In this document: positions 1-64,000 of the stretch, one piece after another
How the letters are laid out: each line of letters begins with the position of its first letter
Position numbering within the stretch: the first letter of the stretch is position 1
Assembly (NCBI GenBank): GCA_010094025.1
Contig: ML991817.1
Coordinates: 178,955 to 242,954 of the forward strand
Direction: 5' to 3'
From: Viridothelium virens
Taxonomy: Eukaryota; Ascomycota; Dothideomycetes; Trypetheliales; Trypetheliaceae
DNA length: 64,000 nucleotides
Position numbers and translations under genes: made by a program
The notes under the pieces: generated by a model
The model's input: only the letters and a program-made list of their open reading frames with translations
Databases searched by the model: none
What the model was told of the DNA's origin: nothing

Positions 1-2735
1 TGAGGGGGAGGGAATAAAATGGGGGTAATAGAAATCAGATTTTAGAATTCCTCCAATTGATCATGCGTTCCCGGCCATCCATTCTTACTAAGCGCGTGCG
101 CCCATAAAGGTCAGTATGCGATGTGATCGAGACTGTTAGCAATCATCACGATGTAGTGCAGAATACTTCATACTGAGTTTGCGTTCGATATGGTCTTATT
201 CTCGATACAACCAGGTACCTCTCTACAATGGACGGCAGATTGGACCGCATTCTCAAATGCCATCTTCTTGCTTTTTACGCAGAGGCAAGACTTGCCGATT
301 TCCGAACCCATGGTAAGAACGCGGTTGGTGCTTTCATCTATCTCCATACTACTTAGTCTGGAGATGCTGCAGCAGTAGGTCAACATAGTATGCATCAGCC
401 GCATGTACATCTTTGACACCGTCTTCCCCGCAAAACCATTGGCGCTACGATAGTCTATCCGTGTCTTCCCTGTCCAGAGTAAGTGCTTGAGCAGATTGCC
501 GAGACTTCTTGTTGACTCTCAGGACAAAGACGAGGTGTCTATTGGAGAAAAGGCTCGGAGTCGAATATGAAATCTAGCCTAATTATCCACAAGAACTAAT
601 TTTGCTATCTCTCAAATCTCTCGGGGCAATATACTTCAAGAAGGGACGAGAATGCCAAAATATAACATGCGGCATTTGGGCAGTATGCTAAATGTGTAGG
701 ACAAAAATTGTAAAGTCGGCAAGATAATTGAAAATTTCTCGGGTGCGTCAAACGCTTCCGACCCGCCCCTCCATCTTCTTTCTCTCTGTCCAAGGGCCAA
801 TGCACGAGCAGGGCATGGAAGTGGAAGCTCTCAAGCGGATTTGTGAGGTACCAAAGGTCACCATATTTTGCCCGCTTGCACCAGAAGTCCACGACATTCG
901 CTAACGTCACGTCGACCTATATATCGATTCTCACCTAGCAATAAAACATTATCAAATACATGTTGAGAACAAGCTTCACATGTCAGAGAGGATCAAGGGG
1001 CGACTGAAGAATGAAGTCCTATCAAAGTTTAACAAGCTCATCGAAATATCCTCGAGGCCACTATGAGATTCACGACGGTCCATTTTAAGTCCGAGAAGAC
1101 TTCTCGATACGCCACTCTTCGAAGGAAGTTAACGCCAGCTCTGGGCAGAGGGCCCGGAGCAAGGGGCGCTTGTGAGAATAAGGGCGACAACAGTGCGCAA
1201 AGCTTCAGGCAAATTCTGAGAGACCCAGCCCTTACTTTCTGAGGCAACAGAGGCACCTTTGGAAGCGCGCCTTAAGAAGTACCCACAGAGCCAAGGAAGC
1301 TGGAAATGAGAAACCACGACCCCCATATAAATGCTCCGAAAAATGTGAGAGCTACTTCTTCATACTTCTAGGTTCCTAGTGTATTCGCAAATCATCTTGA
1401 TTGGACCTCGATTGTCGCAGAAGTACCGTCGAAGGCTTCAAAAGTCTCCGGAAAGATTACGATAGAAAAAAACATCTGAAGAGAATTGCAAGCTTACCAC
1501 GCTCGCCATCTTGATCACGTACTTCAATCCAGAAGGTTCTTTGCCCAGGACAGCACCTATCATGCTATGAGCAGCCGAGCAAAAGCACAAAATAATATGT
1601 TACGTTCGTGGAAGGAGGGTTTGGCCGGGTCCATAGTGGCAGCTGCTAAGCTGTGGAAGCCACCCTGACTGCTCTAGTCAAAGTCAGCTAGAAGATTCGC
1701 AAATTATGGCAAGCTCATCGAACCGAATAGAGGAGAAGCACTCGCAAGAAACAAGGCTGAGCCGCCGCATGGACGATCAGTGACTCATGAGCTCGCGGAC
1801 ATGAAGCCGCCTTCAGAGGCAGTCAACTTGAGCCTTGGTGCGGCCCGCTGGGATTTCCCATTGTCCCCTTGCAACTAGGAGACAGCCCTAGTAGTCTAGC
1901 TTTGACAATTACGAGATCAGCGACCATCTGCAATTGAGATCAATGGTCCTCTCAGCTTAAGGGGTCGCAGATCATCTCGAAGTGAAATTCTTTGGATACT
2001 ACGTTGCAGCTTCAGGCTTCAGGCTTAGTAATCCGTCAAACCGACCTTACATGTTGACTGATTGCCTCGGGAGAAAGTCCCTCTCAGCTGCTATTCGAAG
2101 CTTTTGCAGGCCATGAGCAGGCATCTCGGGCTTCTTGATTACCGATAGAGTCTGGAAAGGTCTTCATGTGATGTTGTAACAAACAACTGAATCGGAGGAA
2201 AGAACTCAATTGACCTATCTAGGTCGCCCGAGGTGCAGGCTGCTATATAGACCTCCCTCTAGGTGAGGGCGAAGGGAAATGAACTAATAACTACAGGGCG
2301 TAAGGATCTACATGAAGGGATCCGAGCGCGCGTGAGATGTGGTAAACACCACCTCCGAGGCTATGTTGATTGGATCTACTTCATGAACAATATCATCATG
2401 CAAGCCCCCAGAATCTGCAGGGTGCTGCCAAGCTTTTCGGACGACTTCAACCTCAACTGCGCAAGACTAAGACCAAATGTGATAGGTGATACAAAGACTA
2501 TCGGCCTTGTGACTACGGCTCTATGGAAACACCCATGCGAAGTTCATGTATAGTAAACCTTAGAAATCCACAGTTGCATTTCAATGTAGTGTAGGCCAGG
2601 GTTGGTGTGCCCGTATAAGTACCTAAGGTATGTACCATCTGCCACTTTCGCTTTTCCACTTCCCTCAATTCACTCGAGACCTCTGTCCCCTGTTCCTCCA
2701 AGGACTTCGCGACCGCACTCAACCAAGTATCGGTC
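1..2735. other. Gene-poor stretch, nothing supported
   Basis: I see no coding region that resembles a known family. The open frames here are under about 120 codons, overlap one another on both strands and lack protein-like composition or splice-linked continuation. No tRNA-like fold, long repeat or mobile element was recognised. The palindromic 9-mer ACCTAAGGT at 2621-2629 recurs elsewhere in the window. The last few hundred bases probably hold the promoter of the NmrA-like gene that follows. Confidence 0.5.
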
Positions 2736-3810
2736 ATGCCTGAGCCCCAATACAAGAACATCATCCTTGCGGGCGTAGGTCAATACCTTTTAGCCAGCAG
2801 CTGTCCTCAACTAACCACCGGATGATAGCCAAGTGGTTCTCTAGGGGCTCCTCTCCTTCAGGCCCTCCTCTCCTCTTCCAAATTTACCGTCAGCGCTCTT
2901 GTCCGTTCCTCCTCTGCTGCCATTCCCTACCTCCGCACAATCCCCGATCTGCGCCTCATCACTATCTCAGACAGCTATCCCCATTTTGACCTGGTTGCCG
3001 CGTTTCAAGGCCAAGATGCTGTCGTGAGCGCTTTAACAACCCTTGGAGTCTCGGAACAATTCCGCTTCATTGATGCGGCGATCGAGGTTGGGGTGAAGAG
3101 GTTCGTAGCCAGTGAATATGGATTGAACAATGCAAATCCGGAGGCGAGAGGATTATGTAGTGTATTTGATGACAAAGGGAGAATACGGGAGTATTTGAGG
3201 GAGAAAGAGAAGTTGGGTTTGACGTGGTCTAGTGTTTCTTGTGGGATGTGGATCGCTTGGTGAGTGAGATGCAGGGGAGAAAGCAATCCTTCCAGCATGG
3301 AGGCGTCTGAAGCGTTCCAATGGCTGACCAATCTTTAGGGCAATGCAGCATAAGTTCCTTGGCGTGCGCTCAGCTGAGAAAGAAATGATTTTCTGGGATG
3401 ATGGGAAAGGACTCTTCTCCGCTACGACTATGGACAACACCATCAAGGCGGTGTTAAATTCGCTCATCTTGCCATCGGAGAAGACTGCGAACCGTTCGCT
3501 CTTCATTCAGGACTTTACTACCTCTCAGGCCGAACTTCTTGCGACAATCGAGAAGGTTTCCGGGGAGAAATGGGACGTGGAGGCAAGAGAAAGTGAAGCT
3601 ATAATTAGCGATGCAAGAAAAAGAGTCGCGAATGGTGATAGTTCGGCAAATTTCAACTTGATCGAGACTGGCTTTGTTACTGGCCGGTATGGTGGTAACC
3701 TCGCCGAAGAAGGCCCACTTGACAATGAGTTACTTGATTTACAGCCGGCAAACCTCGAGGATGTAGTCCGACAAGGCCTCGAAACGTTCGAACGCACCGG
3801 ATACGTATAG
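2736..3810 (+). CDS. NmrA-like / isoflavone-reductase-like NAD(P)-binding protein
   Basis: Predicted three-exon gene (2736-2774, 2829-3259, 3339-3810; about 313 aa). The first exon joins to the second to give a glycine-rich Rossmann nucleotide-binding turn close to the N-terminus (ILAGPSGSLGAPLLQALL), the signature of the NmrA/isoflavone reductase atypical short-chain dehydrogenases. FVASEYGLN near residue 125 is typical of the fungal members. Donors GTAGGT and GTGAGT and acceptors TAG keep the frame. The length matches the family (about 300-320 aa). These proteins either reduce small aromatic or isoprenoid substrates with NADPH or, like NmrA itself, sense redox state without catalysis. The sequence does not tell which. 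Substrate unknown. The gene stands alone, and the next gene runs towards it from the opposite strand. Confidence 0.85.
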
Positions 3811-4771
3811 TGGGTTTCTAGGTTGGGATCGTTAGTCTTTATGATGATTAGGGTTCATTGATCTTTAGAGAATCTTGTAAACTATGCCATGTTCATGAAT
3901 AGCTCCCACCACCGCCAGTGGTCCAGGAGGCTCCATATGTTGTTAGAACGCACTCCAAATGTGCTTGCCTACACTGCTCGAGGAGCTCCATCGATTCAGC
4001 ATGACATACTGTCAACTTTGAGGGATCTATTTTCCCTTGTAGTTCTGCTCGGGATGATTGTCTCATGTCTGATCCTGGCTGTGGTCTCTGCCTTGTGATA
4101 CCCCCTCCATCAACCGGACTCTTCGCAATAAGTGTATTGCACCTATGTTCATCAAAGCCAGCCAGACTATTGCGATTCCGATCCCAATACCAGTCCTCCT
4201 CATGCTGGCTTGGTCGGCCATCTGATTGCGTGCACTGAATCAATACGTTTTACGGGTCGCCTAAATTTGCCAGGCTTTGCGATGTCCTGCTAGACTGCGT
4301 TTTGAACTGCAGCATTATTGCTGTTTTCTTGAGATTGTTTCGAGGCAGAGTCAGGACTTTAGGGACTACCGGTATGGTGGCCTTCCCAGACAGGATCTTT
4401 GGTGGTACTTTTTCAAGGTAATAAAGATCAAAAATGAATCGCTTGTTCAAATGCTCCAAACTATCAGGGTATCGGTCAGACATGTGGTCAAGTCGCTCGA
4501 AGCGCCGAAGATACAGAAAAAGAGTAATATAGGCAGATGTTTCGAGACAGGAAGGATCGCTAGAATCGCTGCAGCTCACTGGCTGTTGGGTAGTAATCTT
4601 TCGGAAAGAGCCGATCTGGACCAGAATGCGACCAACAGGGTAGAGTCCCGCTGTTGCTTTGAGCTCGGATCGAAGTCATGAGATTTTACGACCCCAGTAA
4701 AGCCAATAAACATTCGAAGCCTGGAATGACCATAGTAATTCGCACGAAGCATTAGAACTTCCATCAATCGA
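3811..4771. other. Intergenic, convergent 3' ends
   Basis: This holds the 3' flanks of the NmrA-like gene and the minus-strand Arp1 gene. Two opposing open frames of about 110-135 codons (around 4250-4680) are present on both strands, but neither shows a recognisable motif, and splicing does not extend them. I do not support a gene here. Confidence 0.4.
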
Positions 4772-6137
4772 TTATGGTAGCTTGGTATGAATGACATCGG
4801 GATTTTCGTGATACTCCTCCATGCTCACCCACATCTACAGGCAATCAGTCAGGATTTTGCCAGAAAAACTCTAGATGAAGGACAAACCTTTCTGAAAGTG
4901 CTGAGGCCAGCAAGGATGCTGCCACCAATCCAGGTGGTATATTTTCTCTCCGGAGGAGCGAAGATCTTAATGCGCATGTCCTTGACCGCAAGTCTTTGCA
5001 CTTCAGCAAGTAATCGATCACCGAAGCCTTTCGTAAGGGTCGAGCCACCAGATAAGACGATGTTGCCGAAGAGGTGTTTTCTCAAATCGAGATCTGTACG
5101 ATTGATAGCGTCCACCACGACCTGGTGAATGCCAGGATACTCGAGACCGATTATCTCAGGGTCAAAGAGGATTTCGGGGGCCCGAAATCTTTCCGTGCCG
5201 ATCTATACAGTGCCTGTGAGCGTTTACTGTAGCTTGTAGGGAGGCAGCCTTTCTACCTTGAGTTTATTGCCATCTGGTAAAGTGTAATCCATACTCTTGC
5301 CTTCCGTCCTAGCCGCCGCCCCTGTCCATTCTTTCTCTTCCCTCCTCGGATCAAGTGCAATGTAAGAAGTCTTTTCTTTGATGATTCTAACGACCTCTTT
5401 CTCAGCACTGGTATGGAAGACGTGACCGCTCTTCCTCAAAAGTGTCTGTAGATACTCTGTGACATCCCGTCCGGCGACGTCTATTCTCCGTATGCTGCTG
5501 GGAATTGCGAAGCCTTCGTAGACCGGGACTGCATGAGAAACTCCATCTCCAGAGTCAAGTACTACTCCCGTTGTGCGACCCGACGAGTAAAGGGACAGAA
5601 TTGCTTGGATTGAGGTATAGAGGGCAGGGATATTGAACGTCTCGAATAGTATTTGAGCGGCGGTGTCCCGGTTGGTGCGTGGATTTAGTGGTGGCTCGGT
5701 GAGTAAGACTGGGTGCTGTTTTCAAGAGGTACCACCATTAGCTCGCGTCTCGCAGAATGTGTAAGAAGCAAATTATTCACTTCCAATACTCGGATAAATG
5801 GTCGTAGCATGGGGGGGGAAAGGTAGCATACTTCTTCACTTAGAGTCTTCAATTCCTCTGAATATACGTACTGCCATATGCGTTCCATATCATCCCACTC
5901 TGTCACAACTCCATGCTCCAGTGGATATCGTATCTTGAGCAATCCTCGTAGCTCTTGTGCCCGCGGTCCGATGAATACGTCCCCTTCTAAAGCCCCTGCT
6001 AATACTCTGAGGTGCTTGGGCCGGCCAACGAAAGATGGGAATGTGCATTTTGGAAAGTCTTCTCCTGCGAACCCCGCCCTTATTGTGCCGCTCCCATTAT
6101 CGAGCACTATCGGGGCATTGTGTAAGGTATCACCCAT
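4772..6137 (-). CDS. arp1: Actin-related protein Arp1 (centractin), dynactin filament subunit
   Basis: Four exons on the minus strand (6137-5832, 5715-5257, 5202-4888, 4834-4772) encode about 380 aa, the usual Arp1 length. The N-terminus reads [20 protein letters not shown], the actin-fold phosphate-1 loop; later come the PSFVGRPKH segment, the second phosphate loop [20 protein letters not shown], the [15 protein letters not shown] adenosine loop and a C-terminus with [31 protein letters not shown] and [14 protein letters not shown] place it with Arp1 rather than conventional actin. In established knowledge Arp1 forms the short filament of dynactin, which couples dynein to cargo; the Neurospora orthologue is ro-4, needed for nuclear distribution in hyphae. 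The start is the only Met in frame ahead of the conserved N-terminus. Has1 lies upstream on the same strand. Confidence 0.96.
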
Positions 6138-6658
6138 GGTTGTCGTCCAGTCAAGGTGAAGGCTCCGACGGATTCAAACGGCCTCACAGTTTGCCTAAAG
6201 TCGTCGAAGGGTGATTCTCCGTAATTGTGATATGAGTGAATAGTCTCGAAAGAAACAGATTATGAAAGGTCACGACACGAAACGTTGTAATGTATCGTGG
6301 GTACGGCCAAATTATTTACAGTAGAAATTTCAGGGTCTTCGGAGTTCGACGCGCCTGGTCGCGGTCGCGTTCGCACGCCGTGCTGTATACGTCAGTCTCT
6401 CAAGACCTCAACCACACAGTCTACTGCAAAGCTTACAGTATCCGAAGATGAAGCATCGGCTGTGCTGAAATATTACGTCTTCATAGAGGGAGTTGGAGCA
6501 AATGTAACATTGATTACATCTATATTTGTCATGTATCTTTCATCACTTGGAAGACTACTCTTGCGTTGTTCGAGAATTATAGCTCTAGAAGCTCCACTGA
6601 TATTATCATACACTTCTCGAAGTTCTGAGTGCAGTCGACAGATAGAGCCGCCCGAATG
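6138..6658. other. Intergenic between arp1 and has1
   Basis: Contains the arp1 upstream region and the has1 3' flank (both minus strand). The 132-codon plus-strand open frame at 6297-6695 overlaps the has1 3' end and shows no family resemblance. I see nothing else. Confidence 0.5.
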
Positions 6659-8740
6659 TCATCTCTTCTTCTGGAAATATTTCTGTTTTGGTTGACTGCC
6701 ATACGCCCTGCGCGCTTCGTGCTTCTTATCTCGGCTCATACTGGCCCCAAGAGCAATATCCACGCGAGGAGGAGTTGGAAATCCGAATGACTTAGCTACC
6801 TTGACCAAGTCAAGTTTGTGTATGTCAAACACGGACCTGAGACTGTGTGAAGCATATGCTTGCAAGTAAGACCGATACCCGTCTTTTGCAGACTGGAAGG
6901 GTATATGAATTAGCCGATGTCTGTGGAGGAGGAATTTAAGTGACTTGCCTTGTTAAGGTAGAAGTTGGAGCCGATGAGTTTCTCAAGTTGACTTTGAATA
7001 TTCACAATCTTTTTCGTTGGCATCTCGAACTCGACCAAAGGCACCCTTGCCTCTTTCAGATGACTCAAAAATCCCGCCTCAGATGGTTGCAAAAACATCA
7101 GACTGCGACCCTTGCCATTAGCACCTCGTGCTGTTCGACCCACGCGATGTATGTAATCTCTTGGATCATCCGGGCTGTACTGTGTGAGCAAGAAAGCCAT
7201 GAAGTTTAGTCCTATCATAGACATACGGGTCAAATTGAATAATCCAGTCAACAGCAGGGATCTATCACATCAGATATCAGCGAATGACCGCAGCAAAAGC
7301 GCATATCAAATTCTTAGACATACATCGAGGCCTCTTGCAGCGACATCAGTACATATCAACGTTCCTTGCTTCGCATTGCAGAATTCGAAAAATGTAGCAG
7401 TCCGCTTCGCTTGTTTCTGCTTGCCGTGGAGGTCGATGACTGGAAGGTCTATCTACGAAGAGTCAGCAGGTCGCTAGAAACAGGTCCGAGAGCGCAGGAC
7501 GAACATAATTGAGGAGCTCTGAATAATATTTGACGCAATTGCAGCTAGAAAAGAACACAATAATCTTCTTCTTTTGCATCCTTTTCAGAAATGTAAAGAG
7601 CAATCGAAAACGCAGGTCCGAGTCGCATATAACATAGCCTTGCTCGAGACCCTCCACGGTGCTGTGCTCGGTGCGATGATCAACGTTGATATATAGTGGA
7701 CCAGGGCGTAGTGATATTCGTGCAAGATCCTCGACTTTTGTGGTTTGTGTTGCTGAGAAGAGCATTGTCTGTCGCTCGTCTTTTGGTAGAATCTTGATAA
7801 TCTGCCGCATTTCATCCTCAAACCCAACCTCAAGAATGCGATCAGCCTCATCAATTACCAAAGCCTTGACATTCTTGAAGACGAAGCCTTGTGTATTTTG
7901 TAGGTGATCAAGGAGACGACCTGGCGTGGCTATAAGTAAATTGACTCCTTTGGAAAGCTTCTCTGCTTCCGCTCTTCTGTTGGCGCCTCCAATGACTATG
8001 CCGAACGTTTGTGAATGGTGCGCCATAAGTTCCCGAGCAACCCCAAAGATTTGCAAAGCCAACTCTCTTGTTGGTGAGACAACTATCACTCCTGTACCAT
8101 TTCGGGGCTTGTATCTTAAGGCGCTCAACATCTCAACTGCTGGAATGAGAAATGCCAAAGTCTTTCCTGAACCTGTTTTGGCGGCGCCCAATACATCCTT
8201 GCCAGCCAACAATGGAGGTATGCCCCGACGTTGTATTTCCGTCATGTTCTCAAATTTCATATCTTCTGTGATGGCCTTCATCGTTTTTTCTGACAGTTTC
8301 AAGTCTGAAAATTTTTGGGGTTCTGTATCCATCGTCGGGAGGGAAACTCCTAGGCTAGATGGAAGGTCCTCTGACTCCATATCTTCATGACCGTTGTTCT
8401 GGACACTTTCGTCTTTACCATCAAACCCGGTAATCTCGTTATCGTGGGCTGAAGCCGCCTCCCGCAATTGCTGATTGGCTATGCTCTCGGCTTCAATATC
8501 TTCAGTCATACCTTCTTCTTCTAACGTAAACCCTTCAACAGGTAAGGCGAAGTCTTCCTCATCCCGCTTGGCCTTTTTGTGAGATTTCGTGTCTGCGCCA
8601 TCAGTAAACAGAGTCTTGTCTTCCTCCTTTGCTTGTGGTTTCTCATGTCCATTTCTAATTGGCTGATTCGTTCCACCGTGCTTCCTCTTGCGCTTGTTCG
8701 AAGCATTCTCGACGGGCACCATGGCTGCGTCGTTACGCAT
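6659..8740 (-). CDS. has1: DEAD-box ATP-dependent RNA helicase Has1
   Basis: Five exons (8740-7505, 7452-7324, 7261-7227, 7174-6949, 6892-6659), about 619 aa. The lysine- and glutamate-rich N-terminal 140 residues are typical nucleolar tails. The helicase core follows: Walker [10 protein letters not shown] (about 186-194), [22 protein letters not shown] at about 298-301, SAT at about 330, then RGLD and the arginine-finger motif HRVGRTARG in domain 2. The C-terminal [19 protein letters not shown] block is diagnostic of Has1. Has1 works in 40S and 60S ribosomal subunit assembly in the nucleolus and associates with U3/U14 snoRNPs. The last intron appears to be of the rare GC-AG class: AAG|GCAAGT is the only donor that preserves the conserved frame across [12 protein letters not shown]. 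The second Met (8722) is an alternative start. Confidence 0.95.
6893..6948 (-). other. has1: GC-AG intron in has1
   Basis: The intron between has1 exons 4 and 5 starts with GCAAGT after AAG and ends CTTCCAG. Exon 4 ends in phase 0 after the conserved residues YLNK and exon 5 begins SAKDGYRS, exactly as in the family. The nearest GT is four bases downstream and would break the frame. The extended match of the donor to the consensus (AAG|GCAAGT) is what GC donors typically need. Confidence 0.85.
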
Positions 8741-10336
8741 GACCGATGCAGCTTTCTTGAATTTGTTCTGGGAGTCAAAAAATCGTCATACAGCCGTAGT
8801 TCTACCGAAGCGGTCAGAAGCGAGACTGAAAATCTCCGCAGAAGGCGCGCTGACTGCAATGGACTATCATCACGTGACTTTTTTGAGAACATCGAGGTCG
8901 GCATATTGATGCGGATTAGGTGTATGGAATATTTTCAGGCACATTCGACAGTGGTGGCCTAGACAGATCCGAAAGGCCACATACGAATGAACAGGCTTCG
9001 AGTGCATACTGGGATAATTGTACGGAATACATATCCGTCAAGTCATGCTGACGAAGCGTACGAAGAAAATGACACGAGATCGTCCTACAGGTTGCCTCTC
9101 TGGAAGGCATCCCGCCCTACCTTATTCAGCTTAACGCGAACCTTGGAAATTAGGCCAACAAATGTAACCCAGGCTTGTCTATGAATAATTACACTTGCTG
9201 ATCTTAATCATCTGACCAGACGAGGTCAGGCTTCATGTAGGTACCTTAGGTAGTTCTTCGCAAGCCTTGGAGGAACCCCAAACTGCTCAATAATGACGTT
9301 ACGGTAGTCAGGTGCGCTTGGAGATGAGATTGATGGGATTTGTGATTTGGTGCACCAATAGCAAACAGGGTCCTGTATTGATTGGTTGAGGGGTCTTGTT
9401 GCGCGGCACGCTGCGACAACAAAGGTGCCAAACAACGGGTTTTGAGACGAAGAGCGTGTGCAAAGGCACAGATCTACGGCTACAAGCACCTCAAATAGTT
9501 AGAACCGGTCGGCTGCTCAAAGACTCTGACGAAAGTCGTCTTGTCTAATAGACCAGGAGGAGGCTGCCGGTGGATCCAATAAGGCTGTTTGCAGAGTACG
9601 GAGTATCTACCTACCTAACCTAGTTTCCTCAGTCTTGCTGCACATCTTAGCCAAGAACCAAAGCACCAAACGTTGATCGTTCTCTGCTAGCATCATTTGC
9701 AGCTCGTAAAGAGTGACCAGTTGGCGTAAAGGGCGGGCGAGCAGAGCTCCTTCCTTTTCCACGCGAACTCGTGCTGACCCCCTGAATTGGGGCGGAAGGA
9801 CCAAAAGGCCGAGCACGGAGCCTCCTCATTCCTGCACACAGCCTCAACACCATTATTGAGGTCGACCGGTCATCGTCTTTGAATGGTATTCCGTACTGGA
9901 CTTCGAACGCTCTTTCATACCTCAACTTCTTCTACACTCGTTACGCAGTACTGGGAGGATGGGGTGCCGTTGATCGTGACGACAACCAGTTGCCGCCGAC
10001 TTTCCGGTTTTCACTGTATTCGTACCTGCAGCGCCACGCACTACTCTAGTTACAGTACTCCAACCCCGTCACCGCGACGACAACCGACCCTCCCTTTCGT
10101 CTCACACCTCTCTGGACATATCCATCGTGAGGATTCACAACACTCGCTGACCTTGTCATTCACTACAATCTGCTCGTTATTGATGCGAACGTCTTGGGTA
10201 TAACTCTGCCTGTGCCTGTCTGGACTTGGTTGGGCACGACCACAACTCCGGGCTCTGCCGAGTAGGTACATCCGTCAAAGGAGACCTCCGTCCTCCAGCA
10301 TCGACTACTCCACCTCCGACACCCACATCCATCAAA
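8741..10336. other. Divergent intergenic region between has1 and FLC-like gene
   Basis: Upstream region for two divergently transcribed genes. The final 450 bases before the FLC-like gene are rich in C and T (CACCTCCGACACCCACATCC type), typical of a long fungal 5' leader. Short open frames on both strands have no recognisable motif. An ACCTTAGGT palindrome sits at 9243-9251. Confidence 0.5.
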
Positions 10337-12770
10337 ATGGACTTCTTACTACGAAGAACACCGCTCGTGCTTCTTATCGCCTACCTTTTTGCTCTTACAC
10401 CTCTGTCGCTGGCCGAACGAGTGATTGAATCCGAGTCTCTCAACCCCTGCCAAGCAGATTCGCGGTTTTCGGCCACCCTTTTCAACGTCGCCTTCACTCC
10501 TGGCAATAACTCCCTGTCATTCAATATCAATGGTGTATCCGATATCTCCGGCAATGTCACGGCCGAGCTAATCTTCCTCGTTTACGGTTACAATGCATAT
10601 CACCAGACCATTCATCCGTGCGAGAGCACTGAACTGGAGGGACTTTGTCCTATGAACGAGGGTCAAATTCAAATCAACTCGGCCAACACTGCCATTGATG
10701 CTAGTGTAGTCAAGAACATTCCAGGTGAGTCTTTGCAAACCGCATAATAATTTTATCATCCAATCGCTTCGAGAAGCTGACCGTGACGATCATTCCAGGT
10801 ATCGCTTACACTGTGCCTGATCTTGATGCAAAGGTTCAGATCTACATCAACATGACCGACGGTGGAGAGAGCGTCGCTTGTGTAGAAGCCGAGCTTTCCA
10901 ACGGAAAGACAGTTGACCAAAAGGCCGTAAGTTGGACTACGGCGGTAATTGTAGGTATTGCACTTATCACATCTGCCGTTACCTCCGGTCTTGGACATTC
11001 CAACACTGCTGCCCACGTTGCCGCAAACACCCTATCGCTCTTCGGTTATTTCCAGGCCCAGGCCTTCATTGGCATGTCTTCTGTCACTCTACCACCTATC
11101 GCAGCATCCTGGACACAGAACTTTCAATGGACGATGGGTATCATTAGGGTTGGTTTCCTTCAGGATCTAGCTCTGTGGTATCAACGCGCCACTGGCGGTA
11201 CACCATCTCAGATCCTTTCTGATCTTTCAACGACCTCAGTTGAGGTCCAAAAGAGATCCCTGGAAGCCACTGATAGACTTGTCCGTCGGGGTGCCGGACA
11301 TCTGATTTCACGATCACTGGAGACGGCCGGCAAACTCATGCGCCGAGGAGCTGACGCGCTCGTTGCGCGAACCAATAGCCAGGCTCCCACTCAAGTTGGT
11401 GGATCCGCTATTATCGTGCGAGGTATTGCTCGTGTAGGCTTTCGTGCTGGTATCGAGCTTACGAACATCTTTTTGACTGGCTATATCTTCTTCATCATCT
11501 TCGTCATGTTCACCATACTTGGTCTCTTGATATTCAAAGGTGTCTGTGAGCTGCTTGCGCGAAACGGCAGGATCAAATCGGACACTTTCCAGGATTTCCG
11601 CAATGGCTGGACGACTGTTGTTAAAGGCATCCTTTATCGCATTGTAAGGTGGCTTTACAATACCTGTTTGGTCTGCTCCGTTAACTCGATATAGGTCCTC
11701 ATTGGTTTCCCCCAGATGGTGGTTCTCTGCTTTTGGGAGTTGACTGTCCGAGATTCCTCCGCTGAAGTTGTGTTGGCTGTCTTCACCATATTCGCCATGA
11801 TTGGTACCCTTGCCTGGGCTTCGTCGAAGGTGATTCGAATTGCTCAGCGCTCTATCGCTATGCACCAAAACCCTGCTTACATCCTCTACTCGGATCCCGT
11901 TTCCCTAAACAAGTGGGGCTTTCTTTATGTCCAGTTCAAGGCCACAGCATACTACTTCATCGTGCCTTTCCTATTCTATATTCTTGTGAAAGGAATGTTC
12001 ATTGGCCTCTCTCAGTCAAGTGGCACAGCGCAAGCAATCGCTCTTGTTTTGCTGGAAGCAGGTCTATTGATTGGTGTCAGCATTCTGAGGCCATACATGG
12101 ACAAGAAGGTCAATGCGTTCAACATTGCCATTGCGGCGGCAAATTTTTTGAGCGCGATCTTCCTTCTGATCTTCACTGAAGTCTTCAACCAGCCTGTAAG
12201 TGTCGTGTCTGACTCCGGTTGTTCCAAATATCTTACATGATTCAGGGAATCGTCACTGGTGTCATTGGTGTCGTCTTCTTCATATTTAATGCAGCTTTCG
12301 CAACCGTGCTGCTGATATTGGTCCTGGTCTCCTCCATCTACGCCATTGTCTCCAAGAACCCAGACACGCGGTACCAACCGATGCGAGATGACCGCGGCTC
12401 ATTTATCAAATCGCAGACCCAACTTGGCAACACTGAGCTTGATGCCCTTGGTGCCACTGCTCGTGGTGACAAGGCAGGTGGTTACTATGGCAAACCCCGT
12501 CTTGACGACGACGAGGAGTCCTTTTCCTCCACCTCAGACCGGCCCAAGCCAGAAGGTGGTCCATATGCACCTCCACAGAGCTCGTACAGCAACCCGCCTC
12601 GTTCACCAGTCAACGCGTCCGTTCCTATGTTCCCTGGAGATGGCGGCAGCAGGCACGGTCCGCCGTCTTATTCTGGCGATCGAACCGAATCGCTAAGGTC
12701 TGACGCTGCGCGATTCAGAAACCAAAACAATACCAGTCCCTGGCAGAGGGGTGCCGGCTATGACCACTGA
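10337..12770 (+). CDS. FLC/TRP-like membrane protein (putative flavin carrier)
   Basis: Four exons (10337-10724, 10799-11643, 11695-12195, 12246-12770), about 752 aa. Residues 1-26 form a signal peptide ending SLA. An ML-like lumenal domain follows (to about 185) with spaced cysteines (NPCQAD, HPC, GLCPMNEGQ) and several NxT/S sites. Then come about nine hydrophobic segments of the TRP-like (FLC) domain, and a polar, proline- and serine-rich cytosolic tail of about 150 residues. This order is that of yeast Flc1-3 and fission yeast Pkd2-like proteins, which are reported to act in FAD import into the ER, calcium homeostasis and cell-wall integrity. The phase-1, phase-0 and phase-0 introns all have good GTRAG(T/G) donors. 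The ATG is immediately ahead of the signal peptide. Confidence 0.92.
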
Positions 12771-14917
12771 GGAGAATTACGGCTGAAAAGTGGGTCTTAA
12801 TGGGACGGGGGGTTGTTTACATATTTAAATACAACGCGGCACTCGCGGATGACTAATTCATTCACGACGAGCATTTCGTGGTTCTGTTTGGATGCATCAT
12901 TTTTGCACGCCAAAGGGGGATGGGCGTTTTTTGATGGTTTATCATACCGGTCTGCACAGAGCGATTGGGGATGGCTCTGGAACGCTGGCCGTTGAGTAGC
13001 TGACTGGACTGTTCTAATCAAGCATGTTTCAGAGCTCGATTCACAGTCGAACTTGAACATGATGTCGGGATTGCTGCAGACGATTTTATCTATTGCTACC
13101 TTTCAATAGGTCGGCTTCGAAGAAGCCCCTTCATGTAACTAGTTGTATACTACAGCTGCGTCGCATTAATTACATAATTTGGCCAGGATCACTTATTACA
13201 ATGACTGATCAGAGGTATAGAAAATGACAGCATGCCGACTGCAGAAGGATGTAGAGTAGAGCCTGGCGGATGACATGAATCCGTATATTCACATGTATCG
13301 AACGTATAGAAGGTCACTACACAAGCGCGTTTCTTCTTGGCAAGAGGCTCTGGGTGAATGATCCACTCAACTTCGCGGGAGCGTCGATCCATGGGGGATC
13401 TTGCTACACTCGTCCGATCATGAATCAATCGACCCCAGGATCCACTTGAGGCTCTCACGGCTGCGCCCCATTTCTCCAGCTAGCAATGGTGACCGGGAAT
13501 GGGGCCGGGCTTCATGGGGCGCTTCGAGTGAGAGGAAACGCTCAGTGAGTGCAAACAAGGTTTAGCGTATCGAATGTGACCTCAATGCATAGAACTTGAG
13601 ACCGTTTCATCGTCAACACTGTTTCTCAATGTGCTTTCATTCCGATAACCTCGGAACATCAAAGTCTACTCCAGCCAGAGCGAATGTTGACTGTGACCTT
13701 GTTGTTCAGTACGGATGGCATTAGACCGAGCGGCCCGTAACTCGACTTGCTATTCAAACGAGGCTAGTATTATTTTGAGCCACCCCCCTATTCCCACCGA
13801 TCTAGCTTTCGAAGTTTTTGACCATCCGAGATCCGGTTGAGTAAAGAATGACGACAATTGGTCCAGCAGGACTATCCTATCGCAGAATCTTGGTACGAGA
13901 AACGCCTAGTGAGGCAGGCTATCCTCGTAGAGAGCTTTGGCACGGAATACGGAGTAGTCACATCAGTACGCACCCTGGACGACTTGACAAACAAAGGCAA
14001 CTAGACAAGCATTCTATGTCGAAGATGGCTGTGACTGCTCTGTCTCTATGAGTAGCCTAATGCCCAAGGCCAGTGTATTCCTTTCGTTCCTGGTTACTAG
14101 AGTATCCTTTACGGATGATCTCATTCTACTCCGACTTGAATCGATCACACGTAGAGAGCTTCAATCTCTTGCGGATTCATTTAAACACTCCGAAACGGCT
14201 AGGTGAGTGCCTCGGTTCTCCGCGATCGATAGCTTTCCTCACGGACTATGCCACTATGTTTTCAAAGTTTCGATTCCGGTCGCGCTCTCTCATTCGCCGT
14301 CTCTGAATCGTTGCAAGTATGGAGTTTTACCATATTTACACTTTTGCAAACAGCAGCCGCCCGTTTTGTTATGCATTACAGACCCGCTAGCTCCAGATGT
14401 CTCTGACAGCAGACCTTTCCATGTTTATCTTGATGCAGATGATACGCACAGGGTTCTGCGCCTCATGCGATTCTCATGACAAAATAGCTCAAGTCTGGCT
14501 AACACAGTACAGAGCAGGAGGAACCTTGTTCAGCAAACGCTCGATATAGGCTTGGCAGTCTCATTACCCACTATGCAGTTCGGAAACGCCACCGTCAATG
14601 GCTTCAGATCTGGTCCTGAAGCAGGAGTGGAGACATGCGACTGAGACTCTGCACTATTGCTTCGTGAGCGAAGCTTGATCTCGCTCAAGCTTTCTGGCCA
14701 AGCACAGAGTAGGTGAGAGAAGTATATATACGCTGTTTCGTACTCGCCTTCCAAGAATCATCCTCATCATCAACAGCCCGATCCTCCCTTCCATTCGCCT
14801 GGTCAACTAGTTTCTGCGCCGGTCGCACCATTAATTTTTCGGTAGCCATCTATCCTCTCTTTTCTGAACCCGAGTAATTCAATTTCTCGAATCACATTTC
14901 TAATCCCACAAATCAAA
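12771..14917. other. Intergenic, 2.1 kb
   Basis: No coding region, RNA gene or repeat recognised. The right end is the promoter and leader of the Egh16-like gene (see the TATA element at 14723). The left end is the 3' flank of the FLC-like gene. Short open frames of 60-90 codons occur on both strands without coding character. Confidence 0.5.
14723..14730 (+). promoter_or_regulatory. TATA box upstream of the Egh16-like gene
   Basis: An uninterrupted TATATATA lies about 190 bases ahead of the ATG, followed by a CT-rich leader (TCCTCCCTTCC, TCTCTTTTCTG) that commonly marks transcription starts of highly expressed fungal genes. This is an inference from motif and position only. Confidence 0.5.
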
Positions 14918-15930
14918 ATGCGTTACTCATCAGCTGTCGTTGTCGCGGCCTTGGCCAGCTCAGTCTCCGCTCACGGTGTCATCAACATGGTCATGGGCGC
15001 CAACGGTGTTAACATGCCAGGTCTCTCCGTCGCTGATGGCACTCCTCGTGACTGTGCCAGTCCCGGCTGCGGTTCCGAGATGGACACCTCCATCATCCGC
15101 ACCAACGAGATGGGCACCAGCAAGGCTTCCGCTCTTGGCCGCACCAAGGCTGGTGGACCAGTCGACGCTGCCAAGGTCGTCTCTGTCTTCATGGGAACCG
15201 CACCTGCTTCTGCTGCTCCACAGGCACAGACCAACAAGCGTGGCCTCCTAAGCGGCCTCCTCGGTGGTGGCGCTGCCGGCGGTGCCGGTGGTGCTGGTGC
15301 CGGTGGTGCAGGTGGCGCAGGTGGTGCTCTTGGTGGCCTCCTTGGTGGTGGTCAAGCTCAGGGTGCTACCAGCCAGGGAACCAAGACCCCCCAGGGCACA
15401 ACCGAGAACGCCGTTGCTGCTTCCGCTGGCAAAGGCAAGACATCTGGCCTGCCAACCACTGCCGATGACGGTACCATCACCATGAACTTCCACCAAGTCA
15501 ACCAGGACGGTGCTGGTCCTCTCACCGCTGACGTTGATGCTACCTCAGGTGGCACTGACCCCAACGCCTTCCAGAAGGCTACTGTAAGCAGTCCCCAGTT
15601 TCACGTTTCGTTTCGCTTCGCTCGTACTGATCCACACTCTAGGTTATGATGAACGTTCCAGGTATCGGCATTGGAGGTCTCTCAGGCGCTACCACCACCG
15701 ACTTCCCCGTCAAGGTCCAGATGCCCCAGGGTATGACCTGCTCTGCCCAAGTTGGCGGTGCCAACAACGTCTGCATCGTCCGCATGCAAAATGCTGCCCT
15801 CGCTGGTCCCTTCGGTGGCTCTGCTGCCTTCACTCAGAGCCCAGCTGCCAAGAAGCGGGCTGTTGAGTACAACCTCAGGAAGCGCCACTTCGCTCGTGGT
15901 GTCCTCGGTGCTGAGGAGGAAAGCGAGTAA
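14918..15930 (+). CDS. Egh16-like (GAS1/MAS-type) secreted protein
   Basis: Two exons (14918-15583, 15643-15930), about 317 aa. An 18-residue signal peptide ends SVSAHG, after which HGVINMVMGANGVNMPGLSV, cysteines in DCASPGCGSEMDTS and the SALGRTKAGGPVDAAKVV block match Egh16-like proteins (Pfam Egh16-like virulence factor), the family of Magnaporthe GAS1/GAS2 and Blumeria Egh16. These are made during appressorium formation, but many saprotrophs also have them; biochemical function is unknown. The second exon carries VMMNVPGIGIGG and CSAQVGGANNVCIVRMQN, the conserved C-terminal half. Unusual: a roughly 38-residue Gly/Ala-rich insert (about residues 108-146) starting right after a dibasic KR, and two further dibasic sites (KKR, RKR) near the C-terminus, possible kexin cleavage sites. 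Codon use is strongly C-ending, suggesting high expression. Confidence 0.88.
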
Positions 15931-16561
15931 ACGGTGTTGTCTTATGTCATTTCACGGGATTAGAAATTGTGTCTTGTTTTTCACTTGGGCTACCGCAATG
16001 GCTGAAGGAAGAGGGCTGCTGTCCGGTCGTTGATTGCTTTGTCGATTGTTTGGTTTACAGCGCGGCTGGTCTGCCATGAAGCTTTTTACGCTGTTACGTG
16101 TTTCCAAGACTCACGAAAAATAGAAATGCCTACCATACAACGCTCCTTTCAGCGATCGGGCTGTTCCTAAAAAGATGTTGTTGATCAAACTTTCTATTAC
16201 TCTCCACAGTGCAAATGTGACAATATGTATGACCAATTCGTATTTTGATTCCTAGCCTAGCCACAATCTCAAGTATTCTTGATAATTATTCTTGAAATAA
16301 TTGAAGCCTGAAAATTGCATGGCTACCTATGCAGAGGCTACAGTTCAAAACAATTTGTGGGACAAGGTGTGTCCCTGGTCGAGTGCCTATGTCGAGATCG
16401 AGGTTGGTCCCCCACCACGGAATTGAAGCGAAATTTCACAAGCCCACACACCTGAAAATTTAGCGAGCGCACTCTACCTTCCAGTACTGCGTATTGTACT
16501 ATCACCAAACGACCATTCTTTTCCCACTACCTGCATTGTCGAGTGCAGGACCTCTACCAAG
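15931..16561. other. Intergenic between Egh16-like gene and rpl5
   Basis: 3' flank of the Egh16-like gene and promoter of the ribosomal protein gene. No gene seen. Confidence 0.55.
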
Positions 16562-17695
16562 ATGCCTTTTGTAAGTATTCCTCTATGACGCTGTTCAGTT
16601 CAGCGCTCGATTCCCTCTTTGAACATGCTCTTCGAGCATACCCTCACGAGGGGATTAGAGTCGACGCAAGTTGCTTCGGAGTGAGGGCTGAAGCGCAAAT
16701 TGCTGACTCGTAATCTTTGTTGCAGACCAAGTTGGTCAAGAACTCTGCCTACTTCTCGTGAGTACATCTTATAGTATTCTATCAAGTTCGAACTCTTTAA
16801 CCTCATTTACAGACGGTTCCAAGTCAAGTACAAGCGCCGCCGCGCCGGAAAGACCGACTACTACGCCCGCAAGCGACTTGTCGCTCAGGCGAAGAACAAG
16901 TACAATGCGCCCAAGTATCGCCTCGTCGTTCGCTTCACCAACCGAGACATTATCTGCCAAATCATCAGCTCGGAAATTGCAGGGGACAAGGTCTTTATGT
17001 CTGCTTATGGTCATGAGCTTAAGCGTTATGGCATCAGTCATGGCCTCACCAACTGGGCGGCTGCATATGCTACCGGCCTTCTCCTGGCTCGTCGCACTTT
17101 GAAGAAGCTTGGTCTGGATGAAGACTTTGTTGGTGTGGAGGAACCGGATGGAGAATTCAAATTGACCGAAGCCGCTGAAGGCGATGACGGAGAGGAACGC
17201 CGTCCTTTCAAGGCTTTCCTGGATGTCGGCCTGACTAGAACTTCCACTGGCGCACGCGTCTTCGGTGCCATGAAGGGGGCCTCCGATGGAGGCATCTACG
17301 TTCCTCACTCAGAGAATCGTTTCCCCGGTTTCGATATCGAGAGCAAAGAGCTCGACGCGGAAACGCTCCGCAAGTACATCTTCGGTGGGCATGTGGCAGA
17401 GTACATGGAGACACTGGCGGATGACGATGAGGAGCGCTACAAGTCACAATTCTCAGGCTACATTGACGATGATATTGAGGCAGACGGACTCGAGGAACTC
17501 TACACTGAAGCCCACAGCAAGATTCGCGAAGATCCGTTCTTAGCCGATCCTGATCAGTCTGAGAAGCTCACCAAGGAGCAGAAGAAAGAGAAATACAAAG
17601 ATGAGTCTCTTAAATACAAGCAGTCGAAGATTAGCAGGGAGGAGAGACGCGAGCGAGTGCAGGCTAAAATCGCCGAGCTCAAGGGCGACGACTGA
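16562..17695 (+). CDS. rpl5: 60S ribosomal protein L5 (uL18)
   Basis: Three exons (16562-16570, 16726-16757, 16813-17695), about 307 aa. Exon 1 holds only the first three codons (MPF). The protein continues TKLVKNSAYFSRFQVKYKRRR, RLVVRFTNRDIICQI, YGHELKRYGISHGLTNWAAAYATGLLLARR and FLDVGLTRTSTGARVFGAMKGASDGG, all hallmark uL18/L5 blocks, and ends in a lysine- and arginine-rich tail. L5 binds 5S rRNA and with L11 forms the 5S RNP of the large subunit. The 155-base first intron directly after the start region is common in fungal ribosomal protein genes and often carries transcription-enhancing elements, but this cannot be read from sequence alone. Confidence 0.97.
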
Positions 17696-18686
17696 GAAGG
17701 GATCTGAAAATGGAGAGATTGCAAGGAGGGGCTATGCCACAATGCGGATGTCCATTAGCTACTAAACTGGAGTTCTATTTTCTATTCCTTATAGGTAGTG
17801 TCGCCTCTGGTGATGGGTCTCTGGGATGCAGAGCGAGGAAGGCCATGAGACGGCGCTAGTGGCTCTGTAGAATCTGCAAATCGATCTTCAAATTATTAAC
17901 ATGTACTCCGTACCGGGCACCGATGAGCGAGCTAAGCATGCGAGCGAGCTTTAGTACAATGAGTAATGGACATGTCAGCTTACGAGTGGAGCAACCGGAA
18001 GAAGCCCGTGGATTCGTCTCCCAACATACATTTTATTGCAAAGCCTTGGGAGTTCCCCAGAGACTTCGGTACAGCGGCACGAGGCTGATCCTCTAGGCAC
18101 ACGACTCTTTATATCGTTCCTGCGCAAGTGGTAAAAGCATTCAGGTACCCGACGATATCACGATATTCAAGGGCACAAGGGTCCGGATACTAAGGTGACC
18201 CTGGGTACGGGTGGCCCCTTCGGCCGGTCCTTCACGGGCTTCGGACCTCGAGATTCCAGTGGGATTCAGGTGCGTCCGGCACTTTAGTAATGTTGGCTTT
18301 GGGAGATCCATCTGTTCTCATCTCTTGTGTCTGGCTTGTGCCTAGAGGACAAGGACACTGAGATCTCCAGATACTGATCTGTATCAGTTCAATTCATGAA
18401 CAATCTAGTCCGGCCTATGCCATCATAGCGCAGTAGCTGTCCTGTCGCGTGGTCTGGTCGGATCTCCCGCAAATCGCTTCCCCTCACTCTCTGGGGCTGC
18501 ACTCACAGATCTTTCATGGTTCCGGCATCTGACAAAACCAATTAAGATGCTGTAGCATTTTGCTCGCTTGGATTGGACACAGTCAGCAGTTATGGAGGGC
18601 ATTCACGGAGTCGACGTAAGCTGGCTCCATCATTCGAACAAAGGTGAGCCAGCAGCTTCATCCGCCGGTATTATTTCGATTGCAGC
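17696..18686. other. Intergenic, about 1 kb
   Basis: No gene seen. A short open start at 18592 (about 17 codons to a GTGAGC donor at 644) lies upstream of the LRR gene, but joining it to the acceptor at 18684-18685 leads to a stop codon, so it is more likely leader sequence with a 5'UTR intron. Confidence 0.45.
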
Positions 18687-21600
18687 ATGACATATTATAC
18701 GAACAACATGTCGCCAGAGGAGTTTTTAGCTAACTACCTTTTCACATTTCTAGAGCATCACCATCGTCTTCATGCCCCTTCTTCTCCAGGTCTCTCGCGC
18801 GACACACCTCCCCCCACATCCTCCCATGGCGGCCTGCCGAAGGCTGAGACACAGAAACCTCTGGCTGTGCAACCACCGCAATTTCCAGCTACAGAACAAG
18901 TTCAAGAGAATACGCCCCCGCCCGCTCCGCCAAAGCCAGCCAGCAAACGTCCAAATATTCTCTCGAGGAGCAGCTCGGAGAAGCTTCCTTCAAACCAGAC
19001 ATCTCCTCCTGACGGTTCCAGAACACCACCTCGCCGTGGCTCCTGGATATCCAATATCAGTTCGAAGTTTTCATCACAGAACCAGACTCCGTTTCAGCCA
19101 CCACACCAACCATTTCAGGCGCCACCTACAACCCCCCCGAGAGGCCCCTCGAATAGCGATGCGAAAGGATCGATATCGTCTACGATAAATGGGACTACCG
19201 TTGTCACTTCGCCGTCCTCGACCACGCCTGGACGAAAGGAAGAGGAGGAAATGGCTCCTTACGTACCGCAGCCCCCAAAGGCCGGTGGTGGCTCATTTTT
19301 CTCAAGTGCTCTTAAGCGATTATCCTCTGGCAGTCAACTCAGTCCATCCTCAAAGTCGGCCAGCAACGGTGGTGTCATTCCCCGGAAAGTCATGAACATC
19401 GATAGTCAACGGCCAAGATGCCTTGTGCCTGAGTTAGACGATAAAAAGCTCCGGCGAGTGGCTTTCAGTGTGGACGTTGAGATCGCTGGTGGACCGAGGT
19501 ACACGGACGAGGAGGAAGACACAAGTGACAAGAAAAAGAGGGAGAAGGGTCTTAAAATGAAAGAGAAGGGCGAAGGAGCCGCATTGAAGAATCCACAAGC
19601 TGTGGCGCAAGAGAAGGATAGTGATGGCGTCATCCATGCAACTGGAGAGCCCGTCAGTAATGAAAGCGATCCGAATTATGAAAGAGCAATGCCGAACAGT
19701 GAACAGGAACCCGGCGAAAAGAAAGAGAAAAAGAAGCGGACAGAGGAAGAGAAGAAGGAAAGAAAGGAAAGAAAACGGCGTAAAGCTGAAGAAAGCGGCT
19801 CAGTACCGGTCGAGGTTACCAGGGATTCGGAGGAGAATTCATCTGGTTCTCCACCCATTTCGTCGACGCCTCCTCGATCTGGAACTCCACCGAGACCTCA
19901 AGATCGTCCTACGACTGACCCTGTCAGAATCTACCGACGATGCTGTCAATTGCGCGAAACCCCTGTCTTGAAACGCATCAGCGAACAGCTCTCGTTACCT
20001 TCAACTTGTGCACTCGATACGCCAGGGATTGTGGGAACTCTAGACCTCACCGGTTCAAGATTGCAGCTCGCAGATCTTCTAACTCTGGGTGATTGGTTGG
20101 CTGTGGTACCGGTGAAGAGGCTTCTGCTGGAAGATGCGGACCTAACAGATGAGGGTGTTCGCGTTATTCTCGCTGGTTTACTGGCGGCGAAGACACCTGA
20201 GGAGATGTCTTCTCGCCGTCACTATGGTCGCCATAACTCACGAAAAGCCGCCCAGAGAACAGGCGTCGTAGAGAAACTCGTGCTCAAGAACAATCCGAGA
20301 ATCACGAAGCTTGGGTGGAAGCATATAAGTCTGTTTCTCTATATGTGCCGATCACTCAAGTCTATTGATGTGTCTATGATAACATTCCCCAAGACATTGT
20401 CCTCCTCGGCAGTTTCTTCTCCGAACGGCGATCGAACCATTGAAGCGAGCAAAAGTCCCGAGAATGTTGCTGAGATATTTGCCAAGTCACTCTCTGAGCG
20501 ACTGGGTGGCTCAACATTAGAAGAGCTCATTATGGCAGAATGTGGCTTGACAGCGTTATGTATCCGTAAAGTCGTTGACGCCGTAACCGTCAGTGGGGTA
20601 CGAAGACTAGGATTAGCTAGCAACCACCTTGACGATGAAGGATTGGAGCACGTCCTTCATTTTCTCAAGTCGGGCATTTGTCAAGGCCTTGACATCGGAG
20701 GGAATGATTTGCGCGACAGGCTGGATCGTCTTGCTGACGTCTTGACCGATCAAAACAATCTATGGGCTCTCTGTCTGGCGGATTGTAATCTATCACCCGC
20801 ATCACTGAAGCCGCTCTTCCCAGCACTCGTCCGTTTACCCGCCTTCAAGTTCATTGATTTATCACACAATAGGGACCTCTTCAGCACAGATCCGAGTGCC
20901 TTGGGCATTCTTCGGAAGTACATTCCTCAGATGCACGACTTTAAGAGACTGCATCTCGTTGACGTCTCCCTTTCACCTGCTCAAGCAATTAGCTTAGCGG
21001 AGATCTTGCCAGAAGGTCCCAGTCTTGCTCATCTCAATATCCTCGAAAATCCACAACTCTCTGCTCTGGCATCTGCGCAGGATGAAGCTGGTCAAGAGGA
21101 AGCCTGCGCTCTGTATGCAAGCTTGATGGCTGCAGCGCGAGTCTCGGAGTCGATCATCTGCATTGACATCGATGTTCCAAGTCAGGGTACAAGCGAAGTC
21201 GTCAAGGCTCTCGCTAGGCAGGTAGTCGCCTACTGTCTTCGCAATATTCAACGATGGACGACGTCTGATGGCACGGAGACCGCAAGCGCTAAAGCCTCAC
21301 TTGCTGGCCAGCATGGAGGGGAGACGGATGTTGCCTTTCCTGATGTGCTTTTACATCTTGTTGGTCATGTCGAGGGTGTCAACGAGAATCATGACGCAGA
21401 TGACCCGGCACCCGATGACGACTATATCGTCGGCGGCACTGGCGTCGTCAAAGCGCTCAGCTATGTCCTGGGTGAGAAAGCTAGGCGGAGTTCCATGCCT
21501 GCCAGTGGCACTGTGACCCCCAAGGACTATGCGAAAGCCACCGAGGATGGCAAGGGCAGAGCCATGAACATGTCGAAGAATCTTTTAGGTAGCGCTCGAA

Positions 21601-22486
21601 AGATTCGTGACCGATTACGACCAGCTCTTGTGAAAGAAGCTAACGCTGGCGACGAAACAGCATATCGTAAGTCCTTCGTCCAACACTACTCCCACTTCTC
21701 CACTAACACAATCCAGGGCGCCTCCTCTTCCTAGACACTACACTCCAAAACATGATCCAACGCTTCGAAGACGAGTACCCCGAATGCCGCCTTCCCAAAC
21801 CCTCCACACCAAACGACGAATCCTCCTCCCAACACTCCCCCTCCAACCTCTCCCGCTCCTCCTCCCCAAGCCTCGACGCCTCCACCGACCTCACCTCTCC
21901 ATCCACCATTCCCTGGGCCTCCCCCTCCGACGACGACTCGTCCTCCGCCATCCGGCCCCCACAATCCATCCCGCGACACAACTCCGACGTCTCCATCGCC
22001 TCCCGCGCCCTCGCCCAAGAAGAAGGTGAGATCCACCGCCTGGGCCAGCACATCCGACGAGACATCCTACGTCCCGAATCCGACACCCCGTCATCCTTCT
22101 CCACCACCTCCTCTAGCGGCGAAGTCGGCGACAGCTCCTCCGGCCCCTCCAGCCTCTCCCCGTCGCACCCCCAGCGACTGTCGCTGTCGCTGGCGGGAGA
22201 CCCCGAGGCGGAACACCTCGTGGCGCTGCGCGAGAAGCTGGAACGGCTTGGGGGAGGCGAGATCAGGGAGAAGGTGGCAAGGGAGGGGTGGGAGGCGGTG
22301 ATGCAGGAGATTGGCGCGAATGCGGAGGAGTTGAAGGGTCTGCGCGAGACGGGTGATCCGCGCGAGTGGGATACTTTTCGTGAGGCGCAGATGGCGGCGC
22401 AGCGGAATATGGATCCGGCGGGGGCGAAAGCGGCGGCGGAGAAGGGGGGTGAGGAGCGGGGTGGGGAGGGGAAAGGTGCGAGTTAA
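18687..22486 (+). CDS. Large leucine-rich-repeat protein, Mhp1-like
   Basis: Two exons (18687-21666, 21717-22486), about 1249 aa. Residues 1-410 are disordered, rich in Pro, Ser and charged runs (KKEKKKRTEEEKKERKERK), and include TP/SP phosphosite-like clusters. Residues about 420-800 contain irregular leucine-rich repeats of the ribonuclease-inhibitor type (LDLTGSRLQLADL, RLLLEDADLTDEGVRVIL, RRLGLASNHLDDEGLEHVL, GLDIGGNDLRDRLDRLADVL, FIDLSHNRDLF). The C-terminal exon is again disordered with a helical end. Filamentous-fungal genes of this layout are commonly annotated as cell wall biogenesis/microtubule-associated Mhp1-like; I am not certain they are true orthologues of yeast Mhp1. The start is taken at the Met after an apparent 3' splice site; a second Met lies seven codons later. 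Confidence 0.8.
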
Positions 22487-22852
22487 CAGGTACTTATCTC
22501 CTTCCCTACTGATGAGGATGGTTAATGGTGCTATGCTTGTTGTTTGAGATCTCAACGGTTTACGATGCTGTACGATTGCATTTTTTTCGTCTGGATTGAA
22601 ACATTATTTTTGTTCCAAAGCGGGAAGGATGGAGTGTTTGGAGAGGTTTCTTAGCGTTCCCAGACTTTGCGCACGAAAGTTTTTGGAAAACGATGATTTC
22701 CAGGCGTCAACTTTTGCATTTTCTGGAAATCCCTCTCATCACTACACGATGGATGGCTATCTAGTCTTATATACCCTCTGTCGTTACGACGAACTTCACT
22801 CACGTTAGGCTTTAGTCAATGATTATCTTGTTCGCAGCTTTTTCAAGCTTTT
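22487..22852. other. Convergent intergenic region
   Basis: Short 3' to 3' gap between the LRR gene and the AlkB-like gene. No gene seen. Confidence 0.55.
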
Positions 22853-23794
22853 TCACGATCCAGCAGTCCAAGCTACCATTTCTTGCCGCTCCTTGCTCCA
22901 TTTGAAGACCCCTCCAGAGCCTACGTTATATGTATAGTAGTTTTCTGTCCCACCTCTCACCATGGCTCGCCTAAAGGTAATGTTAATCCGGCCTCGATCG
23001 CTGTCCTTTCCTTTGCGCTTGGGAATGCTGTGAAGCCAGTTACTTTGGGTAGGGCCGCGCATAACGAGCATATCGCCAGATGCCAAGGGAAGCTTCAAGG
23101 GCTTTTCAGAATCGATTGCCCCCTTTTGATTCGAGTTGGGAGGTTTATGCTTCATTAGGAAGTCTCGCCTTGCACCGAGAGAAAAAGACGCAATAGCAGG
23201 GTTTGAGCCAAGGAAGCGCTCATCGTCACTATGGTATGATATGGAGTCATTGCCATTCGCATAGTAGTTTACGAGGCAGAAATTGAATTTTTGATCAGTG
23301 GTTCGCTCCGTGATCTTTCTCAATTGGTCAAGACAGCCCGGTATTGGACGGGGCTTACACTTGTATCGATCTTTTGGTATGGGCCTCTTGGTGACGGCAT
23401 CTAGCAGATGGCCCTGCGGCGAAAAGTAGGAGCTTTCGTCAACTCCAAAAACGGTGGTGAAGCGTGGTGTATTGATCTGTGTCTCGACTGGGCCACGCTT
23501 GATGTTGTATTGAACTCGGTAAAAGAACAACTCGCATCGCAGAAACTGAAATAGCTCTTTTTCAATCTCCTTTGGTATATAAGGTTGATAGTATACGATG
23601 TCAAGGTCTGGCCGATCGTCGATCAAGCGTCCGTCTGTCGCTGGAGCAAAGCCCAATGCGTCTGATATGGATGCTGGGAATTGGGCAACCGAAAGCGGAT
23701 ATGTTTCGTGCTTCGAGGGTTCCTCGGTCGATTGTTCAGTGGGCGGCGCGCTCTTCTGATTGGGCTTGAAGAAGCCGTCAATCGTTCGTTTCAT
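22853..23794 (-). CDS. AlkB-like 2-oxoglutarate/Fe(II) dioxygenase (ALKBH2/3 type)
   Basis: Intronless, 313 aa. The double-stranded beta-helix core shows the iron ligands H188 and D190 (YHSDDE) and H255 (WLHSIPK), with the 2-oxoglutarate-binding arginines in RGRINITFRR (about 269 and 275). NYYANGNDSISYHSDDE and the PRFTTVFG segment are characteristic of ALKBH2/ALKBH3 nucleic-acid demethylases, which remove 1-methyladenine and 3-methylcytosine oxidatively. The predicted product is therefore a direct-reversal DNA or RNA repair enzyme, probably nuclear. The extreme N-terminus MKRTIDGFFK resembles a PCNA-interacting (PIP-like) peptide. Substrate preference (DNA or RNA) cannot be read from sequence. 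Confidence 0.9.
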   Translation of the reverse strand: MKRTIDGFFKPNQKSAPPTEQSTEEPSKHETYPLSVAQFPASISDALGFAPATDGRLIDDRPDLDIVYYQPYIPKEIEKELFQFLRCELFFYRVQYNIKRGPVETQINTPRFTTVFGVDESSYFSPQGHLLDAVTKRPIPKDRYKCKPRPIPGCLDQLRKITERTTDQKFNFCLVNYYANGNDSISYHSDDERFLGSNPAIASFSLGARRDFLMKHKPPNSNQKGAIDSEKPLKLPLASGDMLVMRGPTQSNWLHSIPKRKGKDSDRGRINITFRRAMVRGGTENYYTYNVGSGGVFKWSKERQEMVAWTAGS

Positions 23795-24832
23795 GGCATA
23801 CCCTGTCAGACCAGACTAGCATAGAGACTGGTGAGTGGTTACGAGCGGTATTCGAAGACTGCTAGAAGCGATTGATCACTTGATTGATTTAAGGCACCGT
23901 GGATTCACCTTGCAACGCGTCGGCGCGTCTGATCATGACGTATGTGTCGCGTTTCGCGCCAAAGGGTCCAGTCGCCATATGAATGAGCTAGCGACCTTTT
24001 GCACTCCTTTAAGAGACTGCGGCACGTATACTGGAGGGCAAACCCAATCTTAATGGCATTCTCATAACTCTGACGCCAGCTTTGATGCCCTTTCATATCT
24101 CATCTGTGATGCGGAGTTGTATAGGAATATTACCGAGGGCAGCTGGAAAATCAACTTTTATCACAACGGACGCAAGAACAATTCTGGTGACAAGGAACTC
24201 CGAGCGCCCTCTGCATTTCTGCTAGCTGTAATACTGCTTGTATCCGTCCGCTCTTTGATCCCTGGGCTCGCCTCTTCATTTGCCTTAGAATCTTGACCTT
24301 GAAGGTAACTCACTGATGAGACAGCGTCTAAGGCTCGGGGCTTCTCTCCGGCAATAGGAATTCCGGCTAATCAACCTCCTTCATTCTGTTAAACAGCCTC
24401 CGACTAGATGTATTCACCATCAGATTACGTCGAAGGATCGATACGGGATCGCGGAGAGAAGACTTTAAGACGACAAGAAGTAGTAGAAGGCAGTACAATT
24501 GAGTACCAATTAGCGAGGTGAGCCCGCTTCAACGCCATATCTCGAGGTAGCGATGGGACTATGAACAACAAAGGTTACATACACCGAGCGAGCGTGTGTT
24601 TCCGGCTGAATGGGTCAGCGCGGGAATTCCTTTGTGCGGCTCGAAAAGGCCCCGAGAGATTCAACAGAGTATAGGAGAAATGCAGGCGCAAGTGCACTTT
24701 TGGTCCCTGATCGCCTGGGGGTGAGTTCGATGTCAAGACGATTATCTCGTGGCTTGTCTCCAGATTACGCGATCGGTCCCATTGAGAAAGGGTGGCTGAT
24801 ATTCACGAGTACTGTAGACTACATGATTTCTC
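23795..24832. other. Intergenic, left part of a gene-poor 2.8 kb
   Basis: Upstream of the AlkB-like gene. No coding region, RNA gene or repeat recognised. Confidence 0.5.
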
Positions 24833-25425
24833 TCAATAGAACAAGATGATAGGCTTATAGACTGTACCTGCATTTCGCACGCAACATCGAAGGCTTCCAC
24901 CCACTATATAAAGACTGTGATATGGGAACGTAGTTTCGTTGTGACGGAATATTCCAATACGGTGAGTACATTGTGACAATACTAACTCCGCAGGTCTCAT
25001 GAATAACGACGTCATCACGTTGACATCGACTATCCAGATGCTGAGGTGCCAGATGCGCGATTCAGAACTGAATGCGAGGCCTCGTAGAATCGAATGATCG
25101 AGATCAGCTTCTTTAAATGCTGTGATGATTTGCGAGTCGTGGGACAATTCGAGAAGACATTTCGTACAAGCCTGTGTTTTGTCAGCAATCCAGTCATGGA
25201 AAAGTGAACAGAATGCTTTGACTTTGTTAGTCAGAAGAGTATGTCTTCCACCTGATTGACTTTAATTATCCTCTCGATCTGAGGCTCTACGGCCTTGTCC
25301 CAACTTTTACACTCCCCATGATCTATGATGACTATCGAGGCGCTCGTGGGCTCCAATCGCCTGCGACAAGGTCCAGGTGGCCAAAGGCAAGCGATTTTTC
25401 GGGACCGACCTCTGCACTGTGGCAT
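24833..25425 (-). CDS. Uncertain two-exon open frame, unknown
   Basis: Two minus-strand open frames (25425-25252 and 25171-24833) can be joined in phase by an intron with donor GTGGAA, a CTGAC branch site and acceptor ACACAG. The joined product would be about 170 aa. The part around the junction (IERIIKVNQ, then ACTKCLLELSHDSQIITAF) reads like real protein, while both ends look unselected. I recognise no family. It may be a decayed gene or a coincidence, and the flanks are gene-poor. Confidence 0.25.
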
Positions 25426-26623
25426 GAAGTTTCATCTATACCAGCGACTCGGGTATCGTAGGGCCATTGCTTCGCTTCTTTCTAAATATCAGGAGGGACT
25501 TCGATCGAGGCGGCTGCGTGCTTGCGGTCTAGCAAGCAGATTTTGACTCTCACGGGCAATTTTTTCCCCACCTTAGTTTAGGTTTCTGGTTAAGCTGAAG
25601 TTGGATTGAGGGTGTGGGATTCGAGCCGCTCTTAAGAACCTAGGTCGGTGACAAGTCTTAAGTCCGAACAGCTGGTACTAGTCTCTTGATGCCCTCCCGG
25701 CGATGCTAGAACGCTGCTGAGGTTATCACCGACCATACTACCAACGTTGCTAAATCTCTCAATCGCGCAAGGATTAGCGAGGGGCTTGCACATCGAAGCT
25801 ATGACTCACTCATGCAAGAACCCTCCTAATAGCCCTACGTGCAGAGCATAATGTGCTGACTGGCTGGTTGGCCTCATCTTTTTGGCATCCGCTCCTCACT
25901 AACCTTGAACGTCGGCCCTGCCCCGGGAGTGACGTTCCCCCTGCGGTACGACTTACTACTTATACTTTCTTCACCGTTAGAACTACAGTTACGGCTGAGG
26001 GCTTCTTTCCTTCTTCCTCCACCCTCTCTCATCATCCTAAGGTCCCACCTGAAACCTGCAATCATTCAAACCTGCCAACCTCAACATTGCAGAGGTCCCT
26101 GGATACGAGCGGGGAAACTTGCAAGCCATAGACCTGAAAACAGAATAGTCGCTTTGCGAAGCGCAAAGAGACCAGGCCTTCGGAATACTCCGGTACTGGC
26201 ACTGAGTGCGCAGGACTTGGTTGCGCATCTTCTCGCGCTGTCGGTTTTCTAGCTGAGGATTCCTCAATCTAATCAGCGACTGTAAAAAACCCCGAGTGTC
26301 TTGATACTGGATTATCAATCACACTTTCCGTCTCGCAACGACAGTGGTCAGCTTCACGACTCGTTCTAGGAAGGCGCACTCCTTTTGACCGCGTAAGAGT
26401 CGGTGGACTCGGAATACCACGCGATCAATAGGATCTTAGAAACCCAATCGTTCTCCGCTAGGACGGTTGAACGCGCTTGAGCAAACATCAAACATTCTGG
26501 AGACTGCCCCAGGAAGACTGAACGGATTTGAGAAAGTACATCTCAGGATAAAGACCGGTGCCTAGCCTGAAGTGAGGTACTAAGAATATTAGAACATCAC
26601 TTTGCGAAAAGCCCCAGAGCACC
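25426..26623. other. Intergenic upstream of the Zn2Cys6 gene
   Basis: Long upstream region, as is usual for fungal regulators. Nothing recognised. Confidence 0.5.
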
Positions 26624-29448
26624 ATGACGCCCACTCCCCCATCCACCACCTCGTCCAGCGGAGCATCTCCGGAAGGCCAATATCGTGTGGTTCGCAAGCG
26701 CAATCGAGTACCGCTCTCTTGTGGTCCTTGCCGACATAGAAAGTATGGATGCTCGGGAAGTTGCCCGGAAGTTGAGAGCACTTAAGCTGACAATTTCGTC
26801 AGGTTGAAATGTAATCGCGGCCACCCATGCGACAATTGTACGAAACGCGGTGATACTCCTTCCTGTACATACGCTGCTCCTAACAATCGCAAGAAGGGCC
26901 AGTCGACCAATGGAGCAGGGCCGACGCCAGACGATATGCAGAATAGGATTGATCGATTGGAAGGCTTAGTGCTGTCTCTTATGACCAACGGCAACCAGGC
27001 TGCTGGCCCCGCGGCAGCAATAGCAGCTATATCAGGTAGCGGCAGCACGGAATCGGCTGATGCGCCAATTGACATGAATGGAGATGACATGATTAAAGAG
27101 GATCAGGAGGGCGAGGACAGTGAAGTCGATCAGGTCGCAAAATCTATCGGCATTATGAAGGTTGATAATGGAAAATCTCTCTTCATCTCTGACGCGCACT
27201 GGTATACAATATTGAGTGATGTAAGCTTGAAATTTAGCACGGCAACTTCAGAACAACATGCTGACTTCGCTGGAATCAGATTGCGGAGGTCAAAAATTAC
27301 TTTGCGGAGCACCATAAACAATTCAGTGAACAATATTCCAAAGTTAGCGCGACAAAATCCACAGAAGATAGACCTGGCACAGCCTTTCTTTTGAGGGCAG
27401 AGAAGCCGGCAAGCCATCAGGAAATCCTCGCTTCATTCCCTACGAAAGGAGACGCTGACAGACTGGTGGCACGGTACTTCAATACCTATGATCCCGCCAC
27501 CCACATCATCCATGGTCCAACATTTCAGAAGCAGTACGATCAGCACTGGATTACTCCAAATGAAACCCCTTCCATCTGGCTAGGCATGGTATTTGCTATG
27601 ATGACGCTTGCGCTACAGTCTTACGGCCGAGCGGGCGACGAGCCTCCAGAATATCGTGGCAAGACATGGGACATGTCGACAGATTTCAGACGGTTGACAG
27701 CTCAATGTCTACTCTTTGCCGATTTCACCCAACCCTTGAACCACGTTCTCGAGACATTAATACTGCATGTTCAGTCAGAATATGCTCGTACGAAAGATAC
27801 GGAGACCGGAGTTCTTATTTTGGTCACAATCCTCGTGCGTATGGCGATCAAGATGGGATACCACCGTGATCCACGGCCATTCTCATCAATAACTCCTTTC
27901 CAAGGGGAGATGCGTAGACGCGTCTGGACTTTTGTTCGCCACGCTGATATGTTGTTCTCGTTTCAATCGGGACTTCCTCTGATGATACGGGCCTGCGACT
28001 TCGATACAGAGGTGCCCAGAAATCTTTACGATGATGAATTATATGAAGACATGAAGGCTTTGCCACCACCACGACCGTCGCACGAAGCAACGCCTGTAAG
28101 CTATATGGCATCGAAAGCTCGTCTGGCAGTGGTGTTTGGAAAAGTCGTGGAAGCAGTTCAGACGCTATGTCCTCCATCATATGACGACATCTTGAAACTT
28201 GATGAAGATCTACGCCGAATTCGAGGAGAGACGCCGCCGCACCTTGCGTTTCGCGCGATATCTGATTCATCACGAGACCCGGCGAACCTCATTATGCAGC
28301 GATATAGCCTGGAACTGATGTACCAGAAAGCGCTGTGCGTACTTCATCGCAAATTCCTCGGTCGTGGGCGTGAGCAGTCCAGATACGTCTACTCTAGGAG
28401 AACATGCATCGACGCAGCAATGGAATTACTACAACAACAAACGACCATACAGAAGGAGGTCGGGCCCGGCGGACGCTTGAGGTCGGTAAAATGGTTCGTT
28501 TCTTCACTCACGACTCACGATTTCCTCATCGCCGCCATGATCGTATGCCTGGATCTTTACATAACCGCGGAATCCGCGAGATTAGGTCGAGCGACTGTAG
28601 ACATGGACATTTATTCGCAAGAACGTCGAGAGTCGATGTTCGCGGCGCTTGAACAGTCCTACTCTATTTGGGAGAGCTTGAAAGACCATTCCGTGGAGGC
28701 GTTCAAGGCCGCTACAATTTTACGCGTGATGCTGGATAAGCTTGAGACTTGTAAACAGCTACGACCCATGGAGCAAGGCTTCCCAGCCGGCTTCCCTATG
28801 AACGCTAATCTTGACGATCCTAATGTTGCCCCTGAGCATTCAGCAGCCATGACTCTTGGAATGCTCAGTAGTGGAGGCGTGACTCCAAATGCCGCGAATA
28901 TGTTTGCTGCATCAGCTCAAGGGTACGTATTCAAATCTTCATCGTTGTCGTGCCCGTATGTTGACATCAGTAGCAATACCGATTCGAAGAACTTCGCAAC
29001 AGCAAATTTAATCCCTAACCCAGGCGAGAGGACTGGTCTAACTCCCCAGTACTCAGGGCCAGACCTCAATATGGGGATGGGAGGACTAAATGGTTCTACA
29101 AGCCCATTTTCACAGCTGTTTGGCCCAGGAAGTACGGCCTTTCAAGGTCTTGACGTTCCCAGTGGCAATATTGATTGGGTAAGCCGCTGCTTTGGCCTGG
29201 TGGGCCCTGTCCTAGCTTGACATGTCTAACGTAATCTGCAGGATGCTTGGGACTCTTATATACAAGGGACAACTGTTGACCCAACAAATCAGCTGTGGCC
29301 TATGAATTTTGACCCGCCCGAGGCTCAGACGGATGGTGCCACCCAATCGCAGCAACCAGCACAGCAAACGCAGAATCCTAACAACAGCTTTGGCCCCGGA
29401 AGCATCTTCATGGGAGTAAACACGCCGCCAGGCAACAGTACACTTTAA
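26624..29448 (+). CDS. Zn2Cys6 fungal transcription factor
   Basis: Exons 26624-26742, 26803-27220, 27280-29178 and 29242-29448; about 880 aa. The binuclear zinc cluster is formed across the first splice junction: CGPCRHRK then LKCNRGHPCDNCTKRGDTPSC, giving six cysteines. A short heptad-like region (MQNRIDRLEGLVLSLM) follows as a possible dimerisation element. The middle homology region (fungal_trans) lies in exon 3: RYFNTYDPATHIIHGPTF, GVLILVTILVRMAIKMGYHRDP and FQGEMRRRVW. The C-terminal tail is rich in Gly, Pro, Asn and Gln, as in activation regions. A further 48-base in-frame intron is possible (28923-28970, GTACGT to CAG), which would shorten the product by 16 residues. Nuclear regulator of unknown target; no pathway cluster adjoins it. 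Confidence 0.9.
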
Positions 29449-30054
29449 GGATCTCTAGCAAGCGGATTTATTTGCCGCACAAAACGGGCGCTGTCTATGG
29501 AGCGGCATCGGGATAATACTGGGTCCCTGGGAAGAATGAAGCTCTTCGTGAGCATGATAAACGAAGTGGTATGGCATTATGGGTCGAGTAATTACCGCCT
29601 GATACGCGCGTATCAGACATGACTCGCAAGGGTCATATCTACCGAAAAGGGCGGAGCGCTTGATCCTCAATAGGTGTGCACTATATTTATGCCCGATGCG
29701 GAGGTTTTGGCGATTCTTCCGGGAACTCATCAGTCCCGAAGCTGCCCTGTGAGAATGCACACGCAGAGGGAAAAATGCCTGAATCTGAGACGATTAATGA
29801 TGATGCGAACAATATCAAGGAGATGAGGGAGAAGCAAGATGCGAGGATATGCGATATAGCCAACTAGGAGCCTATCTTTTATAGCGAATGTGGAGAATGC
29901 ACGAAGATATCGTGCGATCTTTCAACTCTACTAGCGAGCTATACCTTTTCTCGGAGCAGCCTGTTGAGGCCGCGTCTGGGCCAAAATTGAGAACTAAATC
30001 AGAACGCCGACGCTATGCCCACTTGCCTGAAATTTGCACATCGGGTATCTTGGA
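29449..30054. other. Convergent intergenic region
   Basis: 3' flanks of the Zn2Cys6 and TAF3-like genes. No gene seen; open frames up to about 100 codons lack motifs. Confidence 0.5.
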
Positions 30055-30896
30055 TCAAGCCTCCATCACGTCTTCCCCATTAGCCTCAGCCATGTTCATT
30101 GGGGTCTCTCCACCGCTCAATGTACTCAATGGACTACTGCTTGCTCTCTCCCTATCCGGACTCTTCGTCTTTGATTGCTCCCGCACATAGCGACCCCAAT
30201 CTTGCAGGGTCTCAGCTGGTCCACCTTCAATCTTGATAGGTTTGTCGTCGGCTATCTTTCCAAGGACTGTGCCCTGGTATCTTGACTCTTCGCCCGTCTT
30301 GCTATGCTTCTTCTTGAGGGCTGCATGTTTCATAGTCAGTCGTCTATCCACTCGACAATGTAAATGGACTTGCGAATGCTCCGAGACTCACCCGTCAAGT
30401 AGTCCTCCTTCTTTACCAGCGGCTGTCCATCCAGCACCGGCAGATCTGCCAACTGCAGTCCCGCGATCCTAAGAATCTCTGCATTCCCTGGGCCCCTCAC
30501 CCAATCCAGAAACGCCTGTACGTCGGCCGTGTCCTCGGCGTCACGGCGCATAGTTTCCTTCTGTCGGACGCCATTTCTCTCGGGGAAGCTATCCAATGGC
30601 TTCCTGAGCACCTCTTTCCAGGCTTCTTCGGCTGGAGTTAATGACGGAACTAGGACACCGCAGTCTTGGAGCGCAAGCCGAACGTCAGTTATGGTGGGTG
30701 AATCGAGACTGTTGTTCGCTGTGGCGTGAATAGCAGTAGTTTCGGCGAGGAGAGCGATGTAACGCGCAGCTATGTCGGTGAGGGTGTCGAGTACGGAAGG
30801 TCGGAGAGAGTGGAAGCCAGCGGCGCGAAGGATGTGTAGGACAGGAGGGCGGAGGAGAGAGTTGTGGAGATTAGTGGGTGAGGACATGTTGGACAA
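30055..30896 (-). CDS. TFIID histone-fold subunit, TAF3-like (bromodomain-associated fold)
   Basis: Two exons (30896-30392, 30320-30055), about 256 aa. Residues about 10-80 form a histone fold of the Bromo_TP class (LLRPPVLHILRAAGFHSLRPSVLDTLTDIA, split here only for length; then ITDVRLALQDCGVL). It is followed by AFLDWVRGPGNAEILRIAG and, in exon 2, LKKKHSKTGEESRYQGTVLG and IKIEGGP, which I associate with fungal TAF3. TAF3 pairs with TAF10 inside TFIID; TAF8 has the same fold but a different C-terminal domain that I do not see here, so TAF3 is favoured. No PHD finger, as expected for fungi. The gene is head-to-head with TAF7. The Met three residues in is an alternative start. Confidence 0.72.
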
Positions 30897-31179
30897 GTCC
30901 TCGAATTTAACGAAGAGTCCGAAAGCTCAAGAAACTGGAATGTAACGTTATCTAAGGGCCAGGAAGTGCCGTGCCATGATCGTTCCGGACTTCTAAGGTA
31001 TTTTACGATTTATCACACTTGAGCTGTGGATGTTGAGCAGCGCGGCATGTGTTCCCGCTCCGCCTTCCGCTCCGTTTCGGTGAGAAGCGCATTCCTCATT
31101 TTCAATACTTCGCAAAGTCGAGGGGCTACCCATGTATGCTGCTGCCTGTACGGCATAGAAAGCCCCTCTCTTCTCCACT
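30897..31179. promoter_or_regulatory. Shared divergent promoter of two TFIID subunit genes
   Basis: Only 283 bases separate the start codons of the TAF3-like gene (minus) and TAF7 (plus), so both promoters must lie here or overlap. No clear TATA box is visible. Co-regulation is an inference. Confidence 0.55.
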
Positions 31180-32781
31180 ATGTCTTCCAAACCCCCCGGC
31201 ATGAAGCTCAAAATTAATACTGGGCCTTCTGCTGTCCCAACGCCTCCCACGCCTGATCCTAATCCTACTCCGTCTCTCAAGTTCAAGCTCAAGAGCTCTA
31301 CTGCTCCTACTCCTACTGCCGAGTCAGCTGCTGCCACTGGCTCTGCTACTACACCCGCTCCAGAGAGGAAGAAGCGAAAATACACTCGAAAAGATCCCAA
31401 TGCAGCCGCCGGTTCTGCAGCGAAAGGTCCGAAGAAACGAGCGAGGGATGAGGACGATGAATCTCCAGCCGCCAAACGAATCGCAAAAGGTCCAGGACGC
31501 AAGAAGGCTGCTGCCACTTCCGATGGGTTCGCCATCCCACCTATCTTGACTTCTCGACCCTCGCTCCCTAAGATCAAGATCAAGGCCAAGCAAGAGCCAC
31601 AAACGCCAGCTATCACACCTCGTGTCCGAGTGAAGCATAGTGGCCAACCGCCTCCACGACCACCCGGTGTAGGCTATGATAGCGAAGCATCAGATGTCGA
31701 AATCGATCCCGCGATCGAGTCACAGTTTATCCTGCGCATGGCTCCTGGCGAAGATTGCGATTACCTGCGAAAAGCCATTGAGGAGAAAAAGCTGGGTCTC
31801 AAACAAAGCGAAGGTGGCGCAGACGTCTCGCTACGGTTTCTGGATCGCGAAGGCCGCAGATCCGTCGTCACTATCAAAGGCAAACATTACGCTGCAAGTA
31901 TGGTGGACTTGCCATGTGTCATCGAGAGCATGAAGAGCTGGGATAGACGAGGCTGGTGGAAGAGCGCAGATATTTGCCAGATGCTCCTCGTCTTAGGCCC
32001 GGTGCCCAACGAAGAGGCTGCGAAGGCTGTACAGTTGCCAAAGGAGGTGGACCAAACGACATGGCAGTATGCGCATGGACTAACGCCGCCGATGCATTGG
32101 GTTCGGAAACGCAGATTCCGAAAAAGGGTCAGTTATCGGACTATAGAGGCAGTGGAAGATGAAGTGGAGCGTTTGCTGGAGAAGGATAGGAGTGCGACCG
32201 CGAATGGCGGAAAGTCAGACTACAACTGGTTGGATTTGAATGCTGGACGAGAGTCTGGCGAAACGTCGGAAGCCGAGGACGGAGGCGAGGAGAATTACTA
32301 CGAAGGCGAGCAAGACCAAGCAGAAGGAAACGACTACTTTGGAGAAGGCGAAGACCAGGACATTGCAGACCTCGAGGCGGAGATGGAAGATGCTCTTGGT
32401 GGCGATGGTGACCAGTTAGCAGATCCTGATCAGCCAATTCCATCGACCGACGCTGCAATTACACCCAGCTCAGCCGAACCAACTGGCCCAGCAGCAACCC
32501 AGGAAGCCTCAGAGGCGGATGATACAGGTGACGACGATGATGAGTCTGACGGGAACGACGCCGTTGACGAGATGGACGAAGAAGCACTTGCTCAACAACA
32601 GGAAGTGGCCCAACAGCGTGAAGAGATTGCGGATCTGGAGCGCGAAGTACAGAATGCAATTGCGCAGATGAATGCACAGACGAATCCTCTCCTGAGGCAG
32701 CGGCTGAAGCTGAAGGTGGACACTTTACAGAACGACCTAAATCTTAAGAGGGGTATGGCCGGAGAAGAGTCTGATTCTTAG
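31180..32781 (+). CDS. taf7: Transcription initiation factor TFIID subunit 7 (TAF7/TAFII55)
   Basis: Intronless, 533 aa. After a lysine-, proline- and alanine-rich N-terminal region of about 165 residues, the TAFII55 N-terminal domain is recognisable: ESQFILRMAPGEDCDYLRKA, DREGRRSVVTIKGKHYAASM and the LPCVIESMKSWD, KSADICQMLLV and GLTPPMHWVRKRRFRKR blocks. The C-terminal half is acidic (runs of E and D) and ends in a coiled coil (EEIADLEREVQNAIAQMNAQ). TAF7 binds TAF1 and controls its activity during preinitiation complex assembly. The Ser-Ser-Lys-Pro start is directly ahead of MKLKINTG, a typical fungal TAF7 N-terminus. It converges with the NAD(P)HX dehydratase gene 207 bases downstream. 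Confidence 0.93.
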   Translation: MSSKPPGMKLKINTGPSAVPTPPTPDPNPTPSLKFKLKSSTAPTPTAESAAATGSATTPAPERKKRKYTRKDPNAAAGSAAKGPKKRARDEDDESPAAKRIAKGPGRKKAAATSDGFAIPPILTSRPSLPKIKIKAKQEPQTPAITPRVRVKHSGQPPPRPPGVGYDSEASDVEIDPAIESQFILRMAPGEDCDYLRKAIEEKKLGLKQSEGGADVSLRFLDREGRRSVVTIKGKHYAASMVDLPCVIESMKSWDRRGWWKSADICQMLLVLGPVPNEEAAKAVQLPKEVDQTTWQYAHGLTPPMHWVRKRRFRKRVSYRTIEAVEDEVERLLEKDRSATANGGKSDYNWLDLNAGRESGETSEAEDGGEENYYEGEQDQAEGNDYFGEGEDQDIADLEAEMEDALGGDGDQLADPDQPIPSTDAAITPSSAEPTGPAATQEASEADDTGDDDDESDGNDAVDEMDEEALAQQQEVAQQREEIADLEREVQNAIAQMNAQTNPLLRQRLKLKVDTLQNDLNLKRGMAGEESDS

Positions 32782-32988
32782 CCGCCATCCGTACTCATTT
32801 AACTTACTGACAGTCGAAATTGTTTAGGATTCCACAAACCATAAGTCTGACATTGTCATTGGCAACCATCAATGCTTTGGGTTTTTGCCCTTAGTCAGGC
32901 GAGATGCGAAGCCGCTGGGTTTCAGTCACATTTGCTTTAGTATCGCTATTATGGTGATTGTTCGTAGACAAACAAGAAATAGCCTATT

Positions 32989-34081
32989 TTACAATCTTGC
33001 GGTCTTCTCCCCAATAAGATTTAAGAACGACGTATGCACAAATTCGGTCAAGTCGCCGGCCTGCAGCGACCGTCCCTTCTCTTGGAACGCCAATCTGGAG
33101 CACTCCCTTGTGATGGAACTCCCTCCATATGCCGCCACGGCCAAGGTCTCGCTCCGATCCATGTCATTTTCATGGTCCCAAATCCGATCGTGGTACGCCT
33201 GTCGATATGCCAACAACGTAGCCAAACTCCCCGTCAACGTGTCGCCCTGCCCGCCTGACCTCTTCAAACCTCCCTCCCCATCACTCACCAGTGTGTGCTT
33301 CCCATTACTGATATAATCCGCACTCCCCTTCTGAATGATCATCACCCCTCCGAGCGCCTCTGACAGCCTCTCGCACACCTTCGTAGTATCTCCATCTTCC
33401 TTCAACCCCTTACTCTTCATCAGCCGTCCAAATTCCACCACATTTGGCGTCAGAATGCACTCGGTGTAGCCCTCAACGAGCTCCGGACGCGTCTGCACGA
33501 GGTACAGCCCGTCGGCGTCCAGCACGAAGGGGATCTGCCGCTTCCTTGCCTCCTGGATGACGCGCGCACACGTGTCCTGCATCGCCTTGTCGCGGCCGAG
33601 ACCAGGTCCGATGACGATGACGTGGAGGCGGGAGAGCATGTCGACAACTTGGGAAGAGACAGAGTCGAGGGATTCGTGGGAGGCCATGTTCTTGGATTGC
33701 CGCATATAAGGGTGGACCATGAGGTTCGGGGAGTAGGTCTTGATGACCTGACCGGCGCCGGGTTCGCAGATGACATGGCTCTGAGTGAAGGAGAAAGGAT
33801 TAGTGGAATTGGAGAGGAGGAAGATGGAAGGAGGCTTGGGGAGGAGTTGGAAATACCATGTCGGCACCGAGCTTTGCCGACGCCATGGCAGAGAAGTAAG
33901 GAGCTCCAGTATAATCTTCGCTGCCACCGATGACTGCCACCCGTCCTAATTGACCTGCATTGATATTAGCATTCGTGTTCATTCTATTATTTTGCCACAG
34001 AGGTATACCTTTATGGAATTTCTCGAGCATCGGTGGTACCAGCTTGGATACTTTAGTGAGGAGCTCTTTTCTGGCCGCCAT
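32989..34081 (-). CDS. ATP-dependent (S)-NAD(P)H-hydrate dehydratase
   Basis: Three exons (34081-34009, 33954-33857, 33780-32989), about 320 aa. The sequence shows [70 protein letters not shown] and the nucleotide-binding [16 protein letters not shown], all hallmarks of the ribokinase-fold CARKD/YKL151C enzymes. The enzyme uses ATP to dehydrate damaged NADHX and NADPHX back to NADH and NADPH, together with an epimerase encoded elsewhere. The start chosen ([25 protein letters not shown]) matches the usual fungal N-terminus; an in-frame Met 15 codons upstream (34126) is possible. The first intron has a length divisible by three, so an unspliced message would stay open. Confidence 0.93.
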
Positions 34082-34462
34082 TTTGACTATTTCGTTATGA
34101 AGTTCAAGGCTGAGATGGGGATTCAATTTGGTGCAGGGATTCCAAGCAATTGATGAGAATACGATGTCAAGAATTGCATGCAGCTCCTAAAACCCCTTAC
34201 GGCATTTTTATTATCGTCAATGACGTCGGTGGGCCGCGGGGCACGTCACTTTTTCCCATCCCCACACCCCCACCATCAGATGATTCTATTTTTTTTTCGT
34301 TTTTCTGCCTTACGGTTTTATTTATATTCACTCCAATATCAAAAATCCTTCGCATTTCCCATCTTCACTCCAAATTAAAACTTCTTCCCATTTCTCACCC
34401 TCACTACAAACTAAATCTAAACCTCAATCCATACCAAAGCAATACTTGACGCCAAGTCCAGC
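34082..34462. promoter_or_regulatory. Divergent promoter region with TC-rich leader
   Basis: The 381 bases between two divergent starts include T runs (34288-34297) and a series of CATCTTCACTCC / CTCACCCTCACTAC direct near-repeats just ahead of the small gene, consistent with an unstructured 5' leader. No factor-binding site could be assigned. Confidence 0.4.
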
Positions 34463-35096
34463 ATGTCCGACCTCGACCCCACCGGCCCCGCCCAACCCCC
34501 TCTCAACTCCGCCTACACCACCGCCGCGAACCCCGTCTCCAAAGAGCCCGCCGAAGCCCGCGAGGCTCGCGCCAACGCCCTCGACGACTCCGCCTCCACC
34601 GACATCCGCGTCTCGACCGACATCCACATCTCGAGCGAGGAGGTGGCCGAAAACGACAACGCCGTGCCGACGTCCATGGCGCGCGGCGTGAGGGGGAGTG
34701 GGCCCGGCGAGGAGTCGAAGGGGCTGAGTGAGGAGGATGTCGGCAGGCATCGCGAGCTGGATGCGGAGCAGATGGGGGCGCCGGGGGAGGGGAAGGTGTA
34801 TGAGGCGATTGCGGGAGAGGGGCTTGGGGGGAGGACTGGCGGTCAGGAGGGGTTCGAGAGTGATCTTGATCGGTGAGTGTGGTCCGTTGTGGGGGGGATT
34901 TGGTGTTGAGGTGGACTGGAGTGGGTTGAATGCTGACATTTGTGGGTACTGTAGGAAGAAAGCGGAGCAAGCACCCTTGCGAGAGGCGGTACAGCAGGAG
35001 AGACAGAAGAATGTGGATGTTGGGGGCGTGCTGGGACAGAGGGGTGGGCCGGCGAACCCAGTGGATCAGGACAATTACCCTAATACATCATCCTAA
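34463..35096 (+). CDS. Small disordered protein of unknown function
   Basis: Two exons (34463-34872, 34955-35096), 183 aa; the intron (GTGAGT to TAG) falls inside an Arg codon and keeps the frame. The protein has no hydrophobic segment and is rich in Gly, Glu, Ala and Asp, with a basic/amphipathic patch APLREAVQQERQKNVDVGGV close to the C-terminus and a final DNYPNTSS. Such hydrophilic, glycine-rich small proteins occur widely in Pezizomycotina and are often stress-induced, but I recognise no named family. The first exon shows extreme GC and C-ending codons, supporting real coding status. Confidence 0.7.
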
Positions 35097-35423
35097 GGGT
35101 AGCAGGAGAGGTCATTTATTCACGTACGCAACTTGACATTGTGGAACAAAGATAATCGATGCGCAGGATACCCTTGAAAACTACACTACTTATTTCATAT
35201 GGTATTCAACTAATCAGATAGTAATTGACGCTAGATAAACTAACGATTTTTCTTGATTCAGTATTGTGAGGACATAATCCAGATAATCTATCGCTACGAG
35301 GACATCATGATCACATATAGATAAAGAAAAAACATCCAGAAGCCGACGCCTCGCGCTACGTAGCCTAGTGATTCTATCCTTTTTTTGATCTATCATCAGG
35401 CCTCAACCCAGGAATATCTCGAC
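35097..35423. other. Convergent intergenic region
   Basis: AT-richer 3' to 3' gap between the small disordered protein and cys3. Nothing recognised. Confidence 0.55.
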
Positions 35424-36870
35424 TTACGTCGAAGACACCCCATTGACGACCCCATTCTGTATCTTCGACACCACCACCGCCTTCTCCAACGCCTGCAGCA
35501 CATCCGCCTTCAAATCCTCCGCATCCTCCACCCCACAACTCACCCTCACCAAATCATCAAACACGCCGGCCGCCTCCCTCTGCTCCCTCGGAATCCCCGC
35601 ATGCGTCATACTCCCCGGCACCTCGACAAGACTCTCCACACCCCCCAAGCTCTCCGCCAGCGTAAAAATCCTCGTCGCCTGACAAAACCGCTCGGCAGCC
35701 TCCTTCCCGCCCTTCAGCCGGAAACTCAGCATGCCGCCGCCCATGCCGTCGCGATGCTGCTTCTGCGCGATCGCGCGGTGCGGATGCGACGCCAGCCCAG
35801 GGTAGTTGACGGCGATGACGTGCGGCGAGGCGTCGAGGGCGTGCGCGACGGCGAGTCCGTTGCGCGAGGCTTCGCGCGCGCGCAGGTGCAGCGTCTTCAG
35901 GCCGCGGTGCGCGAGCCAGCAGTCGAAGGCGGAGGGGACGGCGCCGATGGCGTTTTGGAGGAAGGAGAGCCGGGTGTGAAGGGTGGGTGAGTTGAAGGCG
36001 GCGGCGCCCATGAGGACGTCCTGGTTGGAGCACTCGGTTAGCGAGATGGTCAAAGTGTGGGGGTGGACGCAAGGCGATAGGAGAGGAGGGAAATAATTAC
36101 CGAGTGGCCGTTGATGTACTTCGTCACCGAGTGCACCACGATGTCCGCGCCGTGGTCGAGCGGATTCTGGATGTAGGGACTGAGAAATGTGTTGTCTACC
36201 ACCACCATGATGCCATGCTGATGCGCTATCCGCGCGACTGCTCGAATATCAACGAGACTGAGGGTGGGATTGCTAGGGCTTTCGATCCAGATCAGTTTTG
36301 TCTCGTTCGGCCGTATCAAGCCCTCGACATCGACCTCAATGCTGGGAGAGAAGGTGACTTGTACACCGTGCGCCGATGCGACTTTTGTAAAATAGCGATG
36401 GGTGCCGCCGTAGACATCAGACACTGAGACAACGTGAGACCCGGCGGCGAGCGATTGGAGAATGGTCGCGGTCGTTGCTGAGCCAGATGCAAAGGCGAGC
36501 GCAAAGCGTGCGTGCTCCAATGCTGCCACGGCTGCTTCGAAGTTTTCTCTGCACAACATTTAGTTGGCGTGTACATTTGGCCTAGGGGCAGTGTACTTTG
36601 ACACACCTGTTTGGATTAGAGCTCCTTATGTACTCATGCTTGCCCACCGGCTTGCCGACCGAAGTCTGCGCAAATGTTGTCGATAGTGAGATCTCCTGGC
36701 TGTTAGTGAATGAAACGAGACGAAAGGGGAAGCGAATTGCGCACAGATTCGATGACAGCGCCCGTCACCGGATCATGAGGAGCACCTGCGTGAACAGCCA
36801 ATGTACCGAAACGATGGACTGGAGAAGGAGCTCGCGGTGGTGTATTGATTGGGTGCTCAAAATCAGCCAT
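35424..36870 (-). CDS. cys3: Cystathionine gamma-lyase
   Basis: Four exons (36870-36745, 36692-36607, 36548-36101, 36020-35424), about 418 aa. PLP-dependent Cys/Met metabolism fold: ISLSTTFAQTSVGKP, RSSNPNRENFE, ALAFASGSATTATILQSLAA, SVSDVYGGTHRYFTKVA, VDNTFLSPYIQNPL and the PLP lysine in SVTKYINGHSD, then RGLKTLHLR, QHRDGMGGGMLSF, FTLAESLGGVESL and GVFDDLVRVS. The match to yeast Cys3 is close over its whole length, favouring gamma-lyase over cystathionine gamma-synthase or beta-lyase. The enzyme cleaves cystathionine to cysteine, 2-oxobutyrate and ammonia, the last step of reverse transsulfuration, in the cytosol. The first intron uses a GTGCGC donor and an unusual GAG acceptor (CAGGAG|ATC), chosen because it restores the conserved IES|ISLSTTF junction. 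Confidence 0.94.
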
Positions 36871-37519
36871 TTTGGAGATAAGGAAATTCTTTGTGTAGTA
36901 TGTGCGGTCAAATGGAAGTTGAAAGGTAGAACCTAAGGTAAGAGAATGGTAGATGTTGCCGCTAACGAACCCCCAGCGCAAATTTCGGAAGGAATAGGAT
37001 GGTGAATACTTGACATCATGGCGTGGTTGTACATCTTTCTTATAGGCGTGGTGTTGAGGGACGGGATATTTTATCTATGATTCAGTAATGCGGCGGAGTT
37101 TAGAAATCAGCGCAGGCAGGGATCTTGGTTGCAAGCCACATGTCAGCAAGCTTCGAGATTGGTTCTTTGAAGATTATTTCTTCGATACCGTAAATAGACA
37201 GATCACACAGCACGCCATTTCCGGCATTGATCACAAGATTTACAGGCCTTCAAAACCGAGCCGAGCACCAGCTTAACCGGCATTTTGCCTCCACAGCTCG
37301 GAGGGTTCTCGAAGCAAAAATTTCGGAAATCTTGGCGCTTAGTCAGGGGCCTCAATGGCAAGACTTCGGTGGGAGTGTTGAATAACGAGTTGTAGTATGA
37401 GCTGCCTATGTAGGTATTATAGCAAGATCCTATGTATTGTTGCACTTTATAGCCTGGGACTCTCCCAGCAAGATCGTAACCCTTGTATGCACCATCAATA
37501 TCGTTGCGTCCACCCTTCC
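36871..37519. other. Intergenic between cys3 and the BTB gene
   Basis: cys3 promoter and BTB-gene 3' flank. ACCTAAGGT at 36931-36939 is 61 bases upstream of the cys3 start codon. No further gene seen. Confidence 0.5.
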
Positions 37520-38757
37520 TCAGATGTCATCGTCAGAAATTTCCTCCATCGAATCGTATTCCTCCGCCAGCACGCACAGGTCCTCCCCCTTCACCGTCCA
37601 CGGCAGCTCCGAGTGACCAGGTGAGCAGAACGTTAAGGCTCGATATCCGTCCTTGGCGTCAGTTGGCTGGCGCGCCTGATTGGGCAGCAAATCATTCTTG
37701 ATAGTTTTCGCGGCCGCTTTCAAGACAGTTGAGAGGTTACTTTCGAGTGTTTGGATGTTCGACTCGTTTGACTTCATGCCTATAAGCTCCAAGTGAGCCG
37801 AGATCCCCGTTTTGATTGAACAATTGGCTTTGGCGAGGTCGTGGTACAATCGAGCGTACCCCGGGGCTAGGCGTGAACCTTCTCCAGTCTCTATTCGATC
37901 TGAAAGCCACTGTCGGAAGAATGAGACCGCGATATAAGACCAATGATCCTTCGGCTTAGGCTGTATTGTCCAGAGACTCCGCTCGGCGTTTTGAAGTGAT
38001 TTGACGAAAATGTTGCGACGTCGACGTAGCAGACACCGTGCATGATCATCGAAGAATTCACCCAATTGCTCAAAATAAGCAACCCGGCTTCTGCCTAGAA
38101 GATGTGTCGCAGCTTCTCTGTAGAGCCATTCGCATTGGAGCGCGAGTGCCAGCCCAATCATATCCCCAGGCTCGCGAGCGCACTCGTCTACGACCGAGTC
38201 TTGGGCATAGAGCAACTCTCTGTCAATTGCCTGAGTTGCCAGAGTCTCGCAGTCATACATGTCTGCGATATCGACCAGCTCCATAATCTTGACCCTGGTG
38301 TTGGGGCAAAAATGGCAAAGGTCCCATTTGAGCGGAATATGATAGAACAGACCGAGGAGTTCCCGGTGCGCGGACACGATGCTGCGTCCTCTCTCAGCTT
38401 CGTCAGTGTTTGGGGCGGATTCATCGTAGAGTTTATCTGATGAAACACCGTTTTCGTTCTGAAAGTAAGGATCGTCAGCTTTGCCGAGGCCTTGGTCTGG
38501 AAAATTGCCTTACGTACCACACGCGTAAGGATGGCTCCATAAACAAGATCTTTATCAAGTCTGAGCTCGTACTCCCAGGAAGGCTTTGACGAACACGCCG
38601 ATGGCTCGTTCCACCGATTGCTGAGCGAGGCTTTGAAGAAGGACGAGTGCAGTGCCAGGACGAAACTGTGCACCTTAAATACGTCGGAGTCAGCCTTTGA
38701 GAGTCGGATCTTTACGTCACCATCAGGAAAGCGCGGGAACGTGGTATCCATTGCCAT
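37520..38757 (-). CDS. BTB/POZ domain protein
   Basis: Two exons (38757-38518, 38458-37520), about 392 aa. The N-terminus carries a BTB/POZ fold: DGDVKIRLSKADSDVFKVHS, FVLALHSSFFKASLSNRW, and after the intron HRELLGLFYHIPLKW and KIMELVDIADMYDCETLA. The C-terminal 200 residues are helical, with no kelch, MATH or zinc finger seen. Fungal BTB proteins of this kind (BTB only) form a large lineage-expanded family; some serve as Cullin-3 adaptors, but most are uncharacterised. Intron donor GTACGT and acceptor TTTCAG are canonical and preserve the frame. The third residue is also Met, so the start could be two codons later. Confidence 0.8.
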
Positions 38758-39096
38758 AGCTCCGGAGGAGGGGGATGAGAAGGAAGATGAGGCCGTGCAG
38801 AAGAGTCAAACGGAGGCGGCCGAACTTTTTCGCTGGGAGGCCCGTGGACCTTCCGGATGAGAAAAGTGAGGAACGGTAGGATAGATGCATTTGGCGACTC
38901 CCGTTCTCGGTGAGTCACTATCTACTCCTGTGTACACAACACTGGTCACAGAGCGAGAGCAAGTGTTCGAGAAAATTCATGGCACAACCATATAGACGTG
39001 TTACCTGTACCGTTCGGGAAGAAACTCGAATTGTAAAGATCTGTGTCTAGCTCATGGGTCCTTCATCAAAGCTAGAGTACATAATTCCCAGTGCGC
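38758..39096. other. Intergenic between the BTB gene and rps15
   Basis: Upstream region of the BTB gene and 3' flank of rps15 (same strand). Nothing recognised. Confidence 0.5.
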
Positions 39097-39842
39097 CTAT
39101 TTCAACGGAATAAAACGCGAAGAGTGGGTGGCACCAATACCTGGCCGACCATGCTTCACGGGTTTGCTACAGCCATGTCAGTCTCTGTACAGTCAGAACT
39201 TTCACGTTGAGGACCTTACTATGAGATGGAGAACTCTGCGAGATAGTGCCCAACCATTTCCGGCTTGATCTCCACCTGGTTGAATTCCTTGCCTGAGTAA
39301 ATACCAATGACACTGCCAATCATCTCCGGCACGACAATCATATCCCGCAAATGTGTTTTGACGGAGTCCGGCTTCTCGTTGGGCTTGGCCTCTTGTTTTG
39401 CCTTCCTCAGCTTTTTGATTAATCCCATAGGCTTCCGCTTCAGCCCTCGATTGAACCGGCGACGGGCGCGAGCATGGACGACATCACGTAATTGCTCGGA
39501 TGACAGGTCGAGGAGTCTGAAGAGATTTCTTAGCTATCCGATAATCTTGCGCTTCATATGCGCCGGGCTCCGTGCTACGTACTGGTCGAGGTCGATGCCA
39601 CGATATTGGAATTTTCGGAAGGCTCTCCTCTTCTTGAGCTCTATAGAAAAATCGAGTGTCAGTGTTTGTGTGATCGCGTAGGGCAGATCCAAGGGGCGTG
39701 AGGGCAAATGCGGAGATTGATACAGTGGAGAGGTAATGCATACCAGCGGCTTCTTCAGCGTTCTATAGCATTACAATATTAGCTCAAACGTCAAGACGGG
39801 TAACTTAGTCAACTTAGAACTCACGTATTCCTGGTCGGCCAT
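39097..39842 (-). CDS. rps15: 40S ribosomal protein S15 (uS19)
   Basis: Five exons (39842-39825, 39762-39744, 39640-39583, 39516-39220, 39166-39097), 153 aa. Assembled from the splice sites, the protein starts [20 protein letters not shown], continues [57 protein letters not shown] and [17 protein letters not shown], and ends SSRFIPLK, the exact uS19 layout. uS19 sits in the head of the small subunit, and its C-terminal tail reaches the decoding centre. The gene is cut unusually finely for a short protein: exons of 18 and 19 bases open it, so no single open frame reveals the complete gene. Confidence 0.96.
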
Positions 39843-40580
39843 GATTTATGATGGTCGCAGTCGCTCAAGCGATGAACGTTGATATGTTCGTCCTTACTAG
39901 GTTGAGGGTGTGGCTCGCTTAGCAAGTGGGTTGGCATCGCATAAACGTTGATGCGGATCCCGAGGTACCTATCCTCAGTGCCTCCCTCCCGCAGCACCCG
40001 CCCATCCTTTGTGTCTTTGTACCTTGATCGGTACATGTACCGACTCATCTGTTGCACAAAATTCATCCTTTACGGTGGTCCCTACATGCATATCAACTCT
40101 CCGGATAAATGTGTCGAATGCGTGAATTTTGTTGGATTTGCATGAGGCTCTTTTCATAGAAGGCCACAGAACCAAAAGACTATGTTGCTCTACTCATCGT
40201 GAGCCTATTATAGGGTCTCCTGAAAGAACCAAGGATGGATGATAAGGATACATACCTTACCTCACTAAACGGCGACCCCTCAACGGGCAGCGTGGGCGAT
40301 TCCCTACACCTCACGATTCCCCTCTTGCCAGGCGTCACCTGATGTCAGGCCTCAAACCTAAAGTACTTAAGCTCTAAGTCTAAGCGGCATGATTTAGTAA
40401 GGAATTATTCCGGCTCGTAACCGATATTATCCGCAGACTTAGAGGTCTACCAGCTGTCTAGCAATACTGGCGTGTCAACAGACATTATCAATATCTCTAG
40501 CTAGTACTTCTTCCATCTTGTGTTTACCTTTCTTAGCACTACTTTCATTTATCCCTCGGACATTCTAGTACAGGGATATC
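39843..40580. other. Divergent intergenic region between rps15 and the P450
   Basis: rps15 promoter and P450 upstream region. Nothing recognised beyond short open frames. Confidence 0.5.
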
Positions 40581-42326
40581 ATGGTATCCTCAACAGAACT
40601 GGGCGTACTCGAAAATCTACCTCACAATTGGATTCTCTTTGCAACTGGTGGTCTTCTCTTGCTAATACTATCCTATAGAGTACGATGCAATGACAAGGAG
40701 TTGTAGATTTCCTTCTAATACGGAGCCTTTATAGCATTTCGTATCGACCGACGTACCGAAGATTCGAAACCTGCCAGAGATACCGGGTGCTCTCCCCATT
40801 GTAGGCCACTTGCTCAGTCTGGGACCGGATCATGCGACTACCTGTGAACGATGGTGGCGAAAGTACAATTTTGCTACATTCCAGGTCCGTCTGGGAAATA
40901 CAAGGGCGGTCATCATAAACTCGTTCGACGATGCCTATCGTATGTTGGTTAAGCATCAATCCGCCACAATCGATCGTCCGATGCTTTATACGTTCCATCA
41001 TTTAATCTCCTCAACCCAAGGCTTCACCATTGGTACAAGCCCCTGGTCCGATTCGTGTAAGAAGAGACGCACGACGATCGGAAAGCTTCTAAGCCGCCCT
41101 TCCATGAAAGCTTATAACCCCATGTTCGACCTTGAATCTTACTGTATTGTTCGAGATCTTGCGCAGAATAGCAAAGAAACCACCACAGTACTCTATCCCC
41201 GTCCATATTTCCAACGATATGCTCTCAATACTAGCCTCACCTTATGTTACGGTGTCCGCATGGATACGATGGCCGATGCGCTTCTGAATGAGATACAAGA
41301 TGTAGGTACTGAGATAGAGCTTCTACGAAGCGCCTCCGAAAATCTACAGGACTACATCCCCTTGCTACGATGGTTCCCAAGCAGCGCAAAGAAGGAACGA
41401 GCAAAGGAGCTTCGCACCCGGCGTGACGGATATCTTGACCAGCTAATAAACCGGACGCGAGACATGGTTGAGAAAGGCATTGACAACTCCTGTGTCGCCG
41501 CAGCCACATACAAGGATGAGGAGGCGACATTATCCGACATTGAGTTGAAAAGCATGTGCCTGAGTCTCGTATCAGGCGGCTTCTCTACTCTGGCCGGCAC
41601 TCTCACAAGCTGTATAGGCTCTTTGAGCACGTCAGAGGGCCAAGTGTGGCAAGATCGAGCCTACGAAGACATTATGAGACATTATAGCTCTATGGAGGAT
41701 GCGTGGAAAGGAGGTTCTCAGGATGACCGAGTTCCTTGTGTCAATGCCATCATCCACGAAGCGACGAGATATTATACAATTAGCGCAATGAACTTGCCTC
41801 GAAAGACCGTCACAGATATCGATTGGAACGGAGCTATCATACCAGCGGGAACTATGATCCTGGCCAATCTGCAAGCTGCCAATCATGGTGAGTCGCGACA
41901 TCGATCTCTCCAGTATTCATCACTAATGCCCAATCCTTCTTTTAAGACGTCGACCATTTCGGCCCTACAGCCGCACAGTTCGACCCATCGCGCTACCTCG
42001 CCTCCCTCTCGCCCCCAATTGAGCTCCCACGCACCTCAGGAGGTCCCCTTCACTTCTCCTTCGGTGCCGGGTCACGTGCCTGCTCTGGCCAGATCATTGC
42101 GCACCGAATGATGTACGCAGCTCTTGTCCGCCTGATTACCTCGTTCAAGATAGTAGCGAGTAAGGAAGCGCCGCCAAATACGGATTACATTGAGTACAAC
42201 TCCTCGAAGAGCTCTCTGGTTGCAATTCCGCATCCATTTCAGGTAAAGTTAGTTCGGAGGGATGAGGCCGGGCTGGAGAGGTGTTTGAAGGAAGCAATGG
42301 AGAGGACGAGGGATGTCTACACGTAA
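40581..42326 (+). CDS. Cytochrome P450, CYP504-like (phenylacetate hydroxylase type)
   Basis: Three exons (40581-40679, 40735-41887, 41947-42326), about 543 aa. Exon 1 encodes a hydrophobic anchor (WILFATGGLLLLILSY). A proline-rich hinge follows (LPEIPGALPIVGHLL). The K-helix ExxR is EATR (in NAIIHEATRYYT), and the heme-binding loop is FSFGAGSRACSGQ with the axial Cys. The I-helix reads SLVSGGFSTLAGTL, without the usual A/G-G-x-D/E-T-T/S. GAGSRACSGQIIAHRMMY and PPNTDYIEYNSSKSSLVAIP strongly recall the CYP504 family (Aspergillus phacA/phacB), which hydroxylates phenylacetate or 3-hydroxyphenylacetate. That substrate is an inference. No homogentisate-pathway genes adjoin it. All splice sites are GT-AG and keep the frame. 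Confidence 0.88.
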
Positions 42327-43010
42327 GTTTGATATGAAGAGTGATATGAGTAAATTGAAGCCTTGACATGAGCCCGGACAGTATTTCTGGGGTGGGTGTT
42401 CTTTGATAGCACATTTATGAGAAGATATAAATTGTCTTACGATGAATTATTCCCCATGACTTTCTCTGAGAATGGCCAGCTCGACACAGACCTGGAGCTT
42501 ATAGTGCTATGGGAAGAACTCGCCTTAGTCTGACATAAGCTCGAAAAGACTCCCAATGATGGCACCAGGATGACCACAACTGTAGTAAAGACTCGGCCAA
42601 ACTCTGATTGACAGTAGCGGGTAATCATAGACAAGAGGACTTTAGTCTTCTCTGAGCCCTTGCTTCATTCTTGCCTGTTTGTCCGTCTTTGGTGAATATT
42701 CGGGTTTGCCCCTGCCAATCGGAAGGCTAAAGCGGAACTCTTAACAAAGCAGCTGGCGCACCCTTTGGTGTAAACAGTGGTTCTCACCTTGAGGTGGCGT
42801 TCCCCGTAATTTTCTAGCCAGTCATCTGTAATTGTAAGGCTTTGTCCGCCAACTAAGACCCTTTCACAATTTCCGAATCTCCATTGCTATCCCAAACGAC
42901 ATCGATCTGACCTTGCAACGAATATCTCATACATCGAGTCCGCCAGGAATATTCGACATCAAACCCATTCAAACGGAAATCCCAAGCAAGATACTCCTCA
43001 TTTTTCCCAG
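42327..43010. other. Intergenic; must hold the missing 5' exon of the next gene
   Basis: No clear coding exon recognised. The following gene has no in-frame Met before its Cys-rich domain, so its start codon should lie somewhere in this stretch, but I could not place it. Confidence 0.35.
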
Positions 43011-44451
43011 ACAGCAGTGTGCTGGTGGAAAGGATTATTACTATTGCACTTCTGGATCCAAATTCGAAGGCTGCTGTTCCAGTGACCCATGCAGTTCATC
43101 GGGATGTCCAGATACACAGAAGTCGTCCCAGGTCTCAGTAGCAACGAATGGTGCCGGACACCATACATCGACCGTCTCCAAGCCGTCAACCACTGGCCCT
43201 CGATCCACGACTCAAAATGGTGTATCCCCAGTTCACACAACTTCGCCTAAACCCTCGGTAACTGCGAGTCCAGCGAATACTCTGTCGAAGGTGTCGTCTA
43301 GTTCTTCCGTACCTCCGCCATCGTCTTCCCATTTGACCACGACTTCAATACAGCCCACTACGACACTTCCCTCAATGACTCCTACAGCATCTGCTTTAGC
43401 GCCCCTCACTCCTTCTTCGTCACTCAGTACAAGTCGTTTACCTACCCCTACACCAGCAACTGTACCGGCCACAAAATCTTCGTCCGGCGAGATTGCTGGA
43501 GGAGTCCTCGGCGGAATATCAACATTGGCAGTCGTAGGTATTCTGCTCTTCTTTCTGAACAGAAGGAAAGGTAAGAAAGGCATTCGAAGAACCTTACACC
43601 CATTAAGAATATCATCCCCAAGACCACACCAGCAAGGAAGTGAATCAGCAGACTCTTACACTGGCTATGAAAGTGAATACTGATCCCCTTTCCCCCCGAT
43701 CTCCTATGCTGACTTTTCGCCAGTGCAACGTCAAGATAGTAAAGGACGAACAAGCCTGATCAATGCAAATCCTGTAAGTGAACTTTCGTTCGGAGGTACC
43801 CCTCCCTCCGTAACACATACCGGCGAAGGTGTGGGTAGAACCTCTGTTCAAAGGTTCTCTGAAATGGAAGTTGTTGGATCCCGACAGCTGCTAGGAGATA
43901 GGTCTCGGTCGCCATCGTGGACGAGGAGTCATTCTCCAATATTTGGCCGGTCAGAGCAGGTACAGGGTGCGTCTCGGGCCTACTCAATGGCCTCGGGACT
44001 TATTCCCATTGCTATGGGCGATCAAGACGAACCGTCTCCCCTTCCACCTATGCAAAATTCTCCGCGAGCTCCTATGAAGTGGTTGGACGAGGTAATTGAT
44101 CAGAGGCAGTCCTTGCAATCGTTTGAGGTTACTTCCAGTCAACCTAGCCTACGTCCGCCCTTACAAATCCTTCCGGATCCATCAAAGAGCACACTTAGGA
44201 TGCCAAGACAGGCCTCCGGTTCGTCTCGGAGCAGCGCTTCTTCCAAGAGCAAACATGAGCCTGTACGTGGCACGTGGAGTACAGCGAGCAGTCCTGCCTT
44301 AGGTAGGTTTCCTAGTCTTTTCCGTAATTTTAGACGAGCAGAACCCTCCGGAAGACAGAATCCGGCAAGCGAAGCAGCAGTGTCTTCTGGTGATGTTGTG
44401 GGGCCGAGCACAGGTGACACTGGGTGGTCTGCTGAGCATATCACAAGCTAG
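43011..44451 (+). CDS. Single-pass membrane protein with Cys-rich ectodomain and Ser/Thr-rich stalk (5' end unresolved)
   Basis: Visible exons: from about 43011 to 43672 and 43724-44451. The first begins at one of several AG acceptors before QQCAGGKDYYYCTSGSKFEG, a short domain with six cysteines (CC SSDPC SSSGC pattern). A stalk of about 130 residues rich in Ser, Thr and Pro, likely O-mannosylated, leads to one membrane segment (GEIAGGVLGGISTLAVVGIL) followed by a basic stop-transfer run RRKGKKG. The cytosolic tail of about 270 residues is disordered and Ser-rich. The layout resembles fungal cell-surface sensors of the Wsc/Mid2 kind, but the ectodomain is not a WSC domain. The second intron is placed at 43673-43723 (GTGAAT to CGCCAG); GTAAGA at 43571 is an alternative donor in the same phase. 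The start codon is not found. Confidence 0.65.
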
Positions 44452-46042
44452 GAGTGGCTCGCCAATAAGAGGTGAAGGATGACCTTTAAGCCCTAGGTAG
44501 GATGCCTTAGGCTAGGGAATTGGCTCTGCTGGTACCTACAAGTTGCAGCGCATATGCCGACGAAAATGTTGTGTTTAAGCAAGCGCTGGAAGGAAATGAA
44601 GCTGTGGTTCGTAAGTGCTGGAGAGTTACTCGCCCCGCTTACAATACTGAAATAAAATCTACGGTGCTTAGTTTGCATTTGTCTTGGGCTCTGGGCCTAT
44701 GAATCAATGAGCGGACATGGTTCCGAGCCCTGAGCGTCAGGCCTCTCCGCTGGGATGAGAGACCTGGTGGGTTAAAGATAAGAACTGAGCGAGGGTATGC
44801 ATGCGATCACTTCCGATTAAAGCGGAGCTTTGCATTGTTGCCACCAGGACGGAGACGGAGTACGAGGCGCAGGCCGCTGGAGGTAATCTTAGCAATGGTA
44901 CCTGACAATCTTCGCTACATCTGGGCAGCGAATGTAGATGGCTGATCGAATCATCGCCATCGAGATGAGATGTAGTGAAAAGGGGCACGTTCTTGGCTGC
45001 TTTTGGTTGTGTGATAAGCAGGCATGTGACGTGACCGTCTCCGTCCGCGCTGTCGCCTGTCGCTTGTCGCCTGACGCGGATTGGCGGAAAGGCTCAACTT
45101 ACTTTTCTCTGTTATCTCCTCATCACCATTCAATCGCCGTGACCACCGTGACCATTTCCACGTACCCGACCCTCAGCAGCCGCACCGCCGCATTCATGAC
45201 GCACTTCTTCAGTACTTCTATCAGGCCTACAGCCTATTTCCTGTCTTGACGCCATGAAGCATCTTTTTTGGCTTGGAACGGCGGCAGCGCCCGTGACTAG
45301 CTCTGCCACTTCCTTCGCCAGACTTAACTTTTGTACGGAGGTAGATCATGAGCCTAAACTATTTGGGAAGGACCCAAGACGACGGCAAGACCGTAAAGAC
45401 CGTGGAGACCGTGAAGACCGCGAAGACCTCAGGCACCTCAGGCAAACCTACTCAACTCCACACAGTCCGTACAAATAATACGGAGTGCCTTTCAACCATT
45501 CGGAGATTCGGATCATACCGTACTCTACCTTGCTCAGGAGCGCTCCCCTGACGTTTCGACTTCTTGCCACCCTTGGTACCGAAGTAGGAGAGCAAGCCAT
45601 CACCAAAGTTTGTTTTGTAGATTTAGCGATCGCTATTTTACGCGTCACTCGTCTTGTTTCTCGTCAAAAATGGTCGGGGTTGTCCCACTGACTCAAGAGC
45701 TTCCTACTGGGGATAGTGGGCAGCTATCTACAGGTCGACTAAGCCCTGTAGTCCCATGCGGGTACGAGCAGCTCGGACATGCTTCCCCACCATCTTTTGC
45801 GCCGCGTACCTGGCCATCGCTGTAAAGGGAGTGCATACAGGCTTAGATTACTAGCTGCATGCGACAAGGCCTTGCATTGGCCTTGCAGCAGTACCCTAAA
45901 CGGCCGATAAGCTACCATGCTCGAATTTCCCCGGCACAGCTCTCGTAGAAGGCCAACGAAGTACAAAAGAACCCAAAGCCTACGGGCTAGGTGAGAACCC
46001 GTCCCTTTCTCGAGGATCTCTTAATTTCTTGTTTCCTCCAGT
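44452..46042. other. Intergenic, 1.6 kb
   Basis: Contains a short tandem repeat (45387-45428) but no supportable gene. Open frames of 60-100 codons on both strands have no motif. Confidence 0.5.
45387..45428 (+). repeat. Degenerate 9-base tandem repeat, about 4.7 copies
   Basis: Units AAGACCGTA, AAGACCGTG, GAGACCGTG, AAGACCGCG and a partial AAGACC follow one another without gaps. The unit length is a multiple of three and it lies in an open frame, but that frame has no other coding evidence. Confidence 0.8.
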
Positions 46043-48153
46043 ATGTTTTATTCTGTTTTAGTCACAGCGGCGCTCGCAGTGAACGCTGCTGCCACTCCCT
46101 TTAATACTCATGTTGTACATGAGAGGCGTCATGGTCCCGCCCACGGATGGACAAAGCGGTCACGGCTTCAAGAGAACGCCATTCTACCCATGAGAGTTGG
46201 TTTGAAGCAGAGCAATCTTGATCGCGGGTATGAGTATATAAATGATGTATCCCACCCGACCTCTCCAAATTTCGGAAAGCATTGGAGTGCGAAGCAAATT
46301 GCTGAAGCTTTCGCTCCAAGGTAAGCAACTCCAGGATAGTTTGCAATTATTTTGAAGGCTTGATGACTGATGACATCGTAGTGAGGAAACTGTGAAGGCT
46401 GTCAAGACCTGGCTTGCAGAAGCTGGCTTCGATGACGCCCGCGTCAAACTCTCGCAGGGCCTCAACTGGCTGGAGTTCAATGCTACTGTTCCCCAGGCAG
46501 AAGACTTGTTGAAGACAAGGTACAATGTTTATGAGCATAAATCCAACGGGCAGCCTCATGTTGCCTGCGAAAGTTATAGCTTGCCAGCCCACGTACAACC
46601 GCACGTTGACTTCATCACACCCACCGTCCACTTCGACGCCAAGGTCGAGCCCGTCAAGAGCAAGAGGCAGCTCAGGAAACGTCAGAGCGCTCAAGCCAAT
46701 AAACCCGCAAGGGTCGTTAAGCCTGGTTCTTGGACTGGATGGCTACCTAAGCTTGGCCGTATGCTTCCTAGCCGTAAAAGCATTATCAAAGAACTGGAGA
46801 ACTGTGATGAACAGATCGTACCCGACTGCCTGCGAGCGCTCTACAGCTTTCCACAGAACACATCTGCCAATTCAGAAAATAGCTACGGGATCGTGGAATA
46901 TACGCCGGAAGCCTATGTGCCTTCCGATCTCGACTTGTTCTTCGCAAACTTTTCACCAGCTCAAGTCGGAGACAGGCCAAATCCGACTGACTTGATCGAC
47001 GGTGCCGTCAACCAACAGACAAATAAAAGTTTCGATTTCAACGGTGAATCAGACCTCGACTTGGAATACGCTTTGACCTTGGTCTACCCCCAACCTGTCA
47101 CGTTGTACCAGGTCGGTGACCTTGTTGAAGGAGCTTCATTCAACACTTTCCTAGATGCAATTGACGGATCTTACTGCACATTTGAGGGTGGCGATGACCC
47201 AACACAGGACCCTACCTATCCAGATACCCTCCCAGGCGGATACACAGGCCCAGAAAACTGTGGCGGCTTTGCTGCAACCAAAGTCATCTCAACTTCCTAT
47301 GGCTACAATGAGGCTGATCTTACGCCCTTCTATGAACAACGACAATGTGCTGAATACATGAAGCTTGGTCTTGCAGGAACTACCATCTTGTATTCGTCTG
47401 GCGACTATGGTACGTTATAACCTGCGGCTCCCCGCTCCGCCACTCTATGAAAATGCTCATCTGGGTACTAATCGGGTTTTGAATTTAGGTGTCGCTGGAA
47501 ACGGAAATGAATGTATTGCCTCCAATGGTTCCTTCATCAACGGTGACCTCGGCGGCACATTCAACCCATCTTTCCCCGGGACCTGTCCCTATGTGACCTC
47601 GGTCGGCGCAACACAAGTCAAGAACAACACCAATATCCTCACTGATCTTGCGAGTGGGACGGAGCCCGAGCAAGCTTGCGAGACGGTCATTTTCAGCGGA
47701 GGTGGATTCAGTAATGTCTTCCCACTCCCCGATTATCAAGCCGATGCCGTCAACTCGTATTTGACCAACTATCCACCACCGTACGGAGCAGACAAGTACA
47801 ACAACTCGGGTACCGTTCGCGCCATTCCAGACGTCTCTGCCAACGGCGCGAACTATGTCATCGCCATCGATGGAGAATTCGGTCTCGTCTACGGGACTTC
47901 AGCCTCCTCGCCGACTTTCGGCTCCGTCATCACGCTTATCAATGGGCAGCGTTTTGATGCTGGGAAGTCCTCCGTCGGATTCCTCAACCCGACACTCTAT
48001 GCCAACTCGAGCGTGTTGAATGATATTACGGAGGGAGACAATCCGGGGTGCGCGACGAGTGGATTCCAGGCTCAACCTGGTTGGGATCCGGTGACAGGAC
48101 TGGGAACGCCAAATTATCCCAAGTTATTAGAGCTGTTTTTGTCTCTTCCTTGA
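46043..48153 (+). CDS. Secreted S53 peptidase (sedolisin / tripeptidyl-peptidase)
   Basis: Three exons (46043-46320, 46382-47409, 47489-48153), about 656 aa. A signal peptide (MFYSVLVTAALAVNAAATPF) precedes an activation (pro-kumamolisin) domain with MRVGLKQSNLDRGYEYINDV and HPTSPNFGKHWS. A dibasic region KSKRQLRKRQ is the probable kexin site between propeptide and enzyme. The catalytic domain carries Glu and Asp in GESDLDLEYAL, the oxyanion Asp in SSGDYGVAG and the nucleophile Ser in YGTSASSPTFGS. A calcium-site region occurs near the C-terminus (DITEGDNPGC, GWDPVTGLGTPNY). Such enzymes cleave peptides at acidic pH outside the cell. Exo- or endo-activity cannot be decided. The phase-2 and phase-1 introns are clean. 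Confidence 0.94.
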
Positions 48154-48655
48154 AGAGGAATGGTAAGATGATCTCTTAGTAATTTAGAGCAATATCTAGA
48201 AGCTATCTAGAAATGCGCCTATAATGTTTGGATCCTAGCTGTATAAATTTGTCGAATATACGGTCTTTTTTGATTACCCGCAGCTGTCGTGTCCTAGCAT
48301 GTGTCATCATAGAAGACCTGACAGGTCGAACCTATTAGTGACATCTGGTATGGTGCACTCCACGCCTCTAATTGTACTGGACTAGGTATGTTCTCTTTCA
48401 GTTTGTGGAAGTGCTTGGAGCGGTTCAGGTTGGTTGAGGACTGCGTTTCCTATTACGAACGGCTCGTTCAGTTTTTCATTCAGGCATTCCAAGGCCCTGC
48501 CACCGCTGCACGAATTGTTCGAAGTCCCCTCGCCGTGTATCACTAACACTATTAACTTCAGCAGTAGCTTTCACCCTTGGAACTTAACCATATTGAAGAG
48601 CGTCAAGACCGAATGCAGAGATGATATTCCGACAACGACCATACTCCCAGGTTGC
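48154..48655. other. Convergent intergenic region
   Basis: 3' flank of the S53 peptidase gene and of the minus-strand gene that follows. Nothing recognised. Confidence 0.5.
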
Positions 48656-49735
48656 CTACGTCTTGCCCCCGCTCCTCAACACCAGCATCATCCCCTTCCG
48701 CCCCTCCTCGATACGTGCCATCTCCCTCTCGTCCACCACAAACCCCTCCGTTTCCCTCCTCACCACCACAAACCCCTCCTTCTCCTCCTTGCCCTTCCCC
48801 TCCCATCTCCTCAAAAGCTCCTCATTGTACGCCTTCACCTCAGACCGCACCCTACCGATTCTCATCAATCCCTCCAACCCCTCGTCTCCCACCTCTGCCT
48901 CCCACTCCTCCACCTTTCGCCATCTCGGAACCCTCAGCATCCTCACCACATACAGCGCCTCCACATCCAACTTCCCCTCCTCGCGAAACACCGCCCACTG
49001 ACCCGTACGCGAATTCCAATGCGTGCGGTACTTCAGCCGCAGCTCTCGCAACGGCGACGCGGGATCGCACAGCTGCGACACGAACACGCGCGCAGGATAC
49101 CACCAGCACCTGCACGTGTGGTCGTGGCGCGACAGACTCGGAGACGCCGTGCCTGGGACGAAGAGGCCCGGCTCGGGTGGGGGTCGTATGGTGAGGGTGC
49201 GGAGGGAGGGGAAGGCGGCGGGGGTGGTGAGGTACGTGGAGAGGAAGGCCCAGGGGGACATGGAGAGCAGAGACGGGCTGAGTGGGATGCGATCTACGAA
49301 GGCGAGGGACTGGAGGAGGTGGCGCGAGGGGGGGCGGCAGGGAGTGCAGGAAGGAGAGGAGGTCTTTGGCGCGGGCTTGGAGGACGAGCGTGGTGTGGCT
49401 GTAGAGGATGGGGAGGGCTTCGGCGTGGGTGGTCTTGCAGACGCGGAGGATGGTCGGGTCGGCGGCGTTGGAGGGGGAGAGCGAGGTTTGTTGGATGGTT
49501 TCGGTTTCGTGGTAGAAGTGGAGGTGGAGGTGGAGGTGGCCGGGGCGGACGAGGAGTTCGTGGTAGATTTGGTCGCGGAGTTCGCGGGGGAGACGGAGTA
49601 GCGTGCTGGTGCTCTACTACAGGTGGGATGGGTACGACTCTGTTTCGTGTATATCTACGATTTTGAAATGTAGACGAGACTGTCCGCAATAGTGTCAATG
49701 CTCAGTCTTCCATTACAACCTTACAGCAAGCTCAT
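48656..49735 (-). pseudogene. Frame-broken 'LPRELRDQIY' (F-box-like) family gene
   Basis: On the minus strand, reading from about 49616, the frame gives STLLRLPRELRDQIYHELL and then TILRVCKTTHAEALPILYSH, the opening of a large fungal family of F-box-like proteins of unknown role. In a run of seven G (49328-49334, C on the coding strand) the frame ends, and the continuation (SLAFVDRIPLSPSLLSMSPW to the stop at 48656) lies one base out of phase. The 319 bases between matched codons on either side are not divisible by three. One extra base in the run explains it, either as a mutation or as a homopolymer error. A tiny first exon at 49735-49725 (ATG, donor GTAAGG) is possible but unproven. The length without the break would be about 330 aa. 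Plus-strand open frames over this interval are GC-rich shadows. Confidence 0.65.
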
Positions 49736-50248
49736 AGCATACTGATGCAGCTGAGTTAGACGTGACGTACGACTGTACGACCTCGCCTCAGGCTTCTTGG
49801 ATCTTCGATTAGGTCTCAAGGTAAAATCAAACTGGAATACCTCGTAAAGTTCACCAGGAAAAAGCTGGACAGAATGGGAGAATTTGAGCCTTTCTACTCA
49901 CTCACGCTCTCCGAGTTTGCACCTCGTTTTTTCTCGATAGGTACCTGAAAATAAAGCTCTACAGAAGTCGCTAATTCTACGCGTAAGAATCCAGGGGCTA
50001 CTTTGAGAAACCCGGGCTTCACATTGAGGGCCACGACGCAGTATTTCCGAAGATAATTGAACAATATCAAATCTAATTGCTTCCATTCTTCCCTGGCAGA
50101 ACGTGGGCTCCCTAGAACACATCAGATCGCGCTCCTCATGGTCTGAAAAGAAATAGTACACCAAGCCGGTTCGACTATGGACACAGAAAATCTTCTGGCT
50201 TATGTGACGCTCAGCAAAGACCTTCATCCATCAAAGATCCTGATGAGA
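49736..50248. other. Intergenic between the F-box-like gene and xanA
   Basis: No gene seen. Contains the 3' flank of xanA and the upstream region of the frame-broken gene (same strand). Confidence 0.5.
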
Positions 50249-51505
50249 TCACGCATCCGGACCGACTGGTGGAGCGCTTGCAGAAAGGTTGCATTGTCTA
50301 AAAAGACGGACCTCGTCCTCAGCAAAGGCACCAACAACGCTGTGCAAAACACCATGATTATTAAATAAGACCAGATCACCTTCTTCCCAATCATGTGGAT
50401 ACACGAACGCCGGGCTAATGGCAGGACGCTGTAAGCGATAGACGATTTCACGTACTCGCTCCAAGTCATCGATTATGTATCCGTCCTTCAAGTGAATGCG
50501 GCGAACAGCAGAGGGATGGATCTGCAGGGCAAGCTCGCCAGTGACAGGATTCTTCCAGGTCATCGGCAGAACTTGAATCTTGTCCGATTCGATAGGAGGA
50601 AGCTCAGCCTCTGACAACTCGCGCTCTTCCGAAAAAAGGCCTAGCCCAGTCGGCCGAGATCGAGCACCACTCATCCAGATATATGGATGGGCAGCATATT
50701 CGACTTGGCTGGTGCGGACAAACTCCTGGTCTTGAGGCGAAAGACGGTTGTACATCTCATAACCAGAGACGAAAGCAGTAGTTCCTAGAGGCACGTCGAG
50801 TTCGTCGCCAGTCCCATCATCGTAGCGGAGAGTTTGACGGCGGCCCTTCGGCACAGATACCGCAAGAAGGCTAGTCACACGGGGCGGATTCATGCCATAC
50901 AAAGCTGCATCAATGTGCCATCTATAAAAGCGTGTGAAGTTCAAATCATCCTCCTCAGGAATGGGTTCACGATGGAAGGTCTTGTGATGAGGGTGACGCA
51001 GCTTCGCATTTTCAAGGCCCTCATAGCTCTGAATCAAGCCATTGCCGATGACCTGTACCTGCGGCTGGTGCGGGACTGTCTTTAGGTCGGGATGGAGCAC
51101 ACTCCGCTTGGCATCAAGGGTTTTGCCATGGCCATATTCTGTAGATGCTGGGTCGAAACGGCAAGTGAGCTCATACTGCGCCTTGGGCGATAGCTTAGCA
51201 TTGTTTTTAATGACAACAACACTCCGACGATAGAGAGTATCATAGATGAGATCGAAATCGGTATCTATTAATAGTTAGTCTATGATCGAAACCTCGGCAA
51301 ATGTATTCCCATATCTTACCTAGGAGGTTACCGATCCTCGGAGTGCTCCTGAGTCTACAAATCCTTTACTTTACTTTTGATGCCATTCGAAGGTCTTACC
51401 GTTCAATGTTTCTATGTCAACACCGATGATGACAGCACCGAAGTTCCGTTGAGAATTCTCGCCGGGAATAGGAAGCACTTTCGGGGAGGAGAGGGTGCCA
51501 ATCAT
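50249..51505 (-). CDS. xanA: 2-oxoglutarate-dependent xanthine dioxygenase XanA
   Basis: Two exons (51505-51400, 51264-50249), about 373 aa. A TauD/TfdA-fold Fe(II) enzyme: RWHIDAALYGMNPPR holds the HxD ligands, FNNHGVLHSVVG the distal His, and RLFRQCN the 2-oxoglutarate-binding Arg. VLHPDLKTVPHQPQVQVIGN, THE segment PEEDDLNFTRFYRWH and GTTAFVSGYEMYNRLS are characteristic of the fungal XanA subfamily rather than of taurine dioxygenases. XanA hydroxylates xanthine to uric acid using oxygen and 2-oxoglutarate, a molybdenum-free alternative to xanthine dehydrogenase in purine catabolism, in the cytosol. The 135-base intron is longer than its neighbours; a micro-exon inside it cannot be made to fit the phase. 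No other purine gene is nearby. Confidence 0.9.
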
Positions 51506-53567
51506 TGTGATGGAGGTTGGACTAGTAGACTAATTTAGAATAGCAATGATGGCAAATTTGGTAATGGGTATATTGAGATCGCTGATCGTGTAAGGATCTA
51601 GAGGAAGTTGTGTCTGGATATTTATTTCTGAGAGGAGCGGTTTGCCAAAAATTTCCGACCTGATGACGTAGGAAGAATTGGGAACTGATAACTGATAACA
51701 GGCGCAGCTCTCCGACTTTCGGGGCCCACCTCTTCGGGATGCGGAGTTTACCGCCCCTCGTCTGAGGTGAAACTCAGCACCCGTGCGGTGCGTGCTACGT
51801 AACTTCAGAAAGGCCATGACATTACGTATCTCGCAGCGGTGCGCTTGCAGCAGCTTACACAAGAGATTGCCATGTCTTGCTCTTCCAGGCAAGCGTCTAG
51901 CAGGAGATATAGCCTTACCCCCAAAGCTGGTTTTGAATTAGTGGTTCTTGATTGAGTGATGGAACTTTTCATCGCATGATTGTACATCCCAATCTCTAGT
52001 GGCCAGGCTTTTTGGCAAAATGAAAGCGTGCCTGTGACCGACTCATTGACGCTGACTTAAGTTCAAAGCTATAGCTGACCAGAAGGGTACTCGATACAAT
52101 ACTTTACCATACGCGGTATTCTTACAAGCTGCAACTAATTTTGAACGTGCACCTTAGAATTAGGGGACTACGAGAAGGTAGACCGATGAATGACGGACAT
52201 GAAGTCTCAGCAGACTTTCTTCAAGAGTCCCCATCTAGGACCTAGGAATCTAGGACGTTCCACCACCCTCCTTGTCATCGCCATGGTGAGAACTTGCTAA
52301 TTCATCCTAACCTTAGCTCCTACTAAGCCTCCCCCGTTGAGCTCATCGCTGCACTTATAACCCACTACCGTCCGTCGAAAACTAGCTGTGCGTTATCAGA
52401 ACTGTATTACAAGACGTGGAAGAGGAGGATAACACACATGACAACATAAAGCGCGAAAAATCCGTCGAAGCGGTTGACTTGCAATACACCAGTCTCCCGC
52501 GACAATCCTCATCGAGAGCCAGTGTGCCGCTGGGAGCACCAGTCCGGGTAACAACTCAAGCGAGCTCCTTCCGCGACTGCCGCGCTTGACTTCGCGCCAT
52601 CCGAACGCGAGCCAAAAGTGGCGACGAAGGGTAAAGTAGCCGCTGGCGGAGACGATGGTTGAGGTTGCGGTGTTGAGGGTGCAGTTGGAATCTCAGACAC
52701 AGTGTTGCATGCAGAGGCGATATAATTTTGGGGCGCAGATACTTGGTGTCAATCGCTAACACAGTGCATACTTGAATACATTACAACCTATGTTGTATTT
52801 TTGGCGATTGTGCTACTGTAGATTTGGCGGAAGAAGCGTAAAAGATTGGAGAACGCCATCAGAATAGAATTAGAATGTACCTTCGTATGCTAGCGCAGAT
52901 ATAGGAGGCAAAGGGGGAGATGAAGATGGCGAGATGGCCGAGGAATCTAACTTCGAGGCTGAATACAAAGAGGCATATCGTACCTTGTGAAGAATTTTCC
53001 TGCGTGGTCGCCGAGATTTGAGAAGCTTCCTAGGCAACACTGCCATTGAATCGAAAAAGCAGGATGTTTTAGGGTATGACTTTTTGATCAAACAACGAGG
53101 ATTTCCTTTCACGATGGTGAAAGTATTTACATTTGCAGGTCGCAGCATGACCGCTTAGACGCAAGAGCGCTTTATTAATACAACCCATTTCAGGGCTGCT
53201 CGAAATCGAGGTAGAACGTAGGCCATGCACCGTATGTTGTTATAGACTCTCAGAAGGCCTCAATTGCAACCCATTGTCAGTGGTTCCGCCGTGGAGTTTA
53301 CAATGCAGGTACGCACGGTGCAATGGTGTTCAGATTAAGCTTGCCGCTAGATTCATCTCACAAACCACAGACAGGTAGGTAGTCTAGTGTCGGAAAAGTG
53401 CGCATACCTCCCGTGGTCCTCACATCACACTGAGCTGATGTTCTTTTTCATCCTTTCGCTTTGGATGTGCAGACATCAAGCCTGTGGATTCATTCAACTA
53501 TCGTCTCGATTACTGTTGTCTGCCTTCATTCCGATATTAGCAAGCTAGATATTCACTCATCAGTGTA
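51506..53567. other. Intergenic, 2.1 kb
   Basis: No gene supported. A plus-strand open stretch without Met (about 52385-52590) and a minus-strand 92-codon frame (52870-53148) look moderately protein-like but have no recognisable motif or splice partner. They could be remnants. Confidence 0.4.
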
Positions 53568-54882
53568 TTAGCTCGCATTGGCCCTACCAAAGTTGACGCT
53601 TCCATGAAAATGGCCACCGTAGATGACGTTCGCGTCTGAATGGACATTGCCGTTATGAATGACTGTGTAGTCGGAACTCTTGGGTGTCTGCTATATCAAC
53701 GAGTCAGCCTCCTTCGCGGATCCTACATGCAACCTCAATGAATTTGGAGGCTTACTGCTGCACTTTCCTGCTCTTTGGGCTTTTGCCTCTCAGACTGTCG
53801 GCCTGTACCCATAATTTCCGTCCACGATTTAAGGAATGATTTTAATCGCATATAACCCACGTCTCCAGGTTCACTGTACTTGGTCATTCCGCTGTGCGTA
53901 GCGGGAATGCTGTACGAGGCGTATCCCCTCATGATTGAAGATTCATCAAGAACGATCTAAAGTCTTTTTTTTTTTAGCATGCCGTCAATTTTAGCGACAC
54001 TTTTTTTCCTAAATACCTTGCGCTTGAGTCCTAGCTCTGGAAGCTCCTCCAAGAAACACACAATTTGGATGTTTGTTTTGTGCTGTTCTTGAAGCCTCAG
54101 AAATTTCTGAAACCTATCCTGCAATTCCGCCAGAGGCTCTGCGTTCTTCTCTAGTTCTTTCAACAACTTTGTATTAGTCTGTTTGACACGACCGAGCCAT
54201 CGCCTGAGGAATTCTCCCCAGGTAGCGAAATCGGATCCTTTATGGGGCGTTCCCATGAAGATTATACCATACAGGGCGTCTGCAATATCCCTGGAATCTT
54301 CGTCTTCACTTGTTAAAGTTCCTGCAGAGTGGAGGATAGCCTAAGAGATGGTAAATTTGGTGAGCACGTATCCTACTGCATCATAATGTCCACGCCAGAC
54401 TTACAGTCTTGCATATTAACCCCCCGAGACTGTGTGCCACAAAGACAATGGGTCGGTGCTAAAGCTCTAGTTAGGTTCCTCATCTTCATTGTATCTCGTG
54501 AATGTTGCTACTGACGAAAGTTTCGGATGCCTCTCGGAATTTCGTTAGATCGAGACAAAGGTTCTTTGCGTGATGGGTCATGCTGTTTGCCGAAACTTTG
54601 CCAAACATCTCAAAATTGACGACATCAGCGTCGTAACCCCAGCTGACTATCCTGACAAATGGTAGGTCCGTTGCTAGTAGATCGCGCGGCCAGAAACACT
54701 TTACATCATTTTTGATCCCTGTCCATGTCGCTTCGCGATTCCCTGTGAGCCCGTGGACAAAGACAATGCTATGGAGATGTGAGTTGTGCCTTTTCCGTTG
54801 TATACGCATGTTTGGCTTACTCTGCAACAGCATTCGTAGGATCTGAGACCACTACTAAGCCATACTCCCTTTCGCGTGACAT
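53568..54882 (-). pseudogene. SesB-like alpha/beta-hydrolase (lipase/esterase) with C-terminal amyloid-like motif, frame broken
   Basis: Six minus-strand exons can be placed (54882-54821, 54768-54516, 54457-54405, 54340-54017, 53956-53756, 53690-53568). Exon 1-2 give YGLVVVSDPTNAV and IVFVHGLTGNREATW, the start of the DUF676-type hydrolases fused or linked to fungal NLRs. Exon 3 holds the nucleophile-elbow region RPIVFVAHS, and exon 4 continues GIIFMGTPHKGSDFATWGEF. Within exon 3 the frame breaks in a run of five G (complement of 54420-54424) just after the elbow; the conserved stretches on either side are one base out of phase, giving an early stop. The last exon carries a Gly/Asn-rich terminal motif (53586-53669), GN-x9-G-x2-FHG-x-V-x-FG, which is also found at the N-terminus of the divergent NLR. 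Such hydrolases act as cell-death or incompatibility effectors activated by NLRs (established for SesB-type clusters by motif sharing). Confidence 0.75.
53586..53669 (-). other. C-terminal amyloid-like signalling motif of the hydrolase
   Basis: Encodes 28 residues near the C-terminus, starting YTVIHNGNVH and ending FHGSVNFG, followed by only four more residues before the stop. Eleven of 28 positions are identical, without gaps, to the NLR N-terminal segment at 55639-55720. The position (end of an effector) and composition (Gly, Asn, Val, His, aromatic) fit a prion-forming signalling peptide. The class (HRAM, sigma, PP or new) was not assigned. Confidence 0.65.
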
Positions 54883-55520
54883 TCTGGGCGGTGTGCTGCT
54901 TCTTTATATTGCAATGGTTTTGAAAGTGGAAAAACACAGATGCTCTATTGGTAGTAATCGGTCGATTTTCCAGTTTGCTGACGATTCTCCGAGCTTGGCG
55001 ACGGTCGCGCTTTGAGAACTACCAACCGCGATGAAGACGGTCAGTCAATCTCTCTCTCAGATCTGCCTGGGTTTTTGTGATATGCTGGACCTGGCCTGGA
55101 ACCAAGCTTTCACGCTCTGGCTCGGTTTTTGTGTACACTGGTGGGAGAATACTTTGAGTAAACAAAGCTGGTACGTACCTTCCGGGGGGGGGGGGCAGCT
55201 TTTCAAGCAGTTTTGTCCCATACGACCAGTCTAAAATGAAGGAGAAAAGGACTGGGCTAAGTTCACGAATCCTATGGCGTATGGAAGTATCTGACCAGAC
55301 TTTACCAGCATGAGAAGTTGAGTAAGGTTGACGGAGAGCAAGGGTGAGATTCGCGGTCGCTGGTGCTGAAGAACAGGGGAGACTTTGCGGTGTCTTCCCC
55401 GATAGTCGCTCTTCTCACTTGGCCGATTTGTTCAGTCACCCTGCACTACTTTGCAAACGCTTAAAAGGCTCATCCCTCCCAATAGCGTATCCCTTTTCTT
55501 CGCAACTTGAGACTGTTGCA
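54883..55520. promoter_or_regulatory. Divergent promoter between hydrolase and NLR genes
   Basis: The 638 bases between the two start codons must serve both genes. It contains a run of nine G (55186-55194) but no clear TATA box. Co-expression is an inference from the shared region. Confidence 0.5.
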
Positions 55521-58500
55521 ATGACAGAAAACGCTGGACAGCAGCCCTCTGGGCCGGTAAGACTGTTTCTCTCCAAATCGATTACAAGCTCTGATCCTGA
55601 TATAGTCAGATCGATGCCCCTCAACAGAACCTCAACCTTCCATCGTGCATTTCAGTGGCAACCTACCATCAAGCAGCACGAATTTCATTGGTTCGCAATT
55701 CCACGGCCCTGTCAAGTTTGGTAAGCCTTTCCCATGACAAGAAGACCAGCAAGTCATGATGGTCTCTCTATGCTTTTAATCAGTTTTTTTTTTTTGACGA
55801 GTCGAAAGAAGCTCCAACCGGCAATCAACGAGATTACACGGACCCAAAGACTGAGTGTCTTGCTGCCATCTTCAAGCGCATAGGTCAAAACCCTACTACG
55901 GTTTTGAATTCCATCCAATCTCGTAAGGGCAAAGAAACCCCTGGAACATGCAGGTGGATACTGGATCACGAGAGATTCAGAGAATGGCGACAACATAGCC
56001 CATCACTGCTCTGCCTTGTGCGAGGTCCGGGTAAAGGGAAGACCGTACTCGGAATCTATATCAGTAGGATTCTACAAGAAATTGCCAAAGACGAAATGAC
56101 TTGTTTTTTCTCTTGCGAAGCCCTGAACAAGCCCTCAACAGGCAGCACCATCTTGAGCTGTATACTGTTCCAAATCCTCGATCAGAAACCTAACGTGTTC
56201 AAATCCTTTGAAGAAGCATTCGCGATCCAAAAGGAACAGTTGTTCGAAGAGGCCAATTTTGAAGACCTCTGGAAAGCCTTCGAAACGATAATCCGAAACA
56301 TGTCTTTGCCCAGAATCAATTGCGTTCTTGACGGCGTCGACGAATGCACAGGTGGCACGTTCGACTTGCTGCTTCAAAAATTCAAGACCCTATTCGAAGA
56401 TTGCTCAAAGTTTGATCCAGGAAGTTCCACCTCCAAGTCCACGATCACCCCAACGAGTGTTCCTCTAGGTCTGATTCTAATCGGCAGAGAGGACCATCAG
56501 ATATGCCTAAAGCGCTTCCTGTCCCACTTCGAAAACCTTCGAATTGAACACGACTCTGTGTGTACGCAGAGTCTCAGGGAAGACATACATTTCACGGTAA
56601 AGGAAAGAATCAAACTGATGGCCAACAAAATTGGGAAGAGGATGAGCGACTTCAAAACGTCGCTATCGGCAAGCTGGTCAGTCGTTCGGAAGGAACGTAC
56701 CTATGGGCTGCCTTAGTCCTAAAAGAACTTGAAAACTTGGAATGGACAGAGATCGAAACAGCCATTGAGGATTTCCCAAAAGGATTGGCGAAAGTATACA
56801 CTCGATTGCTTCGAAACCGATGTTCAACTCCTTCACGAGTGGAGACGATAAGACTTGTGTTGATGCTGATGTGTGGCGCTTGGCGTAGCTTAACGCTTTT
56901 AGAGCTGACCAGTGTACTCCTCATGGATCCCAAGCGAGCCATTTCATCAACATCCCAAGCAAGATCCCTACTCGGATACTGTGGCCATCTGATCGAGGTT
57001 CCAAGGGAAGACGACGGCCTTGTGCGCCTTTGTCATGCGTCTCTGAAGGAGTACCTCTTGAGCTTGCATGCCTCTTCTGTGGTCGGACTTAAAAGTGTCT
57101 GTTTCTCAGAGCAAGACATCCATTGGACCATGTCCAATTTATGCCTTGACGCAATCGAAAGTACCCTACAAAACAGGGACAGTTCCAAGAAGATCCGAGA
57201 CTGGACAGACCGCTGGATTAAGGCAGACGAACATTGCATACGTCTAAGGAGCCCTGAGTCTTGGAGTCCGAACGTGTGGCCGGATCTCCAAAACAAATTT
57301 TTCCCATATGCGGCGCTTTACTACCCTGACCACGCACGACATCCAAGCCCATGCGAGAAAACAAAATTCGATCTGTCCAGGGTCTTCTTTAGAGAGGCGA
57401 GACTACGTGACGATTGGCACGTCATCCATCAAAATATGGTCAATCCATGCTGGCGGTTATATATTCCATCACTAGAGCACGCAGCTTCGAACGGTCTCCG
57501 GTTTGCGACGCACTATCAATTTACGGAGCTTGCTAACCAAATTCTAAGCACCGCCAGTGTGGACCGGAACATGGAGCCTTTCTTCAGAAGAGAAGATTCT
57601 GGAGGGGAAGAACCCCCATTGACTCGTGCGATTATTCTGAACGACTCTGTTACTGCGGAGTTGTTGGTGCAGAAGGGTATGCAAGTCGACGTCCCGAACA
57701 AGCACGGGATGACGCAAATTCATGTGGCATGCTGCACGGGCAATGTCAAGGTCGTCCGCTTGCTTCACGCCTGCAACGTCAGCATAGATCTGCAAAACGA
57801 GATCAAACCGTACGATCAAGCACGCGATGCAATCGCTGGAATGCTTCCCTCATCCCTGCTGGAGAACCAGGGAGTCACTGCAGAGGAGTATTTAGGAGAG
57901 CTTGATTTGCGGCACCTTGAGAGTGATGTCGCAAGTACGGTTACATTACTTCTTGATAGGGGCGCTGAAATCAATGCAAAGGATCTTTGGGGGAATTCTT
58001 GTTTACATCTGGCAGCAAGATGGGGTTGCAAAGAACTGGTTGATTTGTTACTGGAAAGAGCCGCTGATTTGAAAGCCACGAACAACAACACCGAAGATTG
58101 CTTGCCCCTTGCAAGCCGTGGTCGAACCAACCTGCAGCAAAGATCGCAAATTGTCAGCAAAATTGTCAAATCTTCCGGCAATATCAACAAACGTTCCGAA
58201 AATGGCCAAACAGCATTGCAAGTGGCTGCTCACAGCGGAAATCAACAAATTGTTGAAACTCTTCTTGAAGAAGGAGCAAGTTTCGGGGTAGCTGACGGAA
58301 AAGGTCTTTCTGCCCTTCATTATGCTGTGATAGGAGGACACAGAATGATTGTCCAAACGTTGCTTCGTCCTCCAGCACTGTCATTCAGGAGCTCCAATTC
58401 AGACATCAACACAAGGAGACCTGTACCGGGTCATTCAACCCACAGAAGACTGCCATGCGCAGATCCCGACACGACGGATAATACTGGTAGAAGTCCACTT

Positions 58501-59589
58501 CATTTAGCATCTGCATTCGGAAGTCTTTCAATGGTCGAGCTTCTGGTTGAAGGCGGAGCCAACCTCAATCTAGCAATCCCGCAGTCTCAACTTACGCCGC
58601 TTCACTTAGCCATAAAGTATGGTTGTAATTTGGCGGTGACAAGATATCTTTTGGCAAAAGGGGCAGATACCACGAGTGTCAGCGAATGTGGACTCAACGC
58701 GCTGGAGATTGCAGTCCTTTGTGGGAAGGGCTTTAGCGCAAGTACGGTTATTGCTAACATGAGTCACGAAGCGCTTGGAAAAACCCTCCTTCATTTCTTT
58801 CATTTGAGTCCTGAAGAGCCCGGTCCGCTTCCTGCAGCGATACGACGGTACGGAAACGAGAGCTTAGGATACCACCTTGGAAAGGCTATTTTGTGGTGTG
58901 CTCATGAACGAGCGAAATCTTTGCGCAAGAGGGACCGCGGCGGAATTGACAAGACAAGAGCTGATGTAAATGGCCACACAGACATTGGTACGCTGTGGCA
59001 AGCATTTCTGTGGGCTTCCCCTGTGCTAATATATGAGACAGGTTTAGCGATATCTGTGGTAGTATATGGCCTCGGAATACTTGCTGACAGAGAGCCAACC
59101 CGTGATTCGAGACTTGATTTCTTGGAAGCTCGACAGTCATTCCAATCTTTCAATCCAGCCAGTCGCAAAGTATGGCGAGAGGGTACTCGGCCCTCTGGCT
59201 ACATTGAGGAACAACTCCTGCAACAATGGCGTGCAAGGTCGAAAACAACAGCACGGGCTCTCAATCATGGTTTAGGTGGACTCTGGGATGGACCACTTTT
59301 ACACATCCAGAGCGGAACCTCCGGTCCTTTTGATGAGGACATTTCCACTGAGGATCGTACGAACGACACGGAAAATCTGTCTAGCCAGGGGCCTCCAGAT
59401 GAAGGTTCGACAAGATTCCCAGTACCTCCCATGCCGCCTTTTTTAGAAGGCGTCCCAGACGTTGACAGTACTGTAGATATTGAAGAGGAGAGTGCTATAC
59501 TGGAATTTCCCGTCGACTTTAGGAAACGTCTATGGAGAGGAAAAGGCATGGGGGCGGCTAGGGGAATGGAGGATGCAGGGTTGGACTAG
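55521..59589 (+). CDS. NACHT-ankyrin NLR-type receptor with N-terminal amyloid-like motif (frame break or unusual intron inside)
   Basis: Exons 55521-55556, 55606-55720 and from about 55809 or 55812 to 59589; about 1,300 aa. Exon 2 ends in the Gly/Asn-rich motif shared with the divergent hydrolase. The NACHT NTPase follows: the lead-in TDPKTECLAAIF and CRWILDHERFREW, Walker A GPGKGKT (about residue 122), and Walker B with LDGVDEC (nt 56327-56347). After the winged-helix region (IGKLVSRSEGTYLWAALVLK, LLRNRC, LLELTSVLLM, VRLCHASLKEYLLS) come about eight ankyrin repeats (57600-58730; SCLHLAARWGCKELVDLLLE, TALQVAAHSGNQQIVETLLE, SPLHLASAFGSLSMVELLVE). Between nt 56597 and 56641 the frame changes: either one G is missing in 56633-56635, or a 44-base intron (GTAAAG to AAGAG) is removed. 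Fungal NLRs of this type control heterokaryon incompatibility or innate immunity. Confidence 0.82.
55639..55720 (+). other. N-terminal amyloid-like signalling motif of the NLR
   Basis: Encodes a stretch starting SIVHFSGNL and ending FIGSQFHGPVKFG, within the first 50 residues, ahead of the NACHT domain. The spacing GN-x9-G-x2-FHG-x-V-x-FG equals that at the C-terminus of the neighbouring hydrolase. The final G codon spans the intron. Confidence 0.65.
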
Positions 59590-59848
59590 GGCAGTGGTGA
59601 TTTGAGCTCTCCAGTGGCTACAGCTGTTGAGTGGCCGCGATCTAAACTGCGTGTCATTTTGTGGTTGAAAGCAGCGGCATCTTAGAGTGAGAAGTGAGCG
59701 ACGAAAGGCGACAGGATACGATGATATCTTAGAGCGAACGTATTCCGCAGGCCTTGATATGAAAAGGATCTTCTTTGCAATATCAGATAGTGACAGCACA
59801 ATCAGAGTCTTGCAATATCCTTCGGTTCTAGTGTAGCCCAAAATTAGC

Positions 59849-60505
59849 CTAATAGACCACCTCATTGACCCTAAAGCCCTTGTGCTTCGGCACATTTAAT
59901 CCATCACTTAGTTTCTGCACCCATTCGATACCCTTCTCCCACCAAAGCTGCCTTTCCGGCCTCATTTCGCTTCGCTCTAAATCCTCCCTGTCTAAAGTTC
60001 CAAGCACAACATCAAACAAGTCCGGAAACCCTTTCGCGTATCCTGGAATTGGCCATACCGCATAAGCTACATTCGTCCCGCAGTGACCACAGAACGATCG
60101 AGTTCTATCTTTGGAGCTTACAAAGAACCGCACCGTAGACTCTTGCGATTCTTCTGAATCTTGCCTTAGCGCTTCGTCCGCTGAAAGCCAGGTCAATTCA
60201 TTGTCGGGTGTTGAGTAATGATGAGTGTCAGGAGGAGGTGGAGGCCGGAGTGAAACAGAGAACATTGGGGCTGGAACACAAAGCCAGGCGGGAAGGATGG
60301 AGCCAGTTGCGCGCCGACAGTCGTTGCAGTGATCTGTCGTACTGAAAGGAAATCGTATAGAGCCGTCAGGAGAGAGTGGATGGACTGGTCGTTCTAAAAT
60401 AGAGGGGATTGAGATACGGTAGCGGATAGCGCTGCAGTTGCATCCACCATGTAGATCAAATCCATGGTTGGAAAGCATTGTTATAAATACTGAGTCTCTA
60501 GACAA
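59849..60505 (-). CDS. GFA/CENP-V domain protein
   Basis: Intronless, 218 aa (or 209 aa from the Met at 60478, which lies closer to the domain). Zinc-binding cysteines of the glutathione-dependent formaldehyde-activating (GFA/CENP-V) fold are visible in order: GGCNCSAIRYR, HCNDCRRATGSILPAW and FCGHCGTNVAY. RFFVSSKDRTRSFCGHCG is typical. Many fungal members are uncharacterised; the family name comes from a bacterial protein binding S-hydroxymethylglutathione, and catalytic activity should not be assumed. A proline run (PPPPPDTHH) in the middle is a small variable insert. It converges with the NLR gene, whose stop lies 260 bases away. Confidence 0.88.
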   Translation of the reverse strand: MSRDSVFITMLSNHGFDLHGGCNCSAIRYRISIPSILERPVHPLSPDGSIRFPFSTTDHCNDCRRATGSILPAWLCVPAPMFSVSLRPPPPPDTHHYSTPDNELTWLSADEALRQDSEESQESTVRFFVSSKDRTRSFCGHCGTNVAYAVWPIPGYAKGFPDLFDVVLGTLDREDLERSEMRPERQLWWEKGIEWVQKLSDGLNVPKHKGFRVNEVVY

Positions 60506-61079
60506 GCGAAGTACCTCGAGACATCGAAGAGGAAGTCGTCGCTAATACAGAGGGAGACTTCATTTTTAGACTGGCCTGGTCATGCAGCTTCGTCAAGGCA
60601 GCATCGAGCGAATTCGGCTTACGCAGAGCTTAGAGTATGCCAGACTTATTCATATCGGGACGCAAGAACGCCTCTGACGACTATTAGCAAAGTTGAAGTA
60701 GGCAGACCAAAAGAAACAAAAATCTTTGACGACTTTCAAAGCAATATTGCGGCCCAGCAACGCCTTTGCCACGTACATGCAGAGCTGAAATGTAGCATTT
60801 GCCAGGACCGGTGGAATTTTTGTCCGCTTACGATACCATTCATCCCACTCCAACCCACGGGCGAAGTTCTACGGCAGACGGCGATACGCCGATCTACAGG
60901 GCCAACGATTGCCTTGTACAGGCAACCTTCTTGCTTGCGGCGAAGGCATTGCCAACATTCTTCGCGAAGCTGCAGCTGATGTGGTTGCGATCTCTACCAT
61001 CTCATGCGGCGCAATCTCAGGTGGACGCATCGAGGTCTGAGATGTTGGATAGTGTACACGAAGCCTGGGCCATCTTTCT
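60506..61079. other. Intergenic between GFA gene and FMO gene
   Basis: GFA-gene promoter and FMO 3' flank. The plus-strand open frame of 117 codons (60799-61152) overlaps the end of the monooxygenase gene and shows no family resemblance. Confidence 0.5.
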
Positions 61080-62882
61080 CTACTTTTTCTTCTTCATCAG
61101 GCCAGAAGACTCTTTTCTCAAAGAAAGCCACTCGGCGATAATGCCCTTGTAATCTTTCAATTGGTACGCTCCCCCGAAGACTTCCCCGAGCAAGCCCCAT
61201 CCTTTTCTCCAGCTTCTCAATCCCAAGTCTCTCATGAGCGTGTCATAGTAGGGTAAATTGTCATGCAGCGTATCGCCAGTCTTGCCTTGAGAGCCCATAG
61301 GACATCGCCATTTGCCGAAACGAGTCCATAAAGATACCTCATACAAAACGTCTGCCTCACTCTCGGGTTGCACACTCAACTCATTATCGAGGTAGGCGTA
61401 CGCCCACAGTGAGACTATCTCTGATTTGAGGTAGTTCTGGTAAGTTTCCACGTTAGTGAGAAACACTAGATTCCGCGGTCCATTGGAGACTTGAGACGGA
61501 GGCGCGATAAAGCGCCAAAGTCGCCATGGCGTCCTACCTGGCTCGCGCTCGGGATAGGTAGGACTGTGCTTTAGCTCTGGAAATCGCGCAAAGAGTTCGG
61601 TGTCGGCGCGTTCGTCGAGGGATGCGAAGGCCTTCGATTCGCCTGGGAAAGGTGTGACGGGTATGCCCCATCTGAGCTGCTTCGTCGCTGGAAGAAGAGG
61701 AAAGCTCGGTCCAAACTCATAGCCCGTCGCGTACACGAGAGCATCGGTCTCGATACGGTCGCCATTTTCCAGGATAATCGACTCATTTTCCAGACGTGCA
61801 ACATCTTCGTGTACGATTTGGACTCCAGCGTCCCGTATAGTGTCGTAGAAGTCTGTGTCATAATTAAGGATGGCCGCCTGGCCGCCATACCACATTAAAG
61901 ATTCCTTCGGTACAAGTTGCTTCGTCGATTCCTGCTTCAGGATTCCGCTCTGCTCGATCGTGCTCTTCGACATGTTTGCAAAGTAATTGCGAGTAATAAA
62001 GCGACCAAGCGTAGTGTTATGCAGGAAGTAACGTACACTATGGAAGCCGTCATTGATACTCCAGGGGGCAGCTCCGAACCAGGATAGCGGACGAGTCATG
62101 AGGAGGCCCTCCATCCAGGGACTGAATGGCCCTATCTTTGGATAAGAAATCGCCAACCAAAGTCCGCCACGGCCCGTTTTACGAACGATCCAGGTCACAT
62201 CCTTTCCATTGGAAGCATATCTATAGACTGCATCGTGTGCAGACTTTCCGCCTCCAATGATCGTGACACGGGAGATCGACGGATCCTGAAGGACTTTAGT
62301 GCCAGTGGAGGCCAGCTCCACCGAGTGAAGCGACGTTTTTCGAAAACTTTGCATGCCGGGATAAGATGGATAAAACGGACGTGAGGTTTGCCCAGTAGCA
62401 GCAAGAAGTTTAGCGCAGGTCACGGTTGACTCTGTCTTTGCATCCCTAAGGTCTGTCTTATTGAGCTTTAGCGTCCATGTCTTGGCGCTGTCCTCGTTGT
62501 CTGTGGCCTGAACGACGATCGTGTTCAAGCATAAATGGGGTAGAAGGTCAAAGTGCTCTGCGTACTTGTGCAAGTATGCTGCCGTAGCCTCGCCGCTTAC
62601 GAGGCCTCGCGGTTTCACTCCAACGTCGGCGTCGAGCAAGGGAAAATCGGAAAATTCAAAGTAGCCTTGAAGATTATTGGCGCGTAGGCCCGGATAGACT
62701 TGTTCTTCTGCCCAGGTCCCTCCAACGCTCGATTTCTCGTCTACAATGAGTAGAGAGATAGACGGATTTATGGAAAGAAAGGTGTGCGCAGCGCACAAAC
62801 CCTGTATACCGGCGCCCACGACAACCACATCGTAATGATCTTTCAGAGTTGTCATAGCGTGTTTTGCGAGATGACTGCGCAA
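61080..62882 (-). CDS. FAD-dependent (flavin-containing) monooxygenase-like protein
   Basis: Intronless, 600 aa from the first Met or 591 from the Met at 62855, which directly precedes the FAD-binding strand and is the likelier start. YDVVVVGAGIQGLCAAHTFL is the first Rossmann GxGxxG; SVGGTWAEEQVYPGLRAN is the FMO-type second FAD segment; VTIIGGGKSAHDAVYRYAS is the NADPH Rossmann motif; and DALVYATGYEFGPSFPLL is the ATG motif. Together these place it among class B flavin monooxygenases (FMO/Baeyer-Villiger group). The usual FxGxxxH fingerprint is degenerate, so the chemistry is uncertain. It ends in a lysine run. Fungal enzymes of this sort take part in secondary metabolism or detoxification; no biosynthetic backbone gene lies nearby. 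Confidence 0.88.
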   Translation of the reverse strand: MRSHLAKHAMTTLKDHYDVVVVGAGIQGLCAAHTFLSINPSISLLIVDEKSSVGGTWAEEQVYPGLRANNLQGYFEFSDFPLLDADVGVKPRGLVSGEATAAYLHKYAEHFDLLPHLCLNTIVVQATDNEDSAKTWTLKLNKTDLRDAKTESTVTCAKLLAATGQTSRPFYPSYPGMQSFRKTSLHSVELASTGTKVLQDPSISRVTIIGGGKSAHDAVYRYASNGKDVTWIVRKTGRGGLWLAISYPKIGPFSPWMEGLLMTRPLSWFGAAPWSINDGFHSVRYFLHNTTLGRFITRNYFANMSKSTIEQSGILKQESTKQLVPKESLMWYGGQAAILNYDTDFYDTIRDAGVQIVHEDVARLENESIILENGDRIETDALVYATGYEFGPSFPLLPATKQLRWGIPVTPFPGESKAFASLDERADTELFARFPELKHSPTYPEREPGRTPWRLWRFIAPPSQVSNGPRNLVFLTNVETYQNYLKSEIVSLWAYAYLDNELSVQPESEADVLYEVSLWTRFGKWRCPMGSQGKTGDTLHDNLPYYDTLMRDLGLRSWRKGWGLLGEVFGGAYQLKDYKGIIAEWLSLRKESSGLMKKKK

Positions 62883-63790
62883 TGAAAAGATTGATAAAGA
62901 TTAACAGATAGATCTAGGACAATGCATTCAACAGAGTTTTAGCAGCTGGTCGAACTTGAATCGGATAGGATAGCGGCATGGAAGAACTTATCCTACTGCG
63001 GAGCTGCAAAGTCAAAAAGACGATAAAAAGCTTTTAACTGCTGGAGATGGAGGTGAAAGCTGACCGAGCCACAAGGCTAAGGAGGAGCTGAACAACATGC
63101 ATGCATTTGAACTAGTATTGTTGTGCTTGACGGAAATGGTACGCTGCGGCACGGCTTGATCCATGAAGAAAGCCTGGAGAGCGCATGCATGAACAGTGAT
63201 AACGCAGGCAACCATCTCTGTGGGGTGTGACCCGGGAGACGGATAACTTGTAGCCAACAAATTGCACGTTCGTGGCCTCTTCATCGACATTCTGTGGCTA
63301 AAATCTGCCGGTGAGCCGCGCCGCTTGCTGCCGTCTTCCAACCTCTACCGCCGAGTAGCATTTCATGAAAGCCTTGCTGAAGAGAGAGCGACTGGCCAGT
63401 ATGCTCAGCTTCTTTGTATGCAATGAATTAGTCATCACGCCAACATTTTCAAGGGACGTAGATTACGGTAGCCTGCAGTGCTCATCCTGCCCCTCTCCCC
63501 CACAGGTAGTAGGTCTACCCCTGGACCCTACGCGGTTTGGGATACTTCAGCCTTGGTGGAAGTCGCGAAAAACATTCCAGCTGTGGCGGTACGGGTTCAA
63601 GCAGAGTTGAGCCGGAGATAGGCCGGGTGTAATTTTGCTGAGTCAGCGCCCTGATACCACTAACCGGATTGAGTTTATGGAGAGGGTAGGTTGTAAGTCA
63701 AAACACCTAGAGTCGGACCAACCCCGAGTCGGCCCAATTTCGCAACCCCCACCATGCACAAAATGAGGCTATTATCTCTCGCATTACTAG
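62883..63790. other. Intergenic upstream of the FMO gene
   Basis: No supportable gene. Short open frames on both strands lack motifs. Confidence 0.5.
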
Positions 63791-64000
63791 CTAGAATTCG
63801 ATGATACTACACATAGATTCAAAGGCAGGAGTAGCTGCATTAGACGAAGTAGGTTTCACAGTTTTTGGAGGTTGTTTCGCGGAGCTATTCGCCTCTACAA
63901 CCTTCGCATCCTCTATCGCCTTTTTGATACTCTCAATGTCTGCGAATTGTAGATTTGGATCTATCCGAATAGCTTTCTTTTTAGGCTTCTTGATCACCTC
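63791..64000 (-). CDS. Partial open frame at window edge, unknown C-terminus
   Basis: The frame is open to the window's right edge (70 codons) and begins within the window as EVIKKPKKKAIRIDPNLQFADIE split across a basic run. It contains FADIESIKKAIEDAKVVEAN, then a Ser/Thr/Pro tail ending in SIIEF. The basic run followed by 'IDPNxxFAxIxxIKxA' recalls the C-terminus of pogo/Fot1-type DDE transposases in fungal genomes, but this is a weak impression. The rest of the gene, if any, lies outside the window. Confidence 0.35.
   Translation of the reverse strand, partial: EVIKKPKKKAIRIDPNLQFADIESIKKAIEDAKVVEANSSAKQPPKTVKPTSSNAATPAFESMCSIIEF

Follow-up and report, generated by a model that had tools for sequence, protein, structure and literature searches.

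In Viridothelium virens a SesB-like lipase gene with a C-terminal motif exon lies next to a divergently transcribed NACHT-ankyrin NLR gene with a short motif-bearing N-terminus. We consider it probable, at roughly 0.8, that the two genes make up an NLR module which belongs to the fungal amyloid-signalling systems and in which the lipase would be switched on through a motif private to the pair. The pair is situated in a stretch of 64,000 nucleotides (the window in the following) and shows what marks this general kind of system, namely neighbouring genes with a similar motif at the C-terminus of the effector and the N-terminus of the NLR. This divergent architecture had been proposed in the original prediction, and both the gene models and the Pfam matches agree with it; likewise, the extent given there, 53568-59589, agrees with the ends of both gene models. 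The features of the region are:

53568..54882, minus strand: SesB-like/DUF676 alpha/beta hydrolase (putative lipase) gene, 6 exons, 338 aa (gene model and Pfam DUF676)
54882-54821, 54768-54516, 54458-54405, 54340-54017, 53956-53756 and 53690-53568, minus strand: exons of the lipase gene (gene model)
53568..53690, minus strand: last lipase exon (exon 6), the C-terminal motif exon, 40 aa and stop, with the core GN...FG at 53586-53651 (gene model, sequence)
54883..55520, no strand: intergenic region separating the divergent start codons (gene models)
55521..59589, plus strand: NACHT-ankyrin NLR gene, 1295 aa if a 44-nt intron is modelled at 56597-56640 (gene model; NPHP3_N 93.4 bits, Ank_2 152.9 bits)
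55521-55556, 55606-55720 (motif) and the next beginning at 55809, plus strand: exons of the NLR gene (gene model from sequence alone)
55606..55720, plus strand: NLR exon 2, the N-terminal motif exon; the core starts with GN at 55657 and the splice donor splits the final FG codon (gene model, sequence)
55943..56398, plus strand: NACHT-type NTPase domain (Pfam NPHP3_N) with GPGKGKT and LDGVDEC (converted from model residues 96-247)
56597..56640, plus strand: frame change of the NLR, due to a 44-nt GT-AG intron, a small lesion or an error of the assembly (sequence, gene model)
57991..58713, plus strand: ankyrin-repeat region, top-scoring Pfam stretches (converted from residues 451-691 of the third query)

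Structure of the gene pair

According to the gene model, which was made from the sequence alone, the reading frame of the lipase is open over all six exons after splicing. The apparent stop near the end of the gene lies inside a predicted intron. A broken lipase ending at an in-frame stop after KKKRL was considered and dropped: splicing of a 60-nt stretch with a GTATTT donor and a TTTAG acceptor would leave the frame open through the motif. The 40 residues encoded by the last exon (53690-53568) include IHNGNVHSDANVIYGGHFHGSVNFG. Using hmmscan, the Pfam model DUF676 matched the protein with 29.8 bits (cut-off 20.3), which bears out the earlier proposal of a lipase-like effector. The candidate nucleophile serine lies within AHSLGG and the candidate catalytic histidine within ATHSGM. 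With these residues and the DUF676-type alpha/beta hydrolase fold assignment the protein is, as judged by its sequence, of the SesB-like class, its activity being predicted. A PDB search with the hydrolase gave five matches at E up to 1 (best 0.015), and none of the 20 pattern matches found in viral contigs with one lipase exon was confirmed.

The second exon of the NLR gene (55606-55720) codes for IVHFSGNLPSSSTNFIGSQFHGPVKF; a NACHT-type domain and then ankyrin repeats follow downstream, to 59589. The NTPase domain is matched by NPHP3_N with 93.4 bits, and the NACHT model itself reaches 12 bits, under its cut-off of 26.7. Upstream of this domain the Pfam search found no domain. An alternative acceptor placed right at the poly-T was dropped, being out of frame.

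At 56597-56640 the frame of the NLR changes. Removing a 44-nt GT-AG intron leads to an open NLR of 1295 aa, but it also cuts out residues that by eye resemble ordinary NLR sequence, and a small lesion or an error of the assembly would explain the change equally well. In the 13 paralog reading frames compared at this place the linker length was found to be highly variable. Given the frame change, the receptor may be broken in this assembly.

A motif shared by the two protein ends

Read without splicing, both terminal segments show the spacing GN-x9-G-x2-FHG-x-V-x-FG with 11 of 28 residues identical and no gap. The original prediction had described the match in these terms, and for the unspliced reading this is correct; it does not extend to the last residue of the NLR copy, whose final glycine codon (GGT, 55720-55722) overlaps the splice donor G/GTAAGC. 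Since the codon spans the donor and the frame-keeping acceptors give Glu or Ala, the last glycine of this copy is probably replaced by one of these residues. Thus, 10 of the 11 identities remain in the spliced NLR, and its mature motif most likely ends with V-K-F, the final glycine being lost on splicing.

Local alignment (BLOSUM62) of the last 52 aa of the lipase with the first 96 aa of the NLR gave a score of 52. This value was never reached when the NLR side was shuffled 5000 times, and was reached once when the lipase side was shuffled 5000 times. The two segments are also each other's best non-self match (60 versus 43 for the next, and 52 versus 42) in a background of 454,160 aa that was composed of six-frame reading frames of at least 20 aa from the window and selected loci rather than from the whole genome. 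Within the 7-kb locus blastp aligned the motif pair with one gap at an E value of 6e-5. Protein searches of the whole genome (30.7 Mb, 175 contigs) with either segment at E 10 returned only the segment itself, one candidate being scored in each search.

The codon pattern for FHG-x-V-x-F occurs 13 times in the genome, including the two window copies, and the reversed-pattern control four times. Among the 13 matches GN-x9-G precedes the pattern in the two window copies only; one other locus, L070, has the G-x2 spacing and no GN.

In both gene models the motif exons are flanked by frame-keeping GT/AG splice sites. Over the 22 aligned motif codons the bases agree 14, 14 and 8 times at the first, second and third position, respectively, and different codons are used at four of the 10 identical residues. 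This pattern, small as the numbers are, is more in keeping with selection at the protein level than with recent copying of the DNA. Indices of RIP-type decay, TA/AT and (CA+TG)/(AC+GT), calculated for 32 bins of the window and for relic loci, showed nothing conspicuous near the pair. C5 carries a decayed partial paralog of the lipase and C84 one of the NLR; neither showed a match to the motif exons. A scan of bacteria and archaea with the motif gave 62 pattern matches, none of which was confirmed, and the PDB search with the motif gave two matches at E about 1.

Further motif pairs of the genome

As a positive control we made use of locus C24. There, a HeLo protein (PF14479, 186 bits) carries a PP motif at its C-terminus, and a divergent frame has one at its N-terminus, with NB-ARC-like sequence, by eye, behind it. 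Both PP motifs are recognised by PF17046 (42 and 28.7 bits, cut-off 23.2). The ends of this pair score 50, a value reached by 2 of 5000 shuffles, compared with 52 and 0 of 5000 for the window pair. The match of the window pair scores like the recognised PP-motif HeLo/NLR pair of the same genome.

Three further loci were compared. At C25 a hydrolase with 45% identity to the window lipase in the matched part adjoins a divergent STAND NLR (NB-ARC 23.3 bits, cut-off 23.5; NACHT 24.8 bits, cut-off 26.7). The ends of this lipase and NLR score 68 (0 of 2000 shuffles), and the C-terminal piece of the hydrolase alone has no Pfam match. This pair may be decayed because the lipase copy contains an in-frame stop and the reading of the NLR motif crosses a possible splice donor. 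C25 also contains a 1079-aa open frame with matches both to a SesB-like hydrolase and to NACHT, which supports the lipase domain as an NLR output; fusion of lipase and NACHT in cis is an alternative arrangement according to the available part of PMC3321046. At C65 a weakly PNP_UDP-like protein (11.3 bits, under the cut-off of 25.1) adjoins a NACHT NLR on the same strand, and the ends of effector and NLR score 79 (0 of 2000 shuffles). At C99 a frame that on inspection looks SesA-like and contains a sigma-like segment (21.7 bits, under the cut-off of 27.6) lies upstream of a NACHT frame. The effector ends of C25 and C65 resemble each other (score 50, 1 of 2000 shuffles).

The window ends were then set against these loci. 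In ten comparisons with C25, C65 and C99 the lowest shuffle counts (of 2000) were 39 and 88, with at least 308 in each of the remaining eight; in four comparisons with C24 all counts were at least 1741 of 5000. Hence 12 of the 14 comparisons are at or near chance, and the likeness of the window motif to the four other motif loci appears weak at best, the counts of 39 and 88 being compatible with a remote relationship to the C25/C65 type. Since the ends of the pair match each other and the window ends resemble no other locus clearly, similarity is found mainly within gene pairs. For the window pair, within this one genome, similarity is thus higher within the cluster than between clusters, as in the published pattern for such systems (PMC3321046, in part).

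A peptide search within loci, covering 58 stretches including the window pair, gave 113 matches at E 0.01. Among the best 60 of these, pairs of an effector end and an NLR start were seen at three loci, the window, L018 and L039; by eye, the remainder were ankyrin or tandem repeats, related hydrolase domains, antisense copies and inverted repeats. At L039, also among the best 60, a copy of the NLR start is present on the far side of the lipase as well.

Assignment of the motif to a class

Neither segment has a match in Pfam at E 10, including the HET-s, sigma and PP models (hmmscan; the HMMER filters drop most matches above 0.1). The PP consensus FxGx(x)NxGLQLxGxNxGxL is not present in the window segments, nor are they found by PF17046, which does find the C24 pair. 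The PUASM consensus FxGxGxQxxGxGxF was not matched, and the effector here is a DUF676 and not a PNP_UDP protein. As far as the sequences tell, the window motif does not clearly fit any of the named classes tested.

Two alternatives were considered in which the motif would be a diverged form of a named class. First, it could be a strongly diverged sigma motif, in which case the pair would be a sigma cluster of the sesB/het-eN type and the class not new. The types of effector (SesB lipase) and receptor (NACHT-ankyrin) are those of the Nectria cluster and the motif length is similar (PMC3321046, in part), and a loose GSQFH in the NLR copy comes near to submotif A, GxGxQFN. However, the strict submotifs GxGxQFNxx and GGTQNINT are not matched, the effector copy fits neither of them, and PF17106 matches neither segment and found only C99 in the genome search. 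Moreover, comparison with the sigma-like segment of C99 gives chance-level scores (1959 and 705 of 2000 shuffles). We therefore regard a sigma origin as unlikely.

Second, the motif could be a diverged HRAM, possibly of the single-copy HRAM3/NLR12 kind, as single-copy HRAM-like motifs on enzymatic effectors have been published (PMC9815663, in part). We scored the HRAM rules (a repeat of 21 residues with Gly at 19 and hydrophobic residues at 5, 8, 10, 16 and 18, usually present twice in the effector). The lipase segment follows five of the six rules in its best register, but five or more were also reached by 293 of 2000 shuffles of this segment. The spliced NLR segment follows four of six, its best register does not coincide with that of the lipase segment, and one motif copy was seen. 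A genome search with PF11558 at E 10 found no match, a weak silence as this search gave no signal in its controls either. An HRAM assignment thus seems rather doubtful to us.

Instead of a class of amyloid motif, the shared segment could be a docking tag by which matching beta strands bind without a self-templating fold. Such a tag would agree with the data, in which sequence similarity is the only quantity measured. We know of no non-amyloid precedent for such a layout. Position, gene arrangement and composition resemble those of functionally tested fungal systems (PMC5485727 and PMC9815663, in part), and we judge the docking tag improbable. Finally, a chance or shadow-ORF similarity, or a functionless leftover of an inverted DNA duplication between the divergent genes, could be invoked because the segments are short and third codon positions diverge fast, but is very improbable and already largely refuted by the shuffles, the background ranking, the codon-position pattern and the frame-keeping splice sites around both motif exons.

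Relation to known systems

Amyloid signalling through a pair-private motif, the reading that we prefer, has close parallels; the papers are cited here from the parts of their text available to us. A paper of 2012 (PMC3321046) described the pairing of SesB lipases with NACHT-ankyrin STAND receptors through prion-like motifs common to their termini. In the sigma cluster sesA/sesB/het-eN of Nectria haematococca, as in the window, a SesB effector lies beside a NACHT-ankyrin STAND receptor, the motif occupies the C-terminus of the effector and the N-terminus of the receptor, and the receptor gene has a 5' intron (PMC3321046). In contrast to this cluster, the window motif is not recognised as sigma and a single effector gene was noted; none of the five flanking open frames scanned is SesA-like. 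The PP cluster HELLP/SBP/PNT1 of Chaetomium globosum (PMC7889193) contains a putative lipase, SBP, that is activated via a motif shared with the NLR (PMC5485727), whereas the segments here lack the PP consensus and a single effector was noted where that cluster has two. HET-S/NWD2 (HRAM) likewise consists of an effector and an NLR side by side with a common motif, but its effector is a HeLo pore-former with two repeats, and that of the window a lipase with one motif. PUASM systems also combine an enzymatic effector with an adjacent NLR and a common motif (PMC9815663); there, the effector is of another type and the motif is FxGxGxQxxGxGxF, which is missing here.

The gene arrangement is consequently of a known kind (sesB with NACHT-ankyrin het-eN, PMC3321046; the putative PP lipase SBP, PMC5485727). 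The original prediction had suggested that the motif class may be one not yet named. Its absence from the Pfam HET-s, sigma and PP models agrees with this, and the novelty does not include the lipase/NACHT-ankyrin arrangement. The running text of the literature on fungal amyloid motifs, as far as available and with figures left aside, does not describe the motif consensus, which may match a published logo. The literature counts four families of fungal amyloid signalling motifs, and profile searches detect such motifs only with difficulty (PMC12261475, in part).

Proposed mechanism and significance

NLRs with a short N-terminus that lacks an effector domain, next to an effector with the same motif, are considered to act through amyloid templating (PMC9815663), and templating has been shown for HET-S/NWD2 and the PP system (PMC9815663, PMC5485727, PMC7889193). 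In the module proposed here, the ankyrin repeats would sense a non-self or damage cue and the NACHT domain would oligomerise the NLR. The clustered N-terminal motifs could then form a beta-arch or solenoid amyloid seed, which would template the same fold in the C-terminus of the lipase. Clustering would switch on the lipase, and membrane damage and regulated cell death may follow, in immunity or in heterokaryon incompatibility.

The lipase effector carries a single motif, an observation that tells against the module. HeLo-type HRAM effectors usually have two repeats (PMC4518210, in part). The lack of a match to the amyloid-motif profiles searched, the frame change in the NLR and the probable loss of the last glycine from its motif weigh on the same side.

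As the motif is apparently private to the pair, no cross-talk would be expected with the other motif pairs of the genome. More tentatively, and with the odds somewhat against it, the motif may represent a further family of fungal amyloid signalling motifs, orthogonal to at least three co-resident types (PP, sigma-like and GG-x2-F-x-GN), so that one fungus would possess several insulated cell-death channels. The paired motif beside a lipase effector provides a matched peptide pair for testing insulation between amyloid channels, and the PP and other motif pairs of the same genome can serve as internal controls for this question.

Decayed copies and further NLR loci

Both genes of the window pair, the SesB-like lipase and the NACHT-ankyrin NLR, have decayed partial copies in the source genome (G000), and the loci below were located on its contigs (L-numbers denote loci).

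C5:483,388-483,853, decayed partial copy of the window lipase, 85% DNA identity over 495 bases (among L002, L007, L013)
C84:99,358-99,698, decayed partial copy of the window NLR, 88% DNA identity over 351 bases (among L002, L007, L013)
C25:about 323,470-325,160, SesB-like lipase adjoining a divergent STAND NLR (L039)
C65:about 60,200-60,920, effector with a weak resemblance to PNP_UDP, in tandem with a NACHT NLR (L018, L082, L083)
C24:325299-326412, HeLo-domain protein and divergent NB-ARC-like NLR frame (L079, L080)
C99:about 49,150-51,000, SesA-like reading frame and downstream NACHT frame, same strand (L005)

The lipase and the STAND NLR on C25 have in common an end motif of the GG-x2-FQGN type, which is different from the motif of the window pair. 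This lipase copy is interrupted by an in-frame stop. The start of the STAND NLR is duplicated, the second copy lying on the other flank of the lipase. Effector and NACHT NLR on C65 likewise have a common end motif, related to that on C25. On C24 both partners matched the PP profile (PF17046), and the SesA-like reading frame on C99 ends in a sigma-like segment.

Short inverted repeats with similar ends adjoin several NLR/lipase loci (L016, L028, L040); possibly these repeats constitute a small transposable element family.

Genes around the pair in the window

The neighbouring genes were assigned by Pfam, except for the open frame.

46374-47420, pro-kumamolisin activation domain gene
48386-49666, 426-aa open frame
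50249-51274, TauD-type dioxygenase gene
59849-60541, GFA-family protein gene
61080-62900, FMO-like monooxygenase gene

A Pfam scan of the 426-aa frame gave no match, and long open frames of 332 and 253 aa run antisense to it.
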